Assembly: GCA_903934295.1 (NCBI GenBank)
Contig: CAIZNI010000064.1
Location: 1 to 48,185 of the forward strand
From: an uncultured beta proteobacterium
Lineage (GTDB): Bacteria; Pseudomonadota; Gammaproteobacteria; Burkholderiales; Burkholderiaceae_E
Reading direction: 5' to 3'
DNA: 48,185 nt
The notes under the pieces were generated by a model, which worked only from the letters and a program-made list of their open reading frames with translations, made no database searches and was not told the DNA's origin. Below are positions 1 to 48,185 of this stretch, piece after piece. Position 1 is the stretch's first letter; every line of letters begins with the position of its first letter. The translations under genes and the position numbers were made by a program.

Positions 1-31
1 AAAGTAGGTCATCGTCAGGCAAATTACTACC

Positions 32-62
32 CAAACCCCCAGGCTCATACCCTGGGGGTTTG
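32..62 (+). terminator. Rho-independent-type terminator hairpin at left edge
   Basis: A perfect 12-bp stem (32-43 pairing with 51-62) encloses a 7-nt loop and is followed by a T-rich stretch (TTCGTTCT). It probably ends a gene lying left of the window; an in-frame TAG at 5-7 could be that gene's stop. The hairpin isolates the DUF3047 genes from upstream transcription. Confidence 0.75.
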
Positions 63-103
63 TTCGTTCTGACTCCCGCTTAACGCGACAAGACAGCAAC
101 GCC

Positions 104-925
104 ATGGCCGCGACCCGAATGGACTCCTTTTCCGCCCGTCGAAACGCGCTGCGGCTGTCCCTGCTGGGGTTGCTTTCGGGGTGTTCGATGCTTCCGGAAG
201 TCAGTTCACCCGGCGCACGTCGCGACATTGCGAGTGTCGACGAGCTGGCGCGGATACAGCCGACGCGGTTTTCGCTCGCCGCGCCCGGCGATGCGCTTCC
301 GCCGGGTTGGGAGTCCTATGTCCTGGTGCGGAGCAAGAAGCCGACCTTGTACGACCTGATTGCTCACCGCAATGAGACCGTGTTGCGCGCTCGAGCCATC
401 GAGCACGCGGCGACCGGTTTGTTTTGCCGCCTGAATGGCAGGGTGCAGCGCTCGCCCGTCAGTGTCGGCTGGTCCTGGAATGTCAGCGGTGTGGCACCGC
501 AATCCGATGTCAGCGATACCTGGGCCGACGACTCGCCTGGACGCTTGATTCTGGCCTTCGATGGCGACGTGGCGGAATTCGGCTTCAAGGATCGGTTGTT
601 CTTCGAGCAAGTGAGGGTATTCACCGGAATCGATCTCCCTTATGCGACGCTGATTTATGTCTGGGATCCGCGCTTGCCGGTCGGGTCGGTGGTCACGGTG
701 CCTCAAACCACCCGGATTCGTTACCTGGTGGTGGAGTCTGGTGAGCAGAGCGTCGGCCGTTGGGCCTCGTATCGCCGCGATGTACAGGCAGATTACCGGC
801 TTGCGTTCGGCGTGCCGCCTGCGGGACTGCTGGCGGTGGGCGTGATGACGGACAGCGATGACATCGGGCAGAGCGTGGAAACGCTCTACGGAGACATTTC
901 GCTCGGCTGGACGGCTGATCGATAA
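104..925 (+). CDS. DUF3047-family lipoprotein (first of a tandem pair)
   Basis: 273 residues. The N terminus is basic and then hydrophobic, ending in a lipobox (LLSGC, Cys near residue 27), so it is probably a lipoprotein anchored by SPase II processing. The rest matches the DUF3047 family: a Trp-rich stretch (GWSWNV), then an Asp-rich DD.P segment and LAFDGD, later PYATLIYVWD, and a C-terminal MTDSDD..Q motif. Function is unknown; the family is found in proteobacterial envelopes. An alternative start at 119 gives a more compact signal peptide. No strong Shine-Dalgarno precedes 104. The next gene encodes a clear paralogue 32 nt downstream, so the two probably form one transcript. Confidence 0.8.
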   Translation: MAATRMDSFSARRNALRLSLLGLLSGCSMLPEVSSPGARRDIASVDELARIQPTRFSLAAPGDALPPGWESYVLVRSKKPTLYDLIAHRNETVLRARAIEHAATGLFCRLNGRVQRSPVSVGWSWNVSGVAPQSDVSDTWADDSPGRLILAFDGDVAEFGFKDRLFFEQVRVFTGIDLPYATLIYVWDPRLPVGSVVTVPQTTRIRYLVVESGEQSVGRWASYRRDVQADYRLAFGVPPAGLLAVGVMTDSDDIGQSVETLYGDISLGWTADR

Positions 926-957
926 GACCGACTTGCTGGTCGGAAGGAAGTGTTTTC

Positions 958-1881
958 ATGCGCAGACAAAACGGCTACTCGGTCGCTTCGGCATCTGGCC
1001 CCGTCGTCTGCCAAGCGCCGACCGCTTTCGCCAGGCTGAGCCCTGGTGCCCGGCGCGGCGCGGTTGCCTGCATTGGTGGCCTGCTGCTGGGCGTCGCTTT
1101 GCTGGGCATCGGCGGGTGCGCCGCGGTTGCTCCCGCCGATCCTCCTGCTGCGACAGCCGCGGTTTCCCTCCAAAAGCCCATACCCCTCTTCTCCGCGGCG
1201 GCACCAGGCCAGCGTCCGATCCCCGGGTGGGTCGACTGGATCATCCATCCGACCAAGAAGCGCACTCAATACGCCATCGTCGACCAGGCTGGCCTGTCCG
1301 TTCTTCGTGCGCAAGCCGATTCTTCGGCATCCGGGCTGGCGGCCGTTCTCAACATCGACCCGCTCGAGCAGTCGATTCTCGAGTGGCGCTGGCGCACCGA
1401 GTCGGTGATCGACGGCGCGGACAACGCGGTTGCGGCAACCGAGGACGCACCGCTGCGCTTGCTGCTCGCCTTCGATGGCAACAAACAGTCGCTGCCAGCC
1501 AGAGATCGGCTGTTCGCCGAGCGGGTGAAGTTGATTTCCGGTCGTGAGCTTCCCTACGCCACGCTCATGTACATCTGGGGAAACAATCACGCTGTCGAAT
1601 CGATCCTGGCCAGCCCGCACACCGATCGCATTCGGAAACTCGTGGTCGAAAACAGCCCGGAACAGTCGAGGCAATGGCGCAGCTATCGCCGTGACATCGT
1701 TGCTGACTACCAGCGAGCGTTCGGCAGCCCACCCGGCCGACTGGTCGGTGTGGCGCTCATGACCGATACCGACAACACCGCGTCACAGGTCATGGCCTAT
1801 TACGGTGATATCCGTCTGCTGCCCTCTGCCGCGCAGACCGACAGTGGGCTCAAGCAGGGGGCGCGGCTGCAAGCGCCCTGA
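958..1881 (+). CDS. DUF3047-family lipoprotein (second copy)
   Basis: 307 residues, paralogous to the preceding gene. It shares the blocks LAFDGN, RDRLFAERVK, PYATLMYIWG, RIRKLVVE, WRSYRRDIVADYQRAFG and VALMTDTDN. A long hydrophilic leader precedes a hydrophobic segment ending in a lipobox-like IGGC, so lipid anchoring is likely although the signal is atypically long. A good Shine-Dalgarno (GGAAGGAAG, 941-949) precedes the ATG. Its 3' end overlaps the convergent histidine kinase gene by 32 bp (1850-1881). Function is unknown. Similarity to its neighbour points to a tandem duplication that has diverged mostly at the N terminus. Confidence 0.8.
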   Translation: MRRQNGYSVASASGPVVCQAPTAFARLSPGARRGAVACIGGLLLGVALLGIGGCAAVAPADPPAATAAVSLQKPIPLFSAAAPGQRPIPGWVDWIIHPTKKRTQYAIVDQAGLSVLRAQADSSASGLAAVLNIDPLEQSILEWRWRTESVIDGADNAVAATEDAPLRLLLAFDGNKQSLPARDRLFAERVKLISGRELPYATLMYIWGNNHAVESILASPHTDRIRKLVVENSPEQSRQWRSYRRDIVADYQRAFGSPPGRLVGVALMTDTDNTASQVMAYYGDIRLLPSAAQTDSGLKQGARLQAP

Positions 1882-3460
1882 GGACCGCGGCGGCCAACTC
1901 GTCGATGTCAACCGGTTTGGTGACGTGCGCCGCCAGGCCCGCAGCAACGCTTCGTGCCCGCTCCTCCGGCAGCGCGTGCGCCGTCAGCGCGATCACCGGC
2001 AGCCCTGGCTCGATGAGGCGAATCTGGCGGGCGGCTTCCAGGCCGTCCATCACCGGCATCTGGATGTCGAAAATCAGGACGTCGAAACGCGGTTTGTCCC
2101 GATCGGCGACGCGCTCGACAGCAGTCAGTCCGTTGATCGCGAACTCGACAGTGGCGCCTTCGTACTCCAGCATGTTCCCGATCAGGAACCGGTTGAGCTC
2201 GATGTCTTCTGCAACCAGAAGCCTCAGCCCATCCAGGCGCTGTCCCTGGCTGGCGATGCCGGGCGCCTCAGGGCCGGATGAACTCACCGGCGCCGGGTCT
2301 TCGAACGGGGGCAGCGGCAAGCTCAGCACGAACTCGCTGCCCTCGCCCGGACGACTGCTGACGGCAAGGTCGCCATGCATCTGCCACGCCAGCGACTGGC
2401 TGATGACCAGACCCAGTCCTGCGCCGCCGACGCGCCGGGTCATCGACCCATCCCCCTGCATGAACGGCTCGAACAGCCGGCTCAGTTGCTGCGCATCCAT
2501 GCCGATGCCGGTGTCGCGAACCGAAAAACGCCATTGTTCACCGACGCAACGAACCGCCAGACAGACCCGCCCGGCATCGGTGAACTTCACCGCGTTCGAG
2601 AGCAGGTTGACGAGGATCTGCTTCAGACGACGTCCATCCCCGGATACCCGCACCGGGAGATCTGCTGCGATGTCGGCGGTGATGTCGAGGCCTTCGGCGT
2701 GCTCGGAAGCCTGGATCATGGCGATGGCCGATTCGATGATCTCGATCGGCTTGAAGTCATCGATCTCGATCAGGGTTTTGCCGGCCTGGATTTTCGAGAA
2801 ATCAAGAACGTCATTCACGACGCCGAGCAGGTGTTCGGCGGCATCTCCGATCGCCTGATAATGATCGACCGGTACCTGCGATGGTCCCCGATCCCGGACG
2901 CCGATTCGGGCCAGGCCGATCACCGCATTCAGGGGCGTGCGCAGCTCGTGGCTCATGTTCGCCAGGAATTCGCTGCGGACCCGTACTGCTTCCTGTGCCA
3001 CGGCCAGCGCCTCGGTCAGTGCCTGCGTGCGTTGAACGACGAGTTGGTCGAGCTCGGTGTTCAAGACCCGCAGTTGTTGCTCCCGTTCACGCAAGGCCAG
3101 GTGCAGCCGGACACGCGCGCGCACCGTGCCCGGGTGAATCGGCTTGCTGATGAAATCCACCGCTCCGGCGGCGAGCCCCTTGAGCTCGCTTTCCCGGTCA
3201 TCGCGCGCGGTGACGAAGATAACCGGTATGTCACGGGTGGCAGGGTCACCCTTCAGCGCCGCACAAACCTCGTAGCCATCCATGTCGGGCATCATCAGAT
3301 CGAGAAGGATGAGGTCCGGCGGGGAATGCCTTGCCCGCAGAAGCCCGGCGATGCCCGATGTCGCGAAGCGCACCTCACCCAACTCGGCCAGTGCTTCTCC
3401 CAGCAGCGTCACATTCTCGATGACGTCGTCGATGACCAGGATCGAGGGAAGGGCGCTCAT
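1850..3460 (-). CDS. Soluble REC-histidine kinase-REC hybrid signalling protein
   Basis: 536 residues with no membrane segment. Domain order: N-terminal receiver (acidic DD at 11-12, phospho-acceptor D54 in LLDLMMPDMDG, K106), a coiled-coil linker of about 35 residues, HisKA with H171 in SHELRTP, an HATPase_c domain with N box, DTGIGM and GGAGLGL motifs, and a C-terminal receiver with D465 in FDIQMPVMDG. It lies 13 nt after the membrane hybrid kinase and is probably co-transcribed with it and with the PhnD-like gene. The N-terminal receiver suggests it is activated by another kinase, plausibly the neighbour, and relays onward. No DNA-binding or nucleotide-cyclase output domain is present, and no Hpt domain is encoded nearby. 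Confidence 0.92.
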   Translation of the reverse strand: MSALPSILVIDDVIENVTLLGEALAELGEVRFATSGIAGLLRARHSPPDLILLDLMMPDMDGYEVCAALKGDPATRDIPVIFVTARDDRESELKGLAAGAVDFISKPIHPGTVRARVRLHLALREREQQLRVLNTELDQLVVQRTQALTEALAVAQEAVRVRSEFLANMSHELRTPLNAVIGLARIGVRDRGPSQVPVDHYQAIGDAAEHLLGVVNDVLDFSKIQAGKTLIEIDDFKPIEIIESAIAMIQASEHAEGLDITADIAADLPVRVSGDGRRLKQILVNLLSNAVKFTDAGRVCLAVRCVGEQWRFSVRDTGIGMDAQQLSRLFEPFMQGDGSMTRRVGGAGLGLVISQSLAWQMHGDLAVSSRPGEGSEFVLSLPLPPFEDPAPVSSSGPEAPGIASQGQRLDGLRLLVAEDIELNRFLIGNMLEYEGATVEFAINGLTAVERVADRDKPRFDVLIFDIQMPVMDGLEAARQIRLIEPGLPVIALTAHALPEERARSVAAGLAAHVTKPVDIDELAAAVLRALAAAPPA

Positions 3461-3473
3461 TGCGCAGGCCCGC

Positions 3474-5669
3474 TCACTGGTCTTGCGTCCGTGACTGGCG
3501 AAACCGGCCGAGCGCGTCCAGTGCCTCCTCGAAGGCGAGCCGCCGGGTGGCTCGGGCCACCGGTTCGAAGGAGACCATCATATCGGTGCGGCTCACCAGC
3601 GACTCGATCGATTCGACCACTTGCCGGGCGTTGAGCAGATTGCCTTCGAGCTTGCCGCGCAGGGTTTCCAGCAGGTCGTCCAGTTCGCTTCGATCGATGG
3701 GGTTCGGCAGCGATGCCGGACTTTCGGAGACGGCCGGTAAATCCAGCACCATCCACTGGCGCAGGCACGCCAGCAGTTGCTCCTTGCTGACGGGTTTGGC
3801 GAGCAGATCGGCCATGCCCGCGTCGAGGCAGGCCTGCCGATCGCTCGGCATGGCCGATGCCGAGATCGCAATGATCGGAGGCGCGGAATCGCCCAGCTTG
3901 CCCCGGATCTTGCTGGCGGCCTGCCATCCATCCATGAGGGGCATCTGAAGGTCCATCAGAATCAGGTCGAAACGGTGGTGCGTGATCTGTTCCATCGCCT
4001 GCAAGCCGTCAACGGCGTTGACGACCCGAATCCCGAGCTTCTCGAGCAGCAGTGTCAGCAGGCAGGCGTTATCCGGGTTGTCCTCGACAACCAGAGCCTG
4101 CGCTGCGCGCAGGGCGGTCGTCGGCGGACGGGTCGGGTCCATGTCGGCCTCGGGTCGGTCGGGCGCGTGCAATGATAATCCATGCGCCGTCCTCTCATCG
4201 CCCGGCTCGGCAAGCGGCAGCATCAGCTTCAACCGGAACACGGAGCCCTTGCCCGGCGTGCTCTCAAGCGCGACTTCCCCGCCCATCAGACGCATGAGTT
4301 CACGGGAAATCGACAGGCCCAGGCCGGTGCCGCCGAACCGGCGGGTGATTGAACCGTCTGCCTGGGTGAAGGGCTGAAAGATCCGTTGCGCCTGATCCGC
4401 GGTGACGCCGATCCCGGTGTCGCTAACCGCGATCAGCACCGGGATCCTGCCGTCGCTTGGGACGCCGCCGGTGACCCGGACGCTCACTTCGCCTTGCTGA
4501 GTGAACTTGAGCGCGTTGCCCACAAGGTTCAGCAGCACCTGCCGCAGTCTCAGCGAATCGCCGCACAGCCATTGCGGCAAGGACGGATCGATTTCACGCT
4601 TCAGTGCCAGTCCCTTCTGGGCGAACTGGGGCGCGAAGATGTCCGAAATCCCATCGACCAGCTTGGCCAGCCTGAACGGTTCGCAGACGATCTCCAGGTG
4701 CCCGGCTTCGATCTTCGAATGATCGAGAATGTCGTTCAGGACATCGAGCAGCGCGGTGCTGGCCGACTGCACCTGTTCGATGTATCCGCGCTGCGTGGCG
4801 TCATGACTGATTTCCAGGGCAAGCTCGGCATAGCCGATGATGGCGTTCATCGGCGTGCGGATCTCATGGCTCATGTTCGCCAGAAATATCGACTTCGCCT
4901 CGTTGGCCTCTTCGGCTTTTTTCAGCGCTACCTCGATGAGCGCCTGTTTTTCGAGCGACTCGCCGAGATAGTGGCGCTGCAGGGCTTCCATTCGCGTCAG
5001 GTCGGCGATCTTCGTCTTGATCTCGCGCGTCATCTTGCCGAAGGCGTCGTTCAGCGCCCCGATTTCACCGCTGGTGTGGGTGTCCAGGCGGACATCGTAG
5101 TCGCCGGCCTGAATGCTGCGGCTGGCATTGGCCACCGCTTCGAGCGGGCGCGTCAGCGCGCGCGCCAGCGGGCCCAGCAGCAGCGTGAACAAGCCCAGGG
5201 CGAAGACGCCGATCAGCGCGATCTTGGTGATGATCTGATCGCGGGTCTCCATGAGCGACTCGCGAGACAGACCGAAATCCACCTTGCCCAGGCTTTGTCC
5301 GCTCATCGTGATGTCGGTGGCGAATGCCTGAGAGGCCGATGCCAGGCGCGCCTGCGGCGCCTTTCTCGTCGGATCCTCACCTGCAATCGGGTTGCCGCCG
5401 GCGTCCTGAACACGCAGATGCGTCAGCTCCCCGTCGGCACACAGTTCGGTCAGGATCGCGGCGACCGACGCGTAGTCGCGCTGCGCCATCGGCACCGCGA
5501 GCGCGGCCACCAGCAGCGGCTTGAGCTGGCGGGCGCGCGACTGCAGTTGCGACTCCAGATACACATCGACCAGACTTGCGGTGCTCAGGCCGACGAGCGC
5601 CAGCGTCAGCACCTGGAGTCCGAAGCCCAGCCCGACCAGCCGACCCCGGAAGCTGATGCCACGCCACAT
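3474..5669 (-). CDS. Membrane-bound hybrid sensor histidine kinase (HAMP-HisKA-HATPase-REC)
   Basis: 731 residues. TM1 is near residues 11-33, a periplasmic region of about 110 residues follows, TM2 is near 147-168, then HAMP. HisKA carries H268 in SHEIRTPMNAIIGYAE; HATPase_c has NLVGNALKF, DTGIGV and GGTGLGL; the receiver has D573 in LILMDLQMPLMDG. The last 70 residues form a helical tail that resembles a degenerate Hpt-like region but has no histidine, so the phosphoryl group must leave through another protein. The start is 6 nt after the stop of the PhnD-like binding protein, a strong sign that the periplasmic protein presents ligand to this kinase. The likely partner is the downstream REC-kinase-REC protein. 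Confidence 0.92.
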   Translation of the reverse strand: MWRGISFRGRLVGLGFGLQVLTLALVGLSTASLVDVYLESQLQSRARQLKPLLVAALAVPMAQRDYASVAAILTELCADGELTHLRVQDAGGNPIAGEDPTRKAPQARLASASQAFATDITMSGQSLGKVDFGLSRESLMETRDQIITKIALIGVFALGLFTLLLGPLARALTRPLEAVANASRSIQAGDYDVRLDTHTSGEIGALNDAFGKMTREIKTKIADLTRMEALQRHYLGESLEKQALIEVALKKAEEANEAKSIFLANMSHEIRTPMNAIIGYAELALEISHDATQRGYIEQVQSASTALLDVLNDILDHSKIEAGHLEIVCEPFRLAKLVDGISDIFAPQFAQKGLALKREIDPSLPQWLCGDSLRLRQVLLNLVGNALKFTQQGEVSVRVTGGVPSDGRIPVLIAVSDTGIGVTADQAQRIFQPFTQADGSITRRFGGTGLGLSISRELMRLMGGEVALESTPGKGSVFRLKLMLPLAEPGDERTAHGLSLHAPDRPEADMDPTRPPTTALRAAQALVVEDNPDNACLLTLLLEKLGIRVVNAVDGLQAMEQITHHRFDLILMDLQMPLMDGWQAASKIRGKLGDSAPPIIAISASAMPSDRQACLDAGMADLLAKPVSKEQLLACLRQWMVLDLPAVSESPASLPNPIDRSELDDLLETLRGKLEGNLLNARQVVESIESLVSRTDMMVSFEPVARATRRLAFEEALDALGRFRQSRTQDQ

Positions 5670-5675
5670 ACGTCA

Positions 5676-6539
5676 CTACCGGACCAGGCCCAGTCCCTTG
5701 CGGGTCTGTTCGACGTAGGGATCCAGACCCTTCAGCTCACTCTCCAGAACCGGTCGGATGTTCGAGAAGCCCGATAAGCCAAAAAAGCGCCGCCCCTCCT
5801 CGGTTTGGGGAAAGGTCAGTATCAGCGCTTTCAGCCGCTGCTTCTCCGACTCCGGCAGCCGCGGATTTGCCATCACCAGGAATCCGGGGAGCTGGGTGAT
5901 CTCGCTCACCACCCGCAGCAGCTTGCGCACGCTTTCGGGCTTGGCGCGAAACTCGCCGCCGCTCATGATCGCCAGTGGCGCTTCCCCCGAGCGCAGTACC
6001 GCGCCCAGGCTGTCGTCATTGGCCGCCAGCGTGATCCGGTAGTCGCTGCCCTCCTGCAACCCCTGGCCGCGCAACCACTGCATCCCGGCCAGCGCCACCA
6101 GGGACTGCGGATTGGCCAGCGCCAGTGCCTTGCCCCGCAACTGCACGGGTGACGAGTCGGGGTTGTCGGCCAGCGCCACCAGAAGCGCCGGGATTCGCGG
6201 TTCATACATGGCCAGCGGATCCCAGCTCGCCTCCAGTTGCACCACACGGCCCAGATTCGGGGCTGTCACGATCAGCTGGTAGTCGCCCCGCAGCGTGCGT
6301 TCGGTGAACTGCCGGAAATCGGCGGCGGTGGCGATGTCGACGCTGCGCCGCAGTTCGCGCTCGAAATAGTCGCGCATCGGCTGATAGCTCGCCAGGATCA
6401 GCCGCGCGCTGATGTTGGGCAGCACACCGATCGTGAAGGTTGGCTCGACCTTCTGCGCTTGTGCGACAGGGGCGACGAGCCCGAATGCCATCGTGGCCGC
6501 GAGGGTTCGCAGCGTCTTGCGCAACCAGCCTCTTGTCAT
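5676..6539 (-). CDS. PhnD-like periplasmic substrate-binding protein linked to histidine kinases
   Basis: 287 residues from the ATG at 6539, chosen because it begins a normal signal peptide (basic start, hydrophobic core, AQA cleavage near residue 28) and is preceded by an AGAGAG Shine-Dalgarno. A longer in-frame start at 6602 adds residues that do not look like a signal. The mature protein has the fold signature of phosphate/phosphite/phosphonate ABC binding proteins (FTIGVLPN at the start, the Q-P-M-R-D-Y region, YQLIVTAPN, ALANPQSLVALAG). No cognate permease or ATPase is adjacent; two hybrid kinases follow in the same operon. I infer a sensory receptor rather than a transporter component. 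The ligand cannot be read from the sequence. Confidence 0.82.
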   Translation of the reverse strand: MTRGWLRKTLRTLAATMAFGLVAPVAQAQKVEPTFTIGVLPNISARLILASYQPMRDYFERELRRSVDIATAADFRQFTERTLRGDYQLIVTAPNLGRVVQLEASWDPLAMYEPRIPALLVALADNPDSSPVQLRGKALALANPQSLVALAGMQWLRGQGLQEGSDYRITLAANDDSLGAVLRSGEAPLAIMSGGEFRAKPESVRKLLRVVSEITQLPGFLVMANPRLPESEKQRLKALILTFPQTEEGRRFFGLSGFSNIRPVLESELKGLDPYVEQTRKGLGLVR

Positions 6540-6697
6540 CACAGGCGTTCTCTCTGGTGGTCGGGATTGATGCGGGGCCGGCAACAGCGCCGACGTCGCC
6601 ATGGTAACGGCAGGATGCCGCCTGACGACGTTGCATTTTCAGTCAGCCGACCGGCGGGCGCTGTGGCGTGGCCGACAGGCCAGCGGCCCGGACCCGC
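6540..6697 (-). other. Intergenic region upstream of the PhnD-kinase operon
   Basis: 158 nt between the stop of the ABC transporter ATPase gene and the PhnD-like gene, both on the minus strand. It should hold the promoter of the sensory operon, but I could not find a convincing -35/-10 pair or an unambiguous terminator. Confidence 0.4.
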
Positions 6698-7765
6698 CTA
6701 AAGTCTGCCTTCGGCCACGGCGTGGCAGGCGACGAGCACTGTCGAGGCGCCTGCACAAGGGGCCAGCATCGGGCGTTCGCGGGTGCAGCGGTCATTCGCA
6801 TGCGGGCACCGCGGATGAAACCGGCAGCCCGACGGCGGGTCGAGCGCACTGGGTACTTCTCCAGCGACCGGGACGCGGGATCTGCCGCTCATGTCGATGT
6901 CGGGAATGGCATCGAGCAGCATGCGTGTATAGGGGTGGCGCGGCTGGGCGAACAGCTCGTCCCGAGAGGCGAGTTCGACGATCCGGCCCAGGTACATCAC
7001 GCCCACCCGGTCGCTGACGTGATGGATCACCGCCAGGTTGTGCGAGATGAACAGATAGGTGAGCCCGTGCTCGCGCTGCAGATCTCGCATCAGATTGAGC
7101 ACCTGCGCCTGAACCGACACATCCAGCGCCGAGGTCGGTTCATCGCAGACCAGGAACTCGGGTTGCGAGGCCAGCGCCCGGGCGATCGAGATGCGCTGCC
7201 GCTGGCCGCCCGAGAACTGATGCGGATACCGGCTTGCATCGGCGCCGGTCAGCCCGACCTGTTCGAGCAGTTGCGTGACCCGCTCGCCAATCGACTTCGC
7301 GTCGGGCAGCAGGCGATGGACCCGGATCGGCTCGGCGATGATGTCGGCCACCGTCCAGCGCGGATTCAGGCTGGCATAGGGGTCCTGGAAGATCATCTGC
7401 AGGCGCCGTCGCAAGCGCGACGCCTGCGCCGACGACAGGGTGGACAGGTCCTGTCCATCGAAGAGGATCGACCCCGCGCTGGCCTCGTGCAGCCCGACCA
7501 GCAGGCGCGCCACGGTCGACTTTCCGCAGCCCGATTCCCCGACCAGCGCCAGCGTCTCGCCGCGCCGGATGCTGAAGGAAACGTCGTCCACCGCGAGCAG
7601 GTCTTGTCGGGGCCGGCCTTCGATCATCCGGTTGAGCCATGGCGCCGAGACATCGAACACCTTGGTGATCGCATTCGCCTGAACCAGCGGCGGGTCCGCG
7701 CTCAGCGCGTCGAGCGATGCGCCGGCGAGGCGCGCGGAATCATGCGGAGCGATTGGCGGCTTCAT
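6698..7765 (-). CDS. Peptide ABC transporter ATP-binding subunit (DppF/OppF type)
   Basis: 355 residues. Walker A is GESGCGKST, the signature is SGGQRQR, and Walker B ends in CDEPTSALD. The C terminus has the oligopeptide/dipeptide-transporter extension with spaced Cys residues ([13 protein letters not shown]). It hydrolyses ATP at the cytoplasmic face to drive peptide import, pairing with the DppD-like subunit encoded 3 nt upstream. It is the last gene of the transporter operon. The gene symbol is left blank because substrate specificity (Dpp, Opp, Gsi or another) is not readable. Confidence 0.92.
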
Positions 7766-7768
7766 GGC

Positions 7769-8788
7769 TCAGACCTGCCCGCCGGTGGCGGCGTCGTGCG
7801 CCGGGAAATGGCTGGCGCTGTTCGCGTCGTGCAGCCAGCAGGCGGCCTGGGCCTGCTGCGCGGGCATCAGTTCGGGCCGCCGGCGCTCGCACAATGACGT
7901 CGCCCGCGGACAGCGGGGATGAAACGCGCAGCCGGTGGGGATGGCGTTGAGCCTGGGCATCGCGCCGTCGATCTGTTCCAGCCGATCCCGTTGCGCGCCG
8001 ACCCGGGGTATCGATCCCATCAGGCCGTGGGTATACGGGTGCTGTGGGTGATGGATGACCTGCGCGACCGGACCGACTTCCACCAGTCTTCCGGCATACA
8101 TGACCGCTACCCGGTCGGCGGTTTCCGCGATGACGCCCATGTCGTGCGTGACCAGCATCACCGCGGTGCCGTGCTCGCGGCACAGCCGGCGGATCAGGGC
8201 AATGATCTGCGCCTGGATCGACACGTCCAGCGCGGTGGTCGGCTCATCGGCAATGATGAGCCTGGGCTCGGCCGCCAGCGCCAGCGCGATCACCACACGT
8301 TGCCGCATGCCGCCCGAGAACTGGTGCGGATAGTGGTCCAGGCGCGCCTGCGCCCCCGGGATTCCGGTGGACTTGAGCAGGTCGATGGCCCGGGTGCGCG
8401 CCTGCGCCGGCGTCAGGTTCAGATGCGTCTGGATGGTTTCGGTGATCTGTCGGCCGACCGTGTAAAGCGGGTTCAGCGAGGTGAGCGGATCCTGGAAGAT
8501 GGCGCCGATCTCGCGTCCCCGGACTTGCCGCATCTGACTGGCCGGCAGGTTGTCGATGCGCCGGCCGTCGAGCAGGATCTCGCCGCCCGAGATTCGACCC
8601 GGCGGTTCGAGCAGACCGATGATGGCCGCCCCGGTGATCGATTTTCCGGCGCCGGACTCTCCGACCACGCCCAGCACTTCGCCGGGCGCGATCTCGAGCG
8701 AGACATCGTCGATCGCGGTCAGGACGGCTCGCCGGGTGACGAACTGCACCTGCAGGTTGCGCACCTGAAGCAGCGGCGGCGCGCTCAT
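7769..8788 (-). CDS. Peptide ABC transporter ATP-binding subunit (DppD/OppD type)
   Basis: 339 residues. Walker A is GESGAGKS, the ABC signature is SGGMRQR, and Walker B contains LIIADEPTTALDVS. The C-terminal oligo_HPY extension carries GCAFHPRCPRA. It forms the heterodimeric ATPase with the DppF-like protein whose start is 3 nt downstream, so translational coupling is likely. The start lies 37 nt after the stop of the permease gene. Length and motif order are normal for the family. Confidence 0.92.
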   Translation of the reverse strand: MSAPPLLQVRNLQVQFVTRRAVLTAIDDVSLEIAPGEVLGVVGESGAGKSITGAAIIGLLEPPGRISGGEILLDGRRIDNLPASQMRQVRGREIGAIFQDPLTSLNPLYTVGRQITETIQTHLNLTPAQARTRAIDLLKSTGIPGAQARLDHYPHQFSGGMRQRVVIALALAAEPRLIIADEPTTALDVSIQAQIIALIRRLCREHGTAVMLVTHDMGVIAETADRVAVMYAGRLVEVGPVAQVIHHPQHPYTHGLMGSIPRVGAQRDRLEQIDGAMPRLNAIPTGCAFHPRCPRATSLCERRRPELMPAQQAQAACWLHDANSASHFPAHDAATGGQV

Positions 8789-8825
8789 GAGCGACTCCGG
8801 TTACCGGCGTTGGCGGTCATGGCGT

Positions 8826-9743
8826 TCAGCGCAGTCGTGGGTTGAGCGCGTCACGGAGCCAGTCACCGATCAGATTCACCGACATGCACAGCAGCACCAG
8901 CGCCACGCCGGGAAACACGACCAGCCACCACTCGCCCGAATACAGGAAATTGTTGCCGGTGTTGATCATCGTGCCCAGCGACGGGGACGTCGGCGGCACG
9001 CCCACGCCCAGGAACGACAGCGTGGCCTCGGTGATGATCGCGGTGGCGATGTTGATGGTGGCGATCACCAGTACCGGCCCCATCACATTGGGCAGCACGT
9101 GGCGCAGCATGATCTTCCAGGCCGGCACGCCGATGACTCGCGCCGCCTGGACGTATTCCTTGTGCTTCTCCACCAGTGTGGAGCCGCGAACGGTGCGCGC
9201 GTATTGCACCCAGTTGGCCAGGCCGATCGCGCCGATCAGCACCGCGATCGCCAGCCAGTCGTTGTGCGCGTCGCGCGGCAGCACGGCACGCGCAACGCCG
9301 TCGATCAGCAAGGCGATGAGGATGGCCGGAAACGACAGCTGGACGTCGGCGATCCGCATGATGAAGGCATCCAGCCGTCCGCCGACATAGCCGGAGACGA
9401 GCCCCAGGCCCACGCCCAGGAACAGCGCGAGCACCACCGAGGCCAGGCCCACCAGCAGCGAGATTCGCGAGCCGTAGAGAATGGTGGACAGCACGTCGCG
9501 GCCCTGATCGTCGGTGCCCAGCGGATAGGTCCATCGCCCTTCGCCGGCCCAGGCCGGCGGCAGCAGCGAGTCGTTGAGCGACAGCGAAGCGAGATCGAAG
9601 GGGTGGTGTGGCGCGACCCAGGGCGCCAGCAACGCGCCCAGGATCATGACAGCCGCCACGACGGCGGCAATGATCGCCACCGGGCTCTGGCGGAAGCTGT
9701 GCCAGACGTCGCCGTCCAGCCAGCGCGCGAGCACGCTGCTCAT
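8826..9743 (-). CDS. Peptide ABC transporter permease (DppC/OppC type)
   Basis: 305 residues. An N-terminal membrane segment (residues about 23-43) is followed by the OppC_N region and a BPD_transp_1 core with about five further membrane segments. The EAA-loop sequence that contacts the ATPases is EYVQAARVIGVPAWKIMLRH. The motif PLGTDDQGRDVLS is typical of DppC. It pairs with the DppB-like permease, which in this operon is separated from it by an M20 gene and the binding-protein gene. Confidence 0.93.
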   Translation of the reverse strand: MSSVLARWLDGDVWHSFRQSPVAIIAAVVAAVMILGALLAPWVAPHHPFDLASLSLNDSLLPPAWAGEGRWTYPLGTDDQGRDVLSTILYGSRISLLVGLASVVLALFLGVGLGLVSGYVGGRLDAFIMRIADVQLSFPAILIALLIDGVARAVLPRDAHNDWLAIAVLIGAIGLANWVQYARTVRGSTLVEKHKEYVQAARVIGVPAWKIMLRHVLPNVMGPVLVIATINIATAIITEATLSFLGVGVPPTSPSLGTMINTGNNFLYSGEWWLVVFPGVALVLLCMSVNLIGDWLRDALNPRLR

Positions 9744-9780
9744 GCACGCGCCTCGACCCCGGTGCGAGCCCGCAGGAGCA

Positions 9781-11358
9781 TCACTTGATCACCACGTACT
9801 TGAACGGATTGAAGTTGTCGGCCAGCTGGACCAGATTCACCGTCTTCTTCATGCCCCACGCCAGGGCCTGCTGGTGCAGCGGCAGATGACCGACGTCGTC
9901 GGCATGGATCCGGAAGGTCTCGGCGATCATCGCGCTGCGCTTGCCCTGATCGGTTTCCGATGAAATCTTCGCGGTCAGCTCGTCGAGCTTCGGGTTGCTG
10001 TAGCTGCCCAGGTTGAACTGGCCCTGTCCGCCCGCGCCGGGGCTGGCCATCAGTGCGAACAGCGCATTGTGCGAATCATAGGTTCCGGGTGTCCACCCAA
10101 GCAGGTAGAACGAGGTGTTGCGCGACAGGATCTTGGGGAAGTAGGTGCCCTTGCCCTCGGCTTCGAGGTTGATCTTCACGCCGACCCGCGCGAGCATGCC
10201 GGCGACCGCCTGGCAGATTTCGCCATCGTTGACATAGCGGTCGTTGGGGCAGTTCATCTTCACTTCGAAGCCCGACGGATAGCCGGCCTCGGCGAGCAGC
10301 TTGCGGGCGGCCTCGGGGTCGTACGGCAGCCGCTTGTTCTGCTCGGCCGCGAAGCCCTTGATGCCGGGACCCACCATCAGGGCCGTCGGCGTCGCCGCGC
10401 CGCGCATGATCCGCGTCTTGATCGCCTCGGTGTCGATCGCCTGGTAGAAGGCCTGGCGCACCCGCTTGTCCTTGAAGGGGTTGCGGCCCTTGATGTTCGA
10501 GAACAGCAGCTCGTCGCGTTTCTGGTCCATGCCCAGGAAGATGGTGCGCAGTTCCGGTCCCTGCATGATCTTCAGGCTCGCGTTCTGCGCCAGCCGGGCG
10601 GCGTCCTGCACGGGGACCGGCTGCATCATGTCGATCTCGCCCGAGATCAGTGCCGCCACCCGGGTGGCGTCGTTGCCGATCGGGGTGAAGACGACCTCGT
10701 CGACGTTGCTGTCGATCTTCGTCCAGTAGACCCCGTTGCGCACCAGCACGGTCCGCACGCCCGGATCACGTGACTTCAGCCGAAACGGTCCGGTGCCGTT
10801 GGCGCGGAACGACGCCGCGTTCTCGATGCCCTTGCGCTTGTCGACCGGCAGCTTGGCGTTGTTCGCTTCGCACCAGGCCTTGCTCATGATGTACCAGAGC
10901 GAGAGCACATCCGGCAGGATCGGGAAGGGCGCGTTGGTGACGATGTCGATGGCGTGATCGTTGATCTTGCGGATTTCCTTGATCGCACCGACGTAGGTCT
11001 TGACGTCGGAGCCCTCGCCGCCGGCGCGCTGGAAGGAGAAGATCACGTCATCGGCGGTGAACGGCGTGCCGTCGTGAAAGGTGACGCCGCGTCGCAGGTC
11101 GAAGCGCCAGACCAGCGGCGCGGTCTGCTTCCAGCCGGTGGCCAGGCCGGGCATCAGTCCGAGCTTGCGGTCCCGCGCAACCAGCGGCTCGTAGATGTTG
11201 CCGGTGAAGGACAGTTGCAGCGATTCGTTCAGGGAATGCGGATCCATCGACAGGGCATCGCCCTGATCGGCGATCTTGAAGGTGACCGCGCTGCTCGCGC
11301 CGGAGAGCGCCAGTGATGCAGCCAGTGCGAAGGCCAGTCGGCCGAGGGTTTTTCTCAT
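9781..11358 (-). CDS. Peptide ABC transporter periplasmic binding protein (SBP_bac_5)
   Basis: 525 residues from the ATG at 11358, preceded by a good Shine-Dalgarno (GGGAGA). The frame stays open upstream to 11859, but that extension overlaps the M20 gene and has no signal peptide. Residues 1-24 form a signal peptide (basic MRK, hydrophobic core, ASSA cleavage). The mature part is SBP_bac_5: ADQGDALSMDPHS, a LATGWKQ segment, WRFDLRRGVTFHDGTPFTADDV, then DKRVRQAFYQAID. It binds peptide or peptide-like ligand in the periplasm and delivers it to the permeases encoded in the same operon. The SBP gene sits between the two permease genes instead of at the front. Confidence 0.93.
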   Translation of the reverse strand: MRKTLGRLAFALAASLALSGASSAVTFKIADQGDALSMDPHSLNESLQLSFTGNIYEPLVARDRKLGLMPGLATGWKQTAPLVWRFDLRRGVTFHDGTPFTADDVIFSFQRAGGEGSDVKTYVGAIKEIRKINDHAIDIVTNAPFPILPDVLSLWYIMSKAWCEANNAKLPVDKRKGIENAASFRANGTGPFRLKSRDPGVRTVLVRNGVYWTKIDSNVDEVVFTPIGNDATRVAALISGEIDMMQPVPVQDAARLAQNASLKIMQGPELRTIFLGMDQKRDELLFSNIKGRNPFKDKRVRQAFYQAIDTEAIKTRIMRGAATPTALMVGPGIKGFAAEQNKRLPYDPEAARKLLAEAGYPSGFEVKMNCPNDRYVNDGEICQAVAGMLARVGVKINLEAEGKGTYFPKILSRNTSFYLLGWTPGTYDSHNALFALMASPGAGGQGQFNLGSYSNPKLDELTAKISSETDQGKRSAMIAETFRIHADDVGHLPLHQQALAWGMKKTVNLVQLADNFNPFKYVVIK

Positions 11359-11387
11359 GGTGTCTCCCTGGTGGTTTGTCGGGGGTG

Positions 11388-12602
11388 TCAGGCGACGGGC
11401 AGTCCGCGCTCGACCAGCCGCACGAAGAGCGCTGCGCCCAGCGGCAGGATCGTGTCGTTGAAGTCGTATCGGGTGTTGTGCAGGTAACAGCCGCTTTCGC
11501 TGCCGCCCTGCCCGATCCGGAAATAGGCGCCGGGCCGCTGCAGCAGCATGAACGAGAAGTCTTCCGATCCCATGCTGGGGTCGAGATCGGTGATCAGCTG
11601 CTGTTCGCCGACCAGTTCGGTGGCGACCTGCTGGCCGAACAGGGCCTCGTCGCGCGAGTTGATGGTGGCGGGATAGATGCGCTCGTACTCGACCCGGGCG
11701 CTGGCGCCAAAGCCCTTGGCGACCGACTCCACCAGTTCGCTCAGCCGGGCTTCGATCATGTCCTGGGTTTCGCGCCGGAAGGTGCGCACCGTGCCGACGA
11801 TGGTCGCCTCGCTCGGAATCACGCTCATCGCCGCCGGGTTGCCCGACTGCAGCGAGCACAGGCTGATGACCGCCGCATCGATCGGGTTCACATTGCGCGA
11901 CACGATCGATTGCGCGGCAGTGATGATGTGCGCCGCCACCACCACCGGGTCGATCGCGAGGTAGGGATGCGCACCGTGGCCGCCGCGTCCCTCGATGTGG
12001 ATGGTCACCCGGTCGGCCGCCGCCATGATGGGGCCGGGACGCACCGCCAGCGTGCCGGGGGGCAGGCCGGGCCAGTTGTGCATCGCATAGACCGCGTCGC
12101 AGGGGAACCGCTCGAACAGCCCGTCGTCGATCATCGCCTGCGCGCCGCCGAAGCCCTCTTCGCCGGGCTGGAAGATCAGGTGGGCGATGCCGTCGAAGTC
12201 GCGGGTCTGGGCCAGATGACGGGCGGCGCCGAGCAGCATGGTGGTGTGACCGTCATGGCCGCACGCATGCATCATGCCGCTGCGCGTGGAGCGGTGCTCG
12301 AAGCTGTTTTCCTCGCTGATCGGCAGCGCATCCATGTCGGCGCGCAGCCCGATCCGGCGTCCGCTGTGATCGGTGCGACCCCGGATCACCGCGACGATGC
12401 CGGTGCGCCCGATGCCCCGATGGATTTCATCGACCCCGCAGCGCGTCAGTTCGCGCGCCACCAGTTCGGCGGTGAAGTGTTCTTCGAAGCCGAGTTCCGG
12501 GTGGCGATGCAGTTCATGGCGGATCTCGACGAGGTCGCGGTGGAACAGACGCATGCGCGTCAGGGTGGGATGCGATCCCAGGTAGGGTTCGGGCGCGTTC
12601 AT
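11388..12602 (-). CDS. M20-family amidohydrolase (hippurate hydrolase / N-acyl amino acid hydrolase type), copy 2
   Basis: 404 residues from the ATG at 12602; upstream in-frame codons belong to the permease region. M20D motifs are intact: RRIGLRADMDALP, the metal ligands in MHACGHDGHT, the catalytic acidic pair in FQPGEEG, the dimerisation-domain GRGGHGAHP, and the late metal-ligand segment MGSEDFSFML. No signal peptide is visible, so it is cytoplasmic. It should remove an acyl or amide group from N-acylated amino acids or related compounds. It lies between the DppB-like permease and the binding protein with gaps of 23 and 29 nt, so hydrolysis of the imported substrate is the obvious inference. 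It is clearly related to the M20 enzyme encoded at the front of the operon. Confidence 0.93.
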   Translation of the reverse strand: MNAPEPYLGSHPTLTRMRLFHRDLVEIRHELHRHPELGFEEHFTAELVARELTRCGVDEIHRGIGRTGIVAVIRGRTDHSGRRIGLRADMDALPISEENSFEHRSTRSGMMHACGHDGHTTMLLGAARHLAQTRDFDGIAHLIFQPGEEGFGGAQAMIDDGLFERFPCDAVYAMHNWPGLPPGTLAVRPGPIMAAADRVTIHIEGRGGHGAHPYLAIDPVVVAAHIITAAQSIVSRNVNPIDAAVISLCSLQSGNPAAMSVIPSEATIVGTVRTFRRETQDMIEARLSELVESVAKGFGASARVEYERIYPATINSRDEALFGQQVATELVGEQQLITDLDPSMGSEDFSFMLLQRPGAYFRIGQGGSESGCYLHNTRYDFNDTILPLGAALFVRLVERGLPVA

Positions 12603-12625
12603 GTCGGGCGGTTCCTGCGCAGGGC

Positions 12626-13609
12626 TCAGTGGGCGGTGCCGGCGCGTTCCATGCGCAGCCGGGGGTCGACCGCGAAGTACAGCAGGTCGACCACGAGATT
12701 GATGATGACGAACACCAGCGCGATCAGGCACAGGTAGGCCGCCATCACCGGAATGTCGGCGCTCTGCACCGCCTGGATGAACAGCAGGCCCATGCCGGGC
12801 CACTGGAAGACGGTTTCGGTGATGATCGCGAACGCGATGATCGAGCCCAGTTGCAGCCCGGCGATGGTGATGACCGGCACCAGGGTGTTGCGCAGCGCAT
12901 GGCCGAAGTGGATCGTGCGGTCGGACAGGCCGCGTGCGCGGGCGAACTTGATGTAATCGGTGCGCAGCACTTCCAGCATCTCGGCGCGCACCAGCCGCAT
13001 GATCAGCGTCATCTGGAACAGGCACAGCGTGATCGCCGGCAGCACCAGGTGCCGCAGCCCGTCGGCGGTGAGCAGGCCGCTGGTCCACCACCCCAGGGCG
13101 ACCGTCTCGCCCCGCCCGTAGGAGGGCAGCCAGCCCAGCAGCACCGCGAAGCACAGGATCAGCAGGATGCCGATCAGGAAGGTCGGCAGCGAGACCCCCA
13201 CCAGCGACACCGCCAGCATCAGGTTGGCCAGGAAGCGCCCCTTGCGCAGCGCGGTGTAGACACCCATCGGAATGCCCAGGCACAGCGCCAGCACCGCCGC
13301 CGCCAGCGAGAGTTCGAGCGTGGCGGGCAGCCGTTCGCGCAGCAGTGTCGAGACTTTGCGCCCCTGACGGTAGGACAGTCCGAACTCGCCTTCCAGGGCA
13401 TTGCCCACGAAGCGGACGAACTGGGCGTGGAACGGCCGGTCGAGGCCGAGATCACGGCGCAGTTCATCGCGCTGCTCGGGCGTGGCGTCCTGGCCGAGCA
13501 TCGCCATCACCGGGTCGCCGACGAACTGGAACAGCGAAAACGCCACGAAGGCGACGACCAGCATCACCAGTGTTGCCTGGATCAGGCGGCGGATCACGAA
13601 GGCGAGCAT
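12626..13609 (-). CDS. Peptide ABC transporter permease (DppB/OppB type)
   Basis: 327 residues with an N-terminal membrane segment (MLAFVIRRLIQATLVMLVV), the large periplasmic loop, and a BPD_transp_1 core. The EAA-like loop is DYIKFARARGLSDRTIHFGH. The GLDRPFHAQFVRFV segment is typical of DppB. It follows the first M20 gene by 48 nt and precedes the second by 23 nt. Size and motif order are ordinary; the unusual feature is its position between two amidohydrolase genes. Confidence 0.93.
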   Translation of the reverse strand: MLAFVIRRLIQATLVMLVVAFVAFSLFQFVGDPVMAMLGQDATPEQRDELRRDLGLDRPFHAQFVRFVGNALEGEFGLSYRQGRKVSTLLRERLPATLELSLAAAVLALCLGIPMGVYTALRKGRFLANLMLAVSLVGVSLPTFLIGILLILCFAVLLGWLPSYGRGETVALGWWTSGLLTADGLRHLVLPAITLCLFQMTLIMRLVRAEMLEVLRTDYIKFARARGLSDRTIHFGHALRNTLVPVITIAGLQLGSIIAFAIITETVFQWPGMGLLFIQAVQSADIPVMAAYLCLIALVFVIINLVVDLLYFAVDPRLRMERAGTAH

Positions 13610-13657
13610 CGGAAGAAAGCGTCAGCGCAGGCGGCGAAAGGGCTCGCGGGTCGCGGA

Positions 13658-14845
13658 TCAGGCGCGCAGGAACCGCTCGGCCAGCCGCACCCAGTAGGTG
13701 GCGCCCAGCGGGATGAGGTCATCGTTGAAATCGTAGGACGGGTTGTGCAGCATGCACGGCCCCAGCCCGTGTCCAAACTCGCGGTGCGTGCCGTCGCCGT
13801 TGCCGATCAGGATGTAGCAGCCCGGTTTGACCTGCAGCATGAAGGCGAAGTCTTCCGAGCCCATCGTCGGCTCGAAGTCGAAGACGTTCTCGGGCCCGAC
13901 GACATCGTGCAGCACGCCGCGCGCGAAGTCGGTCTCGGGGCCGTGGTTGATGGTGGGCGGGTAGTTGCGATGAAAGCGCAGGGTGCCGGCGGCGCCGAAG
14001 GCGGGCGGCAGCTGAGCGACGATGGCGTTCATCCGCGCTTCGATCAGGTCCAGGGTCTCGACGGTGAAGGTGCGCACCGTGCCGCAGATGGTGGCCGAGT
14101 CGGGGATGACGTTGAACGCCTCGCCCGCGTGGATCTGGGTGACCGACAGCACCGCGGTGTCGATCGGTTTCTTGTTGCGGGTGAGGATTGACTGCAGCGC
14201 CTGCACCACATGGGTCGCCACCAGCACCGGGTCGGTCGACAGGTGGGGCATCGCGGCGTGTCCGCCCTTGCCGCTGATGGTGATGGTGAATTCATTGCTG
14301 CCGGCCATGACCGGCCCCTCGCGCAGCGCGAACTGGCCGACCTTCTGGCCCGGCCAGTTGTGCATGCCGAAGACCGCGTCGCAGGGGAACTGCTCGAACA
14401 GGCCGTCGTCGATCATGCGCTGCGCACCTGCGCCGCCTTCTTCGGCCGGCTGGAAGATGAGGTTGACGGTGCCGTCGAAGTCGCGGTGCTGCGACAGATA
14501 GCGCGCCGCGCCCAGCAGCATGGCGGTGTGCCCGTCGTGGCCGCAGGCGTGCATCTTGCCGGCGTGACGCGATCGGTGGGCGAACTCGTTGTGCTCCTGC
14601 ATGGGCAGGGCATCGATGTCGGCGCGCAAGCCGATGGCCCGGGTCGAGGTGCCGGCCCGGATCCTGCCGACCACCCCGGTGCCGCCGAGCCCCCGCGTGA
14701 CCTCGATGCCCCAGGCCTGCAGGCGCTCGGCGATCAGGTCGGCGGTTCGCGTCTCCTGGAATCGCAGCTCGGGGTGGGCATGGATGTCGCGGCGGATGTC
14801 GCGGATTTCATGGTGAAACTGAACTATCGGATCGATCAGGTTCAT
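13658..14845 (-). CDS. M20-family amidohydrolase (hippurate hydrolase / N-acyl amino acid hydrolase type), copy 1
   Basis: 395 residues from the ATG at 14845, the start that matches the family N terminus (MNLIDPIVQFHHEIRDIRRD). A start at 14884 would add 13 residues; neither has a strong Shine-Dalgarno. Motifs: IGLRADIDALPM, MHACGHDGHT, FQPAEEG, GKGGHAAMPH and MGSEDFAFML, so metal and catalytic residues are present. It is cytoplasmic. It appears to be the first gene of the transporter operon running down to 6698. Relative to the second M20 copy the substrate-pocket loops differ, so the two may split substrates by acyl or amino acid type. Confidence 0.93.
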   Translation of the reverse strand: MNLIDPIVQFHHEIRDIRRDIHAHPELRFQETRTADLIAERLQAWGIEVTRGLGGTGVVGRIRAGTSTRAIGLRADIDALPMQEHNEFAHRSRHAGKMHACGHDGHTAMLLGAARYLSQHRDFDGTVNLIFQPAEEGGAGAQRMIDDGLFEQFPCDAVFGMHNWPGQKVGQFALREGPVMAGSNEFTITISGKGGHAAMPHLSTDPVLVATHVVQALQSILTRNKKPIDTAVLSVTQIHAGEAFNVIPDSATICGTVRTFTVETLDLIEARMNAIVAQLPPAFGAAGTLRFHRNYPPTINHGPETDFARGVLHDVVGPENVFDFEPTMGSEDFAFMLQVKPGCYILIGNGDGTHREFGHGLGPCMLHNPSYDFNDDLIPLGATYWVRLAERFLRA

Positions 14846-15010
14846 GGCTGTCCAGGGTCGCTCGGCAAACGGCAAGCTTAGCATCGCCGATGCGCGGTTT
14901 TGTCGCCGGACGATTCCTTGGGTAGGCTTGCCGGTGATGCGCAACAGGAGTGTCATGAAGGCGGAATGGACGATGGGTCGCAACCGGGCCGACACCAGGG
15001 GGGCGCTGAC

Positions 15011-16063
15011 ATGCACCGATGGCTGGCGCTGATCGCCGCGGTCCTGGCGTGCGCGGGCTGCGCGATGACGGTCGATCTGCCCTATTACTGGCAGTCGGCG
15101 CGTGGCCACCTGGCGCTGCTGCAGGCGGCGCGCCCCCTGACCGATGTGCTGGCGCTGCCCGATGTCGATCCCGGTCTGCGCCGCCGGCTCGAGACGGCTC
15201 GCGACCTGCGCGCCTACGCCTCCCGGCACCTGGGCCTGCCCGACAACGCGAGCTACACGCGGTATGCGGATCTGGGCCGCCCCTTCGTGGTCTGGAATCT
15301 CGTCGCGGCGCCCGAGCTGTCGCTCGATCTCAAGCAGTGGTGCTTCCCGGTCGCCGGCTGCGTGACCTATCGGGGCTATTTCGATCAGGAAGCCGCTCAG
15401 GCGCACGCGGCCCGGTTGCGCCAGGAAGGCTGGGAGACCTATGTCTCCGGGGTTCCCGCCTATTCCACCCTGGGCTGGTTCGACGACCCCCTGCTCAACA
15501 CCTTTCTCCATTACCCGCAGGCCGAACTGGCGCGGCTGATTTTCCATGAACTCGCCCACCAGGTGGTCTACCTGAAGGGCGATTCCGCCTTCAACGAATC
15601 CTTCGCCACCGCGGTGGAAGAGGCCGGGGTGGCGCGGTGGCTGGCCGATCACGGCGATGACGCGATGCGCGCCCGTTACGCCGCCTTCGCGCAGCGCCGG
15701 CAGCAGTTCGTCGAGCTCCTGCAGCGCCATCGCGAGCGCTTCGCGCAAATCTATCGCCGCGAGGCCGCGGTGCCCGAGCGCCGCGCCGCCAAGCACGAGG
15801 CGATCGCCGCCTTGCGCGCCGAGTACGAGCAACTCAAGCAGTCCTGGGGCGGTTTCGCCGGTTACGACCGCTGGTTCGCCCAGCCGCTGGGCAATGCGCA
15901 TCTGGGCTCGGTGGCCACCTACAACCAGTGGGTGCCGGGATTTCGTCGGTTGCTGGCCGAACAGGGTGGCGACCTGCCCCGGTTCTATGCAGCGGTGCGC
16001 CGGTTGGCCGACCTGCCCGAGGCTGAGCGGGCCCGCCAGTTGTCGGGTCAGGGGCCGTTATGA
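15011..16063 (+). CDS. DUF2265 putative aminopeptidase lipoprotein
   Basis: 350 residues from the ATG at 15011, preceded by an AGGGGGG Shine-Dalgarno. The frame is open upstream, but only this start gives a short signal ending in the lipobox ACAGC (Cys near residue 17). The zinc-protease motif HELAHQ lies near residue 180, followed by the third-ligand region FNESFATAVEE. Other family landmarks are YSTLGWFDDPLLNTF and a C-terminal YNQWVPGF. The family (PF10023, putative aminopeptidase) is common in beta- and gammaproteobacteria with poorly known substrates. It is divergent from the M20-transporter operon, with a shared upstream region of about 165 nt. Confidence 0.85.
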   Translation: MHRWLALIAAVLACAGCAMTVDLPYYWQSARGHLALLQAARPLTDVLALPDVDPGLRRRLETARDLRAYASRHLGLPDNASYTRYADLGRPFVVWNLVAAPELSLDLKQWCFPVAGCVTYRGYFDQEAAQAHAARLRQEGWETYVSGVPAYSTLGWFDDPLLNTFLHYPQAELARLIFHELAHQVVYLKGDSAFNESFATAVEEAGVARWLADHGDDAMRARYAAFAQRRQQFVELLQRHRERFAQIYRREAAVPERRAAKHEAIAALRAEYEQLKQSWGGFAGYDRWFAQPLGNAHLGSVATYNQWVPGFRRLLAEQGGDLPRFYAAVRRLADLPEAERARQLSGQGPL

Positions 16064-16144
16064 TCCGGGTTCCGTCCCGAGTGCGCCAGGAAAGACCGCC
16101 ATGCCCGTGATCCGCCTGAGTCCCCGTTGCGTGGGCGTCCGTCC

Positions 16145-17344
16145 ATGAGCGCCCGGCCACCGACCGGCGACACCTGGCCCGAGAACGCCGACACCTGGCT
16201 GCAGCATGGGGATGCGCAGGAGGGTGACAGCGCGATCGCGCCGCCGATCCACCTGTCGGCCACCTTCCGGGCGGCCGATGCCGCGGGCTTCGCCGACATG
16301 GCGAGCCGGCCCCGGCATCCCCGCTACTACACCCGCTATGGCAATCCCACCACCGAGCGCGTCGCCGGACTGATCGCCGGACTCGAGGGCGCGCCTGCGG
16401 GCCTGATGACCGCCAGCGGCATGGGCGCGATCTCGGCGGCGGTGCTGGCGATGGTGAGCGCCGGTGATCATGTGGTTGCCCAGACCAACCACTACATGGG
16501 CACCTCACGGCTGCTGGGCGATCTGCTGGTGCGAATGGGTGTCGCGGTCAGTTTCGTCGACCAGACCGATGTCTCGGCATTCGAGCAGGCGATTCGCCCG
16601 CAGACCCGGCTGATCGTGCTCGAAACCCCGGTCAATCCGACCCTGGCGCTGACCGATCTGGCCGCGGTGGCCGACCTCGCGCGCCGCCGTGGCATCCGAA
16701 CGCTGGCGGACAACACCTTCGCCTGCCCGCTGAACCAGCAGCCGCGCCGCTTCGGCATCGATCTGGTGGTCCACAGCGCGACCAAGTACCTGGGCGGGCA
16801 CCACGACCTCACCGCCGGTGCGGTGCTTGGCGATGCCGACCTGATCGAGCAGGTCTGGAACACCTCGATCATGCTCGGGGCGGTGCTCTCGCCCCAGGAT
16901 GCCTGGCTGCTGCTGCGCGGCCTGCGAACGCTGTCGGTCCGGGTGGAGCGCATCAATGCCAGCGCGCTGCGCCTGGCGCACGCGCTGGCGGCCATGCCCG
17001 GTGTCGCGGCGGTTCACTATCCGGGGCTGCCCTCCCACCCGCAGCACGATCTGGCGCGCCGCCAGATGAGCGGGTTCGGTGGCGTGATGGCGGTGCAGGT
17101 ACGCGGCGGCTATCGGGGCGCCGAGGCGGTGATGAAGCGGCTGCGGCTGTTCGCGCAAGCGGTCAGCCTGGGTGGCGTGGAATCGCTGGCGGTCCATGCC
17201 GCAGCGATGTGGGCCGGTTCGCTGGATGACGAAGCCCTGCGCGCGGCGGGCATTGCGCCCGACCTGATCCGGTTGTCGGTGGGCCTGGAGCGGGTGGAGG
17301 ACCTGATGGCCGATCTGGCGCAGGCACTGGCGCCCCCTGGTTGA
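16145..17344 (+). CDS. Cys/Met metabolism PLP-dependent enzyme (trans-sulfuration family)
   Basis: 399 residues from the ATG at 16145; a TTG at 16127 in the same frame is less likely. Family landmarks: APPIHLSATF, the phosphate-binding YYTRYGNPT, TASGMGAIS, ETPVNPTL, the PLP-ring Asp in LADNTFACP, the Schiff-base Lys in VHSATKYLGGH, and a C-terminal VESLAVHAA and RLSVGLERVEDL. Members include cystathionine gamma-synthase, cystathionine beta- and gamma-lyases, methionine gamma-lyase and O-acetylhomoserine sulfhydrylase. I cannot choose among these safely from motifs. No SAM or other riboswitch is visible upstream. It is convergent with the PilZ gene 30 nt away. Confidence 0.88.
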   Translation: MSARPPTGDTWPENADTWLQHGDAQEGDSAIAPPIHLSATFRAADAAGFADMASRPRHPRYYTRYGNPTTERVAGLIAGLEGAPAGLMTASGMGAISAAVLAMVSAGDHVVAQTNHYMGTSRLLGDLLVRMGVAVSFVDQTDVSAFEQAIRPQTRLIVLETPVNPTLALTDLAAVADLARRRGIRTLADNTFACPLNQQPRRFGIDLVVHSATKYLGGHHDLTAGAVLGDADLIEQVWNTSIMLGAVLSPQDAWLLLRGLRTLSVRVERINASALRLAHALAAMPGVAAVHYPGLPSHPQHDLARRQMSGFGGVMAVQVRGGYRGAEAVMKRLRLFAQAVSLGGVESLAVHAAAMWAGSLDDEALRAAGIAPDLIRLSVGLERVEDLMADLAQALAPPG

Positions 17345-17374
17345 AGCAGAGCCGGCGCCAGTTGCCGCTTGCGG

Positions 17375-18265
17375 CTACTCGGTGACGATGCGCTCGTAAA
17401 GGTAGGCTTCCAGCGCCAGCCGCAGCGAGTGGTCCAGCGGATCGTCCTGTGAGCCGAACTGCAGCCCGTAGATGTGGCGCCCTTTTTTCTGACGCTTGTT
17501 GCGGATCGTCGAGGGCAGCGTCAGCGTGTAGCCCTGGCCACGAACATGGATGCGGAACACCATCTCGATGTTCTCGCCGGGGTCTCCCAGCGCGAATTCG
17601 GTGTCGATCCCGCAGCCGTCTCCCGACAGGTTGTCGACCAGCACCATGTGTCGGGTGCCGCCCGGCAGCAGCGTCACCGCCTTGATGCTGGTGCGCACCC
17701 GCACCGAGGACCGCAGCACCTGGTGCTTGACATCCATCGGATAGCGCAGGAACAGGTGCGGCATCGGCAAGGCCGAAAAACGGGTCAGCAGTGTCTCGAA
17801 GGAATAGGCGCTGCGCCCGGTCATCATGCGAACCGAGATCGGGAATCCGTCCTCGACATCGCGCCAGCTGAGCCGTCCCGGCAGGTGTGGTGCGGTGACC
17901 ATCACCGCCTGGTTGACGACCTTGCCGAGAAACTCGACGGTCACGGTGGTGGGGTCGACCTCACCGCGCAGGTGGTAGGTGAGTTGCACGAATTCCACGT
18001 TGTGACGCAGTTCGGGCAGTGTGTCCACCACGGCGGTGGCAGGGGCGCGCGACTCGCTGTCGTAGGTCGCGTCATTGCGCTGCAGCCCGGGCGTCTGCCG
18101 ATAGGCGCGTGCTTCCAGCATCCGGCGTTGCTGGTTTTCGTCGGTGATGAGGAAGCCTTCCGGCGCCAGCAACTCGCCATTGCGGGCGTACAACGCCCAG
18201 GGCAGGCGCTTGCCAACCGCAATCGTCGAGGGGTCGACCGGAATCAGTACTTCCTTCGTGGCCAT
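17375..18265 (-). CDS. PilZ-domain c-di-GMP-binding protein
   Basis: 296 residues. The C-terminal half carries both parts of the c-di-GMP-binding signature: RSSVR (RxxxR) in VLRSSVRVRT, then NLSGDG (NxSxxG) about 35 residues later. The N-terminal part resembles the YcgR-like partner domain often found before PilZ. No membrane segment or signal peptide is seen, so it is a cytoplasmic effector that probably changes motility, pilus or envelope behaviour when c-di-GMP rises. It follows the porin gene on the same strand but is separated from it by a terminator, so it should have its own promoter in 18266-18406. Confidence 0.83.
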   Translation of the reverse strand: MATKEVLIPVDPSTIAVGKRLPWALYARNGELLAPEGFLITDENQQRRMLEARAYRQTPGLQRNDATYDSESRAPATAVVDTLPELRHNVEFVQLTYHLRGEVDPTTVTVEFLGKVVNQAVMVTAPHLPGRLSWRDVEDGFPISVRMMTGRSAYSFETLLTRFSALPMPHLFLRYPMDVKHQVLRSSVRVRTSIKAVTLLPGGTRHMVLVDNLSGDGCGIDTEFALGDPGENIEMVFRIHVRGQGYTLTLPSTIRNKRQKKGRHIYGLQFGSQDDPLDHSLRLALEAYLYERIVTE

Positions 18266-18406
18266 TCGGTCTGCCAGGGTGCTTCGGTGTGAGACCCCGA
18301 TGGTAAGGGGGGGCGAATGGTCGCCGCAACGCCAGTCGACGAAAGGTCGCTCCCACGATCCGGAAGCAGCGCAGTCTGTTGGTTATCGCTCCAGGCCGCC
18401 CAGCGC

Positions 18407-18440
18407 AAAAAAAAACGCCGGATTGCTCCGGCGTTTTTTC
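18407..18440 (-). terminator. Terminator of the porin gene (works in both directions)
   Basis: A 7-bp GC-rich stem (18416-18422 with 18427-18433) and a TTGC loop are flanked by an A tract on one side and a T tract on the other. On the minus strand the A tract at 18407-18415 reads as a run of U directly after the hairpin. It sits 36 nt after the porin stop codon. The rest of 18266-18475 has no gene that I can support. Confidence 0.88.
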
Positions 18441-18475
18441 TGCTTCAGATCAGGCTGTCGTCAGACAGCCGGTGA

Positions 18476-19582
18476 TCAGAAGGCGTGACGCAGGCCCAGG
18501 TGGATCTGCTGGGTGTCCTGACCGACTTTCGGCACCGGGATGTTGTGCAGCGCGTTGCCGGTAAACAGAGCGTATGCAGCGCCCGAGTCGTTGTTCATGT
18601 TAGCGTACGACAGACCGATCGAGGTGCGCTTCGACAGGGGGTAGTCATAGCCGGCGGTGATGAACTTCGCACCGGAGTTGCTCACGGTCGAACCGTTGGC
18701 CTTGATGTTTTGCGCCACCGAGTACGTGACCATCAGGGTGCCAGCGCCCAGGCTCATGCGAACCGGGATCGAGTAAGCGGTACGCTTGTTCTCGACCGCG
18801 CCGGCGGTGCCCAGACCGGTGCTGATCGACGACTGGTCAACCGTCAGACCGACGTTCAGCATGGCGACGTTCATCGAGGCGGCAACGCGCAGGCCCTTCT
18901 GGCCGTTGGCTTTCGGCTCGTCTTTCGCATCCCAGTAGCCCAGGCCGGCGGTCAGCGGGCCCTTGGCGTAGGCCAGGTCAGCCGACAGCGCAGCGCCTTT
19001 GCCCGGCGCACCAACGCCACCTTCAGGGGTCGCGTAGGCGGTCGAGTAGCCCAGGCCAGCGGTGAAGCCGGCGATGTTGGCCGAGTCCCAACGGATCAGG
19101 TTGGCGGTACGGCTGGCGTTCGCGACAGCAGCGGCAGTCGCGCCGGTGGCGCCGCCGATGTACGACAGAACCGAGATGCTCGACGCGGTCAGCGCGGTGG
19201 CGCGGGCGCCGTGCTGGTCGGTGCCCAGACCGTAGTACTGGTCAAGGCGACCCAGGCGGATCTGACCGAAACCGCCGGCCAGACCAACCCAGCTGTTGCC
19301 GCCGGCAACCGTGCCGGTGCCTTCGTCGGGGCGCAGACGGGTGTCAACCTGGAACGTGGCACGCAGACCGCCGCCCAGATCTTCCGAGCCGGCGATGATG
19401 AAGCGCGAGGAACCGTCGTTCACCGCCATCGAGTTGCCGTTGTCGGCAGCCACGGCAGCGTTGCTCAGCTTGACGCTTTGCACGCCGGTTTTGATGATGC
19501 CGGACACCGTAACGGTGGTCTGGGCTTGGGCCAGGGTCGGCAGGGCAGCGGCGACAGCCAGTGCGAGAAGCGATTTGTTCAT
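18476..19582 (-). CDS. Outer-membrane general porin (Gram-negative porin family)
   Basis: 368 residues. A 20-residue signal peptide (MNKS, hydrophobic core, AQA cleavage) is followed by the typical porin opening TVTVSGIIKTGVQ. The body shows alternating beta-strand patterns, SRFIIAGSEDLGGGLRATFQVD, a GFGQIRLGRLDQ segment, and a C terminus ending HLGLRHAF with the terminal aromatic residue needed for outer-membrane insertion. It should form a trimeric 16-strand channel. A strong AGGAG Shine-Dalgarno precedes the start, and a leader hairpin and its own terminator mark it as a highly expressed single-gene unit. Confidence 0.93.
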   Translation of the reverse strand: MNKSLLALAVAAALPTLAQAQTTVTVSGIIKTGVQSVKLSNAAVAADNGNSMAVNDGSSRFIIAGSEDLGGGLRATFQVDTRLRPDEGTGTVAGGNSWVGLAGGFGQIRLGRLDQYYGLGTDQHGARATALTASSISVLSYIGGATGATAAAVANASRTANLIRWDSANIAGFTAGLGYSTAYATPEGGVGAPGKGAALSADLAYAKGPLTAGLGYWDAKDEPKANGQKGLRVAASMNVAMLNVGLTVDQSSISTGLGTAGAVENKRTAYSIPVRMSLGAGTLMVTYSVAQNIKANGSTVSNSGAKFITAGYDYPLSKRTSIGLSYANMNNDSGAAYALFTGNALHNIPVPKVGQDTQQIHLGLRHAF

Positions 19583-19612
19583 TCAATTCTCCTAGGGTTT
19601 CTGAGATCAATC

Positions 19613-19630
19613 GGTGAAGGTCGCTTCACC
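19613..19630 (-). promoter_or_regulatory. Stem-loop in the porin mRNA leader
   Basis: A perfect 7-bp stem (19613-19619 with 19624-19630) closes a 4-nt loop about 30 nt upstream of the porin start codon. A short unpaired stretch and the Shine-Dalgarno follow on the minus strand. Leader hairpins of this kind stabilise abundant outer-membrane protein mRNAs in other bacteria; that role is inferred here. Confidence 0.5.
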
Positions 19631-19691
19631 TGAACTCCCCGAAGCGCCCCTGGTTGGGGACTGGTATTCGGATAGAACTCCACCGCATTCT

Positions 19692-19704
19692 CACCAAATT
19701 GGTG
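19692..19704. promoter_or_regulatory. 13-bp palindrome between porin and coq7
   Basis: CACCAA-A-TTGGTG is a perfect inverted repeat with 6-bp arms in the divergent porin/coq7 intergenic region. It has the size and symmetry of a dimeric-repressor half-turn operator. No regulator is assigned and chance occurrence is possible. The rest of 19583-19848 holds no gene. Confidence 0.3.
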
Positions 19705-19834
19705 GGGGCGGCCAAGCGTGCGGCGCGTGCGTCGGGGTTTTTCCGGGCTTTTGTGGCTGGGTTGCAACAGAGTTTTGTTGCCCTGTCCCTGTTTTGGGGC
19801 GTTGGCAGCGGCGGGCATCGACAGGGCCCTCGGG

Positions 19835-19840
19835 TAAGAT
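19835..19840 (+). promoter_or_regulatory. -10-like box immediately upstream of coq7
   Basis: TAAGAT lies 8 nt before the coq7 ATG, with no Shine-Dalgarno in the gap. If used, transcription would begin within 0-3 nt of the start codon. No convincing -35 hexamer is present. Confidence 0.4.
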
Positions 19841-19848
19841 CCGGGCGC

Positions 19849-20493
19849 ATGACGACTGAAATTTCCTTGAGTGCCACCGATCGGCTGTTGTCCTGGCTGG
19901 GGCGCGGGATGGCCAGCGTGGCGTCTGCGCTGCCCGCCGCGCGGCCGAACCCGGGTGGGCGGATCGAAGACGGTTCGCTCGATGCAGCCGAGCGCCGCCT
20001 GTCGGTCTCGCTGATGCGGGTGAACCATGTCGGTGAGGTCTGTGCCCAGGCCCTCTATGACGGACAGGGGGCGGTCACCACCGATCCGGTGTTGCGCGAG
20101 CAGTTCCGCCGGGCGGCGGTCGAGGAGGGGGATCACCTGGCCTGGACCCGGCAGCGGCTGGCCGAACTGGGTGGGCGCCCGTCGATTCTCAACCCGCTCT
20201 GGTACGCCGGCGCCTTCGGCATGGGCCTTCTGGCCGGCCGCGCGGGCGACCGTCTCAGCCTGGGTTTCATGGCGGAAACAGAGCGCCAGGTCGAGCATCA
20301 TCTCGACGCGCATCTCGAGCGTTTGCCGCCGGGTGATCAGCGCTCGCGCGCCATTTTGGTGCAGATGAAGGCGGATGAGGCCGCGCATGCGGTCGCGGCC
20401 ATGCACCTCGGTGGCGCGGAGATGCCGGCGCCGGTCAGGGGCGCGATGCGCCTGGCCTCCCGGGTGATGACCACCACGTCGCACTACCTCTGA
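19849..20493 (+). CDS. coq7: Ubiquinone biosynthesis hydroxylase Coq7 (2-polyprenyl-3-methyl-6-methoxy-1,4-benzoquinone monooxygenase)
   Basis: 214 residues from the ATG at 19849; the frame is open further upstream but only this start fits the family. Coq7 is a membrane-associated di-iron carboxylate enzyme that adds the penultimate ring hydroxyl in ubiquinone synthesis. Ligand motifs are visible: MRVNHVGEV (first Glu), EEGDHLAW (ExxH), ETERQVEHH, and DEAAHA near the C terminus. A hydrophobic patch ([13 protein letters not shown]) lies between the ligand pairs, as expected for membrane association. It is monocistronic and convergent with the OsmC gene 38 nt away. Confidence 0.95.
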
Positions 20494-20531
20494 CAGCCAT
20501 TGGCGGCGCCGGGCCGGCAGCGGCGCTGCGC

Positions 20532-20954
20532 TCAGTCGGCGGTCACTTCCCAGTCGATGGTGATGGCCGCGGTTCCCGCCAGCATGGCGGTGGCCGAGCA
20601 GTACTTGTCATGCGACAGCTTGATGGCGCGCTCGACCAGGTTGGCTTTCAGCTCGCGCCCCCGGACGACGAAGTGAAAGTGAATGGCGGTGAACACCTTC
20701 GGGTCGGTCTCGGCCCGTTGCGCCTTGAGCTGCACCTCGCAGCCGCGGATGTCCTGCCCGCTCTTGCGCAGGATCAGCACCACGTCATAGGCGGTGCAGG
20801 CGCCGGTGCCGGCCAGCACCATTTCCATCGGTCGTGGCGCCAGGTTGTTGCCTCCGCCTTCGACCGCCCCGTCCATCAGCACGGCATGGCCGCTGCCGGT
20901 CTCGGCCAGAAAGCTCATGCCGTTCAGTCCTGTCCACTTGACGGTGCATTCCAT
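20532..20954 (-). CDS. OsmC-family protein (YhfA-like)
   Basis: 140 residues from the ATG at 20954, chosen because of an AGGAGA Shine-Dalgarno and the family N terminus MECTVKWTG. Both conserved cysteines of the OsmC fold are present, in GACTAYDVVLILRK and KYCSATAML, so thiol-dependent peroxide reduction is possible. The length and the PMEMVLAGTGACTAYDV block fit the YhfA branch rather than classical OsmC or Ohr. It is cytoplasmic, probably a small homodimer. Physiological substrate is unknown. Confidence 0.9.
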   Translation of the reverse strand: MECTVKWTGLNGMSFLAETGSGHAVLMDGAVEGGGNNLAPRPMEMVLAGTGACTAYDVVLILRKSGQDIRGCEVQLKAQRAETDPKVFTAIHFHFVVRGRELKANLVERAIKLSHDKYCSATAMLAGTAAITIDWEVTAD

Positions 20955-21115
20955 GGGTTCTCCTGTGGGCGCCCAGCGGGCCTGGTCAATCGGCCGGGTG
21001 TGCTGCGACGCAGAAAAAATGATCAACAGTATTGATGAGTGGGTACTGCCCTGAGGGCACTTGCCTCGGTTTGCAGAGGACGTTCCGTTAATTGACGCAG
21101 CGCAACAAAAACACC

Positions 21116-21144
21116 TTGCAGTGCAGCATCCGTGCGGGTAGAGT
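21116..21144 (+). promoter_or_regulatory. Candidate sigma-70 promoter for a small RNA
   Basis: TTGCAG (21116-21121) and TAGAGT (21139-21144) are separated by 17 nt. The predicted start near 21151 falls just before the first of three hairpins that end in a strong terminator. The -35 is only moderate. Confidence 0.45.
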
Positions 21145-21150
21145 TCATTC

Positions 21151-21240
21151 ATTGGCTGTCAACGACAGGCCTCCGACGTCTCCTCCACCCTCCTCAAAAA
21201 GGTGGATTCAGCCCGATCCCTCCGATCGGGCTTTTTTTTG
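21151..21240 (+). ncRNA. Candidate small RNA with anti-Shine-Dalgarno motifs
   Basis: About 90 nt between a plausible promoter and an intrinsic terminator, with no reading frame of note. Three stem-loops can be drawn. Hairpin 1 is 21154-21171 (CTGTC/GACAG plus an outer GG/CC with one bulge). Hairpin 2 is 21184-21206 (TCCACC/GGTGGA) with an 11-nt loop containing CUCCUC (21190-21195). Hairpin 3 is the terminator at 21210-21232. A second CUCCUCC lies at 21180-21186, just before and into hairpin 2. Exposed C/U-rich anti-SD sequences are typical of sRNAs that block ribosome binding. It lies between OsmC (opposite strand) and the rplM promoter and belongs to neither gene. Confidence 0.55.
21210..21239 (+). 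terminator. Intrinsic terminator of the sRNA candidate
   Basis: A 9-bp stem (21210-21218 with 21224-21232) with a 5-nt loop is followed by an uninterrupted run of T through 21239. It points along the plus strand and lies about 140 nt before the rplM promoter. No protein gene on the plus strand ends upstream of it closer than coq7 (20493). Confidence 0.9.
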
Positions 21241-21375
21241 GGCTGGAGCGGTTTGCCGATCCGCGTCGGGGAATCGCTTCCGGGCCGGTGTCGGCGACGC
21301 GACGCGACGCGACGGCGGTTATTGGGTATCGTGACGTCAGCGGTGGTGCGCCAAGCGTCTCGCCGAACTCTCCCT

Positions 21376-21405
21376 TTGACGTCGCCCAAAGAACCGCGCT
21401 AGAAT
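21376..21405 (+). promoter_or_regulatory. Sigma-70 promoter of rplM-rpsI
   Basis: TTGACG (21376-21381) and TAGAAT (21400-21405) are separated by 18 nt and lie about 80 nt before the rplM start. The leader between them contains a GC-rich hairpin region around 21425-21460 that could mediate ribosomal-protein autoregulation, but no named leader motif is recognised. Confidence 0.75.
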
Positions 21406-21485
21406 ATCAGGCTTTCCGCCAAGAGCGTCGCTCAGGCGGTCGTTCGAGCGCCGCTCCGGTGGTCGTTCCTTTGACAGGTAATCCG

Positions 21486-21914
21486 ATGAAGACGTTTTCT
21501 GCCAAGCCCCATGAGGTGACGCATGACTGGTTCGTGGTCGACGCCGCCGACAAGGTGCTCGGCCGCTTGGCAGCCGAGATCGCGCTGCGTTTGCGCGGCA
21601 AGCACAAACCCGAATTCACTCCCCATGTGGACACCGGCGATTTCATCGTCGTGGTGAACGCAGGCCAGTTGCGCGTGACCGGCAACAAGGCCCTGGGCAA
21701 GAAGTACTATCGCCACAGCGGCTACCCCGGTGGCATCTCCGAGACCAATTTCGGCAAGATGCAGGCTCGTTTCCCCGGCCGCGCGCTCGAGCACGCGGTC
21801 AAGGGAATGCTCCCCAAGGGCCCGCTCGGTTACGCGATGATCAAGAAACTGAAGATCTACGCGGAACCCACCCACCCCCACACCGCGCAGCAGCCCAAAG
21901 CGCTGGAGATCTGA
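21486..21914 (+). CDS. rplM: 50S ribosomal protein L13
   Basis: 142 residues, the same length as the E. coli protein. Landmarks include [51 protein letters not shown] and [12 protein letters not shown]. It binds 23S rRNA early in large-subunit assembly. The start at 21486 is fixed by the family N terminus; upstream open codons belong to the leader. One nucleotide separates it from rpsI, the universal partner. Confidence 0.98.
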
Positions 21915-21915
21915 C

Positions 21916-22308
21916 ATGATCGGCGATTACTACTACGGCACTGGCCGACGCAAGACCTCGGTGGCGCGCGTGTTCCTGAAAAAGGGCACCGGCCGCATGG
22001 TGGTGAACGGCAAGCCGCTCGACGGCTACTTCGCCCGCGAGACCGGCCGGATGGTGGTTCGCCAGCCGCTCGAGCTGACGAACAACCTCGACACCTTCGA
22101 CGTCATGGTCAATGTGGACGGTGGTGGCGAGAGCGGCCAGGCCGGCGCGGTCCGCCATGGCATCACTCGCGCCCTGATCGATTTCGATGAGACCCTCAAG
22201 CCGGTGCTGTCGCGCGCCGGTCTGGTGACTCGCGACGCCCGCGAGGTCGAGCGCAAGAAGGTCGGCTTCCACAAGGCTCGCCGGCGCAAGCAGTTCTCCA
22301 AACGCTGA
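21916..22308 (+). CDS. rpsI: 30S ribosomal protein S9
   Basis: 130 residues ending in [11 protein letters not shown], the basic tail whose terminal arginine reaches the P-site tRNA. Other landmarks are [25 protein letters not shown] and [15 protein letters not shown]. It is co-transcribed with rplM from the promoter at 21376-21405 and followed by hairpins that end the operon. Confidence 0.98.
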
Positions 22309-22326
22309 TCAGTCGGGCGAGGCGGC

Positions 22327-22399
22327 GGCACTCCCTGGAGTGCCGTTGCACCGTCCCGGTCTTTTTCGGAGTTCGGAAAGCCGCCCCCGGGCGGCTTTT
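22327..22399 (+). terminator. Terminator region after rpsI
   Basis: Two hairpins follow rpsI. The first (22327-22333 with 22338-22344) is a perfect 7-bp stem without a T tract. The second (22377-22385 with 22390-22398) is GC-rich, flanked by AAA and TTTT, and has terminator form. The remaining 22400-22530 up to erpA shows no gene; a TAAGAT at 22502-22507 may be the erpA -10. Confidence 0.75.
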
Positions 22400-22530
22400 G
22401 CCTTTCTGGCGGTCGGATTCCGTCGGCGTCGGCAAGGCGGCGCACCGCGCTGCCGGACCGGTGAGATAGCCAGACTGGACGAAGGGTTTCTTCCCCGGTA
22501 CTAAGATGATCGATTGACTGGAGATTCGCC

Positions 22531-22881
22531 ATGAATGCTGTTGCCGAGATGCCCGCGCCCCTCGTTTTCACCGAAAGCGCTGCCGACAAGGTGCGCCAGC
22601 TGATCGATGAAGAGGGCAACGAAAACCTGAAGCTCCGCGTGTTCGTGCAAGGCGGCGGCTGCTCGGGGTTCCAGTACGGTTTCACCTTCGACGAAGAGAC
22701 CAACGAAGACGACACCGTGATGAGCAAGAAGGGCGTCACCCTGCTGATCGATGCCATGAGCTACCAGTACCTGGTTGGCGCTGAAATCGACTACAAGGAT
22801 GACCTTGAGGGCGCCCAGTTCGTGATCAAGAATCCGAACGCGACCACAACCTGCGGTTGCGGGTCGTCCTTCTCGGCCTGA
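22531..22881 (+). CDS. erpA: Iron-sulfur cluster insertion protein ErpA
   Basis: 116 residues of the HesB/IscA A-type carrier family. The three cluster-ligand cysteines are in [11 protein letters not shown] and the C-terminal [10 protein letters not shown]. It accepts Fe-S clusters and passes them to apo-enzymes in the cytoplasm. A GGAG Shine-Dalgarno precedes the ATG. Placement next to anmK, convergent, is the usual betaproteobacterial order. Confidence 0.95.
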
Positions 22882-22920
22882 ACGACTTTTTCGCCAGGGC
22901 TGTCGAGCGGTTCCTGACGC

Positions 22921-24054
22921 TCAGGAGCCGATCGGCGAGTAGATGGCCCCCAGCACCCGCGGGCCGTCCGCGCCAGTGACAGCGGGCAGATTGCCGGCGG
23001 CGCCTTCCAGCCGGCAGCGGGCCAGCCAGGCGAAGGCCACCGCCTCGACGGCCTGCGGCGGTGCGCCCAGCGCGTCGGTCGTCGCGACACGCGCCGGCGC
23101 GCACGCCAGGCGAATCCGCTCCACCAGCGTCGGATTGAACGCGCCGCCACCACACAGGTAAATCGCCTTCGCGTCGAATTCCCGGCAGGCGCGGGCGACG
23201 GTCAGTGCGGTGAGTTCCACCAGCGTCGCCTGGATGTCGGCCGCGCGCTGTATCGGGTCCGCCGGTTCTGCTTCGATGAATTCGCCCAGTTGGCGATCCA
23301 GCCATTGCGGGTTGAACAGGTCGCGTCCGGTGCTTTTGGGCGGCTGGCGTTCGAAGAAGGGCTCTTTCAGCAGCGTCGCCAGCCAGTCATGGTTGACGCG
23401 TCCGCGGGCCGCCAGCGTCCCGTCGGTGTCCTGCGCCTGCCCCAGCGTTCGGGTCGCCCACAGGTCGAGCAGGACATTGGCCGGCCCGGTGTCGAAACCC
23501 TGCACCGGGCTGTCGCAGGCCAGCAGGCTGACGTTCGCGATTCCCCCGAGATTGACGATCGCGCGCCGCTCGCTGGGGTGTCCGAAGACCCGGGCATGAA
23601 ACGCCGGCACCAGCGGCGCGCCCTGGCCGCCCGCGGCGATGTCGGCGCTGCGGAAGTCGCAGACCACCGGACAGCCGGCGAGCTCCGCGAGCAGGGCGCC
23701 GTCGAGCAGCTGCACCGTGTAGCCGTCCTGGGGCCGATGGCGCACCGTCTGACCGTGCGCGCCGATGGCCCGGATGTCGGCGCCGGCGGGCGCCTGGGCG
23801 ATCAGCCGCGCGCAGACCTGCGCGTAGGCGCTCGCGAGCGCCACGCCGGCCAGCGCGCTGCGATGAAGTTCATCCTCGCCGGGGGTCTGCAGCGCCATCA
23901 GTTCGGTGCGCAGCGCCGGCTCGAGAGGGGCGCTGTCAAAAGCCAGGGTCTGGGGTGTGTCGTCGATCCACTGAACCAACGCGCCATCGATGCCATCGAG
24001 GCTGGTACCCGACATCAGCCCGATGTACAGCGCCGGTTCGTTCGAGGGTTTCAT
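22921..24054 (-). CDS. anmK: Anhydro-N-acetylmuramic acid kinase
   Basis: 377 residues. ASKHA-fold landmarks: YIGLMSGTSLDGID at the start (phosphate-binding loop), IGAHGQTVRHRP, VNLGGIANVSLL, FDTGPANVLLD, YLCGGGAFNPTLVERI and the C-terminal GAPPQAVEAVAFAWLA. It cleaves and phosphorylates 1,6-anhydroMurNAc to MurNAc-6-phosphate during peptidoglycan recycling. It lies 61 nt downstream of an M23 peptidoglycan endopeptidase gene on the same strand, consistent with a wall-turnover unit. Confidence 0.96.
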   Translation of the reverse strand: MKPSNEPALYIGLMSGTSLDGIDGALVQWIDDTPQTLAFDSAPLEPALRTELMALQTPGEDELHRSALAGVALASAYAQVCARLIAQAPAGADIRAIGAHGQTVRHRPQDGYTVQLLDGALLAELAGCPVVCDFRSADIAAGGQGAPLVPAFHARVFGHPSERRAIVNLGGIANVSLLACDSPVQGFDTGPANVLLDLWATRTLGQAQDTDGTLAARGRVNHDWLATLLKEPFFERQPPKSTGRDLFNPQWLDRQLGEFIEAEPADPIQRAADIQATLVELTALTVARACREFDAKAIYLCGGGAFNPTLVERIRLACAPARVATTDALGAPPQAVEAVAFAWLARCRLEGAAGNLPAVTGADGPRVLGAIYSPIGS

Positions 24055-24115
24055 GCTGCCGGGGTGATCTGGGGTGTCGGCTGGGGCTGGCGCGCCAGCG
24101 ACGTCGACCGGCGGC

Positions 24116-25423
24116 CTATTGGAAGGCGGCGGTGCGCACGGTATCGAGCAGGGCGAACCGGTGGCGGGCCGACGCCAGCGAGGTGCTGAACACGCCGCGC
24201 TCGGCGGCGTTCAGGGTCCGCGCTTCGCCCGCCGCGACGGTCATGGGATTCACATGCTCGCCCGCGACCCGCAGTTCATAGTGCAGATGCGGACCGGTGC
24301 TCCAGCCGGTCATGCCGACCGTGCCGATGACATCGCCTTGTTCGATTCGGGCGCCCGGCTTGACCCCGTCGGCGAAGCCCTGCAGATGGGCGTACAGGGT
24401 GCTTTTCTGCTGGGCGTGCTTGAGGATGATGACGTTGCCGTAGCCGCGCTGCTGGCCGGCGTATTCGACCACGCCGTCGGCGGCGGCGCGCACCCGGGTG
24501 CCCACCGGCGCCGAGAAATCGACGCCCTTGTGGGCGCGCCAGTCGCGCATGATGGGATGCAGCCGGGCCTCGGTAAAGCCGGAGGTGATGCGGCTGAATT
24601 CCAGCGGGTTGAGCAGGAAGGCCTTTTTCAGGCTGGTGCCGTTGAACGCGTAGTACTCGCCGCGGCCGTTGCGTTCGAACCAGACGGCCTGATGCGCCTT
24701 GCCGCCGTTGACGAACTCGGCGGCCAGCACGCGGGTGGCGACCGGGGCATCGAAACTGTCGGTCTCGCGCAGCACTTCGTAGATGACCCGCAGTCGGTCG
24801 CCCCGGCGCAGATCGCGTTGCAGGTCGATGTCGCCGCCGAAGATGTCGGCCACCTGGATGGCGACCTGCTCGGGAATGCCGGCAGCGTCGGTGGCGGCGA
24901 ACAGCGACGATCGGATCTCGACCGAGCGCATTTCGGTGCTTCGTTCAGCAGGCGCAATTTCTTCCGCGGCCGTCAGGCGATCATCGACCCGTCGGATGAC
25001 CAGTCGCTTGTTGGCGTCGGCGGATTGTGAATCGTCCTCGAGGCCGGCGCCGCGATAGGCCAGTCGCAACACCCGGCCCAGCGGATCGAGTTCCGCCCGG
25101 ATGCTGCGCCCGGGCCGCAGGCTGAGCGCCTTGCGGGCGATCGGGTCCTTCGAGGCGAAGCGCAGCAGTTCGGGGTCGTTGGCGCCGAGTCGCGACAGCA
25201 CGCTGGCGAGGGTGTCGCCACGGCGGATGAGTTCGCTTTGCAGGAAACTGTCGTGCGCCTCGGTGGCGGTGATCGTCAGGGGGATGGATTCGGTGACGGT
25301 GACCGAGGCGGGGGGGATTGCATCGCCCAACGGCGCCACGCCGAATGCCGTCACCGCCGCCAGACCGCTCACGAGGGCGGTGACGATGGCGACCTGACGG
25401 AGGCGACGACGACTGGGTTGCAT
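24116..25423 (-). CDS. M23-family peptidoglycan endopeptidase (MepM-like)
   Basis: 435 residues from the ATG at 25423, which gives a basic N terminus and one membrane or signal segment (residues about 12-30). A degenerate LysM-like or OapA-like region follows ([17 protein letters not shown]). The C-terminal LytM/M23 domain has the zinc motifs [11 protein letters not shown] and HLHYELR. It should cut peptidoglycan cross-links in the periplasm during wall growth. It is divergent from tyrS and upstream of anmK, the conserved order in Burkholderiales. Confidence 0.92.
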
Positions 25424-25609
25424 GCTTCGGCTGGTTCTTTCGTGGTTGGGCAGTGCCTGCGGCCCGGCAGGCGGGTGCCCACGGGTCGGATAGAATTGGG
25501 GTTCTCCGACACCGCGATATCCCGTGCAGCGTTGCGAACGGTCGCCCGGCTTCCAAGGCAACCGGTTGGCATTGTAGTGCATCCGCCGATATCCCCACCA
25601 GGTTTCCCC

Positions 25610-26839
25610 ATGAACGCCGCCAATTCACCGATCAGCGCACAGGCCCGTGAAGCGCTGAAGATCAGCCTGCGGGGCTGTGATGAACTCCTGATCGAGGAGG
25701 AGTGGCTGCGCAAGCTCGCGCGCAGCGAACAGACCGGTGTGGCGCTGCGCATCAAGCTCGGCCTCGACCCGACCGCGCCGGATCTGCACCTCGGTCACAC
25801 GGTGGTGCTCAACAAGATGCGCCAGCTGCAGGACCTGGGGCACACCGTCATCTTCCTGATCGGCGACTTCACCGCGATGATCGGGGATCCGTCCGGGCGA
25901 AACTCCACCCGTCCGGCGCTGACCCGCGAGCAGATCGAGGCCAACGCCAGGACCTATTTCGAGCAGGCCAGCCTGGTGCTCGATGCCCAGCGCACCGAGA
26001 TCCGCTACAACTCGGAATGGAGCGATCCGCTGGGCGCGCGCGGCATGATCCAGTTGGCCTCCCGCTACACGCTGGCGCGGATGCTCGAGCGCGATGATTT
26101 CACCAAGCGGTTCAAGGGGGGCTTGCCGATCTCGGTGCACGAGCTGCTCTATCCGCTGATGCAGGGCTACGATTCGGTGGCCCTGCGCAGCGACATCGAA
26201 CTCGGCGGCACCGACCAGAAGTTCAATCTGCTGGTCGGCCGTGAACTGCAGCGCGAGTACGGGCAGGAGCCGCAGTGCATCCTGACGATGCCCCTGCTCG
26301 AAGGGCTCGATGGCGTCGAGAAGATGTCCAAGTCGAAAGCCAACTACGTCGGCATCACCGACGCGCCCGGCGAGATGTTCGGCAAGCTGATGTCGATCTC
26401 CGACACCCTGATGTGGAAGTACTACACCCTGCTGTCGTTTCGGCCGATGCCCGAGATCGACGCGCTGCGCCAGGCCTGCGAGGGTGGGCGCAACCCGCGC
26501 GACGCCAAGGTGATGCTGGCCCAGGAAATCGTCGCGCGGTTTCATTCGTCGGCGCTGGCGCAGCGCGCCCTGGCCGACTTCGAGGCCCGGTTTCGCGATG
26601 GTGCGGTTCCTGACGACCTGCCGGAAGTGACCGTGGCCGGCGCGCCGATCGGCATCGCGCAACTGCTCAAGCAGGCGCAACTGGTGCCGTCCACCTCGGA
26701 GGCGATGCGCAACATCGAGCAGGGCGGGGTCCGGGTCGATGGCGAGCGCGTGTCCGACAAGTCGATCAAGCTGGCGGCCGGCACCTATGTCATCCAGGTC
26801 GGCAAGCGCCGCTTCGCGCGGGTGACGGTCAGCGGCTGA
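25610..26839 (+). CDS. tyrS: Tyrosyl-tRNA synthetase
   Basis: 409 residues from the ATG at 25610. Class I synthetase signatures: HLGH (HIGH-type) near residue 58, KMSKS near 238, and the tyrosine-pocket region [22 protein letters not shown]. The C-terminal S4 RNA-binding domain (about 340-409) contains [14 protein letters not shown]. It charges tRNA-Tyr in the cytoplasm. A TAGAAT at 25491-25496 may be the -10 of its promoter. It is followed after 7 nt by dtd, so translation-quality functions are grouped. Confidence 0.97.
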
Positions 26840-26846
26840 GCCGGCG

Positions 26847-27317
26847 ATGATCGGTCTGCTGCAGCGGGTGTCCGAGGCCCGGGTGATGGTCGAGGGCCGC
26901 TGCACCGGCGAGATCGGCCGCGGGCTGCTGGTCTTTGTCTGTGCCGAGCGTGGTGACACCGTCGTGCAGGCGCGCGCGCTGCTGGCCCGGCTGCTGGCTT
27001 TCCGGGTGTTTCCCGACGAGGGCGGCCGGATGAACCGCAGTCTGCGCGATCTGGCCCCGTCGGCCGGGCTGCTGATCGTGCCCCAGTTCACCCTGGCGGC
27101 CGATACCCGCAGCGGCACCCGCCCCAGTTTCACCCCGGCCGCAGCGCCCGACATCGCGCGGCGACTGTTCGACGCCTTCGTCAGCGACGCGCGCGCCGGG
27201 TATCCTGAGGTTCATGCCGGCGTCTTTGGCGCCGACATGAAAGTTCATCTCATCAATGATGGGCCGGTGACCTTCTGGTTGCAGGTGGCACCGCCGGCCG
27301 ACAAGGAGACTGCATGA
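26847..27317 (+). CDS. dtd: D-aminoacyl-tRNA deacylase
   Basis: 156 residues. It removes D-amino acids (notably D-Tyr) mistakenly loaded on tRNA, which fits its position 7 nt after tyrS. Landmarks: [31 protein letters not shown], the active-site loop [14 protein letters not shown], and the cross-subunit Gly-cisPro motif NDGPVTFW. The usual SQFTL motif reads PQFTL here, a substitution at a conserved position that may be a lineage variant. The stop overlaps the next start (ATGA), implying translational coupling. Confidence 0.95.
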
Positions 27318-27943
27318 AGGTCTGGAGCGATTCCTTCGCCGATGGCGCGGCGATTCCGGTCGAGTTCGCGTTCGGGCGCATCGACCCCGCGGCGCATGTG
27401 GCGCTGTCCGACAACCGCAACCCGCACCTGGCCTGGAGCCATCTGCCGGTCGGGACCCGTTCGCTGGCAGTCGTCTGCCACGATCCCGATGTCCCCAGCA
27501 GCGGAGAGGATGTCAACCAGGAGGGGCGCACCGTGCCGGCCGACCTGGCCCGGGTCGACTTCCACCACTGGGTGCTGGTCGATCTGCCGCCCGCGCGCAC
27601 GTCGATCGCGGCGGGCGAGTTTGCCAACGGGGTCACCCCGCGCGGCAAGCCCGGACCCTCGGCTGGTCGCGGTGCCCGTCAGGCGGTCAACGACTACACC
27701 GGCTGGTTCGCTGGCGATCCCGACATGTCGGGCGACTACTACGGCTATGACGGCCCGTGCCCGCCCTGGAACGACTCGATCGTCCACCACTATGTGTTCA
27801 CCGTCCATGCGATCGACGTCGACATGCTGCCGCTGATGGGGCGATTCAACGGCGCCGATGCGATGAAGGTGATCGAGCGTCATTCGCTCGGTCACGCGTC
27901 CATCACCGGCACCTACACGCTGAATCCGGCGCTGGCGGGCTGA
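27314..27943 (+). CDS. YbhB/YbcL-type PEBP (Raf kinase inhibitor-like) protein
   Basis: 209 residues, longer than the roughly 160-180 of many bacterial members. Phosphatidylethanolamine-binding-protein landmarks: [61 protein letters not shown]. No signal peptide is seen, so it is predicted cytoplasmic. The biochemical role of bacterial PEBPs is not settled. It overlaps dtd by 4 nt and is followed 4 nt later by the histidine phosphatase gene. Confidence 0.88.
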
Positions 27944-27947
27944 CGCT

Positions 27948-28583
27948 TTGACCGAAGTCGTCCTGATCCGCCACGGCGTGACTCCCTGGAACCGGGAGCA
28001 GCGCTTCCAGGGCAGCATCGACATCGCGCTGGCGCCCGAGGGGCATGTCGAGGCCGGGCTGACTGCCGCCCGGCTGCAGGCAATGGCTGCGGCGCAGCCA
28101 GTGTCGGCACTCTATTGCAGCGAACTCACCCGGGCGCGCCAGACAGCCGAACCGATCGCGCGGGCGCTGGGACTGCCCGCGGTGGTCGAGCCGGGGGTGG
28201 GCGAGCGTCACTACGGCGCTTTCGAAGGGGCGACACCCGAGGATCTCGAGCGCGACTGGGCCGAGCCGTTTCGGCGCTGGCGGGCGCGTGAGCCCGATTT
28301 CGAGTTGCCCGGTGGTGGCGAGACCCTGCGCGCCTTCTACGAGCGGGTGCTGGCGGCGCTCGAGCGCCTGGCGCTGCGGCATCCCGGCGAGCGGGTCGTG
28401 GTGGTCACTCACGGCGGCGTGCTCGATTGCGCCTACCGGATCGCCTCCGGGATGGGTTTGAGCGAGCCCCGCCGGCATGCGCTGCTCAATGCCAGCCTGA
28501 ATACCCTGGTGCGCGAGTCCGCCGGCTGGCGACTGCTGGCCTGGGCCGATGTGGGGCACCTGCCGGCGGGCGATTCGGGCTGA
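27948..28583 (+). CDS. Histidine phosphatase family protein (phosphoglycerate mutase-like)
   Basis: 211 residues, beginning with a TTG codon at 27948; no ATG or GTG occurs in frame before residue 45, and the TTG gives a complete N terminus (MTEVVLIRHGVTPWN). The catalytic RHG motif is at once apparent, with the second catalytic His in VVVVTHGGVLD and the acid in GVGERHYGAFEG. The family covers GpmB-like mutases, phosphosugar and CobC-type phosphatases; the exact substrate is not readable. Last gene of the tyrS-dtd-PEBP run. Confidence 0.9.
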   Translation: MTEVVLIRHGVTPWNREQRFQGSIDIALAPEGHVEAGLTAARLQAMAAAQPVSALYCSELTRARQTAEPIARALGLPAVVEPGVGERHYGAFEGATPEDLERDWAEPFRRWRAREPDFELPGGGETLRAFYERVLAALERLALRHPGERVVVVTHGGVLDCAYRIASGMGLSEPRRHALLNASLNTLVRESAGWRLLAWADVGHLPAGDSG

Positions 28584-28628
28584 AGCTGACCCGGGTCAAG
28601 GCGAGTCACCGCGCGCGGCCGGGCCCAT

Positions 28629-28658
28629 TTGCCCGCACCGGCAGGGCTTCGATACACT
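28629..28658 (+). promoter_or_regulatory. Candidate promoter of glyA
   Basis: TTGCCC (28629-28634) and TACACT (28653-28658) are 18 nt apart and precede the riboswitch aptamer, so the leader RNA would start near 28665, directly at P1. Confidence 0.55.
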
Positions 28659-28666
28659 TCGGGCGT

Positions 28667-28804
28667 CCGCGCAACTGGCGATCAGGTAGAGCACTACCGG
28701 GGAGCGCGGGCCCTCGTGCGCCGATGTGTTCGCATCGGCCATCCCTTCGTGTCTGCCGAGCGCCTGGGCAGCCGTTTCTTTGAATCCATCGGCTGTCGAA
28801 GGAG
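28667..28804 (+). ncRNA. ZTP (pfl motif) riboswitch in the glyA leader
   Basis: The conserved ZTP-aptamer parts occur in order. P1 is CCGCGC (28667-28672) with GCGCGG (28704-28709). ACTGGCG is at 28674-28680. P2 is GGTAG/CTACC (28685-28689 with 28694-28698). CCGGGGAGC is at 28697-28705. A variable linker with a hairpin (28720-28739) follows. P3 is CTGCC/GGCAG (28753-28757 with 28767-28771), whose loop carries CGCC (28761-28764) able to form the pseudoknot with GGCG (28677-28680). The family senses ZTP/ZMP, a signal of 10-formyl-tetrahydrofolate shortage, and usually turns expression on. A competing stem (28769-28774 with 28790-28795) ends just before the GAAGGAG Shine-Dalgarno at 28798-28804, suggesting control of translation. 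Confidence 0.85.
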
Positions 28805-28813
28805 TACCGACCC

Positions 28814-30058
28814 ATGTTTGACCGCAGCAAGACCATCGAGGCCTTTGATCCCGAACTCTGGCGCGCGATCGAGAGCGAGAACCACCGCCAGGAAGCGCAC
28901 ATCGAGCTGATCGCCTCGGAAAACTACGCCAGTCCGGCGGTCATGGCCGCCCAGGGCGGCCAGATGACCAACAAGTATGCCGAGGGCTATCCGGGCAAGC
29001 GTTACTACGGCGGTTGCGAATACGTCGACATCGCCGAACAGCTGGCGATCGACCGGGTGCGCCAGCTCTACGGCGCCGACGCGGCCAATGTGCAGCCGCA
29101 CTCGGGCGCGCAGGCGAACCAGGCGGTCTTTCTCGCCTTCCTGAACCCGGGCGACACCATCATGGGCATGAGCCTGGCCGAAGGCGGCCATCTGACCCAC
29201 GGGATGCCGCTGAACCTGTCGGGCAAGTGGTTCAAGGTGGTGTCCTACGGGCTCGATGCCAATGAAGCCATCGATTACGACGCGATGGAGGCCAAGGCGC
29301 GCGAGCATCGCCCCAAGCTGATCATCGCCGGCGCGTCGGCGTATTCGCTGCGCATCGATTTCGAGCGTTTCGCGAAAGTGGCCCGCGAGGTGGGCGCGAT
29401 CTTCATGGTCGACATGGCGCACTACTCGGGTCTGATCGCCGCCGGCGTCTATCCGAATCCGGTGCCGCACGCGGACATCGTCACCTCGACCACCCACAAG
29501 AGCCTGCGCGGCCCGCGCGGGGGCATCATCCTCATGCGCGCCGAGCACGAGAAGGCGATCAATTCGGCCGTCTTTCCCGGTCTGCAGGGCGGCCCGCTGA
29601 TGCATGTGATCGCCGCCAAGGCGGTGGCCTTCAAGGAGGCGCTGCAGCCCGACTTCAAGGTCTATCAGACCCAGGTGCTGGCCAATGCCGATGCGCTGGC
29701 GCGCACCCTGATCGAGCGCGGCCTGCGGATCGTTTCCGGGCGCACCGAGAGCCATGTGATGCTGGTCGATCTGCGCGCCAAGCGCATCACCGGCAAGCTG
29801 GCCGAGGTGGTGCTGGGCAGCGCGCACATCACCTGCAACAAGAACGCGATCCCCAACGATCCCGAGAAGCCGTTCGTCACCAGCGGGATCCGGCTCGGCT
29901 CGCCGGCAATGACCACCCGGGGCTTCGGGGTTGCCGAATCGGTCAAGGTGGGTCACCTGATCGCCGATGTGCTGGATGCCCCCGAGGATGCCGGCCGCAT
30001 CGCTGCGGTTCGTGCGCAGGTGGCCGAGCTGACCGCGCGCTTCCCGGTCTATCGTTGA
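28814..30058 (+). CDS. glyA: Serine hydroxymethyltransferase
   Basis: 414 residues. PLP-enzyme landmarks: [57 protein letters not shown] and the Schiff-base K229 in [14 protein letters not shown]. It interconverts serine plus tetrahydrofolate with glycine plus 5,10-methylene-tetrahydrofolate, the main one-carbon source. A ZTP riboswitch and a GAAGGAG Shine-Dalgarno precede it, tying expression to folate status. nrdR follows after 53 nt. Confidence 0.98.
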
Positions 30059-30111
30059 ACAGCCGGCGCGCGAGGCGAACGGTCACCCCGCGCCGCTCGG
30101 GAGCCTGATCG

Positions 30112-30585
30112 ATGCGCTGTCCCTTCTGCGACCATGTCGACACCCAGGTGATCGACACCCGCGCCTCGGATGATGGCGACAGCATCCGGCGCCGCCGCCG
30201 CTGCCCCCACTGCGACAAGCGCTTCACCACCTATGAGCGCATCGAGCTGTCGCTGCCGGCGGTGGTCAAGAAGAACGGGTCGCGGACCGATTTCGACCGG
30301 CGCAAGCTGCGCGCCTCGCTGCAGCTGGCGCTGCGCAAGCGGCCGGTTTCGCTGGAGCAGGTCGACGCGGCCATCCACCGGATCGAGGAGCGGCTGCTCG
30401 GTCTGGGCCTGCGCGAGGTGCCCAGCGAGCGCATCGGCGAACTCGTCATGCGCGAACTCAAGCGCCTGGACAAGATCGCCTATGTGCGGTTCGCGTCGGT
30501 GTATCGCAGCTTCGAGGATGTCGACGAGTTCGCCGACGCGGTCCAGGAGGTCAAGCCGCGGCGCGGTCGCGCGGCGGCTGACTGA
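30112..30585 (+). CDS. nrdR: Transcriptional repressor NrdR
   Basis: 157 residues. An N-terminal zinc ribbon has two CxxC pairs (MRCPFC and RRRRCPHC); an ATP-cone (about residues 49-139) begins [16 protein letters not shown]. It binds NrdR boxes upstream of ribonucleotide reductase operons and represses them when dATP is abundant. No nrd genes are in the window. glyA-nrdR adjacency is conserved in many proteobacteria and groups nucleotide and one-carbon supply. Confidence 0.97.
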
Positions 30586-30602
30586 TCGGGCGGTTCGTCG
30601 CG

Positions 30603-32402
30603 TCAGGCGCCTGACGCGCCCAGCGTTTTGATCGCGTTCTGGCGGATCTGCTCGAGCGTGAGGTTCGGTGTGATCGCCTGCGGATCGATTTTCAGGTGCA
30701 GCAGCGCCGGGCGATGCTCGTCGCGAGCCACCGCCAGGGCGCGCGTCAGCGCCGGGCCGAACTGTTCGGTGGTGTCGATCCGCTCGCCGTGGCAGCCGAA
30801 GGCTTGCGCGAATTTGACGAAATCCGGGTTGGACAGATCGCTGCCCAGGACGCGACCGGGGTATTCGCGCTCCTGGTGCATGCGGATGGTTCCGTACATC
30901 CCGTTGTCGAACACGATCACCACCAGGCCCGCCTGGTAGCGCACCGCGGTGGCCAGTTCCTGGCCGGTCATCAGGAAGTCGCCGTCGCCGGCAAAGCAGA
31001 TCACGCAGCGCTCGGGCTGGGCGATGGCCGCCGCGACGGCAGCCGGCACGCCCATGCCCATCGCGCCGGAGGTCGGCGCCAGCTGCGAGCGGGTCTGGGC
31101 GCCGCCCGGTGCATCGGCGGGCGCGGGCGTGCCGTCGGGCAGCCGGCGGACTGCGACCGGCGCGTAGCGCCAGAACCGGTGGGCCCAGGTGGCGAAGTTG
31201 CCGGCGCCGTTGGTGATGATGGCGTCGGTCGGCGCCTGTTCGCGCAGGGTCTGGACCACTTGCCAAAGGTCCAGCGCGGGGGCCAGCGTGGCCATTGCGG
31301 GCGGGCGCTGCTGCCACTGCTCATAGTCGGCGCGCGCCTGGCCGACCCGCTCGCGCCAGGCGCTGCTGTCGACCTGCAGTTCGGCCAGGGCCGCCGCGAT
31401 CTCGGGCATGCCGGCATTGATCATCAGCTTGGGCTGGTAGACCCGCCCGAGTTCCTCGGCGCCCGGGTGGACGTGGATCAGCGGCTGAGCGGGCACCGGC
31501 ACCTCGAACAGGCTGTAGCCGGAAGTGGTCATCTCGCCCAGGCGCGCGCCGAGCACCAGGACCAGGTCGGCCTCGCGCACCCGCGCCGCGAGCCGCGGGT
31601 TGATTCCGATCCCGACGTCGCCGGCGTAGTTCGGGTGATGGTTGTCGAACACGTCCTGGGCACGGAAGGACACGCCCACCGGCAGCGCATTGCGTTCGGC
31701 GAAGACGCGCAGCTGGTCGACCGCCTCGGGCGTCCAGCCGCCGCCGCCGGCGATCACGAAGGGCCGCTTCGCCGCGGCGAGCATGTCGCGCACGCGGGCG
31801 ATCTGGGCGGCCGAGGCGCTGGCCCGCACCGGCTGGTACGGGCCGGTGTCGACGACGGTGGCTCGGGCGGTCAGCATGTCCTCGGGCAGGGCGAGCACCA
31901 CCGGACCGGGTCGCCCGCTGGTCGCGGTCTGGAAGGCGTGCAGCAGGTATTCGGGTATCCGGTCGGCGCGGTCGATCTGGGCCACCCACTTGGCCATCTG
32001 GCCGAACATCCGGCGGTAGTCGATTTCCTGGAAGGCTTCGCGCTCGATGAAGTCGTTGCCGACCTGGCCGATCAGCATGATCATCGGCGAGGAGTCCTGG
32101 AAGGCGGTGTGGACACCGATCGCGCCGTTGGTGGCGCCCGGTCCGCGGGTGACCATCAGCACGCCGGGCTTGCCGGTCAGCTTGGCATGGGCGTCAGCCA
32201 TGAAGGAGGCGGCGCCTTCGTGCCGGCAGATGACGAAGCGGATTCGCTCCTGGTGCCGATAGAGCCCGTCGAGCACCGCCAGAAAGCTTTCGCCCGGCAC
32301 CCCGTAGATGCTGTCGACGCCGTGGATGGCCAGGGCATCGGCGAGGATGTGACCGCCGGGGCGTTCGACGAGGGCGGGGGCGGGGGAAGCGGGCTGGGTC
32401 AT
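30603..32402 (-). CDS. Thiamine pyrophosphate-dependent enzyme, acetolactate-synthase-like
   Basis: 599 residues from the ATG at 32402; the frame stays open far upstream, but that part lies antisense to ribD and ribE. Three-domain POX/AHAS architecture: Pyr domain with the catalytic Glu in CRHEGAASFMADA and VTRGPGATNG; central domain with IAGGGGWTPEA; PP domain with the ThDP/metal motif AGDGDFLMTGQEL..DNGMYG. It may be a catabolic 2-oxoacid or acetolactate-type enzyme. No small regulatory subunit is adjacent, so biosynthetic IlvB is less likely. It runs against the surrounding genes, inserted between nrdR and ribD. Confidence 0.9.
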   Translation of the reverse strand: MTQPASPAPALVERPGGHILADALAIHGVDSIYGVPGESFLAVLDGLYRHQERIRFVICRHEGAASFMADAHAKLTGKPGVLMVTRGPGATNGAIGVHTAFQDSSPMIMLIGQVGNDFIEREAFQEIDYRRMFGQMAKWVAQIDRADRIPEYLLHAFQTATSGRPGPVVLALPEDMLTARATVVDTGPYQPVRASASAAQIARVRDMLAAAKRPFVIAGGGGWTPEAVDQLRVFAERNALPVGVSFRAQDVFDNHHPNYAGDVGIGINPRLAARVREADLVLVLGARLGEMTTSGYSLFEVPVPAQPLIHVHPGAEELGRVYQPKLMINAGMPEIAAALAELQVDSSAWRERVGQARADYEQWQQRPPAMATLAPALDLWQVVQTLREQAPTDAIITNGAGNFATWAHRFWRYAPVAVRRLPDGTPAPADAPGGAQTRSQLAPTSGAMGMGVPAAVAAAIAQPERCVICFAGDGDFLMTGQELATAVRYQAGLVVIVFDNGMYGTIRMHQEREYPGRVLGSDLSNPDFVKFAQAFGCHGERIDTTEQFGPALTRALAVARDEHRPALLHLKIDPQAITPNLTLEQIRQNAIKTLGASGA

Positions 32403-32483
32403 GGCATTCGCGGGTCGGGGTCTCGGGTGAGCGCAGTTTAGCGGAGCGCCGACCGGTCGCGCGGCCCGGTGGTTTCGAGCCGG

Positions 32484-32489
32484 TACAAT
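32484..32489 (+). promoter_or_regulatory. -10-like box immediately upstream of ribD
   Basis: TACAAT lies 9 nt before the ribD ATG with no Shine-Dalgarno between, so the transcript may be nearly leaderless. The -35 region is GC-rich and not recognisable. Confidence 0.45.
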
Positions 32490-32498
32490 CGGCCGGCG

Positions 32499-33584
32499 AT
32501 GTTCAACGAAGCCGATCATGACCACATGGCCCACGCGCTGGCGCTGGCCGGGCAGGGTCTGTACACCACCACGCCGAACCCCCGGGTCGGCGCGGTGGTC
32601 GTGCTCGACGGGCAGCGGGTGGGCGAGGGCTGGCACCGGCGCGCCGGCGAGCCCCACGCCGAGGTGCTCGCGCTGGCGCAGGCCGGCGGGCTGGCGCGGG
32701 GCGCCACCGTCTACGTCACGCTCGAACCCTGCAGCCACTTCGGGCGCACCCCGCCCTGCGTGAGGGCGCTGGTCGATGCCGGCGTCGCCCGGGTGGTCGC
32801 CGCGATGGAGGATCCCAATCCGGCGGTCAACGGCCGTGGCCTGGCGATGCTGCGCGAAGCCGGCATCGATGTCCGTTGCGGCCTGTTGCGCCAGCAGGCG
32901 CATGACCTCAACCCGGGTTTCGTCTCGCGGATGGCCCGCGGACTGCCCTGGGTTCGCCTGAAGGCGGCCGCGAGCCTGGATGGGCGAACCGCGCTGCCCG
33001 ATGGGCGCAGCCAGTGGATCACCGGCGCGCCGGCGCGCGCCGACGGGCATCGGTGGCGGGCCCGCGCCTGCGCCATTCTGACCGGCATCGGCACGGTTCG
33101 CGACGACGATCCGCGGATGACGGTGCGTGAGGTCGAGACGCCGCGCCAGCCGTTGCGGGTGCTGGTCGATTCGCGGCTGGAAGTCGACCTCGAAGCCCAG
33201 CTGCTGAAGGGCGGCGCGCTGGTGGTCTGCGCGGTGCGCAACCCCGACAAGGAGCGCGAGCTCGCCGATCGCGGCTGCGAGGTGCTGGTGCTGCCCGGCG
33301 CCGGCGCCAAGGTCGATCTGCCCGGCCTGATGCGCGAGCTGGCCGGGCGCGGGGTCAACGAACTGCATGTCGAGGCGGGTTTCAAGCTCAACGGTTCGCT
33401 GGTGCGCGAAGACTGCGTCGACGAACTGCTGCTCTATCTGGCGCCCAGTCTCCTGGGCGAGGCGGCGGGCCTGTTCGATCTGCCGGCGCCACCCGACCTT
33501 GCGTCGGCGCGACGCCTTGTTTTTCATGCCGTCGACCGGATCGGTGACGACCTGCGCCTGCTGGCGCGTTTTGCGGGGCGCTGA
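32499..33584 (+). CDS. ribD: Bifunctional riboflavin biosynthesis deaminase/reductase RibD
   Basis: 361 residues. The N-terminal cytidine-deaminase-like domain (about 1-145) has the zinc motif HAEV and EPCSHFGRTPPC. The C-terminal reductase (about 146-361) starts at PWVRLKAAASLDGRTAL and has TGIGTVRDDDPRMTVR and HVEAGFKLNGSLV. It carries out the second and third steps of riboflavin synthesis. It is the first of the rib cluster and has a -10-like box 9 nt before its ATG. Confidence 0.97.
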   Translation: MFNEADHDHMAHALALAGQGLYTTTPNPRVGAVVVLDGQRVGEGWHRRAGEPHAEVLALAQAGGLARGATVYVTLEPCSHFGRTPPCVRALVDAGVARVVAAMEDPNPAVNGRGLAMLREAGIDVRCGLLRQQAHDLNPGFVSRMARGLPWVRLKAAASLDGRTALPDGRSQWITGAPARADGHRWRARACAILTGIGTVRDDDPRMTVREVETPRQPLRVLVDSRLEVDLEAQLLKGGALVVCAVRNPDKERELADRGCEVLVLPGAGAKVDLPGLMRELAGRGVNELHVEAGFKLNGSLVREDCVDELLLYLAPSLLGEAAGLFDLPAPPDLASARRLVFHAVDRIGDDLRLLARFAGR

Positions 33585-33629
33585 ACCCGGCCCAGACCGC
33601 CGGTGGCGCACGCGGGAAGGATTGCTTTC

Positions 33630-34253
33630 ATGTTCACCGGAATTGTCGCGGCCGTCGGCCGCATCGAGCGCCATCAGGCGCTGGGCGAGGGTTACCGGCT
33701 GACGGTCCACGCCGGCGGGCTCGATCTCTCGGACGTGGCGATCGGCGATTCGATCGCGATCCAGGGCGCCTGCATGACTGCGGTGTCGGTGGCCGACGGT
33801 CGCTTCGAGGTCGATGTCTCCCGCGAAAGCCTGACCAAGACGTCCGGTCTGGATCGGGAGGGCGAGGTCAATCTCGAGAAGGCGCTGCGGCTGTCCGACC
33901 GGCTGGGCGGGCACCTGGTGTCGGGCCATGTCGATGGCCTGGCCACGGTGGCGCGCTTCGAGGCGATCGCCGAGAGCTGGCTGCTGCAGCTCGCGGTGCC
34001 GGCGCATCTGGCCCGTTATTTCGCCTACAAGGGGTCGGCCACCGTCAACGGCGTCAGTCTCACCGTCAATTCGGTCGTCGACGACGAATCGGGCTGCACC
34101 ATCAGCATCAACCTGATCCCCCACACCATCTCGGTTACCACGCTGCGCCACCTGGGGGTGGGCGACCGGGTGAATCTGGAGGTCGACCTGATCGCCCGCT
34201 ATGTCGAGCGGATGCTGCAGGGCGGACAGGCCGAGCTGCTGCGGCGCGACTGA
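33630..34253 (+). CDS. ribE: Riboflavin synthase, alpha subunit
   Basis: 207 residues with the two tandem lumazine-binding repeats (about 1-95 and 96-195): MFTGIVAAVG, IQGACMTAV, SGHVDGLATV, VNGVSLTVN and INLIPHTI. It dismutates two lumazine molecules to riboflavin. The start at 33630 is set by the invariant MFTGIV and a GGGAAGG Shine-Dalgarno. It follows ribD by 45 nt. Naming varies: the gene is called ribC in some E. coli usage. Confidence 0.97.
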   Translation: MFTGIVAAVGRIERHQALGEGYRLTVHAGGLDLSDVAIGDSIAIQGACMTAVSVADGRFEVDVSRESLTKTSGLDREGEVNLEKALRLSDRLGGHLVSGHVDGLATVARFEAIAESWLLQLAVPAHLARYFAYKGSATVNGVSLTVNSVVDDESGCTISINLIPHTISVTTLRHLGVGDRVNLEVDLIARYVERMLQGGQAELLRRD

Positions 34254-34274
34254 GGGGTGCGCGACCGGCGCCGC

Positions 34275-34306
34275 CGGCAGCGCCGGTTGGGCTGCCGGCG
34301 CTGCCG
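34275..34306 (+). terminator. Large GC-rich stem-loop between ribE and ribBX
   Basis: A perfect 12-bp stem (34275-34286 with 34295-34306) encloses an 8-nt loop. It is not followed by a T tract, so it may be a weak terminator, a processing site or a 3'-end stabiliser for the ribD-ribE mRNA. It is not an FMN riboswitch. Confidence 0.5.
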
Positions 34307-34357
34307 CCGGCGGGCTATTCCGGCACGCTGGCGCCCCGGCGGGCCGTCCCCAGCGGG

Positions 34358-34363
34358 TAGAAT
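34358..34363 (+). promoter_or_regulatory. -10-like box immediately upstream of ribBX
   Basis: TAGAAT lies only 6 nt before the ATG at 34370, the spacing at which RNA polymerase would initiate on or beside the start codon. No clear Shine-Dalgarno or -35 is present. Confidence 0.5.
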
Positions 34364-34369
34364 AGCGGG

Positions 34370-35494
34370 ATGGCACTCTCCTCCATCCCCGAGATCCTGG
34401 CCGAGTTTCGCGCCGGGAGAATGGTCATCCTGATCGATGAAGAAGACCGCGAAAACGAGGGTGACCTCGTTCTGGCGTCCGACTTCGTCACCCCGGATGC
34501 GATCAACTTCATGGCCCGCCACGGGCGCGGCCTCATCTGTCTCACGCTGACCCAGGAACGGTGCCGGCAGCTCTCGCTGCCGCTGATGACCGCGAGCAAC
34601 GGCACGCGCACCGGCACCAACTTCACCATGTCGATCGAGGCTGCCGAGGGCGTCACGACCGGCATCTCGGCGGCCGACCGGGCGCGTACGATCGCGGTGG
34701 CGGTCGCGCGCGACGCCGGCCCCGAGGACATCGTCCAGCCCGGCCATATCTTTCCGATCATGGCCCAGCCCGGCGGCGTGCTGATCCGCGCGGGACACAC
34801 CGAAGCCGGCTGTGACCTCGGCGCGCTGGCGGGCCTCACGCCTTCGTCGGTCATCTGCGAGATCATGAAGGAGGACGGCACCATGGCCCGTCTTCCCGAC
34901 CTGATCGAGTTCGCGGCCGAGCATGGCCTGAAGATCGGCACCATCGCCGATCTGATCGAGTACCGCAGCGGCACCGAAAGCCTGATCGAGCGACTCGCGG
35001 TGCAGTCGATCGAGACCGCCCACGGGTCGTTTACCCTCACCGCCTTCCGGGACAAGCCCGGTGGCCAGCCGCACCTGGCGCTCAGCCTGGGCGACGCGTC
35101 CGATCTGGCCGAGACGCTGGTGCGGGTGCACGAGCCGACCTCGGTCCTCGACCTGCTCGACTCGTCGGCCGGCACGCACTCCTGGAGCATCCCGCGGTCG
35201 CTGGCCGCGATCCGTGCCAACGGGCACGGGGTGCTGGTGATGCTCAATTGCGCGATGCCGGCCGCCGGGCTGTTCGCCCAGTTCGAGACGCTTGCGCGGC
35301 CCCCGGCGGGCGACGCGAAGCGCCAGCAGGCGGGCAAGCTCGACCTTCGAACCTATGGCATCGGCGCGCAGATCCTCAAGAACCTGGGGGTGCGCCGCAT
35401 GCGGCTGTTGTCGCAGCCGCGCAAGATTCCCAGCATGACCGGTTACGACCTGGAAATCATCGGCTTCGAGCCGGGCGAGCGAGGTGATCTGTGA
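34370..35494 (+). CDS. ribBA: DHBP synthase with degenerate GTP cyclohydrolase II domain (RibBX type)
   Basis: 374 residues. The N-terminal 3,4-dihydroxy-2-butanone-4-phosphate synthase domain (about 1-205) is intact: [42 protein letters not shown]. The C-terminal half aligns with GTP cyclohydrolase II ([18 protein letters not shown]) but lacks the three zinc cysteines and the QEGRG motif; its only cysteine is in LNCAMP. It should make the four-carbon unit for lumazine but not open GTP, so a separate ribA elsewhere is expected. Such proteins are known as RibBX in proteobacteria. It overlaps ribH by 4 nt. Confidence 0.95.
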
Positions 35495-35988
35495 GCGTGG
35501 AAATCTTTGACGCCGGAACCGACGGCGAAGGCTTGCGCATCGGCGTCGTGCAGGCGCGTTTCAACGAGCCGGTGTGCACCGCCCTGCGCGAAGCCTGCAT
35601 CGAACTGCTGCTGCGTCTGGGCGTGGCCGAAGAGGACATCTTCCTGTGCTCGGTGCCGGGCGCACTCGAGATTCCGCTGGCGCTCCAGAAGCTGGCGCAA
35701 TCGGGTGAGTTCGATGCGCTGGTGGCGCTGGGCGCGGTGATTCGCGGCGAGACCTATCACTTCGAGGTGGTCTCCAACGAGAGCGCTGCCGGGGTGTTGC
35801 GGGTCTCGCTCGACTTCTCGATTCCGGTGGCCAACGCCATCCTCACCACCGAGGACGACGATCAGGCGATGGCCCGGGCATCCGAAAAAGGCGCCGACGC
35901 GGCGCGGGTGGCGGTTGAAATGGCCAACCTGACCGCGTCCATCGCCACGCTGGGCAATGGTGCCGATTCCGACGACATCGACGACTGA
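35491..35988 (+). CDS. ribH: 6,7-dimethyl-8-ribityllumazine synthase
   Basis: 165 residues starting with GTG at 35491, in a GTGA overlap with the ribBX stop, so translation is probably coupled. Family landmarks: [47 protein letters not shown] and the acidic C-terminal tail. It condenses the RibB four-carbon product with the pyrimidine intermediate and usually assembles as a large oligomer. It is 3 nt from nusB, as in most proteobacteria. Confidence 0.97.
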
Positions 35989-35991
35989 TCG

Positions 35992-36462
35992 ATGACAACG
36001 CGTCCCGAGCCGCCGGCCACCCGGGCGCCGCCGCGCAGCGCGCGCCGGCGCTCGCGCGAATTCGCGCTCCAGGGGCTCTACGAATGGCTGGTGTCGCGTG
36101 ACGATGTCGCCCTGATCGAGGCCAATCTGGCCCTGGCTCCGGAGTTCGGCAAAGCCGATCGCGAGCATTTCTCGGCCCTGCTGCGGGGCGTGATCCGCGA
36201 CCTCGACATGCTGCACGAGGCCATCGCGCCCCATCTGGACCGCACCGTGGCCGAGCTGAGTCCGGTCGAACACGCGACCCTGCTGGTCGGTGCCTTCGAG
36301 CTCGCCCGCCACGCCGAGATTCCTTATCGGGTGGTGATCAACGAAGCGGTCGAGCTCGCCAAGACCTTCGGCGGCACCGACGGCTTCAAGTACGTCAACG
36401 GCGTGCTCGACCGTGTCGCTGCCCAGTTGCGCGCCACGGAGGTGGCTACCCGCCGCCGCTGA
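35992..36462 (+). CDS. nusB: Transcription antitermination protein NusB
   Basis: 156 residues. An N-terminal basic tail ([20 protein letters not shown]) is followed by the all-helical NusB fold with [48 protein letters not shown]. It binds boxA with NusE/S10 in rRNA antitermination. Its TGA overlaps the thiL ATG by one base. Confidence 0.96.
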
Positions 36463-37415
36463 TGGGCGAGTTCGAGCTGATCCGCCGGTTCTTTGCCGGC
36501 GCGCCGGTGCGCCGCGCCCGCCTGGGGATCGGCGATGATTGCGCCCTGCTGGGCGACATCGCGCCGGGACAGTGTCTGGCGGTCAGTACCGACCTGCTCC
36601 TGGCCGGGCGCCACTTCTTCGATGATGTCGACCCGGCCGCGCTGGGCTGGAAGTCGCTGGCGGTGAATCTGTCCGATCTGGCGGCGATGGGTGCCCAGCC
36701 GGTCGGCTTCACGCTGGCGCTGGCGCTTCCCGAGGTCGATGAGCCCTGGCTGGCCGGTTTCGCGGGTGGGCTATTCGAACTGGCGGCCCTGCACGACTGC
36801 GAACTGCTCGGCGGGGACACCACCCGCGGGCCGTTGGCGATCTGCATCACCGTGTTCGGGCAGGTGCCGCCAGGGCTGGCCCTGCGGCGGGATCGCGGTC
36901 GGGCGGGTGATGACCTGTGGGTGTCGGGTCCGCTGGGTGCGGCCGCCTTCGCGGTGCGCGAGCGCCTGGCGGGTCGGGAACTGCCGGCCGATCACGCGGC
37001 CCGTCTCCGGTTGGAGCGCCCGGTGCCGCGGGTCGAGCTGGGCCGCGCGCTGCTGGGCCATGCCCAGGCCGCGATCGACCTGTCCGACGGGTTGCTGGGC
37101 GACCTGGGTCATCTTTGCGAACGCTCTGGCGTCGGCGCCCGGATCGACTGGCCGGCGGTGCCGCTGGGTGACAGCCTCGCGGCACTCGACGAAGCCGATC
37201 GGCGTGCCCTGGCCCTGGCCGGCGGGGATGACTATGAACTGCTCTTCAGCGCGCCAGCCTCGGCGCGTGCCATCATCGCGGGGCTGGGTGCCGAGCGCGG
37301 TCTGGCGCCCGCGCGAATCGGCTGCCTGGTGGCCGAGCCGGGCCTGACACTGCTGTGCGCCGACGGATCTCCCATCGACAGACATGAGCTCACCGCCTTC
37401 GACCACTTCCGCTGA
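36462..37415 (+). CDS. thiL: Thiamine-monophosphate kinase
   Basis: 317 residues. AIR-synthase-like fold: FELIRRFF at the start, GIGDDCALL, AVSTDLLLAGRHFF, LSDLAAMGAQP, LGGDTTRG, DLSDGLLGDLGHL and GGDDYELLF. It makes thiamine pyrophosphate from thiamine monophosphate. It overlaps nusB by 1 nt and pgpA by 32 nt. Confidence 0.96.
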   Translation: MGEFELIRRFFAGAPVRRARLGIGDDCALLGDIAPGQCLAVSTDLLLAGRHFFDDVDPAALGWKSLAVNLSDLAAMGAQPVGFTLALALPEVDEPWLAGFAGGLFELAALHDCELLGGDTTRGPLAICITVFGQVPPGLALRRDRGRAGDDLWVSGPLGAAAFAVRERLAGRELPADHAARLRLERPVPRVELGRALLGHAQAAIDLSDGLLGDLGHLCERSGVGARIDWPAVPLGDSLAALDEADRRALALAGGDDYELLFSAPASARAIIAGLGAERGLAPARIGCLVAEPGLTLLCADGSPIDRHELTAFDHFR

Positions 37416-37926
37416 TCCATCGCCGGCCGATGCGCCGGCGGCGGCGCCGCGTCGTCCGAGCGCGGCCTTCATGCGCCCCCGGGCGGCGCACTGGGTGGCG
37501 CTGGGCTTCGGCAGCGGCCTGTCGCCGTCGGCGCCGGGCACGGTGGGGACCCTCTGGGCCTGGGTGGCCTGGCTGGTCTTCGCGCCCTGGCTGGGCGGTG
37601 TCGGCCAGGCGTGTCTCATCCTTGGCGCGCTGGCGATCGGCCCCTGGGCCTGCGGCCGTACCGCCCGGGCGCTCGGATCCGAGGACCACGGCGGCATTGT
37701 CTGGGACGAGATCGTCGCGTTCTGGATCGTGCTGGCGGTCGTGCCCCCCCTGCTGTCCTGGCAACTGGCCGGATTCGTGCTCTTTCGGTTTTTCGACATC
37801 GTCAAACCACCGCCGATCCGCTGGGCCGACCGCCGCATCAAGGGGGGTGTGGGCATCATGCTGGACGACCTGATGGCAGCCTTCGGCACGCTGCTGGTAC
37901 TGGCTGGATGGCGGGCATGGACCTGA
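37384..37926 (+). CDS. pgpA: Phosphatidylglycerophosphatase A
   Basis: 180 residues. Core motifs: [28 protein letters not shown], and [26 protein letters not shown], with about four membrane segments. It dephosphorylates phosphatidylglycerophosphate at the inner membrane. The first ATG lies inside thiL (32-nt overlap) and gives a 29-residue Ala/Pro/Ser-rich leader; the ATG at 37471 (MRPRAAHW) would remove the leader and the overlap and is a real alternative. Confidence 0.94.
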
Positions 37927-37936
37927 GGGGTGCGCG

Positions 37937-38440
37937 ATGAGTGGGGATTTCGACGCGGCGGCCATCGTGGCGCTGGCCACCCGGCTGGGGCGGCGGATGG
38001 CGCAGGCCGGTCGCCTGATCGTCACCGTCGAATCGTGCACCGGGGGCCTGATTGCGGCGGCGCTGACCGAGACGCCCGGCTCCAGCGTCTGGTTCGACCG
38101 GGGCTTCGTGACCTACAGCAATGCCGCCAAGGTCGACATGGTCGGCGTGTCCGCGCAGACGCTGGCCGACTTCGGCGCGGTCAGCGAGCCGACGGCGATG
38201 GAGATGGCAGCCGGCGCGCTCGAGCGCTCCGGCGCCTGGCTCGCGCTGTCGGTCACCGGCGTTGCCGGCCCGGGCGGGGGCAGCCCCGAGAAGCCGGTGG
38301 GTACCGTCTGTTTCGGCTGGGCGACCCGCGACGCGAGCCCGCGCGCGACCACCGTCCGTTTCGCCGGCGATCGCGCCGCGGTGCGACATCAGGCGGCCCT
38401 GTTCGCGCTGCAGGGCGCCTGGGACCTGCTGCCGGACTAG
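37937..38440 (+). CDS. pncC: CinA C-terminal-domain protein, nicotinamide-nucleotide amidohydrolase (PncC)
   Basis: 167 residues, the length of stand-alone PncC proteins that lack the CinA N-terminal half. Motifs: [56 protein letters not shown]. It deamidates nicotinamide mononucleotide in pyridine-nucleotide recycling. It lies 10 nt after pgpA and just before recA, from which the LexA-type promoter separates it. Confidence 0.94.
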
Positions 38441-38470
38441 GTCATTGCGCGGCCTGGTCTAGGCCAAAAG

Positions 38471-38505
38471 ACATGATTGTTTATACAGTACTCCTGTGCG
38501 ATACT
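38471..38505 (+). promoter_or_regulatory. recA promoter with LexA-box-like operator
   Basis: The right half of the enterobacterial SOS box (TATACAGTA, 38482-38490) is perfect; the left half (38471-38480) is degenerate, giving 13 of 20 matches overall. It overlaps a candidate promoter with TTGTTT (38477-38482), a 17-nt spacer and GATACT (38500-38505). Position and sequence fit LexA repression of recA. Confidence 0.65.
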
Positions 38506-38533
38506 TTCCCGCACACCACACAGGAAAGCCGCA

Positions 38534-39592
38534 ATGGACAAGGTCATCAAGATGGACGACGCTAAATCCAAAACCGAACGCGCCAAGGCACTCGGTGCCG
38601 CTCTGGCCCAGATCGAGAAGCAGTTCGGCAAGGGTTCGATCATGAAGCTCGCCGATGGCGAGGTTGCGCCCGACATCCAGGTGGTTTCCACCGGATCCCT
38701 CGGTCTGGACATCGCCCTGGGCGTGGGTGGCCTGCCCCGGGGCCGGGTCATCGAAATCTACGGGCCGGAGTCATCGGGCAAGACGACCCTCACCCTGCAG
38801 GTCATCGCCGAAATGCAGGAACTCGGCGGCACTTGCGCCTTCATCGATGCCGAACATGCGCTCGACATCCAGTACGCGGCCAAGCTGGGCGTCAATCTGG
38901 GCGATCTGCTGGTCTCGCAGCCCGACACCGGTGAACAGGCGCTCGAGATTGCCGATGCCCTGGTGCGCAGCGGTTCGGTCGACCTGATCGTCATCGATTC
39001 GGTGGCGGCGCTGACACCCAAGGCCGAGATCGAAGGGGAGATGGGCGATTCCCTGCCCGGTCTCCAGGCGCGTCTGATGTCCCAGGCCCTGCGCAAGCTG
39101 ACCGGCACCATCAAGCGCACCAACAGCATGGTGATCTTCATCAACCAGATCCGGATGAAGATCGGTGTCATGTTCGGCAATCCCGAGACCACCACCGGCG
39201 GCAATGCCCTGAAGTTCTACGCGTCGGTTCGTCTGGACATCCGTCGCACCGGTTCGATCAAGAAGGGCGAGGAGGTCGTCGGTTCCGAGACCAAGGTCAA
39301 GGTGGTGAAGAACAAGGTGGCCCCCCCCTTCAAGCAAGCCAACTTCGACATCATGTACGGCGAAGGCATTTCCCGGGAAGGTGAAATCCTCGATCTCGGC
39401 TCCGAAGCGTCGGTGGTGGAGAAGTCCGGCGCCTGGTACAGCTACAACGGCGAGCGCATCGGTCAGGGCAAGGACAATGCGCGCGAATTCCTGCGCGAAC
39501 GTCCCGATCTCGCCCGCGAGATCGAGAACCGTGTTCGCGAGCACTATGGCGTGAACCATCGGGGCGCGGCCGGGTCCGAGGAGGCTGCCTGA
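38534..39592 (+). CDS. recA: Recombinase RecA
   Basis: 352 residues from the ATG at 38534, preceded by an AGGAAAG Shine-Dalgarno; an in-frame TTG at 38477 lies inside the promoter and is rejected. Landmarks: [11 protein letters not shown], Walker [11 protein letters not shown] with K83, [22 protein letters not shown], and the L2-region [28 protein letters not shown]. It catalyses strand exchange and triggers LexA autocleavage. The 3' end carries GAGGAGG, which acts as the Shine-Dalgarno of recX. Confidence 0.98.
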
Positions 39593-40095
39593 TCCGCGGC
39601 AAACCGCTGTCGCTGCGTGCCCGTGCGCTGGCGCATCTGGCCCGTCGCGAGCACAGCCGCAACGAACTCGGCCGCAAGCTGGGCCCGCACGCCGCCGATG
39701 CGCAGGCGGTGGAAGACCTGCTCGACGACCTCGAGCGAGTCGGGCACCTGAGCGCCGACCGGTTCGTTGAAAGTCTGGTGCGCCGCCGTTCCGCCCGGTA
39801 CGGTTTGCGCCGGGTCGAGCAGGAACTGGGTCAGCATCGCATCTCGGCGGAACTGCAGGCGCCCGCCATTGCGCAGCTCCGGCGTTCGGATGCCGAAAAC
39901 GCCTGGCTTGCCTGGCAACGGCGCTTTGGTCAGGCACCGTCCGATCTGGCCGAGCGCGCACGCCAGCATCGGTTTCTGGCGGCCCGGGGTTTTACCGGTG
40001 ATTCGGTCGCGGCCGTCTTCAAGCGTCTGCGTTCCGTTGACTTCGACGATGAGTCCGCTCAGGCGTCACCCGGCGACTGGCCCACCGACACCTGA
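39592..40095 (+). CDS. recX: Recombination regulator RecX, apparently with a non-canonical start codon
   Basis: About 167 residues. RecX modulates RecA filaments, and it follows recA directly. Helical RecX repeats are recognisable: LRARALAHLARREHSRNELGRKL, then DLLDDLERVGHLSADRFVESLVRRRSARYGLRRVEQELGQH. The conserved N terminus is encoded in frame from the recA stop onward, but no ATG, GTG or TTG occurs in it. GTG at 39709 would remove the first conserved helices. A strong AGGAGG (39579-39584) lies 4 nt before CTG (39589) and 7 nt before ATC (39592), both overlapping the recA TGA. I give ATC by spacing, with CTG as the alternative. Confidence 0.85.
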   Translation: MRGKPLSLRARALAHLARREHSRNELGRKLGPHAADAQAVEDLLDDLERVGHLSADRFVESLVRRRSARYGLRRVEQELGQHRISAELQAPAIAQLRRSDAENAWLAWQRRFGQAPSDLAERARQHRFLAARGFTGDSVAAVFKRLRSVDFDDESAQASPGDWPTDT

Positions 40096-40294
40096 GCGCT
40101 TCCGCCGCCACGGCCCAAGCCCGGGGGTATCCCGCGCATCGATTCCGACGCAGCTGGGCCCGTTTCGCGAGATGCTGCATTGCAGCGAATCCCTTGGAGC
40201 CCTGTGATACCATCCGCCGCTTTCGCGGCCAGAACGCCTCAGGCCTGTTCCCGGCGCCCTGTTTCCGCAGCCAAGCGCCCTTTCCCCGTCCGAA

Positions 40295-40365
40295 CCCCGA
40301 TGACTCAGCGGGGCCTCTCGGGTGGCTGGCGGGGTGGTGCCTCCCAACCCCAAGGCCGGCCAGCC
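40295..40365 (+). promoter_or_regulatory. Structured leader upstream of sucC
   Basis: Within the 312-nt gap between recX and sucC two hairpins can be drawn. The first is CCCCG/CGGGG (40295-40299 with 40309-40313). The second is a larger two-part stem, GGCTGGC/GCCAGCC (40324-40330 with 40359-40365) and GGGGT/ACCCC (40331-40335 with 40347-40351). No gene, known riboswitch motif or clear terminator is seen in the gap. Confidence 0.45.
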
Positions 40366-40407
40366 CCGGCGGCGGCCACGCAGACCACTTGTTCAAGGTG
40401 ACATTCC

Positions 40408-41574
40408 ATGAAGATCCATGAGTACCAGGGCAAGGAGATCCTGAAGCAGTTTGGCGTGCCCGTTCCGCGCGGCATTCCCTGCTTTTCGGTCGATGAAGCG
40501 GTTGCGGCCGCGAACACCCTGGGCGGACCGGTCTGGGTCGTCAAGGCGCAGATCCATGCGGGCGGGCGGGGCAAGGGCGGCGGCGTGAAACTGGCGCGAT
40601 CGGTCGACGAGGTCCGCTCCCTCGCCACCAGCATCCTGGGGATGCAACTGGTCACGCACCAGACCTCGCCCGAAGGCCAGAAAGTGCGACGCCTGCTGGT
40701 CGAGGAGGGCGCCGACATCCGCAAGGAACTGTATGTCGGCATCGTCACCGACCGCGGTACCCAGCGCGTCTGCGTGATGGCGTCCAGCGAAGGCGGGATG
40801 GACATCGAGGAAGTCGCGGCCCACACCCCCGAAAAGCTGCTCAAGGTTTTCGTCGATCCGGCCACCGGCCTGACGGACGGCGATGCCGATTCGCTGGCGC
40901 GCGGCATCGGCATTCCCGACGCCTCGCTGCCCAAGGCGCGAGCGGTGCTGCAGGCGCTCTACAAGGCCTACTGGGACACCGACGCCTCGCTGGCCGAGAT
41001 CAATCCGCTGATCCTGACCGGCACCGGCGACATCATCGCGCTGGACGCGAAGTTCAACTTCGATCCGAATGCGCTGTTCCGCCACCCGGAGCTGGTCGCC
41101 CTGCGCGATCTCGACGAGGAAGATCCCGCCGAGATCGAGGCGAGCAAGTTCGATCTGGCCTACATCCAGCTCGATGGCAACATCGGCTGCCTGGTCAACG
41201 GGGCCGGCCTGGCGATGGCGACCATGGACACCATCAAGCTGTTCGGTGGCGAGCCGGCCAATTTCCTGGACGTTGGCGGCGGCGCGACCACCGAAAAGGT
41301 GACCGAGGCCTTCAAGATCATGCTGCGCAATCCCAATGTGGCGGCCATTCTGGTCAACATCTTCGGCGGCATCATGCGCTGCGATGTGATCGCCGAAGGC
41401 GTGATCTCGGCGTCCCGGGCGGTCGGTCTGACGGTGCCGCTGGTGGTGCGCATGAAGGGCACCAACGAGGACATCGGCAAGAAGATGCTGGCCGACTCCG
41501 GCCTGCCGATCATTGCCGCCGACACCATGGCCGATGCTGCTCAGAAGGTGGTTTCGGCCGCCGCAGCCCGCTAG
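40408..41574 (+). CDS. sucC: Succinyl-CoA ligase [ADP-forming], beta subunit
   Basis: 388 residues. ATP-grasp domain (about 1-240): [52 protein letters not shown]-terminal CoA-ligase-like domain: [48 protein letters not shown]. With SucD it makes ATP from succinyl-CoA in the TCA cycle. A plain AAGGTGA Shine-Dalgarno precedes it. Confidence 0.98.
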
Positions 41575-41606
41575 ACGCCCCGCGCAGACGACATCGGAGA
41601 TCATTC

Positions 41607-42500
41607 ATGGCTATCCTGATCAACAAGGACACCCTGGTCATCACGCAGGGCATCACCGGCAAGACCGGTCAGTTCCACACGCGGATGTGCCGGGACTACG
41701 CCAACGGCAAGAACTGTTTCGTGGCCGGCGTCAATCCGAAGAAGGCCGGCGAGGATTTCGAGGGCATTCCCATTTTCGCCACCGCGGGCGACGCGGCGCG
41801 GGCCACCGGCGCGACGGTGTCGGTCGTCTATGTCCCCCCGCCCGGTGCCGCCGCGGCCATCTGGGAAGCCGTCGAGGCCGACCTGGACCTCGTCATCTGC
41901 ATCACCGAAGGCATCCCGGTGCGCGACATGCTGGCGTTGCGCAACCGCATGAAGGCCAAGGAAGCGGCCGGCGGCAAGAAGACCATCCTGCTGGGGCCGA
42001 ACTGCCCCGGCCTCATCACCCCCGAAGAGATCAAGATCGGCATCATGCCGGGGCACATCCATCGCAAGGGCCGCATCGGCGTGGTGTCCCGGTCGGGCAC
42101 ACTGACCTACGAGGCGGTGGCCCAGGTCACCGAGCTCGGTCTGGGTCAGTCGAGTGCGGTGGGCATCGGTGGCGATCCCATCAACGGTCTGAAGCACATC
42201 GACGTCATGCGCCTGTTCAATGACGACCCCGAAACGGACGCGGTGATCATGATCGGCGAAATCGGCGGGCCCGATGAGGCCGAGGCCGCTCGCTGGGCAC
42301 GCGACCACATGAAGAAGCCGGTGGTCGGCTTCATCGCCGGCGTCACCGCGCCGGCCGGCAAGCGGATGGGGCATGCCGGCGCGCTGATTTCGGGCGGCGC
42401 CGACACCGCCGACGCGAAGCTCGCGGTCATGGAGGAGTGCGGTTTCAAGGTGACCCGCAATCCGTCCGAGATGGGGCGCCTGCTCAAGGCCATGCTCTGA
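41607..42500 (+). CDS. sucD: Succinyl-CoA ligase [ADP-forming], alpha subunit
   Basis: 297 residues. CoA-binding Rossmann domain: VITQGITGKTGQFHTRMC; ligase domain with GPNCPGLITPEEIKIGIMPG, SRSGTLTYEAV and the C-terminal MGHAGALISGG. The active-site histidine that is transiently phosphorylated should be the one in the GHAGALISGG motif. It lies 32 nt after sucC. A GC hairpin (42521-42526 with 42533-42538) without a T tract follows the stop and may end or protect the mRNA. Confidence 0.98.
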   Translation: MAILINKDTLVITQGITGKTGQFHTRMCRDYANGKNCFVAGVNPKKAGEDFEGIPIFATAGDAARATGATVSVVYVPPPGAAAAIWEAVEADLDLVICITEGIPVRDMLALRNRMKAKEAAGGKKTILLGPNCPGLITPEEIKIGIMPGHIHRKGRIGVVSRSGTLTYEAVAQVTELGLGQSSAVGIGGDPINGLKHIDVMRLFNDDPETDAVIMIGEIGGPDEAEAARWARDHMKKPVVGFIAGVTAPAGKRMGHAGALISGGADTADAKLAVMEECGFKVTRNPSEMGRLLKAML

Positions 42501-42679
42501 ACGAAGTGTCGGTCAAGTCCGCCCCGCCCGGCCGGGGCGCCTTGGCACCGGTCGGTGATTAACCGGCACGCGGTGATGAGCAACCACTATCCAAGTCGGG
42601 TCTTTCGACGGACAATGGTCCCCTTTGCTGGCGAATTCGATGTGCCTGCCGGGCGCATCGGCGCTGGTCTCTCGGGGGA

Positions 42680-43402
42680 ATGATGGAATTCGGCTCTACT
42701 GCCTTCTGGCTGGCCCTTGGCCAGATCGTCTGGGTCAACATCCTGCTGTCCGGCGACAACGCGGTCGTCATTGCGCTGGCCGCCCGCTCGCTGCCGCCCA
42801 AGCAGCAAAAGCAGGCGATCTTCATCGGGTCAGGTGCGGCGATCGTGATGCGGATCGCCCTGACGCTGGTTGCTGCGCAACTGCTGCAACTGCCCTGGCT
42901 AAAACTGATCGGTGCGGTCCTGCTGATCTACATCGGCGTCACCCTCCTGCTGCCCGAGGATGAAGGCGAAAGTGATGGCAAGGAAGTCGGCGGCATGGTG
43001 GCAGCCGTGCGCACCATCCTCATCGCGGACCTGGTCATGAGCCTGGACAACGTGATCGCGGTGGCGGCGGCGGCGAAAGGCGACACCACGCTGCTGGTCA
43101 TTGGCCTGGCGATGTCGATCCCGCTGGTCATCTTCGGCAGCACGTTGCTGCTCAAGGTGATCGAGCGCTTCCCGGCGGTGGTCTGGTTCGGTGCAGGTCT
43201 GCTCGGCTTCATCGCCGGAGAGATCGTGGTCGATGATCCGGCCGTGAGCGGCACGCTGATTGCCCTGGCCGGTCAGGTCGGCTTGCCGGCCGGCAGGCTG
43301 CCGATCACCTTCGGCATCGCCGGCGTAGCGCTGGTGCTGGCGTTGGGATGGGGTCTGCTGGCGCGGCGCAACCTGTCCGGACACGCCGCCCGGGCGCACT
43401 GA
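42680..43402 (+). CDS. TerC-family integral membrane protein
   Basis: 240 residues with seven predicted membrane segments. The two family acidic motifs are present: LLSGDNAVVIALAAR and LVMSLDNVIAVAAAA, with a cytoplasmic acidic loop (PEDEGESDGKEVGG) between halves. Members export metal ions such as manganese or load metals at the membrane; a role in tellurite resistance is not implied by membership. ATGATG gives two possible starts, 42680 and 42683, after a GGGGG Shine-Dalgarno. terC after sucCD and before pilA is a common Burkholderiales order, here interrupted by the signalling operon. Confidence 0.92.
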   Translation: MMEFGSTAFWLALGQIVWVNILLSGDNAVVIALAARSLPPKQQKQAIFIGSGAAIVMRIALTLVAAQLLQLPWLKLIGAVLLIYIGVTLLLPEDEGESDGKEVGGMVAAVRTILIADLVMSLDNVIAVAAAAKGDTTLLVIGLAMSIPLVIFGSTLLLKVIERFPAVVWFGAGLLGFIAGEIVVDDPAVSGTLIALAGQVGLPAGRLPITFGIAGVALVLALGWGLLARRNLSGHAARAH

Positions 43403-43405
43403 CCT

Positions 43406-43427
43406 CGGGCCTTGCGCCCGCCCTTTT
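43406..43427 (+). terminator. Terminator after terC
   Basis: A 5-bp GC stem (43406-43410 with 43416-43420), a 5-nt loop, then CCCTTTT. It is short but well placed 4 nt after the terC stop and separates it from the signalling operon. Confidence 0.6.
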
Positions 43428-43501
43428 AAGCCCCGGTCACCGCCTGGCGGAAGGGGCTCGCCGTTCGTGGGTTGGGGCTTATAGCCGGACGCGCCGGGTT
43501 C

Positions 43502-43507
43502 TAAAGT
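43502..43507 (+). promoter_or_regulatory. -10-like box immediately upstream of the PP2C gene
   Basis: TAAAGT ends 7 nt before the ATG at 43515 with no Shine-Dalgarno between, another possible leaderless start. The -35 is not clear. Confidence 0.4.
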
Positions 43508-43514
43508 CGGTGGC

Positions 43515-44333
43515 ATGTCCGATGCCGTCGCCGTCTTCGAGTCCGCCGCCGCTTCCCTCCTGACCGAAGGTCAGGGGGCGGGTTGCCTGCCGGGCGATGC
43601 GGCCGGCGTCTCGGATGCCGGACGCTGCCGCGCGCACAACGAGGATGCCTGGCTGATCGATCCCGGGCTCGGCCTGCTGTTGCTGGCCGACGGGATGGGG
43701 GGGTACAACGCCGGCGAAATCGCCAGCGCCATCGCGATCGAAACCCTCCGGCGCTCGCCGGACCCAACGGATGTCACCGATCAGGAAGCGCTTTCCTGCG
43801 CGCGTCTGGCCGACCGCGTGGAGGCCGCCAATCTGGCCATTCTGGCGGCCGCTGCGCGCCGCCCGGAGTGTCTGGGCATGGGTACCACGCTGGTGGTTGC
43901 CTGGCTGTCGGGAATTCACCTGCGATACGCCCATGTGGGTGACTCGCGGCTGTATCTGATGCGCGACTCGGTGCTCACCCTGCTGACCCGCGATCACTCG
44001 GTCGGGCAGGCGATGATCGATGCGGGACTGGCCGACGCCCAGGCGGTCCGGCAGTCCCGGATGCGCGGCGTGCTGACCCGCGCGCTCGGCGTTGAGCCGG
44101 GTGTGCAGGTCGATTGCGCGGAGTTGCTCCTGCGCCCGGGCGATCGACTGCTGCTCTGTTCCGACGGGCTCACCGACATGGTGGCCGACCGCGCCATCGG
44201 CGAGATCCTGGGGGCCGCCGGTTCGCCCGCCGACCTCGCGCAGCGCTTGCTCGATCGCGCGTTGCGCCTGGGTGGCCACGACAATGTGACCGCGATCGTT
44301 CTCGAAGTGGCGCGACCCGTGACGCCGGTCTGA
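43515..44333 (+). CDS. PP2C-family serine/threonine phosphatase
   Basis: 272 residues. Metal-binding and catalytic motifs are complete: GRCRAHNEDAW, LLADGMGGYNAGEIAS, GTTLVVAWL, YAHVGDSRLYLM, LLLCSDGLTDMV and GGHDNVTAIVLE. It is a cytoplasmic Mn/Mg-dependent protein phosphatase of the PphA/Stp type. It opens a four-gene operon with an FHA protein 2 nt downstream, a CHASE2 cyclase and a phosphodiesterase. No Ser/Thr kinase gene is in the window, so the opposing kinase must be elsewhere. Confidence 0.94.
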   Translation: MSDAVAVFESAAASLLTEGQGAGCLPGDAAGVSDAGRCRAHNEDAWLIDPGLGLLLLADGMGGYNAGEIASAIAIETLRRSPDPTDVTDQEALSCARLADRVEAANLAILAAAARRPECLGMGTTLVVAWLSGIHLRYAHVGDSRLYLMRDSVLTLLTRDHSVGQAMIDAGLADAQAVRQSRMRGVLTRALGVEPGVQVDCAELLLRPGDRLLLCSDGLTDMVADRAIGEILGAAGSPADLAQRLLDRALRLGGHDNVTAIVLEVARPVTPV

Positions 44334-44335
44334 CC

Positions 44336-44944
44336 ATGCAGCATCAGGAGAACGCGGTTGCCGCGCGGCTGGTGCTCAGCGTCGGCGAGCGTGAATTGCG
44401 CAGCATTCCGATCAGCAAGCCGGCGCTGCTGATCGGTCGCCGCCCGGGCAGCGACATCGCCCTGGACGACCTGACGGTCAGCGGCGAGCATGCGCGGGTT
44501 CAGGGGCGGGGCGCCGACTTCGTGGTCCGCGACCTGAACAGCCGCAACGGCACGCAGGTCAATGGATCGGCGATCAGCGAGCACCTGCTCGAACACGGCG
44601 ATGTGATCGAAATCGGGGTTTACCGCCTGCGCTACGAGATCGGCCGATGCCCGGCCGAAGGCGATGCTGACGTTGCGCCACAGGCCGGTTTTCTCGATTA
44701 CCTGAACGACCTGCCCCCGGGGCGCACGATCGCCGTCGACCGCGCGATCGTGCCGGTGCACGGCCCCTCGCAGGTGGCGGTGGTCTCGCGCCGCAAGAAC
44801 GGATTCTTCATCACTCACCTCGAAGGGCTGGCCCTGCCGGTGATCAATGGCGAGCCGATCGGTCTGAGCGCGCGGCCCTTGCTCGATGGCGACCTGATCG
44901 AGCTGTCGGGCAGCCTGATCCGCTTCCGGACCGAACCGGCCTGA
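44336..44944 (+). CDS. FHA-domain protein (one canonical and one degenerate FHA-like repeat)
   Basis: 202 residues from the ATG at 44336. The first FHA domain (about 10-105) has the phosphothreonine-binding set: LLIGRRPGSDIALDD, SGEHARV and DLNSRNGTQVNG. The second half (about 120-200) looks like a degenerate FHA (VVSRRKNGFFITHLEG, VINGEPIG, LLDGDLIELSGSLIRF) without the GR and SxxH residues. It should read phosphothreonine marks erased by the PP2C encoded 2 nt upstream and may recruit the cyclase encoded 15 nt downstream. No membrane segment is present. Confidence 0.9.
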   Translation: MQHQENAVAARLVLSVGERELRSIPISKPALLIGRRPGSDIALDDLTVSGEHARVQGRGADFVVRDLNSRNGTQVNGSAISEHLLEHGDVIEIGVYRLRYEIGRCPAEGDADVAPQAGFLDYLNDLPPGRTIAVDRAIVPVHGPSQVAVVSRRKNGFFITHLEGLALPVINGEPIGLSARPLLDGDLIELSGSLIRFRTEPA

Positions 44945-44959
44945 GGGCCGGTCGCCGCG

Positions 44960-47026
44960 ATGCCGCCCTTTCATCGGTTCAATCGGTTGCGCCGCCGGAT
45001 CCTCGGCCTGGTGCTGACGGCATTGGCGATGCTGTGCGTGCCCGGCACGCAGTCGCTGCCGATCCTGGCGACCCTGGATGCATCGATTCATGATTCCCGC
45101 ACGCGGCTGAGCGCCGCGCAGCCCGATGACCGGGTGCTGATCGTCGACATCGACGAGGCCAGCATGGCGCGCATCGGTCGCTGGCCCTGGGATCGCAGCC
45201 GGGTCGGCGAGCTGGCCGCCGCGCTGGTCGACAAGGGCGGTGCCCGGGTGGTGGGCATCGACATGGTGTTCGCCGAGCCGCAGCGCGAGGCCGGCGAGGA
45301 TGCCGCGTTCGCGCGTCTGCTGTCGGGCCGCCCGATCGTGCTGGGCTACTACTTCACCCGCGCCGCCGACGCGCGCAGCGGTGTCGTGGCGGCTGGCGGC
45401 CCGCTCGAGCGAACCACCGGGACGCTGCCTGCACCGGTGCTGCGGGCGCAGGCGCTGACCGGCCTCGACCTCGGGGTGACTGCCTGGAGCGGCTTCGGTG
45501 CCAACCTCGCCCTGCTGCAGGCGCGGGCGGCCGGCGCCGGTTTCATCAACCCGCTGCTGGATCCGGATGCCACCGTTCGTGCGCTGCCGCTGCTGGCCGA
45601 GTTCCGGGGCGAACTCTACGAGTCGTTCGCGGTGGCGGTGCTGCGCCAGTGGCTGGGTTCGGCGAGCCTGCGGCTGGACGCCGACCACCTGAGCCTGCAG
45701 GGCGCGCGTGGCAGCCTCGCGCTGCCATTGTCCGATTCGCTGACCGCGCTGGTGCCCTACGCTGGCCGGGTGGCCGATGAGCGCGGCCCGGCTCGCCGTT
45801 TCACCTACCTTTCGGCCGCCGATGTCCTGCAGGGGCGGGTCGACTGGAGCCGGTTCAAGGATCGGGTCGTCCTGCTGGGCACCTCGGCGCCCGGACTGGC
45901 CGATCTCCGGGCGACCCCGATCCACCTCGCCTTGCCGGGAGTGGAAATCCACGCGACGCTGATCGCCGCTGCGCTGGCCTCGATCACCGCGCCGGCCGAT
46001 GCGACGCCGCTGCTGCGCAGCCGGTCGGCGGTGTCGGTCGGTCTGGGCGTGGTCGCCGCACTGGTGGCGGGCAGCCTGCTGGCGATCGGCCTGCCGGCGG
46101 CCGGCGCCCTGGGCGCGCTGGCGCTGAGCGTGGTCGTCGCGCTGTCGGTGTGGGGCTTTGCCGGGATTGCCTGGGCCAACGGCGGGGTGGTGATGCCGGT
46201 GGCGGCGGCGCTGGTGCTGGTGGTGGTCCTGCTGATGCTCAATCTGGTGGTCGGCTATGTGGTTGAAGGCCGCGCGCGGCGCTCGGTCGCCGCGCTGTTC
46301 GGCGAGTACCTGTCACCGGCGCTGGTCGAGCGGATGGTGCGCGACCCGGCCAGTTTCGCCCTGGGGCGCAGCGAGAGTCGCGAACTCACCATTTTGTTCG
46401 TGGACATCCGGGGATTCACCCGGATCGCCGAGAGCATGCCGCCGGAGCACCTTCGCGAGTACATCGATGCCTTCCTGTCGGCGATGACCGATGTGGTGCA
46501 CCGCTATGGCGGCACGGTCGACAAGTACATCGGCGATGCGGTGATGGCCTTCTGGGGCGCCCCGCTCGAGGATCCGCAGCATGCCGACCATGCGGTCGCC
46601 GCCGCGCTGGCGATGCTCGAGGCCGTTTCGCGCCTGAATCGTGGCCTGGAGGCCAACCGCATGCCGATGATGCGGGTGGGCATCGGCGTGAACACCGGGC
46701 ACGTCCAGGTCGGTGACATGGGGTCGCGCAGTCGCCGTACCTACACGGCGATCGGCGATGCGGTCAATCTGGCCGCCCGTTTCGAGGCGTTGACCAAGCA
46801 TTACGACTGTTCGATCATCGTGGGCGAGCCAACGGTGGCGAGCGCCGTCGGTCACCGCTTCGTTGCCTTGGGTCGCACCCGCATCGAGGGGCGGGCCGAG
46901 CCGGTGCTGGTCTATGCACCGGCCTCGCTGTCGTCCGCAGACACCCCGGCGGGCAGCGGTCGTGCTGCCTCCTTGCCAACCCAGACCGAGGATCGGGCTC
47001 ATGCAGGTTCGGGTATTGGGGTGTAG
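44960..47026 (+). CDS. CHASE2-domain class III adenylate cyclase
   Basis: 688 residues. A membrane segment near 12-32 leads into a periplasmic CHASE2 sensor (about 35-345: VLIVDIDEASMARIGRWPWDR, VVGIDMVFAEP, DRVVLLGTSAPGLADLRATP). Three membrane segments (about 350-440) follow. The cytoplasmic cyclase domain (about 475-660) has both metal aspartates (D482 in FVDIRGFT and D526 in YIGDAVMAF), K522 for adenine recognition, and the transition-state pair N603 and R607 in GDAVNLAAR. It should be catalytically active and form cAMP. It overlaps the phosphodiesterase gene by 26 nt. Confidence 0.93.
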   Translation: MPPFHRFNRLRRRILGLVLTALAMLCVPGTQSLPILATLDASIHDSRTRLSAAQPDDRVLIVDIDEASMARIGRWPWDRSRVGELAAALVDKGGARVVGIDMVFAEPQREAGEDAAFARLLSGRPIVLGYYFTRAADARSGVVAAGGPLERTTGTLPAPVLRAQALTGLDLGVTAWSGFGANLALLQARAAGAGFINPLLDPDATVRALPLLAEFRGELYESFAVAVLRQWLGSASLRLDADHLSLQGARGSLALPLSDSLTALVPYAGRVADERGPARRFTYLSAADVLQGRVDWSRFKDRVVLLGTSAPGLADLRATPIHLALPGVEIHATLIAAALASITAPADATPLLRSRSAVSVGLGVVAALVAGSLLAIGLPAAGALGALALSVVVALSVWGFAGIAWANGGVVMPVAAALVLVVVLLMLNLVVGYVVEGRARRSVAALFGEYLSPALVERMVRDPASFALGRSESRELTILFVDIRGFTRIAESMPPEHLREYIDAFLSAMTDVVHRYGGTVDKYIGDAVMAFWGAPLEDPQHADHAVAAALAMLEAVSRLNRGLEANRMPMMRVGIGVNTGHVQVGDMGSRSRRTYTAIGDAVNLAARFEALTKHYDCSIIVGEPTVASAVGHRFVALGRTRIEGRAEPVLVYAPASLSSADTPAGSGRAASLPTQTEDRAHAGSGIGV

Positions 47027-47765
47027 CGGCGGGATCGGCGCGAAGGCGCGAACCACGTCGTTTCTGGTCGATCAGGACATCCTGCTGGATGCGGGTACCG
47101 GCGTCGAGGACCTGGACATCGCGGAACTCGCGGCGATCGACCATGTCTTTCTCACCCACTCGCACCTCGATCACATCGCCGCCTTGCCACTGATGATCGA
47201 CTCGGTGGGCGGACTGCGGGCCCGACCGCTGGTGGTGCATGCCCTGCCCGAGACGATCGCCGCGCTGAAGACGCACATCTTCAACTGGGTGATCTGGCCC
47301 GACTTCACCGAGATTCCGCACTACGAGCGGCCATGGATGGTGTTCGAGCCGTTCGCGGTCGGCGCCATCCTCGAGATCGACCGCCGCTGGATTCGCAGCC
47401 TGCCGGCCTCGCACACCGTGCCGGCGGTCGGGTTTCATGTCTTCAACGAACGCGCCAGCCTGGTGTTCTCGGGGGACACCGGCCCCAATGACGAGTTCTG
47501 GCGCGTGGTCAACAGCATCGAGAACCTGCGCTATCTGATCATCGAGACCGCGTTCCCGAACCGCGACGAGGATCTGGCGCTCACTTCCCGTCATCTGTAT
47601 CCGATCCAGCTCGGGCGCGAGCTCGAGAAATTCGAGCGGCAGGCGGAGTTGCTCATCACGCACCTCAAACCCTCGGACCGGGCCCAGATCGAACGCGAGC
47701 TGCAGGCTTGGGCGGGGCGGTTCTCGCCGCGGATGCTGGAGCGCGGCGATGTGTTCCAGCTCTGA
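47001..47765 (+). CDS. Metallo-beta-lactamase-fold cyclic-nucleotide phosphodiesterase (class II type)
   Basis: 254 residues from the ATG at 47001, inside the end of the cyclase gene. The first zinc motif THSHLDH lies at 52-58; later ligands are in FSGDTGPNDEFW and LLITHLKPSD. The N terminus MQVRVLGCSGGIG..TTSFLVD and the motif order fit class II cAMP phosphodiesterases (PF02112) and related MBL-fold hydrolases. The 26-nt overlap with an adenylate cyclase gene makes cAMP breakdown the most likely role. No signal peptide is seen. Confidence 0.85.
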   Translation: MQVRVLGCSGGIGAKARTTSFLVDQDILLDAGTGVEDLDIAELAAIDHVFLTHSHLDHIAALPLMIDSVGGLRARPLVVHALPETIAALKTHIFNWVIWPDFTEIPHYERPWMVFEPFAVGAILEIDRRWIRSLPASHTVPAVGFHVFNERASLVFSGDTGPNDEFWRVVNSIENLRYLIIETAFPNRDEDLALTSRHLYPIQLGRELEKFERQAELLITHLKPSDRAQIERELQAWAGRFSPRMLERGDVFQL

Positions 47766-47968
47766 GCCCGCGTGCAGGCCTGGTCTGGCGTTGGTCAGCG
47801 CCTGCGCCATGGGTCGGTCGAAACTGACGCAATTGGGCAGTCCGTCTGACGAATCAGGGCACTCTTTTCGGTCGGGCGCCGGACGCGCCAACCGAGCCGG
47901 CCGATCGAGCGCCTGGTATTGCTCGCTCGCCCGCCGCTCGTCCACCGATCCCTGCCGCTGGTGATCGC

Positions 47969-47984
47969 TGGCACGGGCAGTGCA
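47969..47984 (+). promoter_or_regulatory. Sigma-54 (RpoN) promoter of the type IV pilin gene
   Basis: TGGCACG-N4-GTGCA matches the consensus TGGCACG-N4-TTGCW with one mismatch, with the essential GG (47970-47971) and GC (47982-47983) 10 nt apart. The start would be near 47996, about 50 nt before the pilin ATG. Sigma-54 with PilS-PilR drives pilA in many proteobacteria. The rest of 47766-47968 has no gene; a repeated TGACG (47827-47831, 47849-47853) could be activator contacts but is not convincing. Confidence 0.85.
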
Positions 47985-48046
47985 TGGAAAGCGCTGTCAG
48001 AAATGCAATTGACCAGCCTTTTATCCATTCATAGACGGAGTGCCCC

Positions 48047-48185
48047 ATGCTGAAGAAAGTTCAAAAAGGTTTCACCCTGATCGAGCTGATGATCGTTGTC
48101 GCGATCGTCGGCATTCTGGCCGCCGTGGCGATCCCGGCCTATCAGGACTACACGGTTCGCGCGCGGGTCACCGAGGGTCTGGGTC
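48047..48185 (+). CDS. pilA: Type IV pilin major subunit, N-terminal part (cut by window edge)
   Basis: The first 46 residues are present. A short leader ends in Gly and is followed by the class III signal [18 protein letters not shown] with the invariant Glu5, then [20 protein letters not shown]. The prepilin peptidase PilD cleaves after the glycine and methylates the Phe. A GGAG Shine-Dalgarno precedes the ATG and a sigma-54 promoter lies about 60 nt upstream. The globular C-terminal part lies outside the window, so it could also be a pilin paralogue. Confidence 0.93.

Follow-up and report, generated by a model that had tools for sequence, protein, structure and literature searches.

The window, that is, the whole stretch of 48,185 nucleotides analysed here, carries glyA, the gene of serine hydroxymethyltransferase, preceded by a leader that matches the ZMP/ZTP (pfl) riboswitch aptamer over the full length of the RF01750 model (Table 1). 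The gene 5' of this leader resembles phosphoglycerate-mutase-like phosphatases, its best match, ribazole_cobC, scoring 117.6 bits, below the cut-off of 162.9; on the other side, glyA is followed by nrdR. The aptamer match, which spans model positions 1–86 with an E value of 2.4e-7, exceeds the gathering score of 39 and is the sole RF01750 match that emerged from the 4.6-Mb genome when 150 of its 1679 first-look candidates were scored. P1, P2, P3 and the conserved blocks are all in place, the pseudoknot between the ACUGGCG block and L3 is assigned by complementarity only, and a one-carbon gene follows on the same strand, its start lying 37 nt past the end of the match. The glyA leader of the source bacterium can thus be regarded, by its sequence, as a genuine and intact ZMP/ZTP riboswitch. 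An earlier reading made from the sequence alone had drawn the aptamer by hand, including P1, P2, the pseudoknot, the linker hairpin and a platform stem, and had named the downstream gene as glyA; all these elements were recovered where it had placed them, and both the covariance search and the protein-family match agree with it.

A sigma-70 consensus scan around the glyA leader returned no promoter site. In all 12 leaders that were printed out, the window's included, a TAnAAT- or TAnACT-like hexamer, counted by eye, ends 15–17 nt before ACTGGCG. Because the putative -10 box of the window, TACACT, occupies this shared position, the glyA transcript probably starts close to the 5' end of the aptamer.

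Table 1. Features of the glyA leader and gene, in window coordinates
Feature	Position	Strand	Basis or remark
Putative -10 box TACACT of the glyA promoter	28653..28658	+	hexamer position common to relatives
ZMP/ZTP riboswitch aptamer RF01750, full-length match	28661..28776	+	cmscan, 59.9 bits
P1 5' strand CCGCGC	28667..28672	+	pairs with 28704–28709
Pseudoknot strand GGCG in the ACTGGCG block	28677..28680	+	complementary to 28761–28764
P2 hairpin GGUAG (28685–28689) / CUACC (28694–28698)	28685..28698	+	
P1 3' strand GCGCGG	28704..28709	+	pairs with 28667–28672
Linker hairpin GCCGAUGU/GCAUCGGC	28720..28739	+	z -2.80 for 28710–28752
P3 5' strand CUGCC	28753..28757	+	RF01750 structure line
Pseudoknot strand CGCC in L3	28761..28764	+	complementary to 28677–28680
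P3 3' strand GGCAG, common to aptamer and platform hairpin	28767..28771	+	RF01750 structure line
Platform hairpin 5' arm GGCAGCCG	28767..28774	+	8 bp with 28790–28797
Platform hairpin 3' arm, P3-competing strand CGGCUGUC	28790..28797	+	8 bp with 28767–28774
Shine-Dalgarno AAGGAG, 9 nt before AUG	28799..28804	+	sequence
glyA, serine hydroxymethyltransferase	28814..30058	+	NCBIfam NF000586, 640.1 bits, cut-off 335

Elsewhere in the window, a Betaproteobacteria toxic small RNA (RF02278) was recognized at 21177–21239 on the forward strand, with 67.2 bits against a cut-off of 50, and no second match came up in the genome among the 150 first-look candidates that were scored out of 208. On the reverse strand, positions 30603–34376 hold an open reading frame of 1257 aa, the C-terminal part of which looks, by eye, like a thiamine-pyrophosphate-dependent enzyme. 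As its first part overlaps ribD and the riboflavin synthase gene of the opposite strand, the gene probably starts a good deal farther downstream.

Within the leader, the hairpin of the linker, described as extra in the sequence-only reading, is real, since only 1 of 200 shuffles of 28710–28752 folded equally well, but it does not distinguish this riboswitch, as the relatives' leaders that were printed have linkers of various lengths and pairings. The competition of the stem of the expression platform with P3 had been seen correctly; the stem itself had been drawn as 6 bp (28769–28774, CAGCCG, with 28790–28795, CGGCUG) ending 2 nt before the Shine-Dalgarno, and proves to be 8 bp long and to end 1 nt upstream of AAGGAG. 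Because it begins at 28767, the stem takes all five residues of the 3' strand of P3, and since both helices use 28767–28771, platform hairpin and P3 are mutually exclusive. When the downstream segment was dinucleotide-shuffled 300 times, no equally stable contiguous helix with the P3 3' strand arose, and the fold of 28766–28798 has a z of -3.36, with 0 of 200 shuffles as good. Terminator-like sites were sought in 28500–28900, and none was found. A pairing of the hairpin loop (28776–28782) with the Shine-Dalgarno region (28797–28803) was considered as well and rejected because it is not conserved, the loops of the relatives L004 and L007, inspected by eye, having no such complement.

It is quite probable, in our judgement, that this arrangement, a ZTP riboswitch with a P3-competing hairpin beside the Shine-Dalgarno, provides ligand-ON translational control of glyA, a reading supported by the compensatory changes in the helix described below, its proximity to the Shine-Dalgarno and the lack of a terminator. 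When ZTP and ZMP are absent, the strand 28790–28797 would capture the 3' strand of P3 (28767–28771), undoing P3 together with the pseudoknot, and the resulting hairpin of 8 bp, on the 5' side of the Shine-Dalgarno and 1 nt away from it, would hinder loading of the 30S subunit. When 10-formyl-THF runs short, ZMP and ZTP would build up and join P1/P2 with P3 through the pseudoknot; 28790–28797 would then be kept from the hairpin, the site would open and more GlyA would be made. The extra GlyA would load one-carbon units onto THF. From the sequence and its comparison we infer ligand binding, the ON direction, the effect on ribosome loading and the order of events during transcription, and likewise control of glyA by ZTP in the source organism. 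The ON direction is read from the competition for P3, and it agrees with accessible portions of two papers: the one in which the pfl motif was discovered, linked to glyA and predicted to be ON (PMC2864571), and one on Cupriavidus metallidurans, in which a pfl-glyA-lacZ operon fusion went up with trimethoprim and did not respond to sulfonamide (PMC10882993). A tandem ZTP pair before moeA has been predicted, in the available text of PMC9481103, to be OFF, and ON is therefore not universal in the ZTP class.

Computed energetics give a mixed picture of the two states. With P1 and P2 constrained to form, the hairpin state is more stable by 4.5 kcal/mol, a figure that leaves out the energies of ligand and pseudoknot. 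In the unconstrained fold, the platform hairpin reaches 0.993 and P1 only 0.006, a value that makes the limits of that calculation evident. Opening of 28799–28816 costs 4.8 kcal/mol in the aptamer state versus 6.7 with the hairpin (3' end at 28830), and over three footprints and three 3' ends, the cost with the hairpin enforced minus that with the aptamer enforced ranges from -0.1 to +2.9 kcal/mol. For the Shine-Dalgarno alone, however, the opening cost is lower by 0.5–1.1 kcal/mol in the apo ensemble than in the aptamer state. When P3 is enforced, moreover, an alternative local fold of 28792–28825 pairs much of the Shine-Dalgarno region. With opening costs so mixed in size and direction, thermodynamics was discarded as a proof of Shine-Dalgarno masking, and the translational reading is drawn from position and comparison, not from computed accessibility.

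Structure immediately 5' of a Shine-Dalgarno may be tolerated, and the aptamer might be functional while the 8-bp hairpin does not block ribosomes, any control being exerted through another pairing. The Shine-Dalgarno itself lies outside the platform hairpin, a fact that speaks against translational gating and for this alternative, as do the mixed opening costs and the fold of 28792–28825. We nevertheless hold it to be decidedly unlikely, because the helix has been kept up by compensatory change at 1–5 nt from the Shine-Dalgarno in 17 leaders of three types (A, B and C), one of which, L008, has one mismatch.

These types were defined among leaders with both conserved blocks upstream of glyA, of which 46 were gathered and 32 are distinct; L005 comes from the order, outside the family, L001 and L109 are the window itself, and L016 and L008, which share one leader, were counted as one genome. 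The type A helix, GGCAGCCG/CGGCUGUC, occurs in L001 and L007 of the window's genus and in L004 of another genus. At the same place, five leaders of the window's genus have the type B helix GCGUAG/CUACGC, the mismatch of L008 being internal, and nine leaders of genus g15 have the type C helix GCAGU/ACUGC. Between types, both sides are changed at four of the six tabulated pairs (70, 71, 72 and 73; 17 leaders), with one broken cell at pair 72 and two at pair 73. When each arm was paired with its own segment, the total over the 17 leaders beat 2000 of 2000 permutations; with L011, L106 and L107 of genus g15 added, which keep the downstream ACUGC and have a P3-arm partner that no longer matches, the observed sum was reached by 1 of 2000. 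The discrimination is mainly that of type A from type B, and type C arms pair slightly better with type A segments (-7.9) than with their own (-6.7). Because the groups A, B, C and C2 were defined after the arms had been inspected and the leaders are related to one another, neither the permutation nor the shuffle counts are probabilities. Among the 32 distinct leaders, 20 have a P3 3' arm that forms 5 bp or more with the 16 nt preceding the Shine-Dalgarno, versus 7.4 expected when those 16 nt are mononucleotide-shuffled. The other 12 are without a 5-bp helix there, which tells against the translational reading; for L108 and L138, a 5-bp helix is expected by chance half the time or more.

The aptamer itself is widespread upstream of glyA, within the window's family as well as beyond it. 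In the family, RF01750 was matched at E <= 0.001 in 27 of 74 genomes and above the cut-off in 24 of 74, part of the candidates having been scored, and every one of the 28 loci from the RF01750 genome searches contains glyA. In the window's genus, both blocks stand upstream of glyA in 7 of 10 genomes, three of these without an RF01750 match, and both are absent in L127; the other two genomes, G002 and G005, gave partial glyA matches only. The absence of an Rfam match was rejected as a sign of aptamer loss for L115, L123 and L125 (genomes G003, G001 and G007), which have both blocks. The notion that the aptamer of the window is decayed or a chance resemblance, giving no ligand response, is highly improbable: nothing positive speaks for it, and the most that can be said is that several glyA leaders of the family are without an aptamer, so that loss is possible in the family. 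Against it stand the score of 59.9 bits and the intact blocks, and the leaders of the same genus, whose P2 and linker vary while the conserved blocks are kept.

Variation of the aptamer takes several forms. In L008, L015, L115, L123, L125 and the leaders of genus g15, P2 is followed by GUGAA(G/A/U)CGCGG or a similar sequence in place of GGGGAGCGCGG, and such a block is present in some Paraburkholderia loci too. For L013 and L014, the Rfam match sets the 3' half too early, and the CGCCTGGGCATCG block is found 3' of the end of that match. Within the same family, both blocks are absent within 230 nt of glyA in L113, L114, L117, L121, L127, L131–L134 and L136; judging by such leaders, the riboswitch is lost or was never gained there.

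For a wider view, named genomes were scanned with the GlyA protein, and the best 80 loci of at least 596 matches were taken. By title they are mostly Burkholderiales; some carry no label beyond beta- or pseudomonadotal bacterium, and L034 and L081 belong to the Zoogloeaceae kind. RF01750 lies above the cut-off, upstream of glyA and on the same strand, in 50 of these best 80 loci (7, 13, 15 and 15 per 20). The 30 loci without a match comprise 9 with both conserved blocks, L072 with a variant, and 20 without the blocks within 260 nt.

In sister clades, the competing strand is found at other places. Of the 50 named loci with a match, 28 have CUGCC, complementary to the P3 3' strand GGCAG, ending 0–6 nt ahead of the start codon, and in 26 of these 28 it is fused to the GG(A) of the Shine-Dalgarno; L039, one of the 28, has GGCAC as its P3 strand, and just 4 bp form. 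Singly, the helices of these 28 loci do not stand out, a fraction of 0.01–0.61 of 300 shuffles having done equally well, and the argument from CUGCC is one of repeated position, not of the stability of a single helix. The motif stands before the start in 7 of the 9 loci with both blocks and no match, and in 0 of the 20 loci without blocks. It cannot serve as proof alone, because L113, L114 and L134 have it directly before the start codon in spite of lacking the aptamer blocks, where it may be a relic or a coincidence. The Comamonadaceae-type glyA leaders (Variovorax, Polaromonas, Acidovorax and others by title) resemble the window in having a complement of the P3 3' strand at the ribosome-binding region, and differ from it in that their competing CUGCC lies between Shine-Dalgarno and start codon, whereas that of the window lies upstream of the Shine-Dalgarno.

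A further 15 of the 50 loci, with titles such as Collimonas, Herbaspirillum, Herminiimonas, Paraburkholderia and Caballeronia, have GGCUG[CU]C 61–148 nt before the start. The 7-bp helix GGCAGCC/GGCUGCC is perfect in L021, L055, L056 and L059, and runs of 5–8 T begin 8–10 nt after it, followed by a shared GGCC(C)UCA stretch; this is not a canonical terminator. Among the last 7 loci, one, L016, belongs to type B of the window's genus; none of these arrangements is seen in the other 6, which include four Cupriavidus. In Herbaspirillum sp. alder98 (L073), a 6S RNA was noted a few hundred bases downstream of glyA, at 4421–4598 on the reverse strand.

It is also conceivable that the same aptamer and hairpin control glyA through transcription or mRNA decay, by way of Rho or RNase E, the hairpin and a lowered translation having only an indirect part. 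The ZTP riboswitches studied in detail act, as far as the accessible texts describe them, on transcription termination, for some ZMP-ZTP loci RNA-seq coverage speaks for termination (PMC12121620, in part), and the glyA-lacZ construct of Cupriavidus metallidurans that responds to trimethoprim is an operon fusion (PMC10882993). The other Cupriavidus leaders that were fetched are without a platform of the window's type. What weighs against such a mode is the lack of terminator-like sites in 28500–28900 and the location of the Comamonadaceae-type competing strand between Shine-Dalgarno and start, a position that is sensible for translation; we consider it unlikely. The preference of the sequence-only reading for translational over transcriptional control is supported by the comparative evidence and by the missing terminator. 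A broader proposal, plausible and put forward tentatively, sees the ZTP riboswitches before glyA in Burkholderiales as a natural series, a single aptamer having been connected with the ribosome-binding region in two or more different manners. The strand that competes with P3 would lie either 5' of the Shine-Dalgarno, as in the window's genus and its relatives, where the whole helix is rewritten between species, or in the spacer between Shine-Dalgarno and AUG, as in the Comamonadaceae type; the 5'-side form would be translational, gating ribosomes without burying the Shine-Dalgarno.

Riboswitches that act at the ribosome-binding region are an established kind, as are glyA ZTP switches in this lineage, and the description of the expression platform as the new part was overstated. 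Kim et al. 2015 reportedly validated the ZTP class and would be the likely place for any list of translational ZTP platforms. No description of such a platform was found in the accessible parts of the literature searched, which Kim et al. 2015 lies outside, and unpublished status is not claimed. The ribosome-site kind is named in the available text of a 2026 covariation study, which searched a ZTP model built from 187 predicted terminator-bearing sequences against 3458 family sequences (PMC13273304). The class, the glyA target and the lineage are already in print, in the portions seen of PMC2864571, PMC7011215 and PMC10882993: Herbaspirillum seropedicae, for which a glyA-linked ZTP riboswitch is listed (PMC7011215), and Cupriavidus metallidurans (PMC10882993) share with the window the lineage, the target and the riboswitch upstream of it. 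In one other Herbaspirillum and four other Cupriavidus loci, the distance from aptamer match to start is 134–227 nt, versus 37 in the window, and the best P3-arm helix ends 111–153 nt before the start. With RF01750 at large, the window has in common the aptamer architecture, the pseudoknot, the blocks, a one-carbon target and a platform in competition with P3 for its 3' strand. The ZTP switches of Fusobacterium ulcerans and Clostridium beijerinckii, as described in the accessible texts, end in an intrinsic terminator, whereas here none was found and the hairpin abuts the Shine-Dalgarno.

A glyA ZTP riboswitch is, judging from these leaders, ordinary for the lineage, and it is the switching helix that is evolutionarily rewritten. 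The ligand known for the ZTP class is left unchanged by the present findings. Detailed work on ZTP switching, so far as the available texts go, used terminator-type platforms, and the compact glyA leader of apparently translational type contrasts with these; its relatives, with helices replaced wholesale, offer natural variants for the coupling of an aptamer to ribosome loading. For the organism itself, the prediction is that folate stress would raise the serine-to-glycine one-carbon flux.
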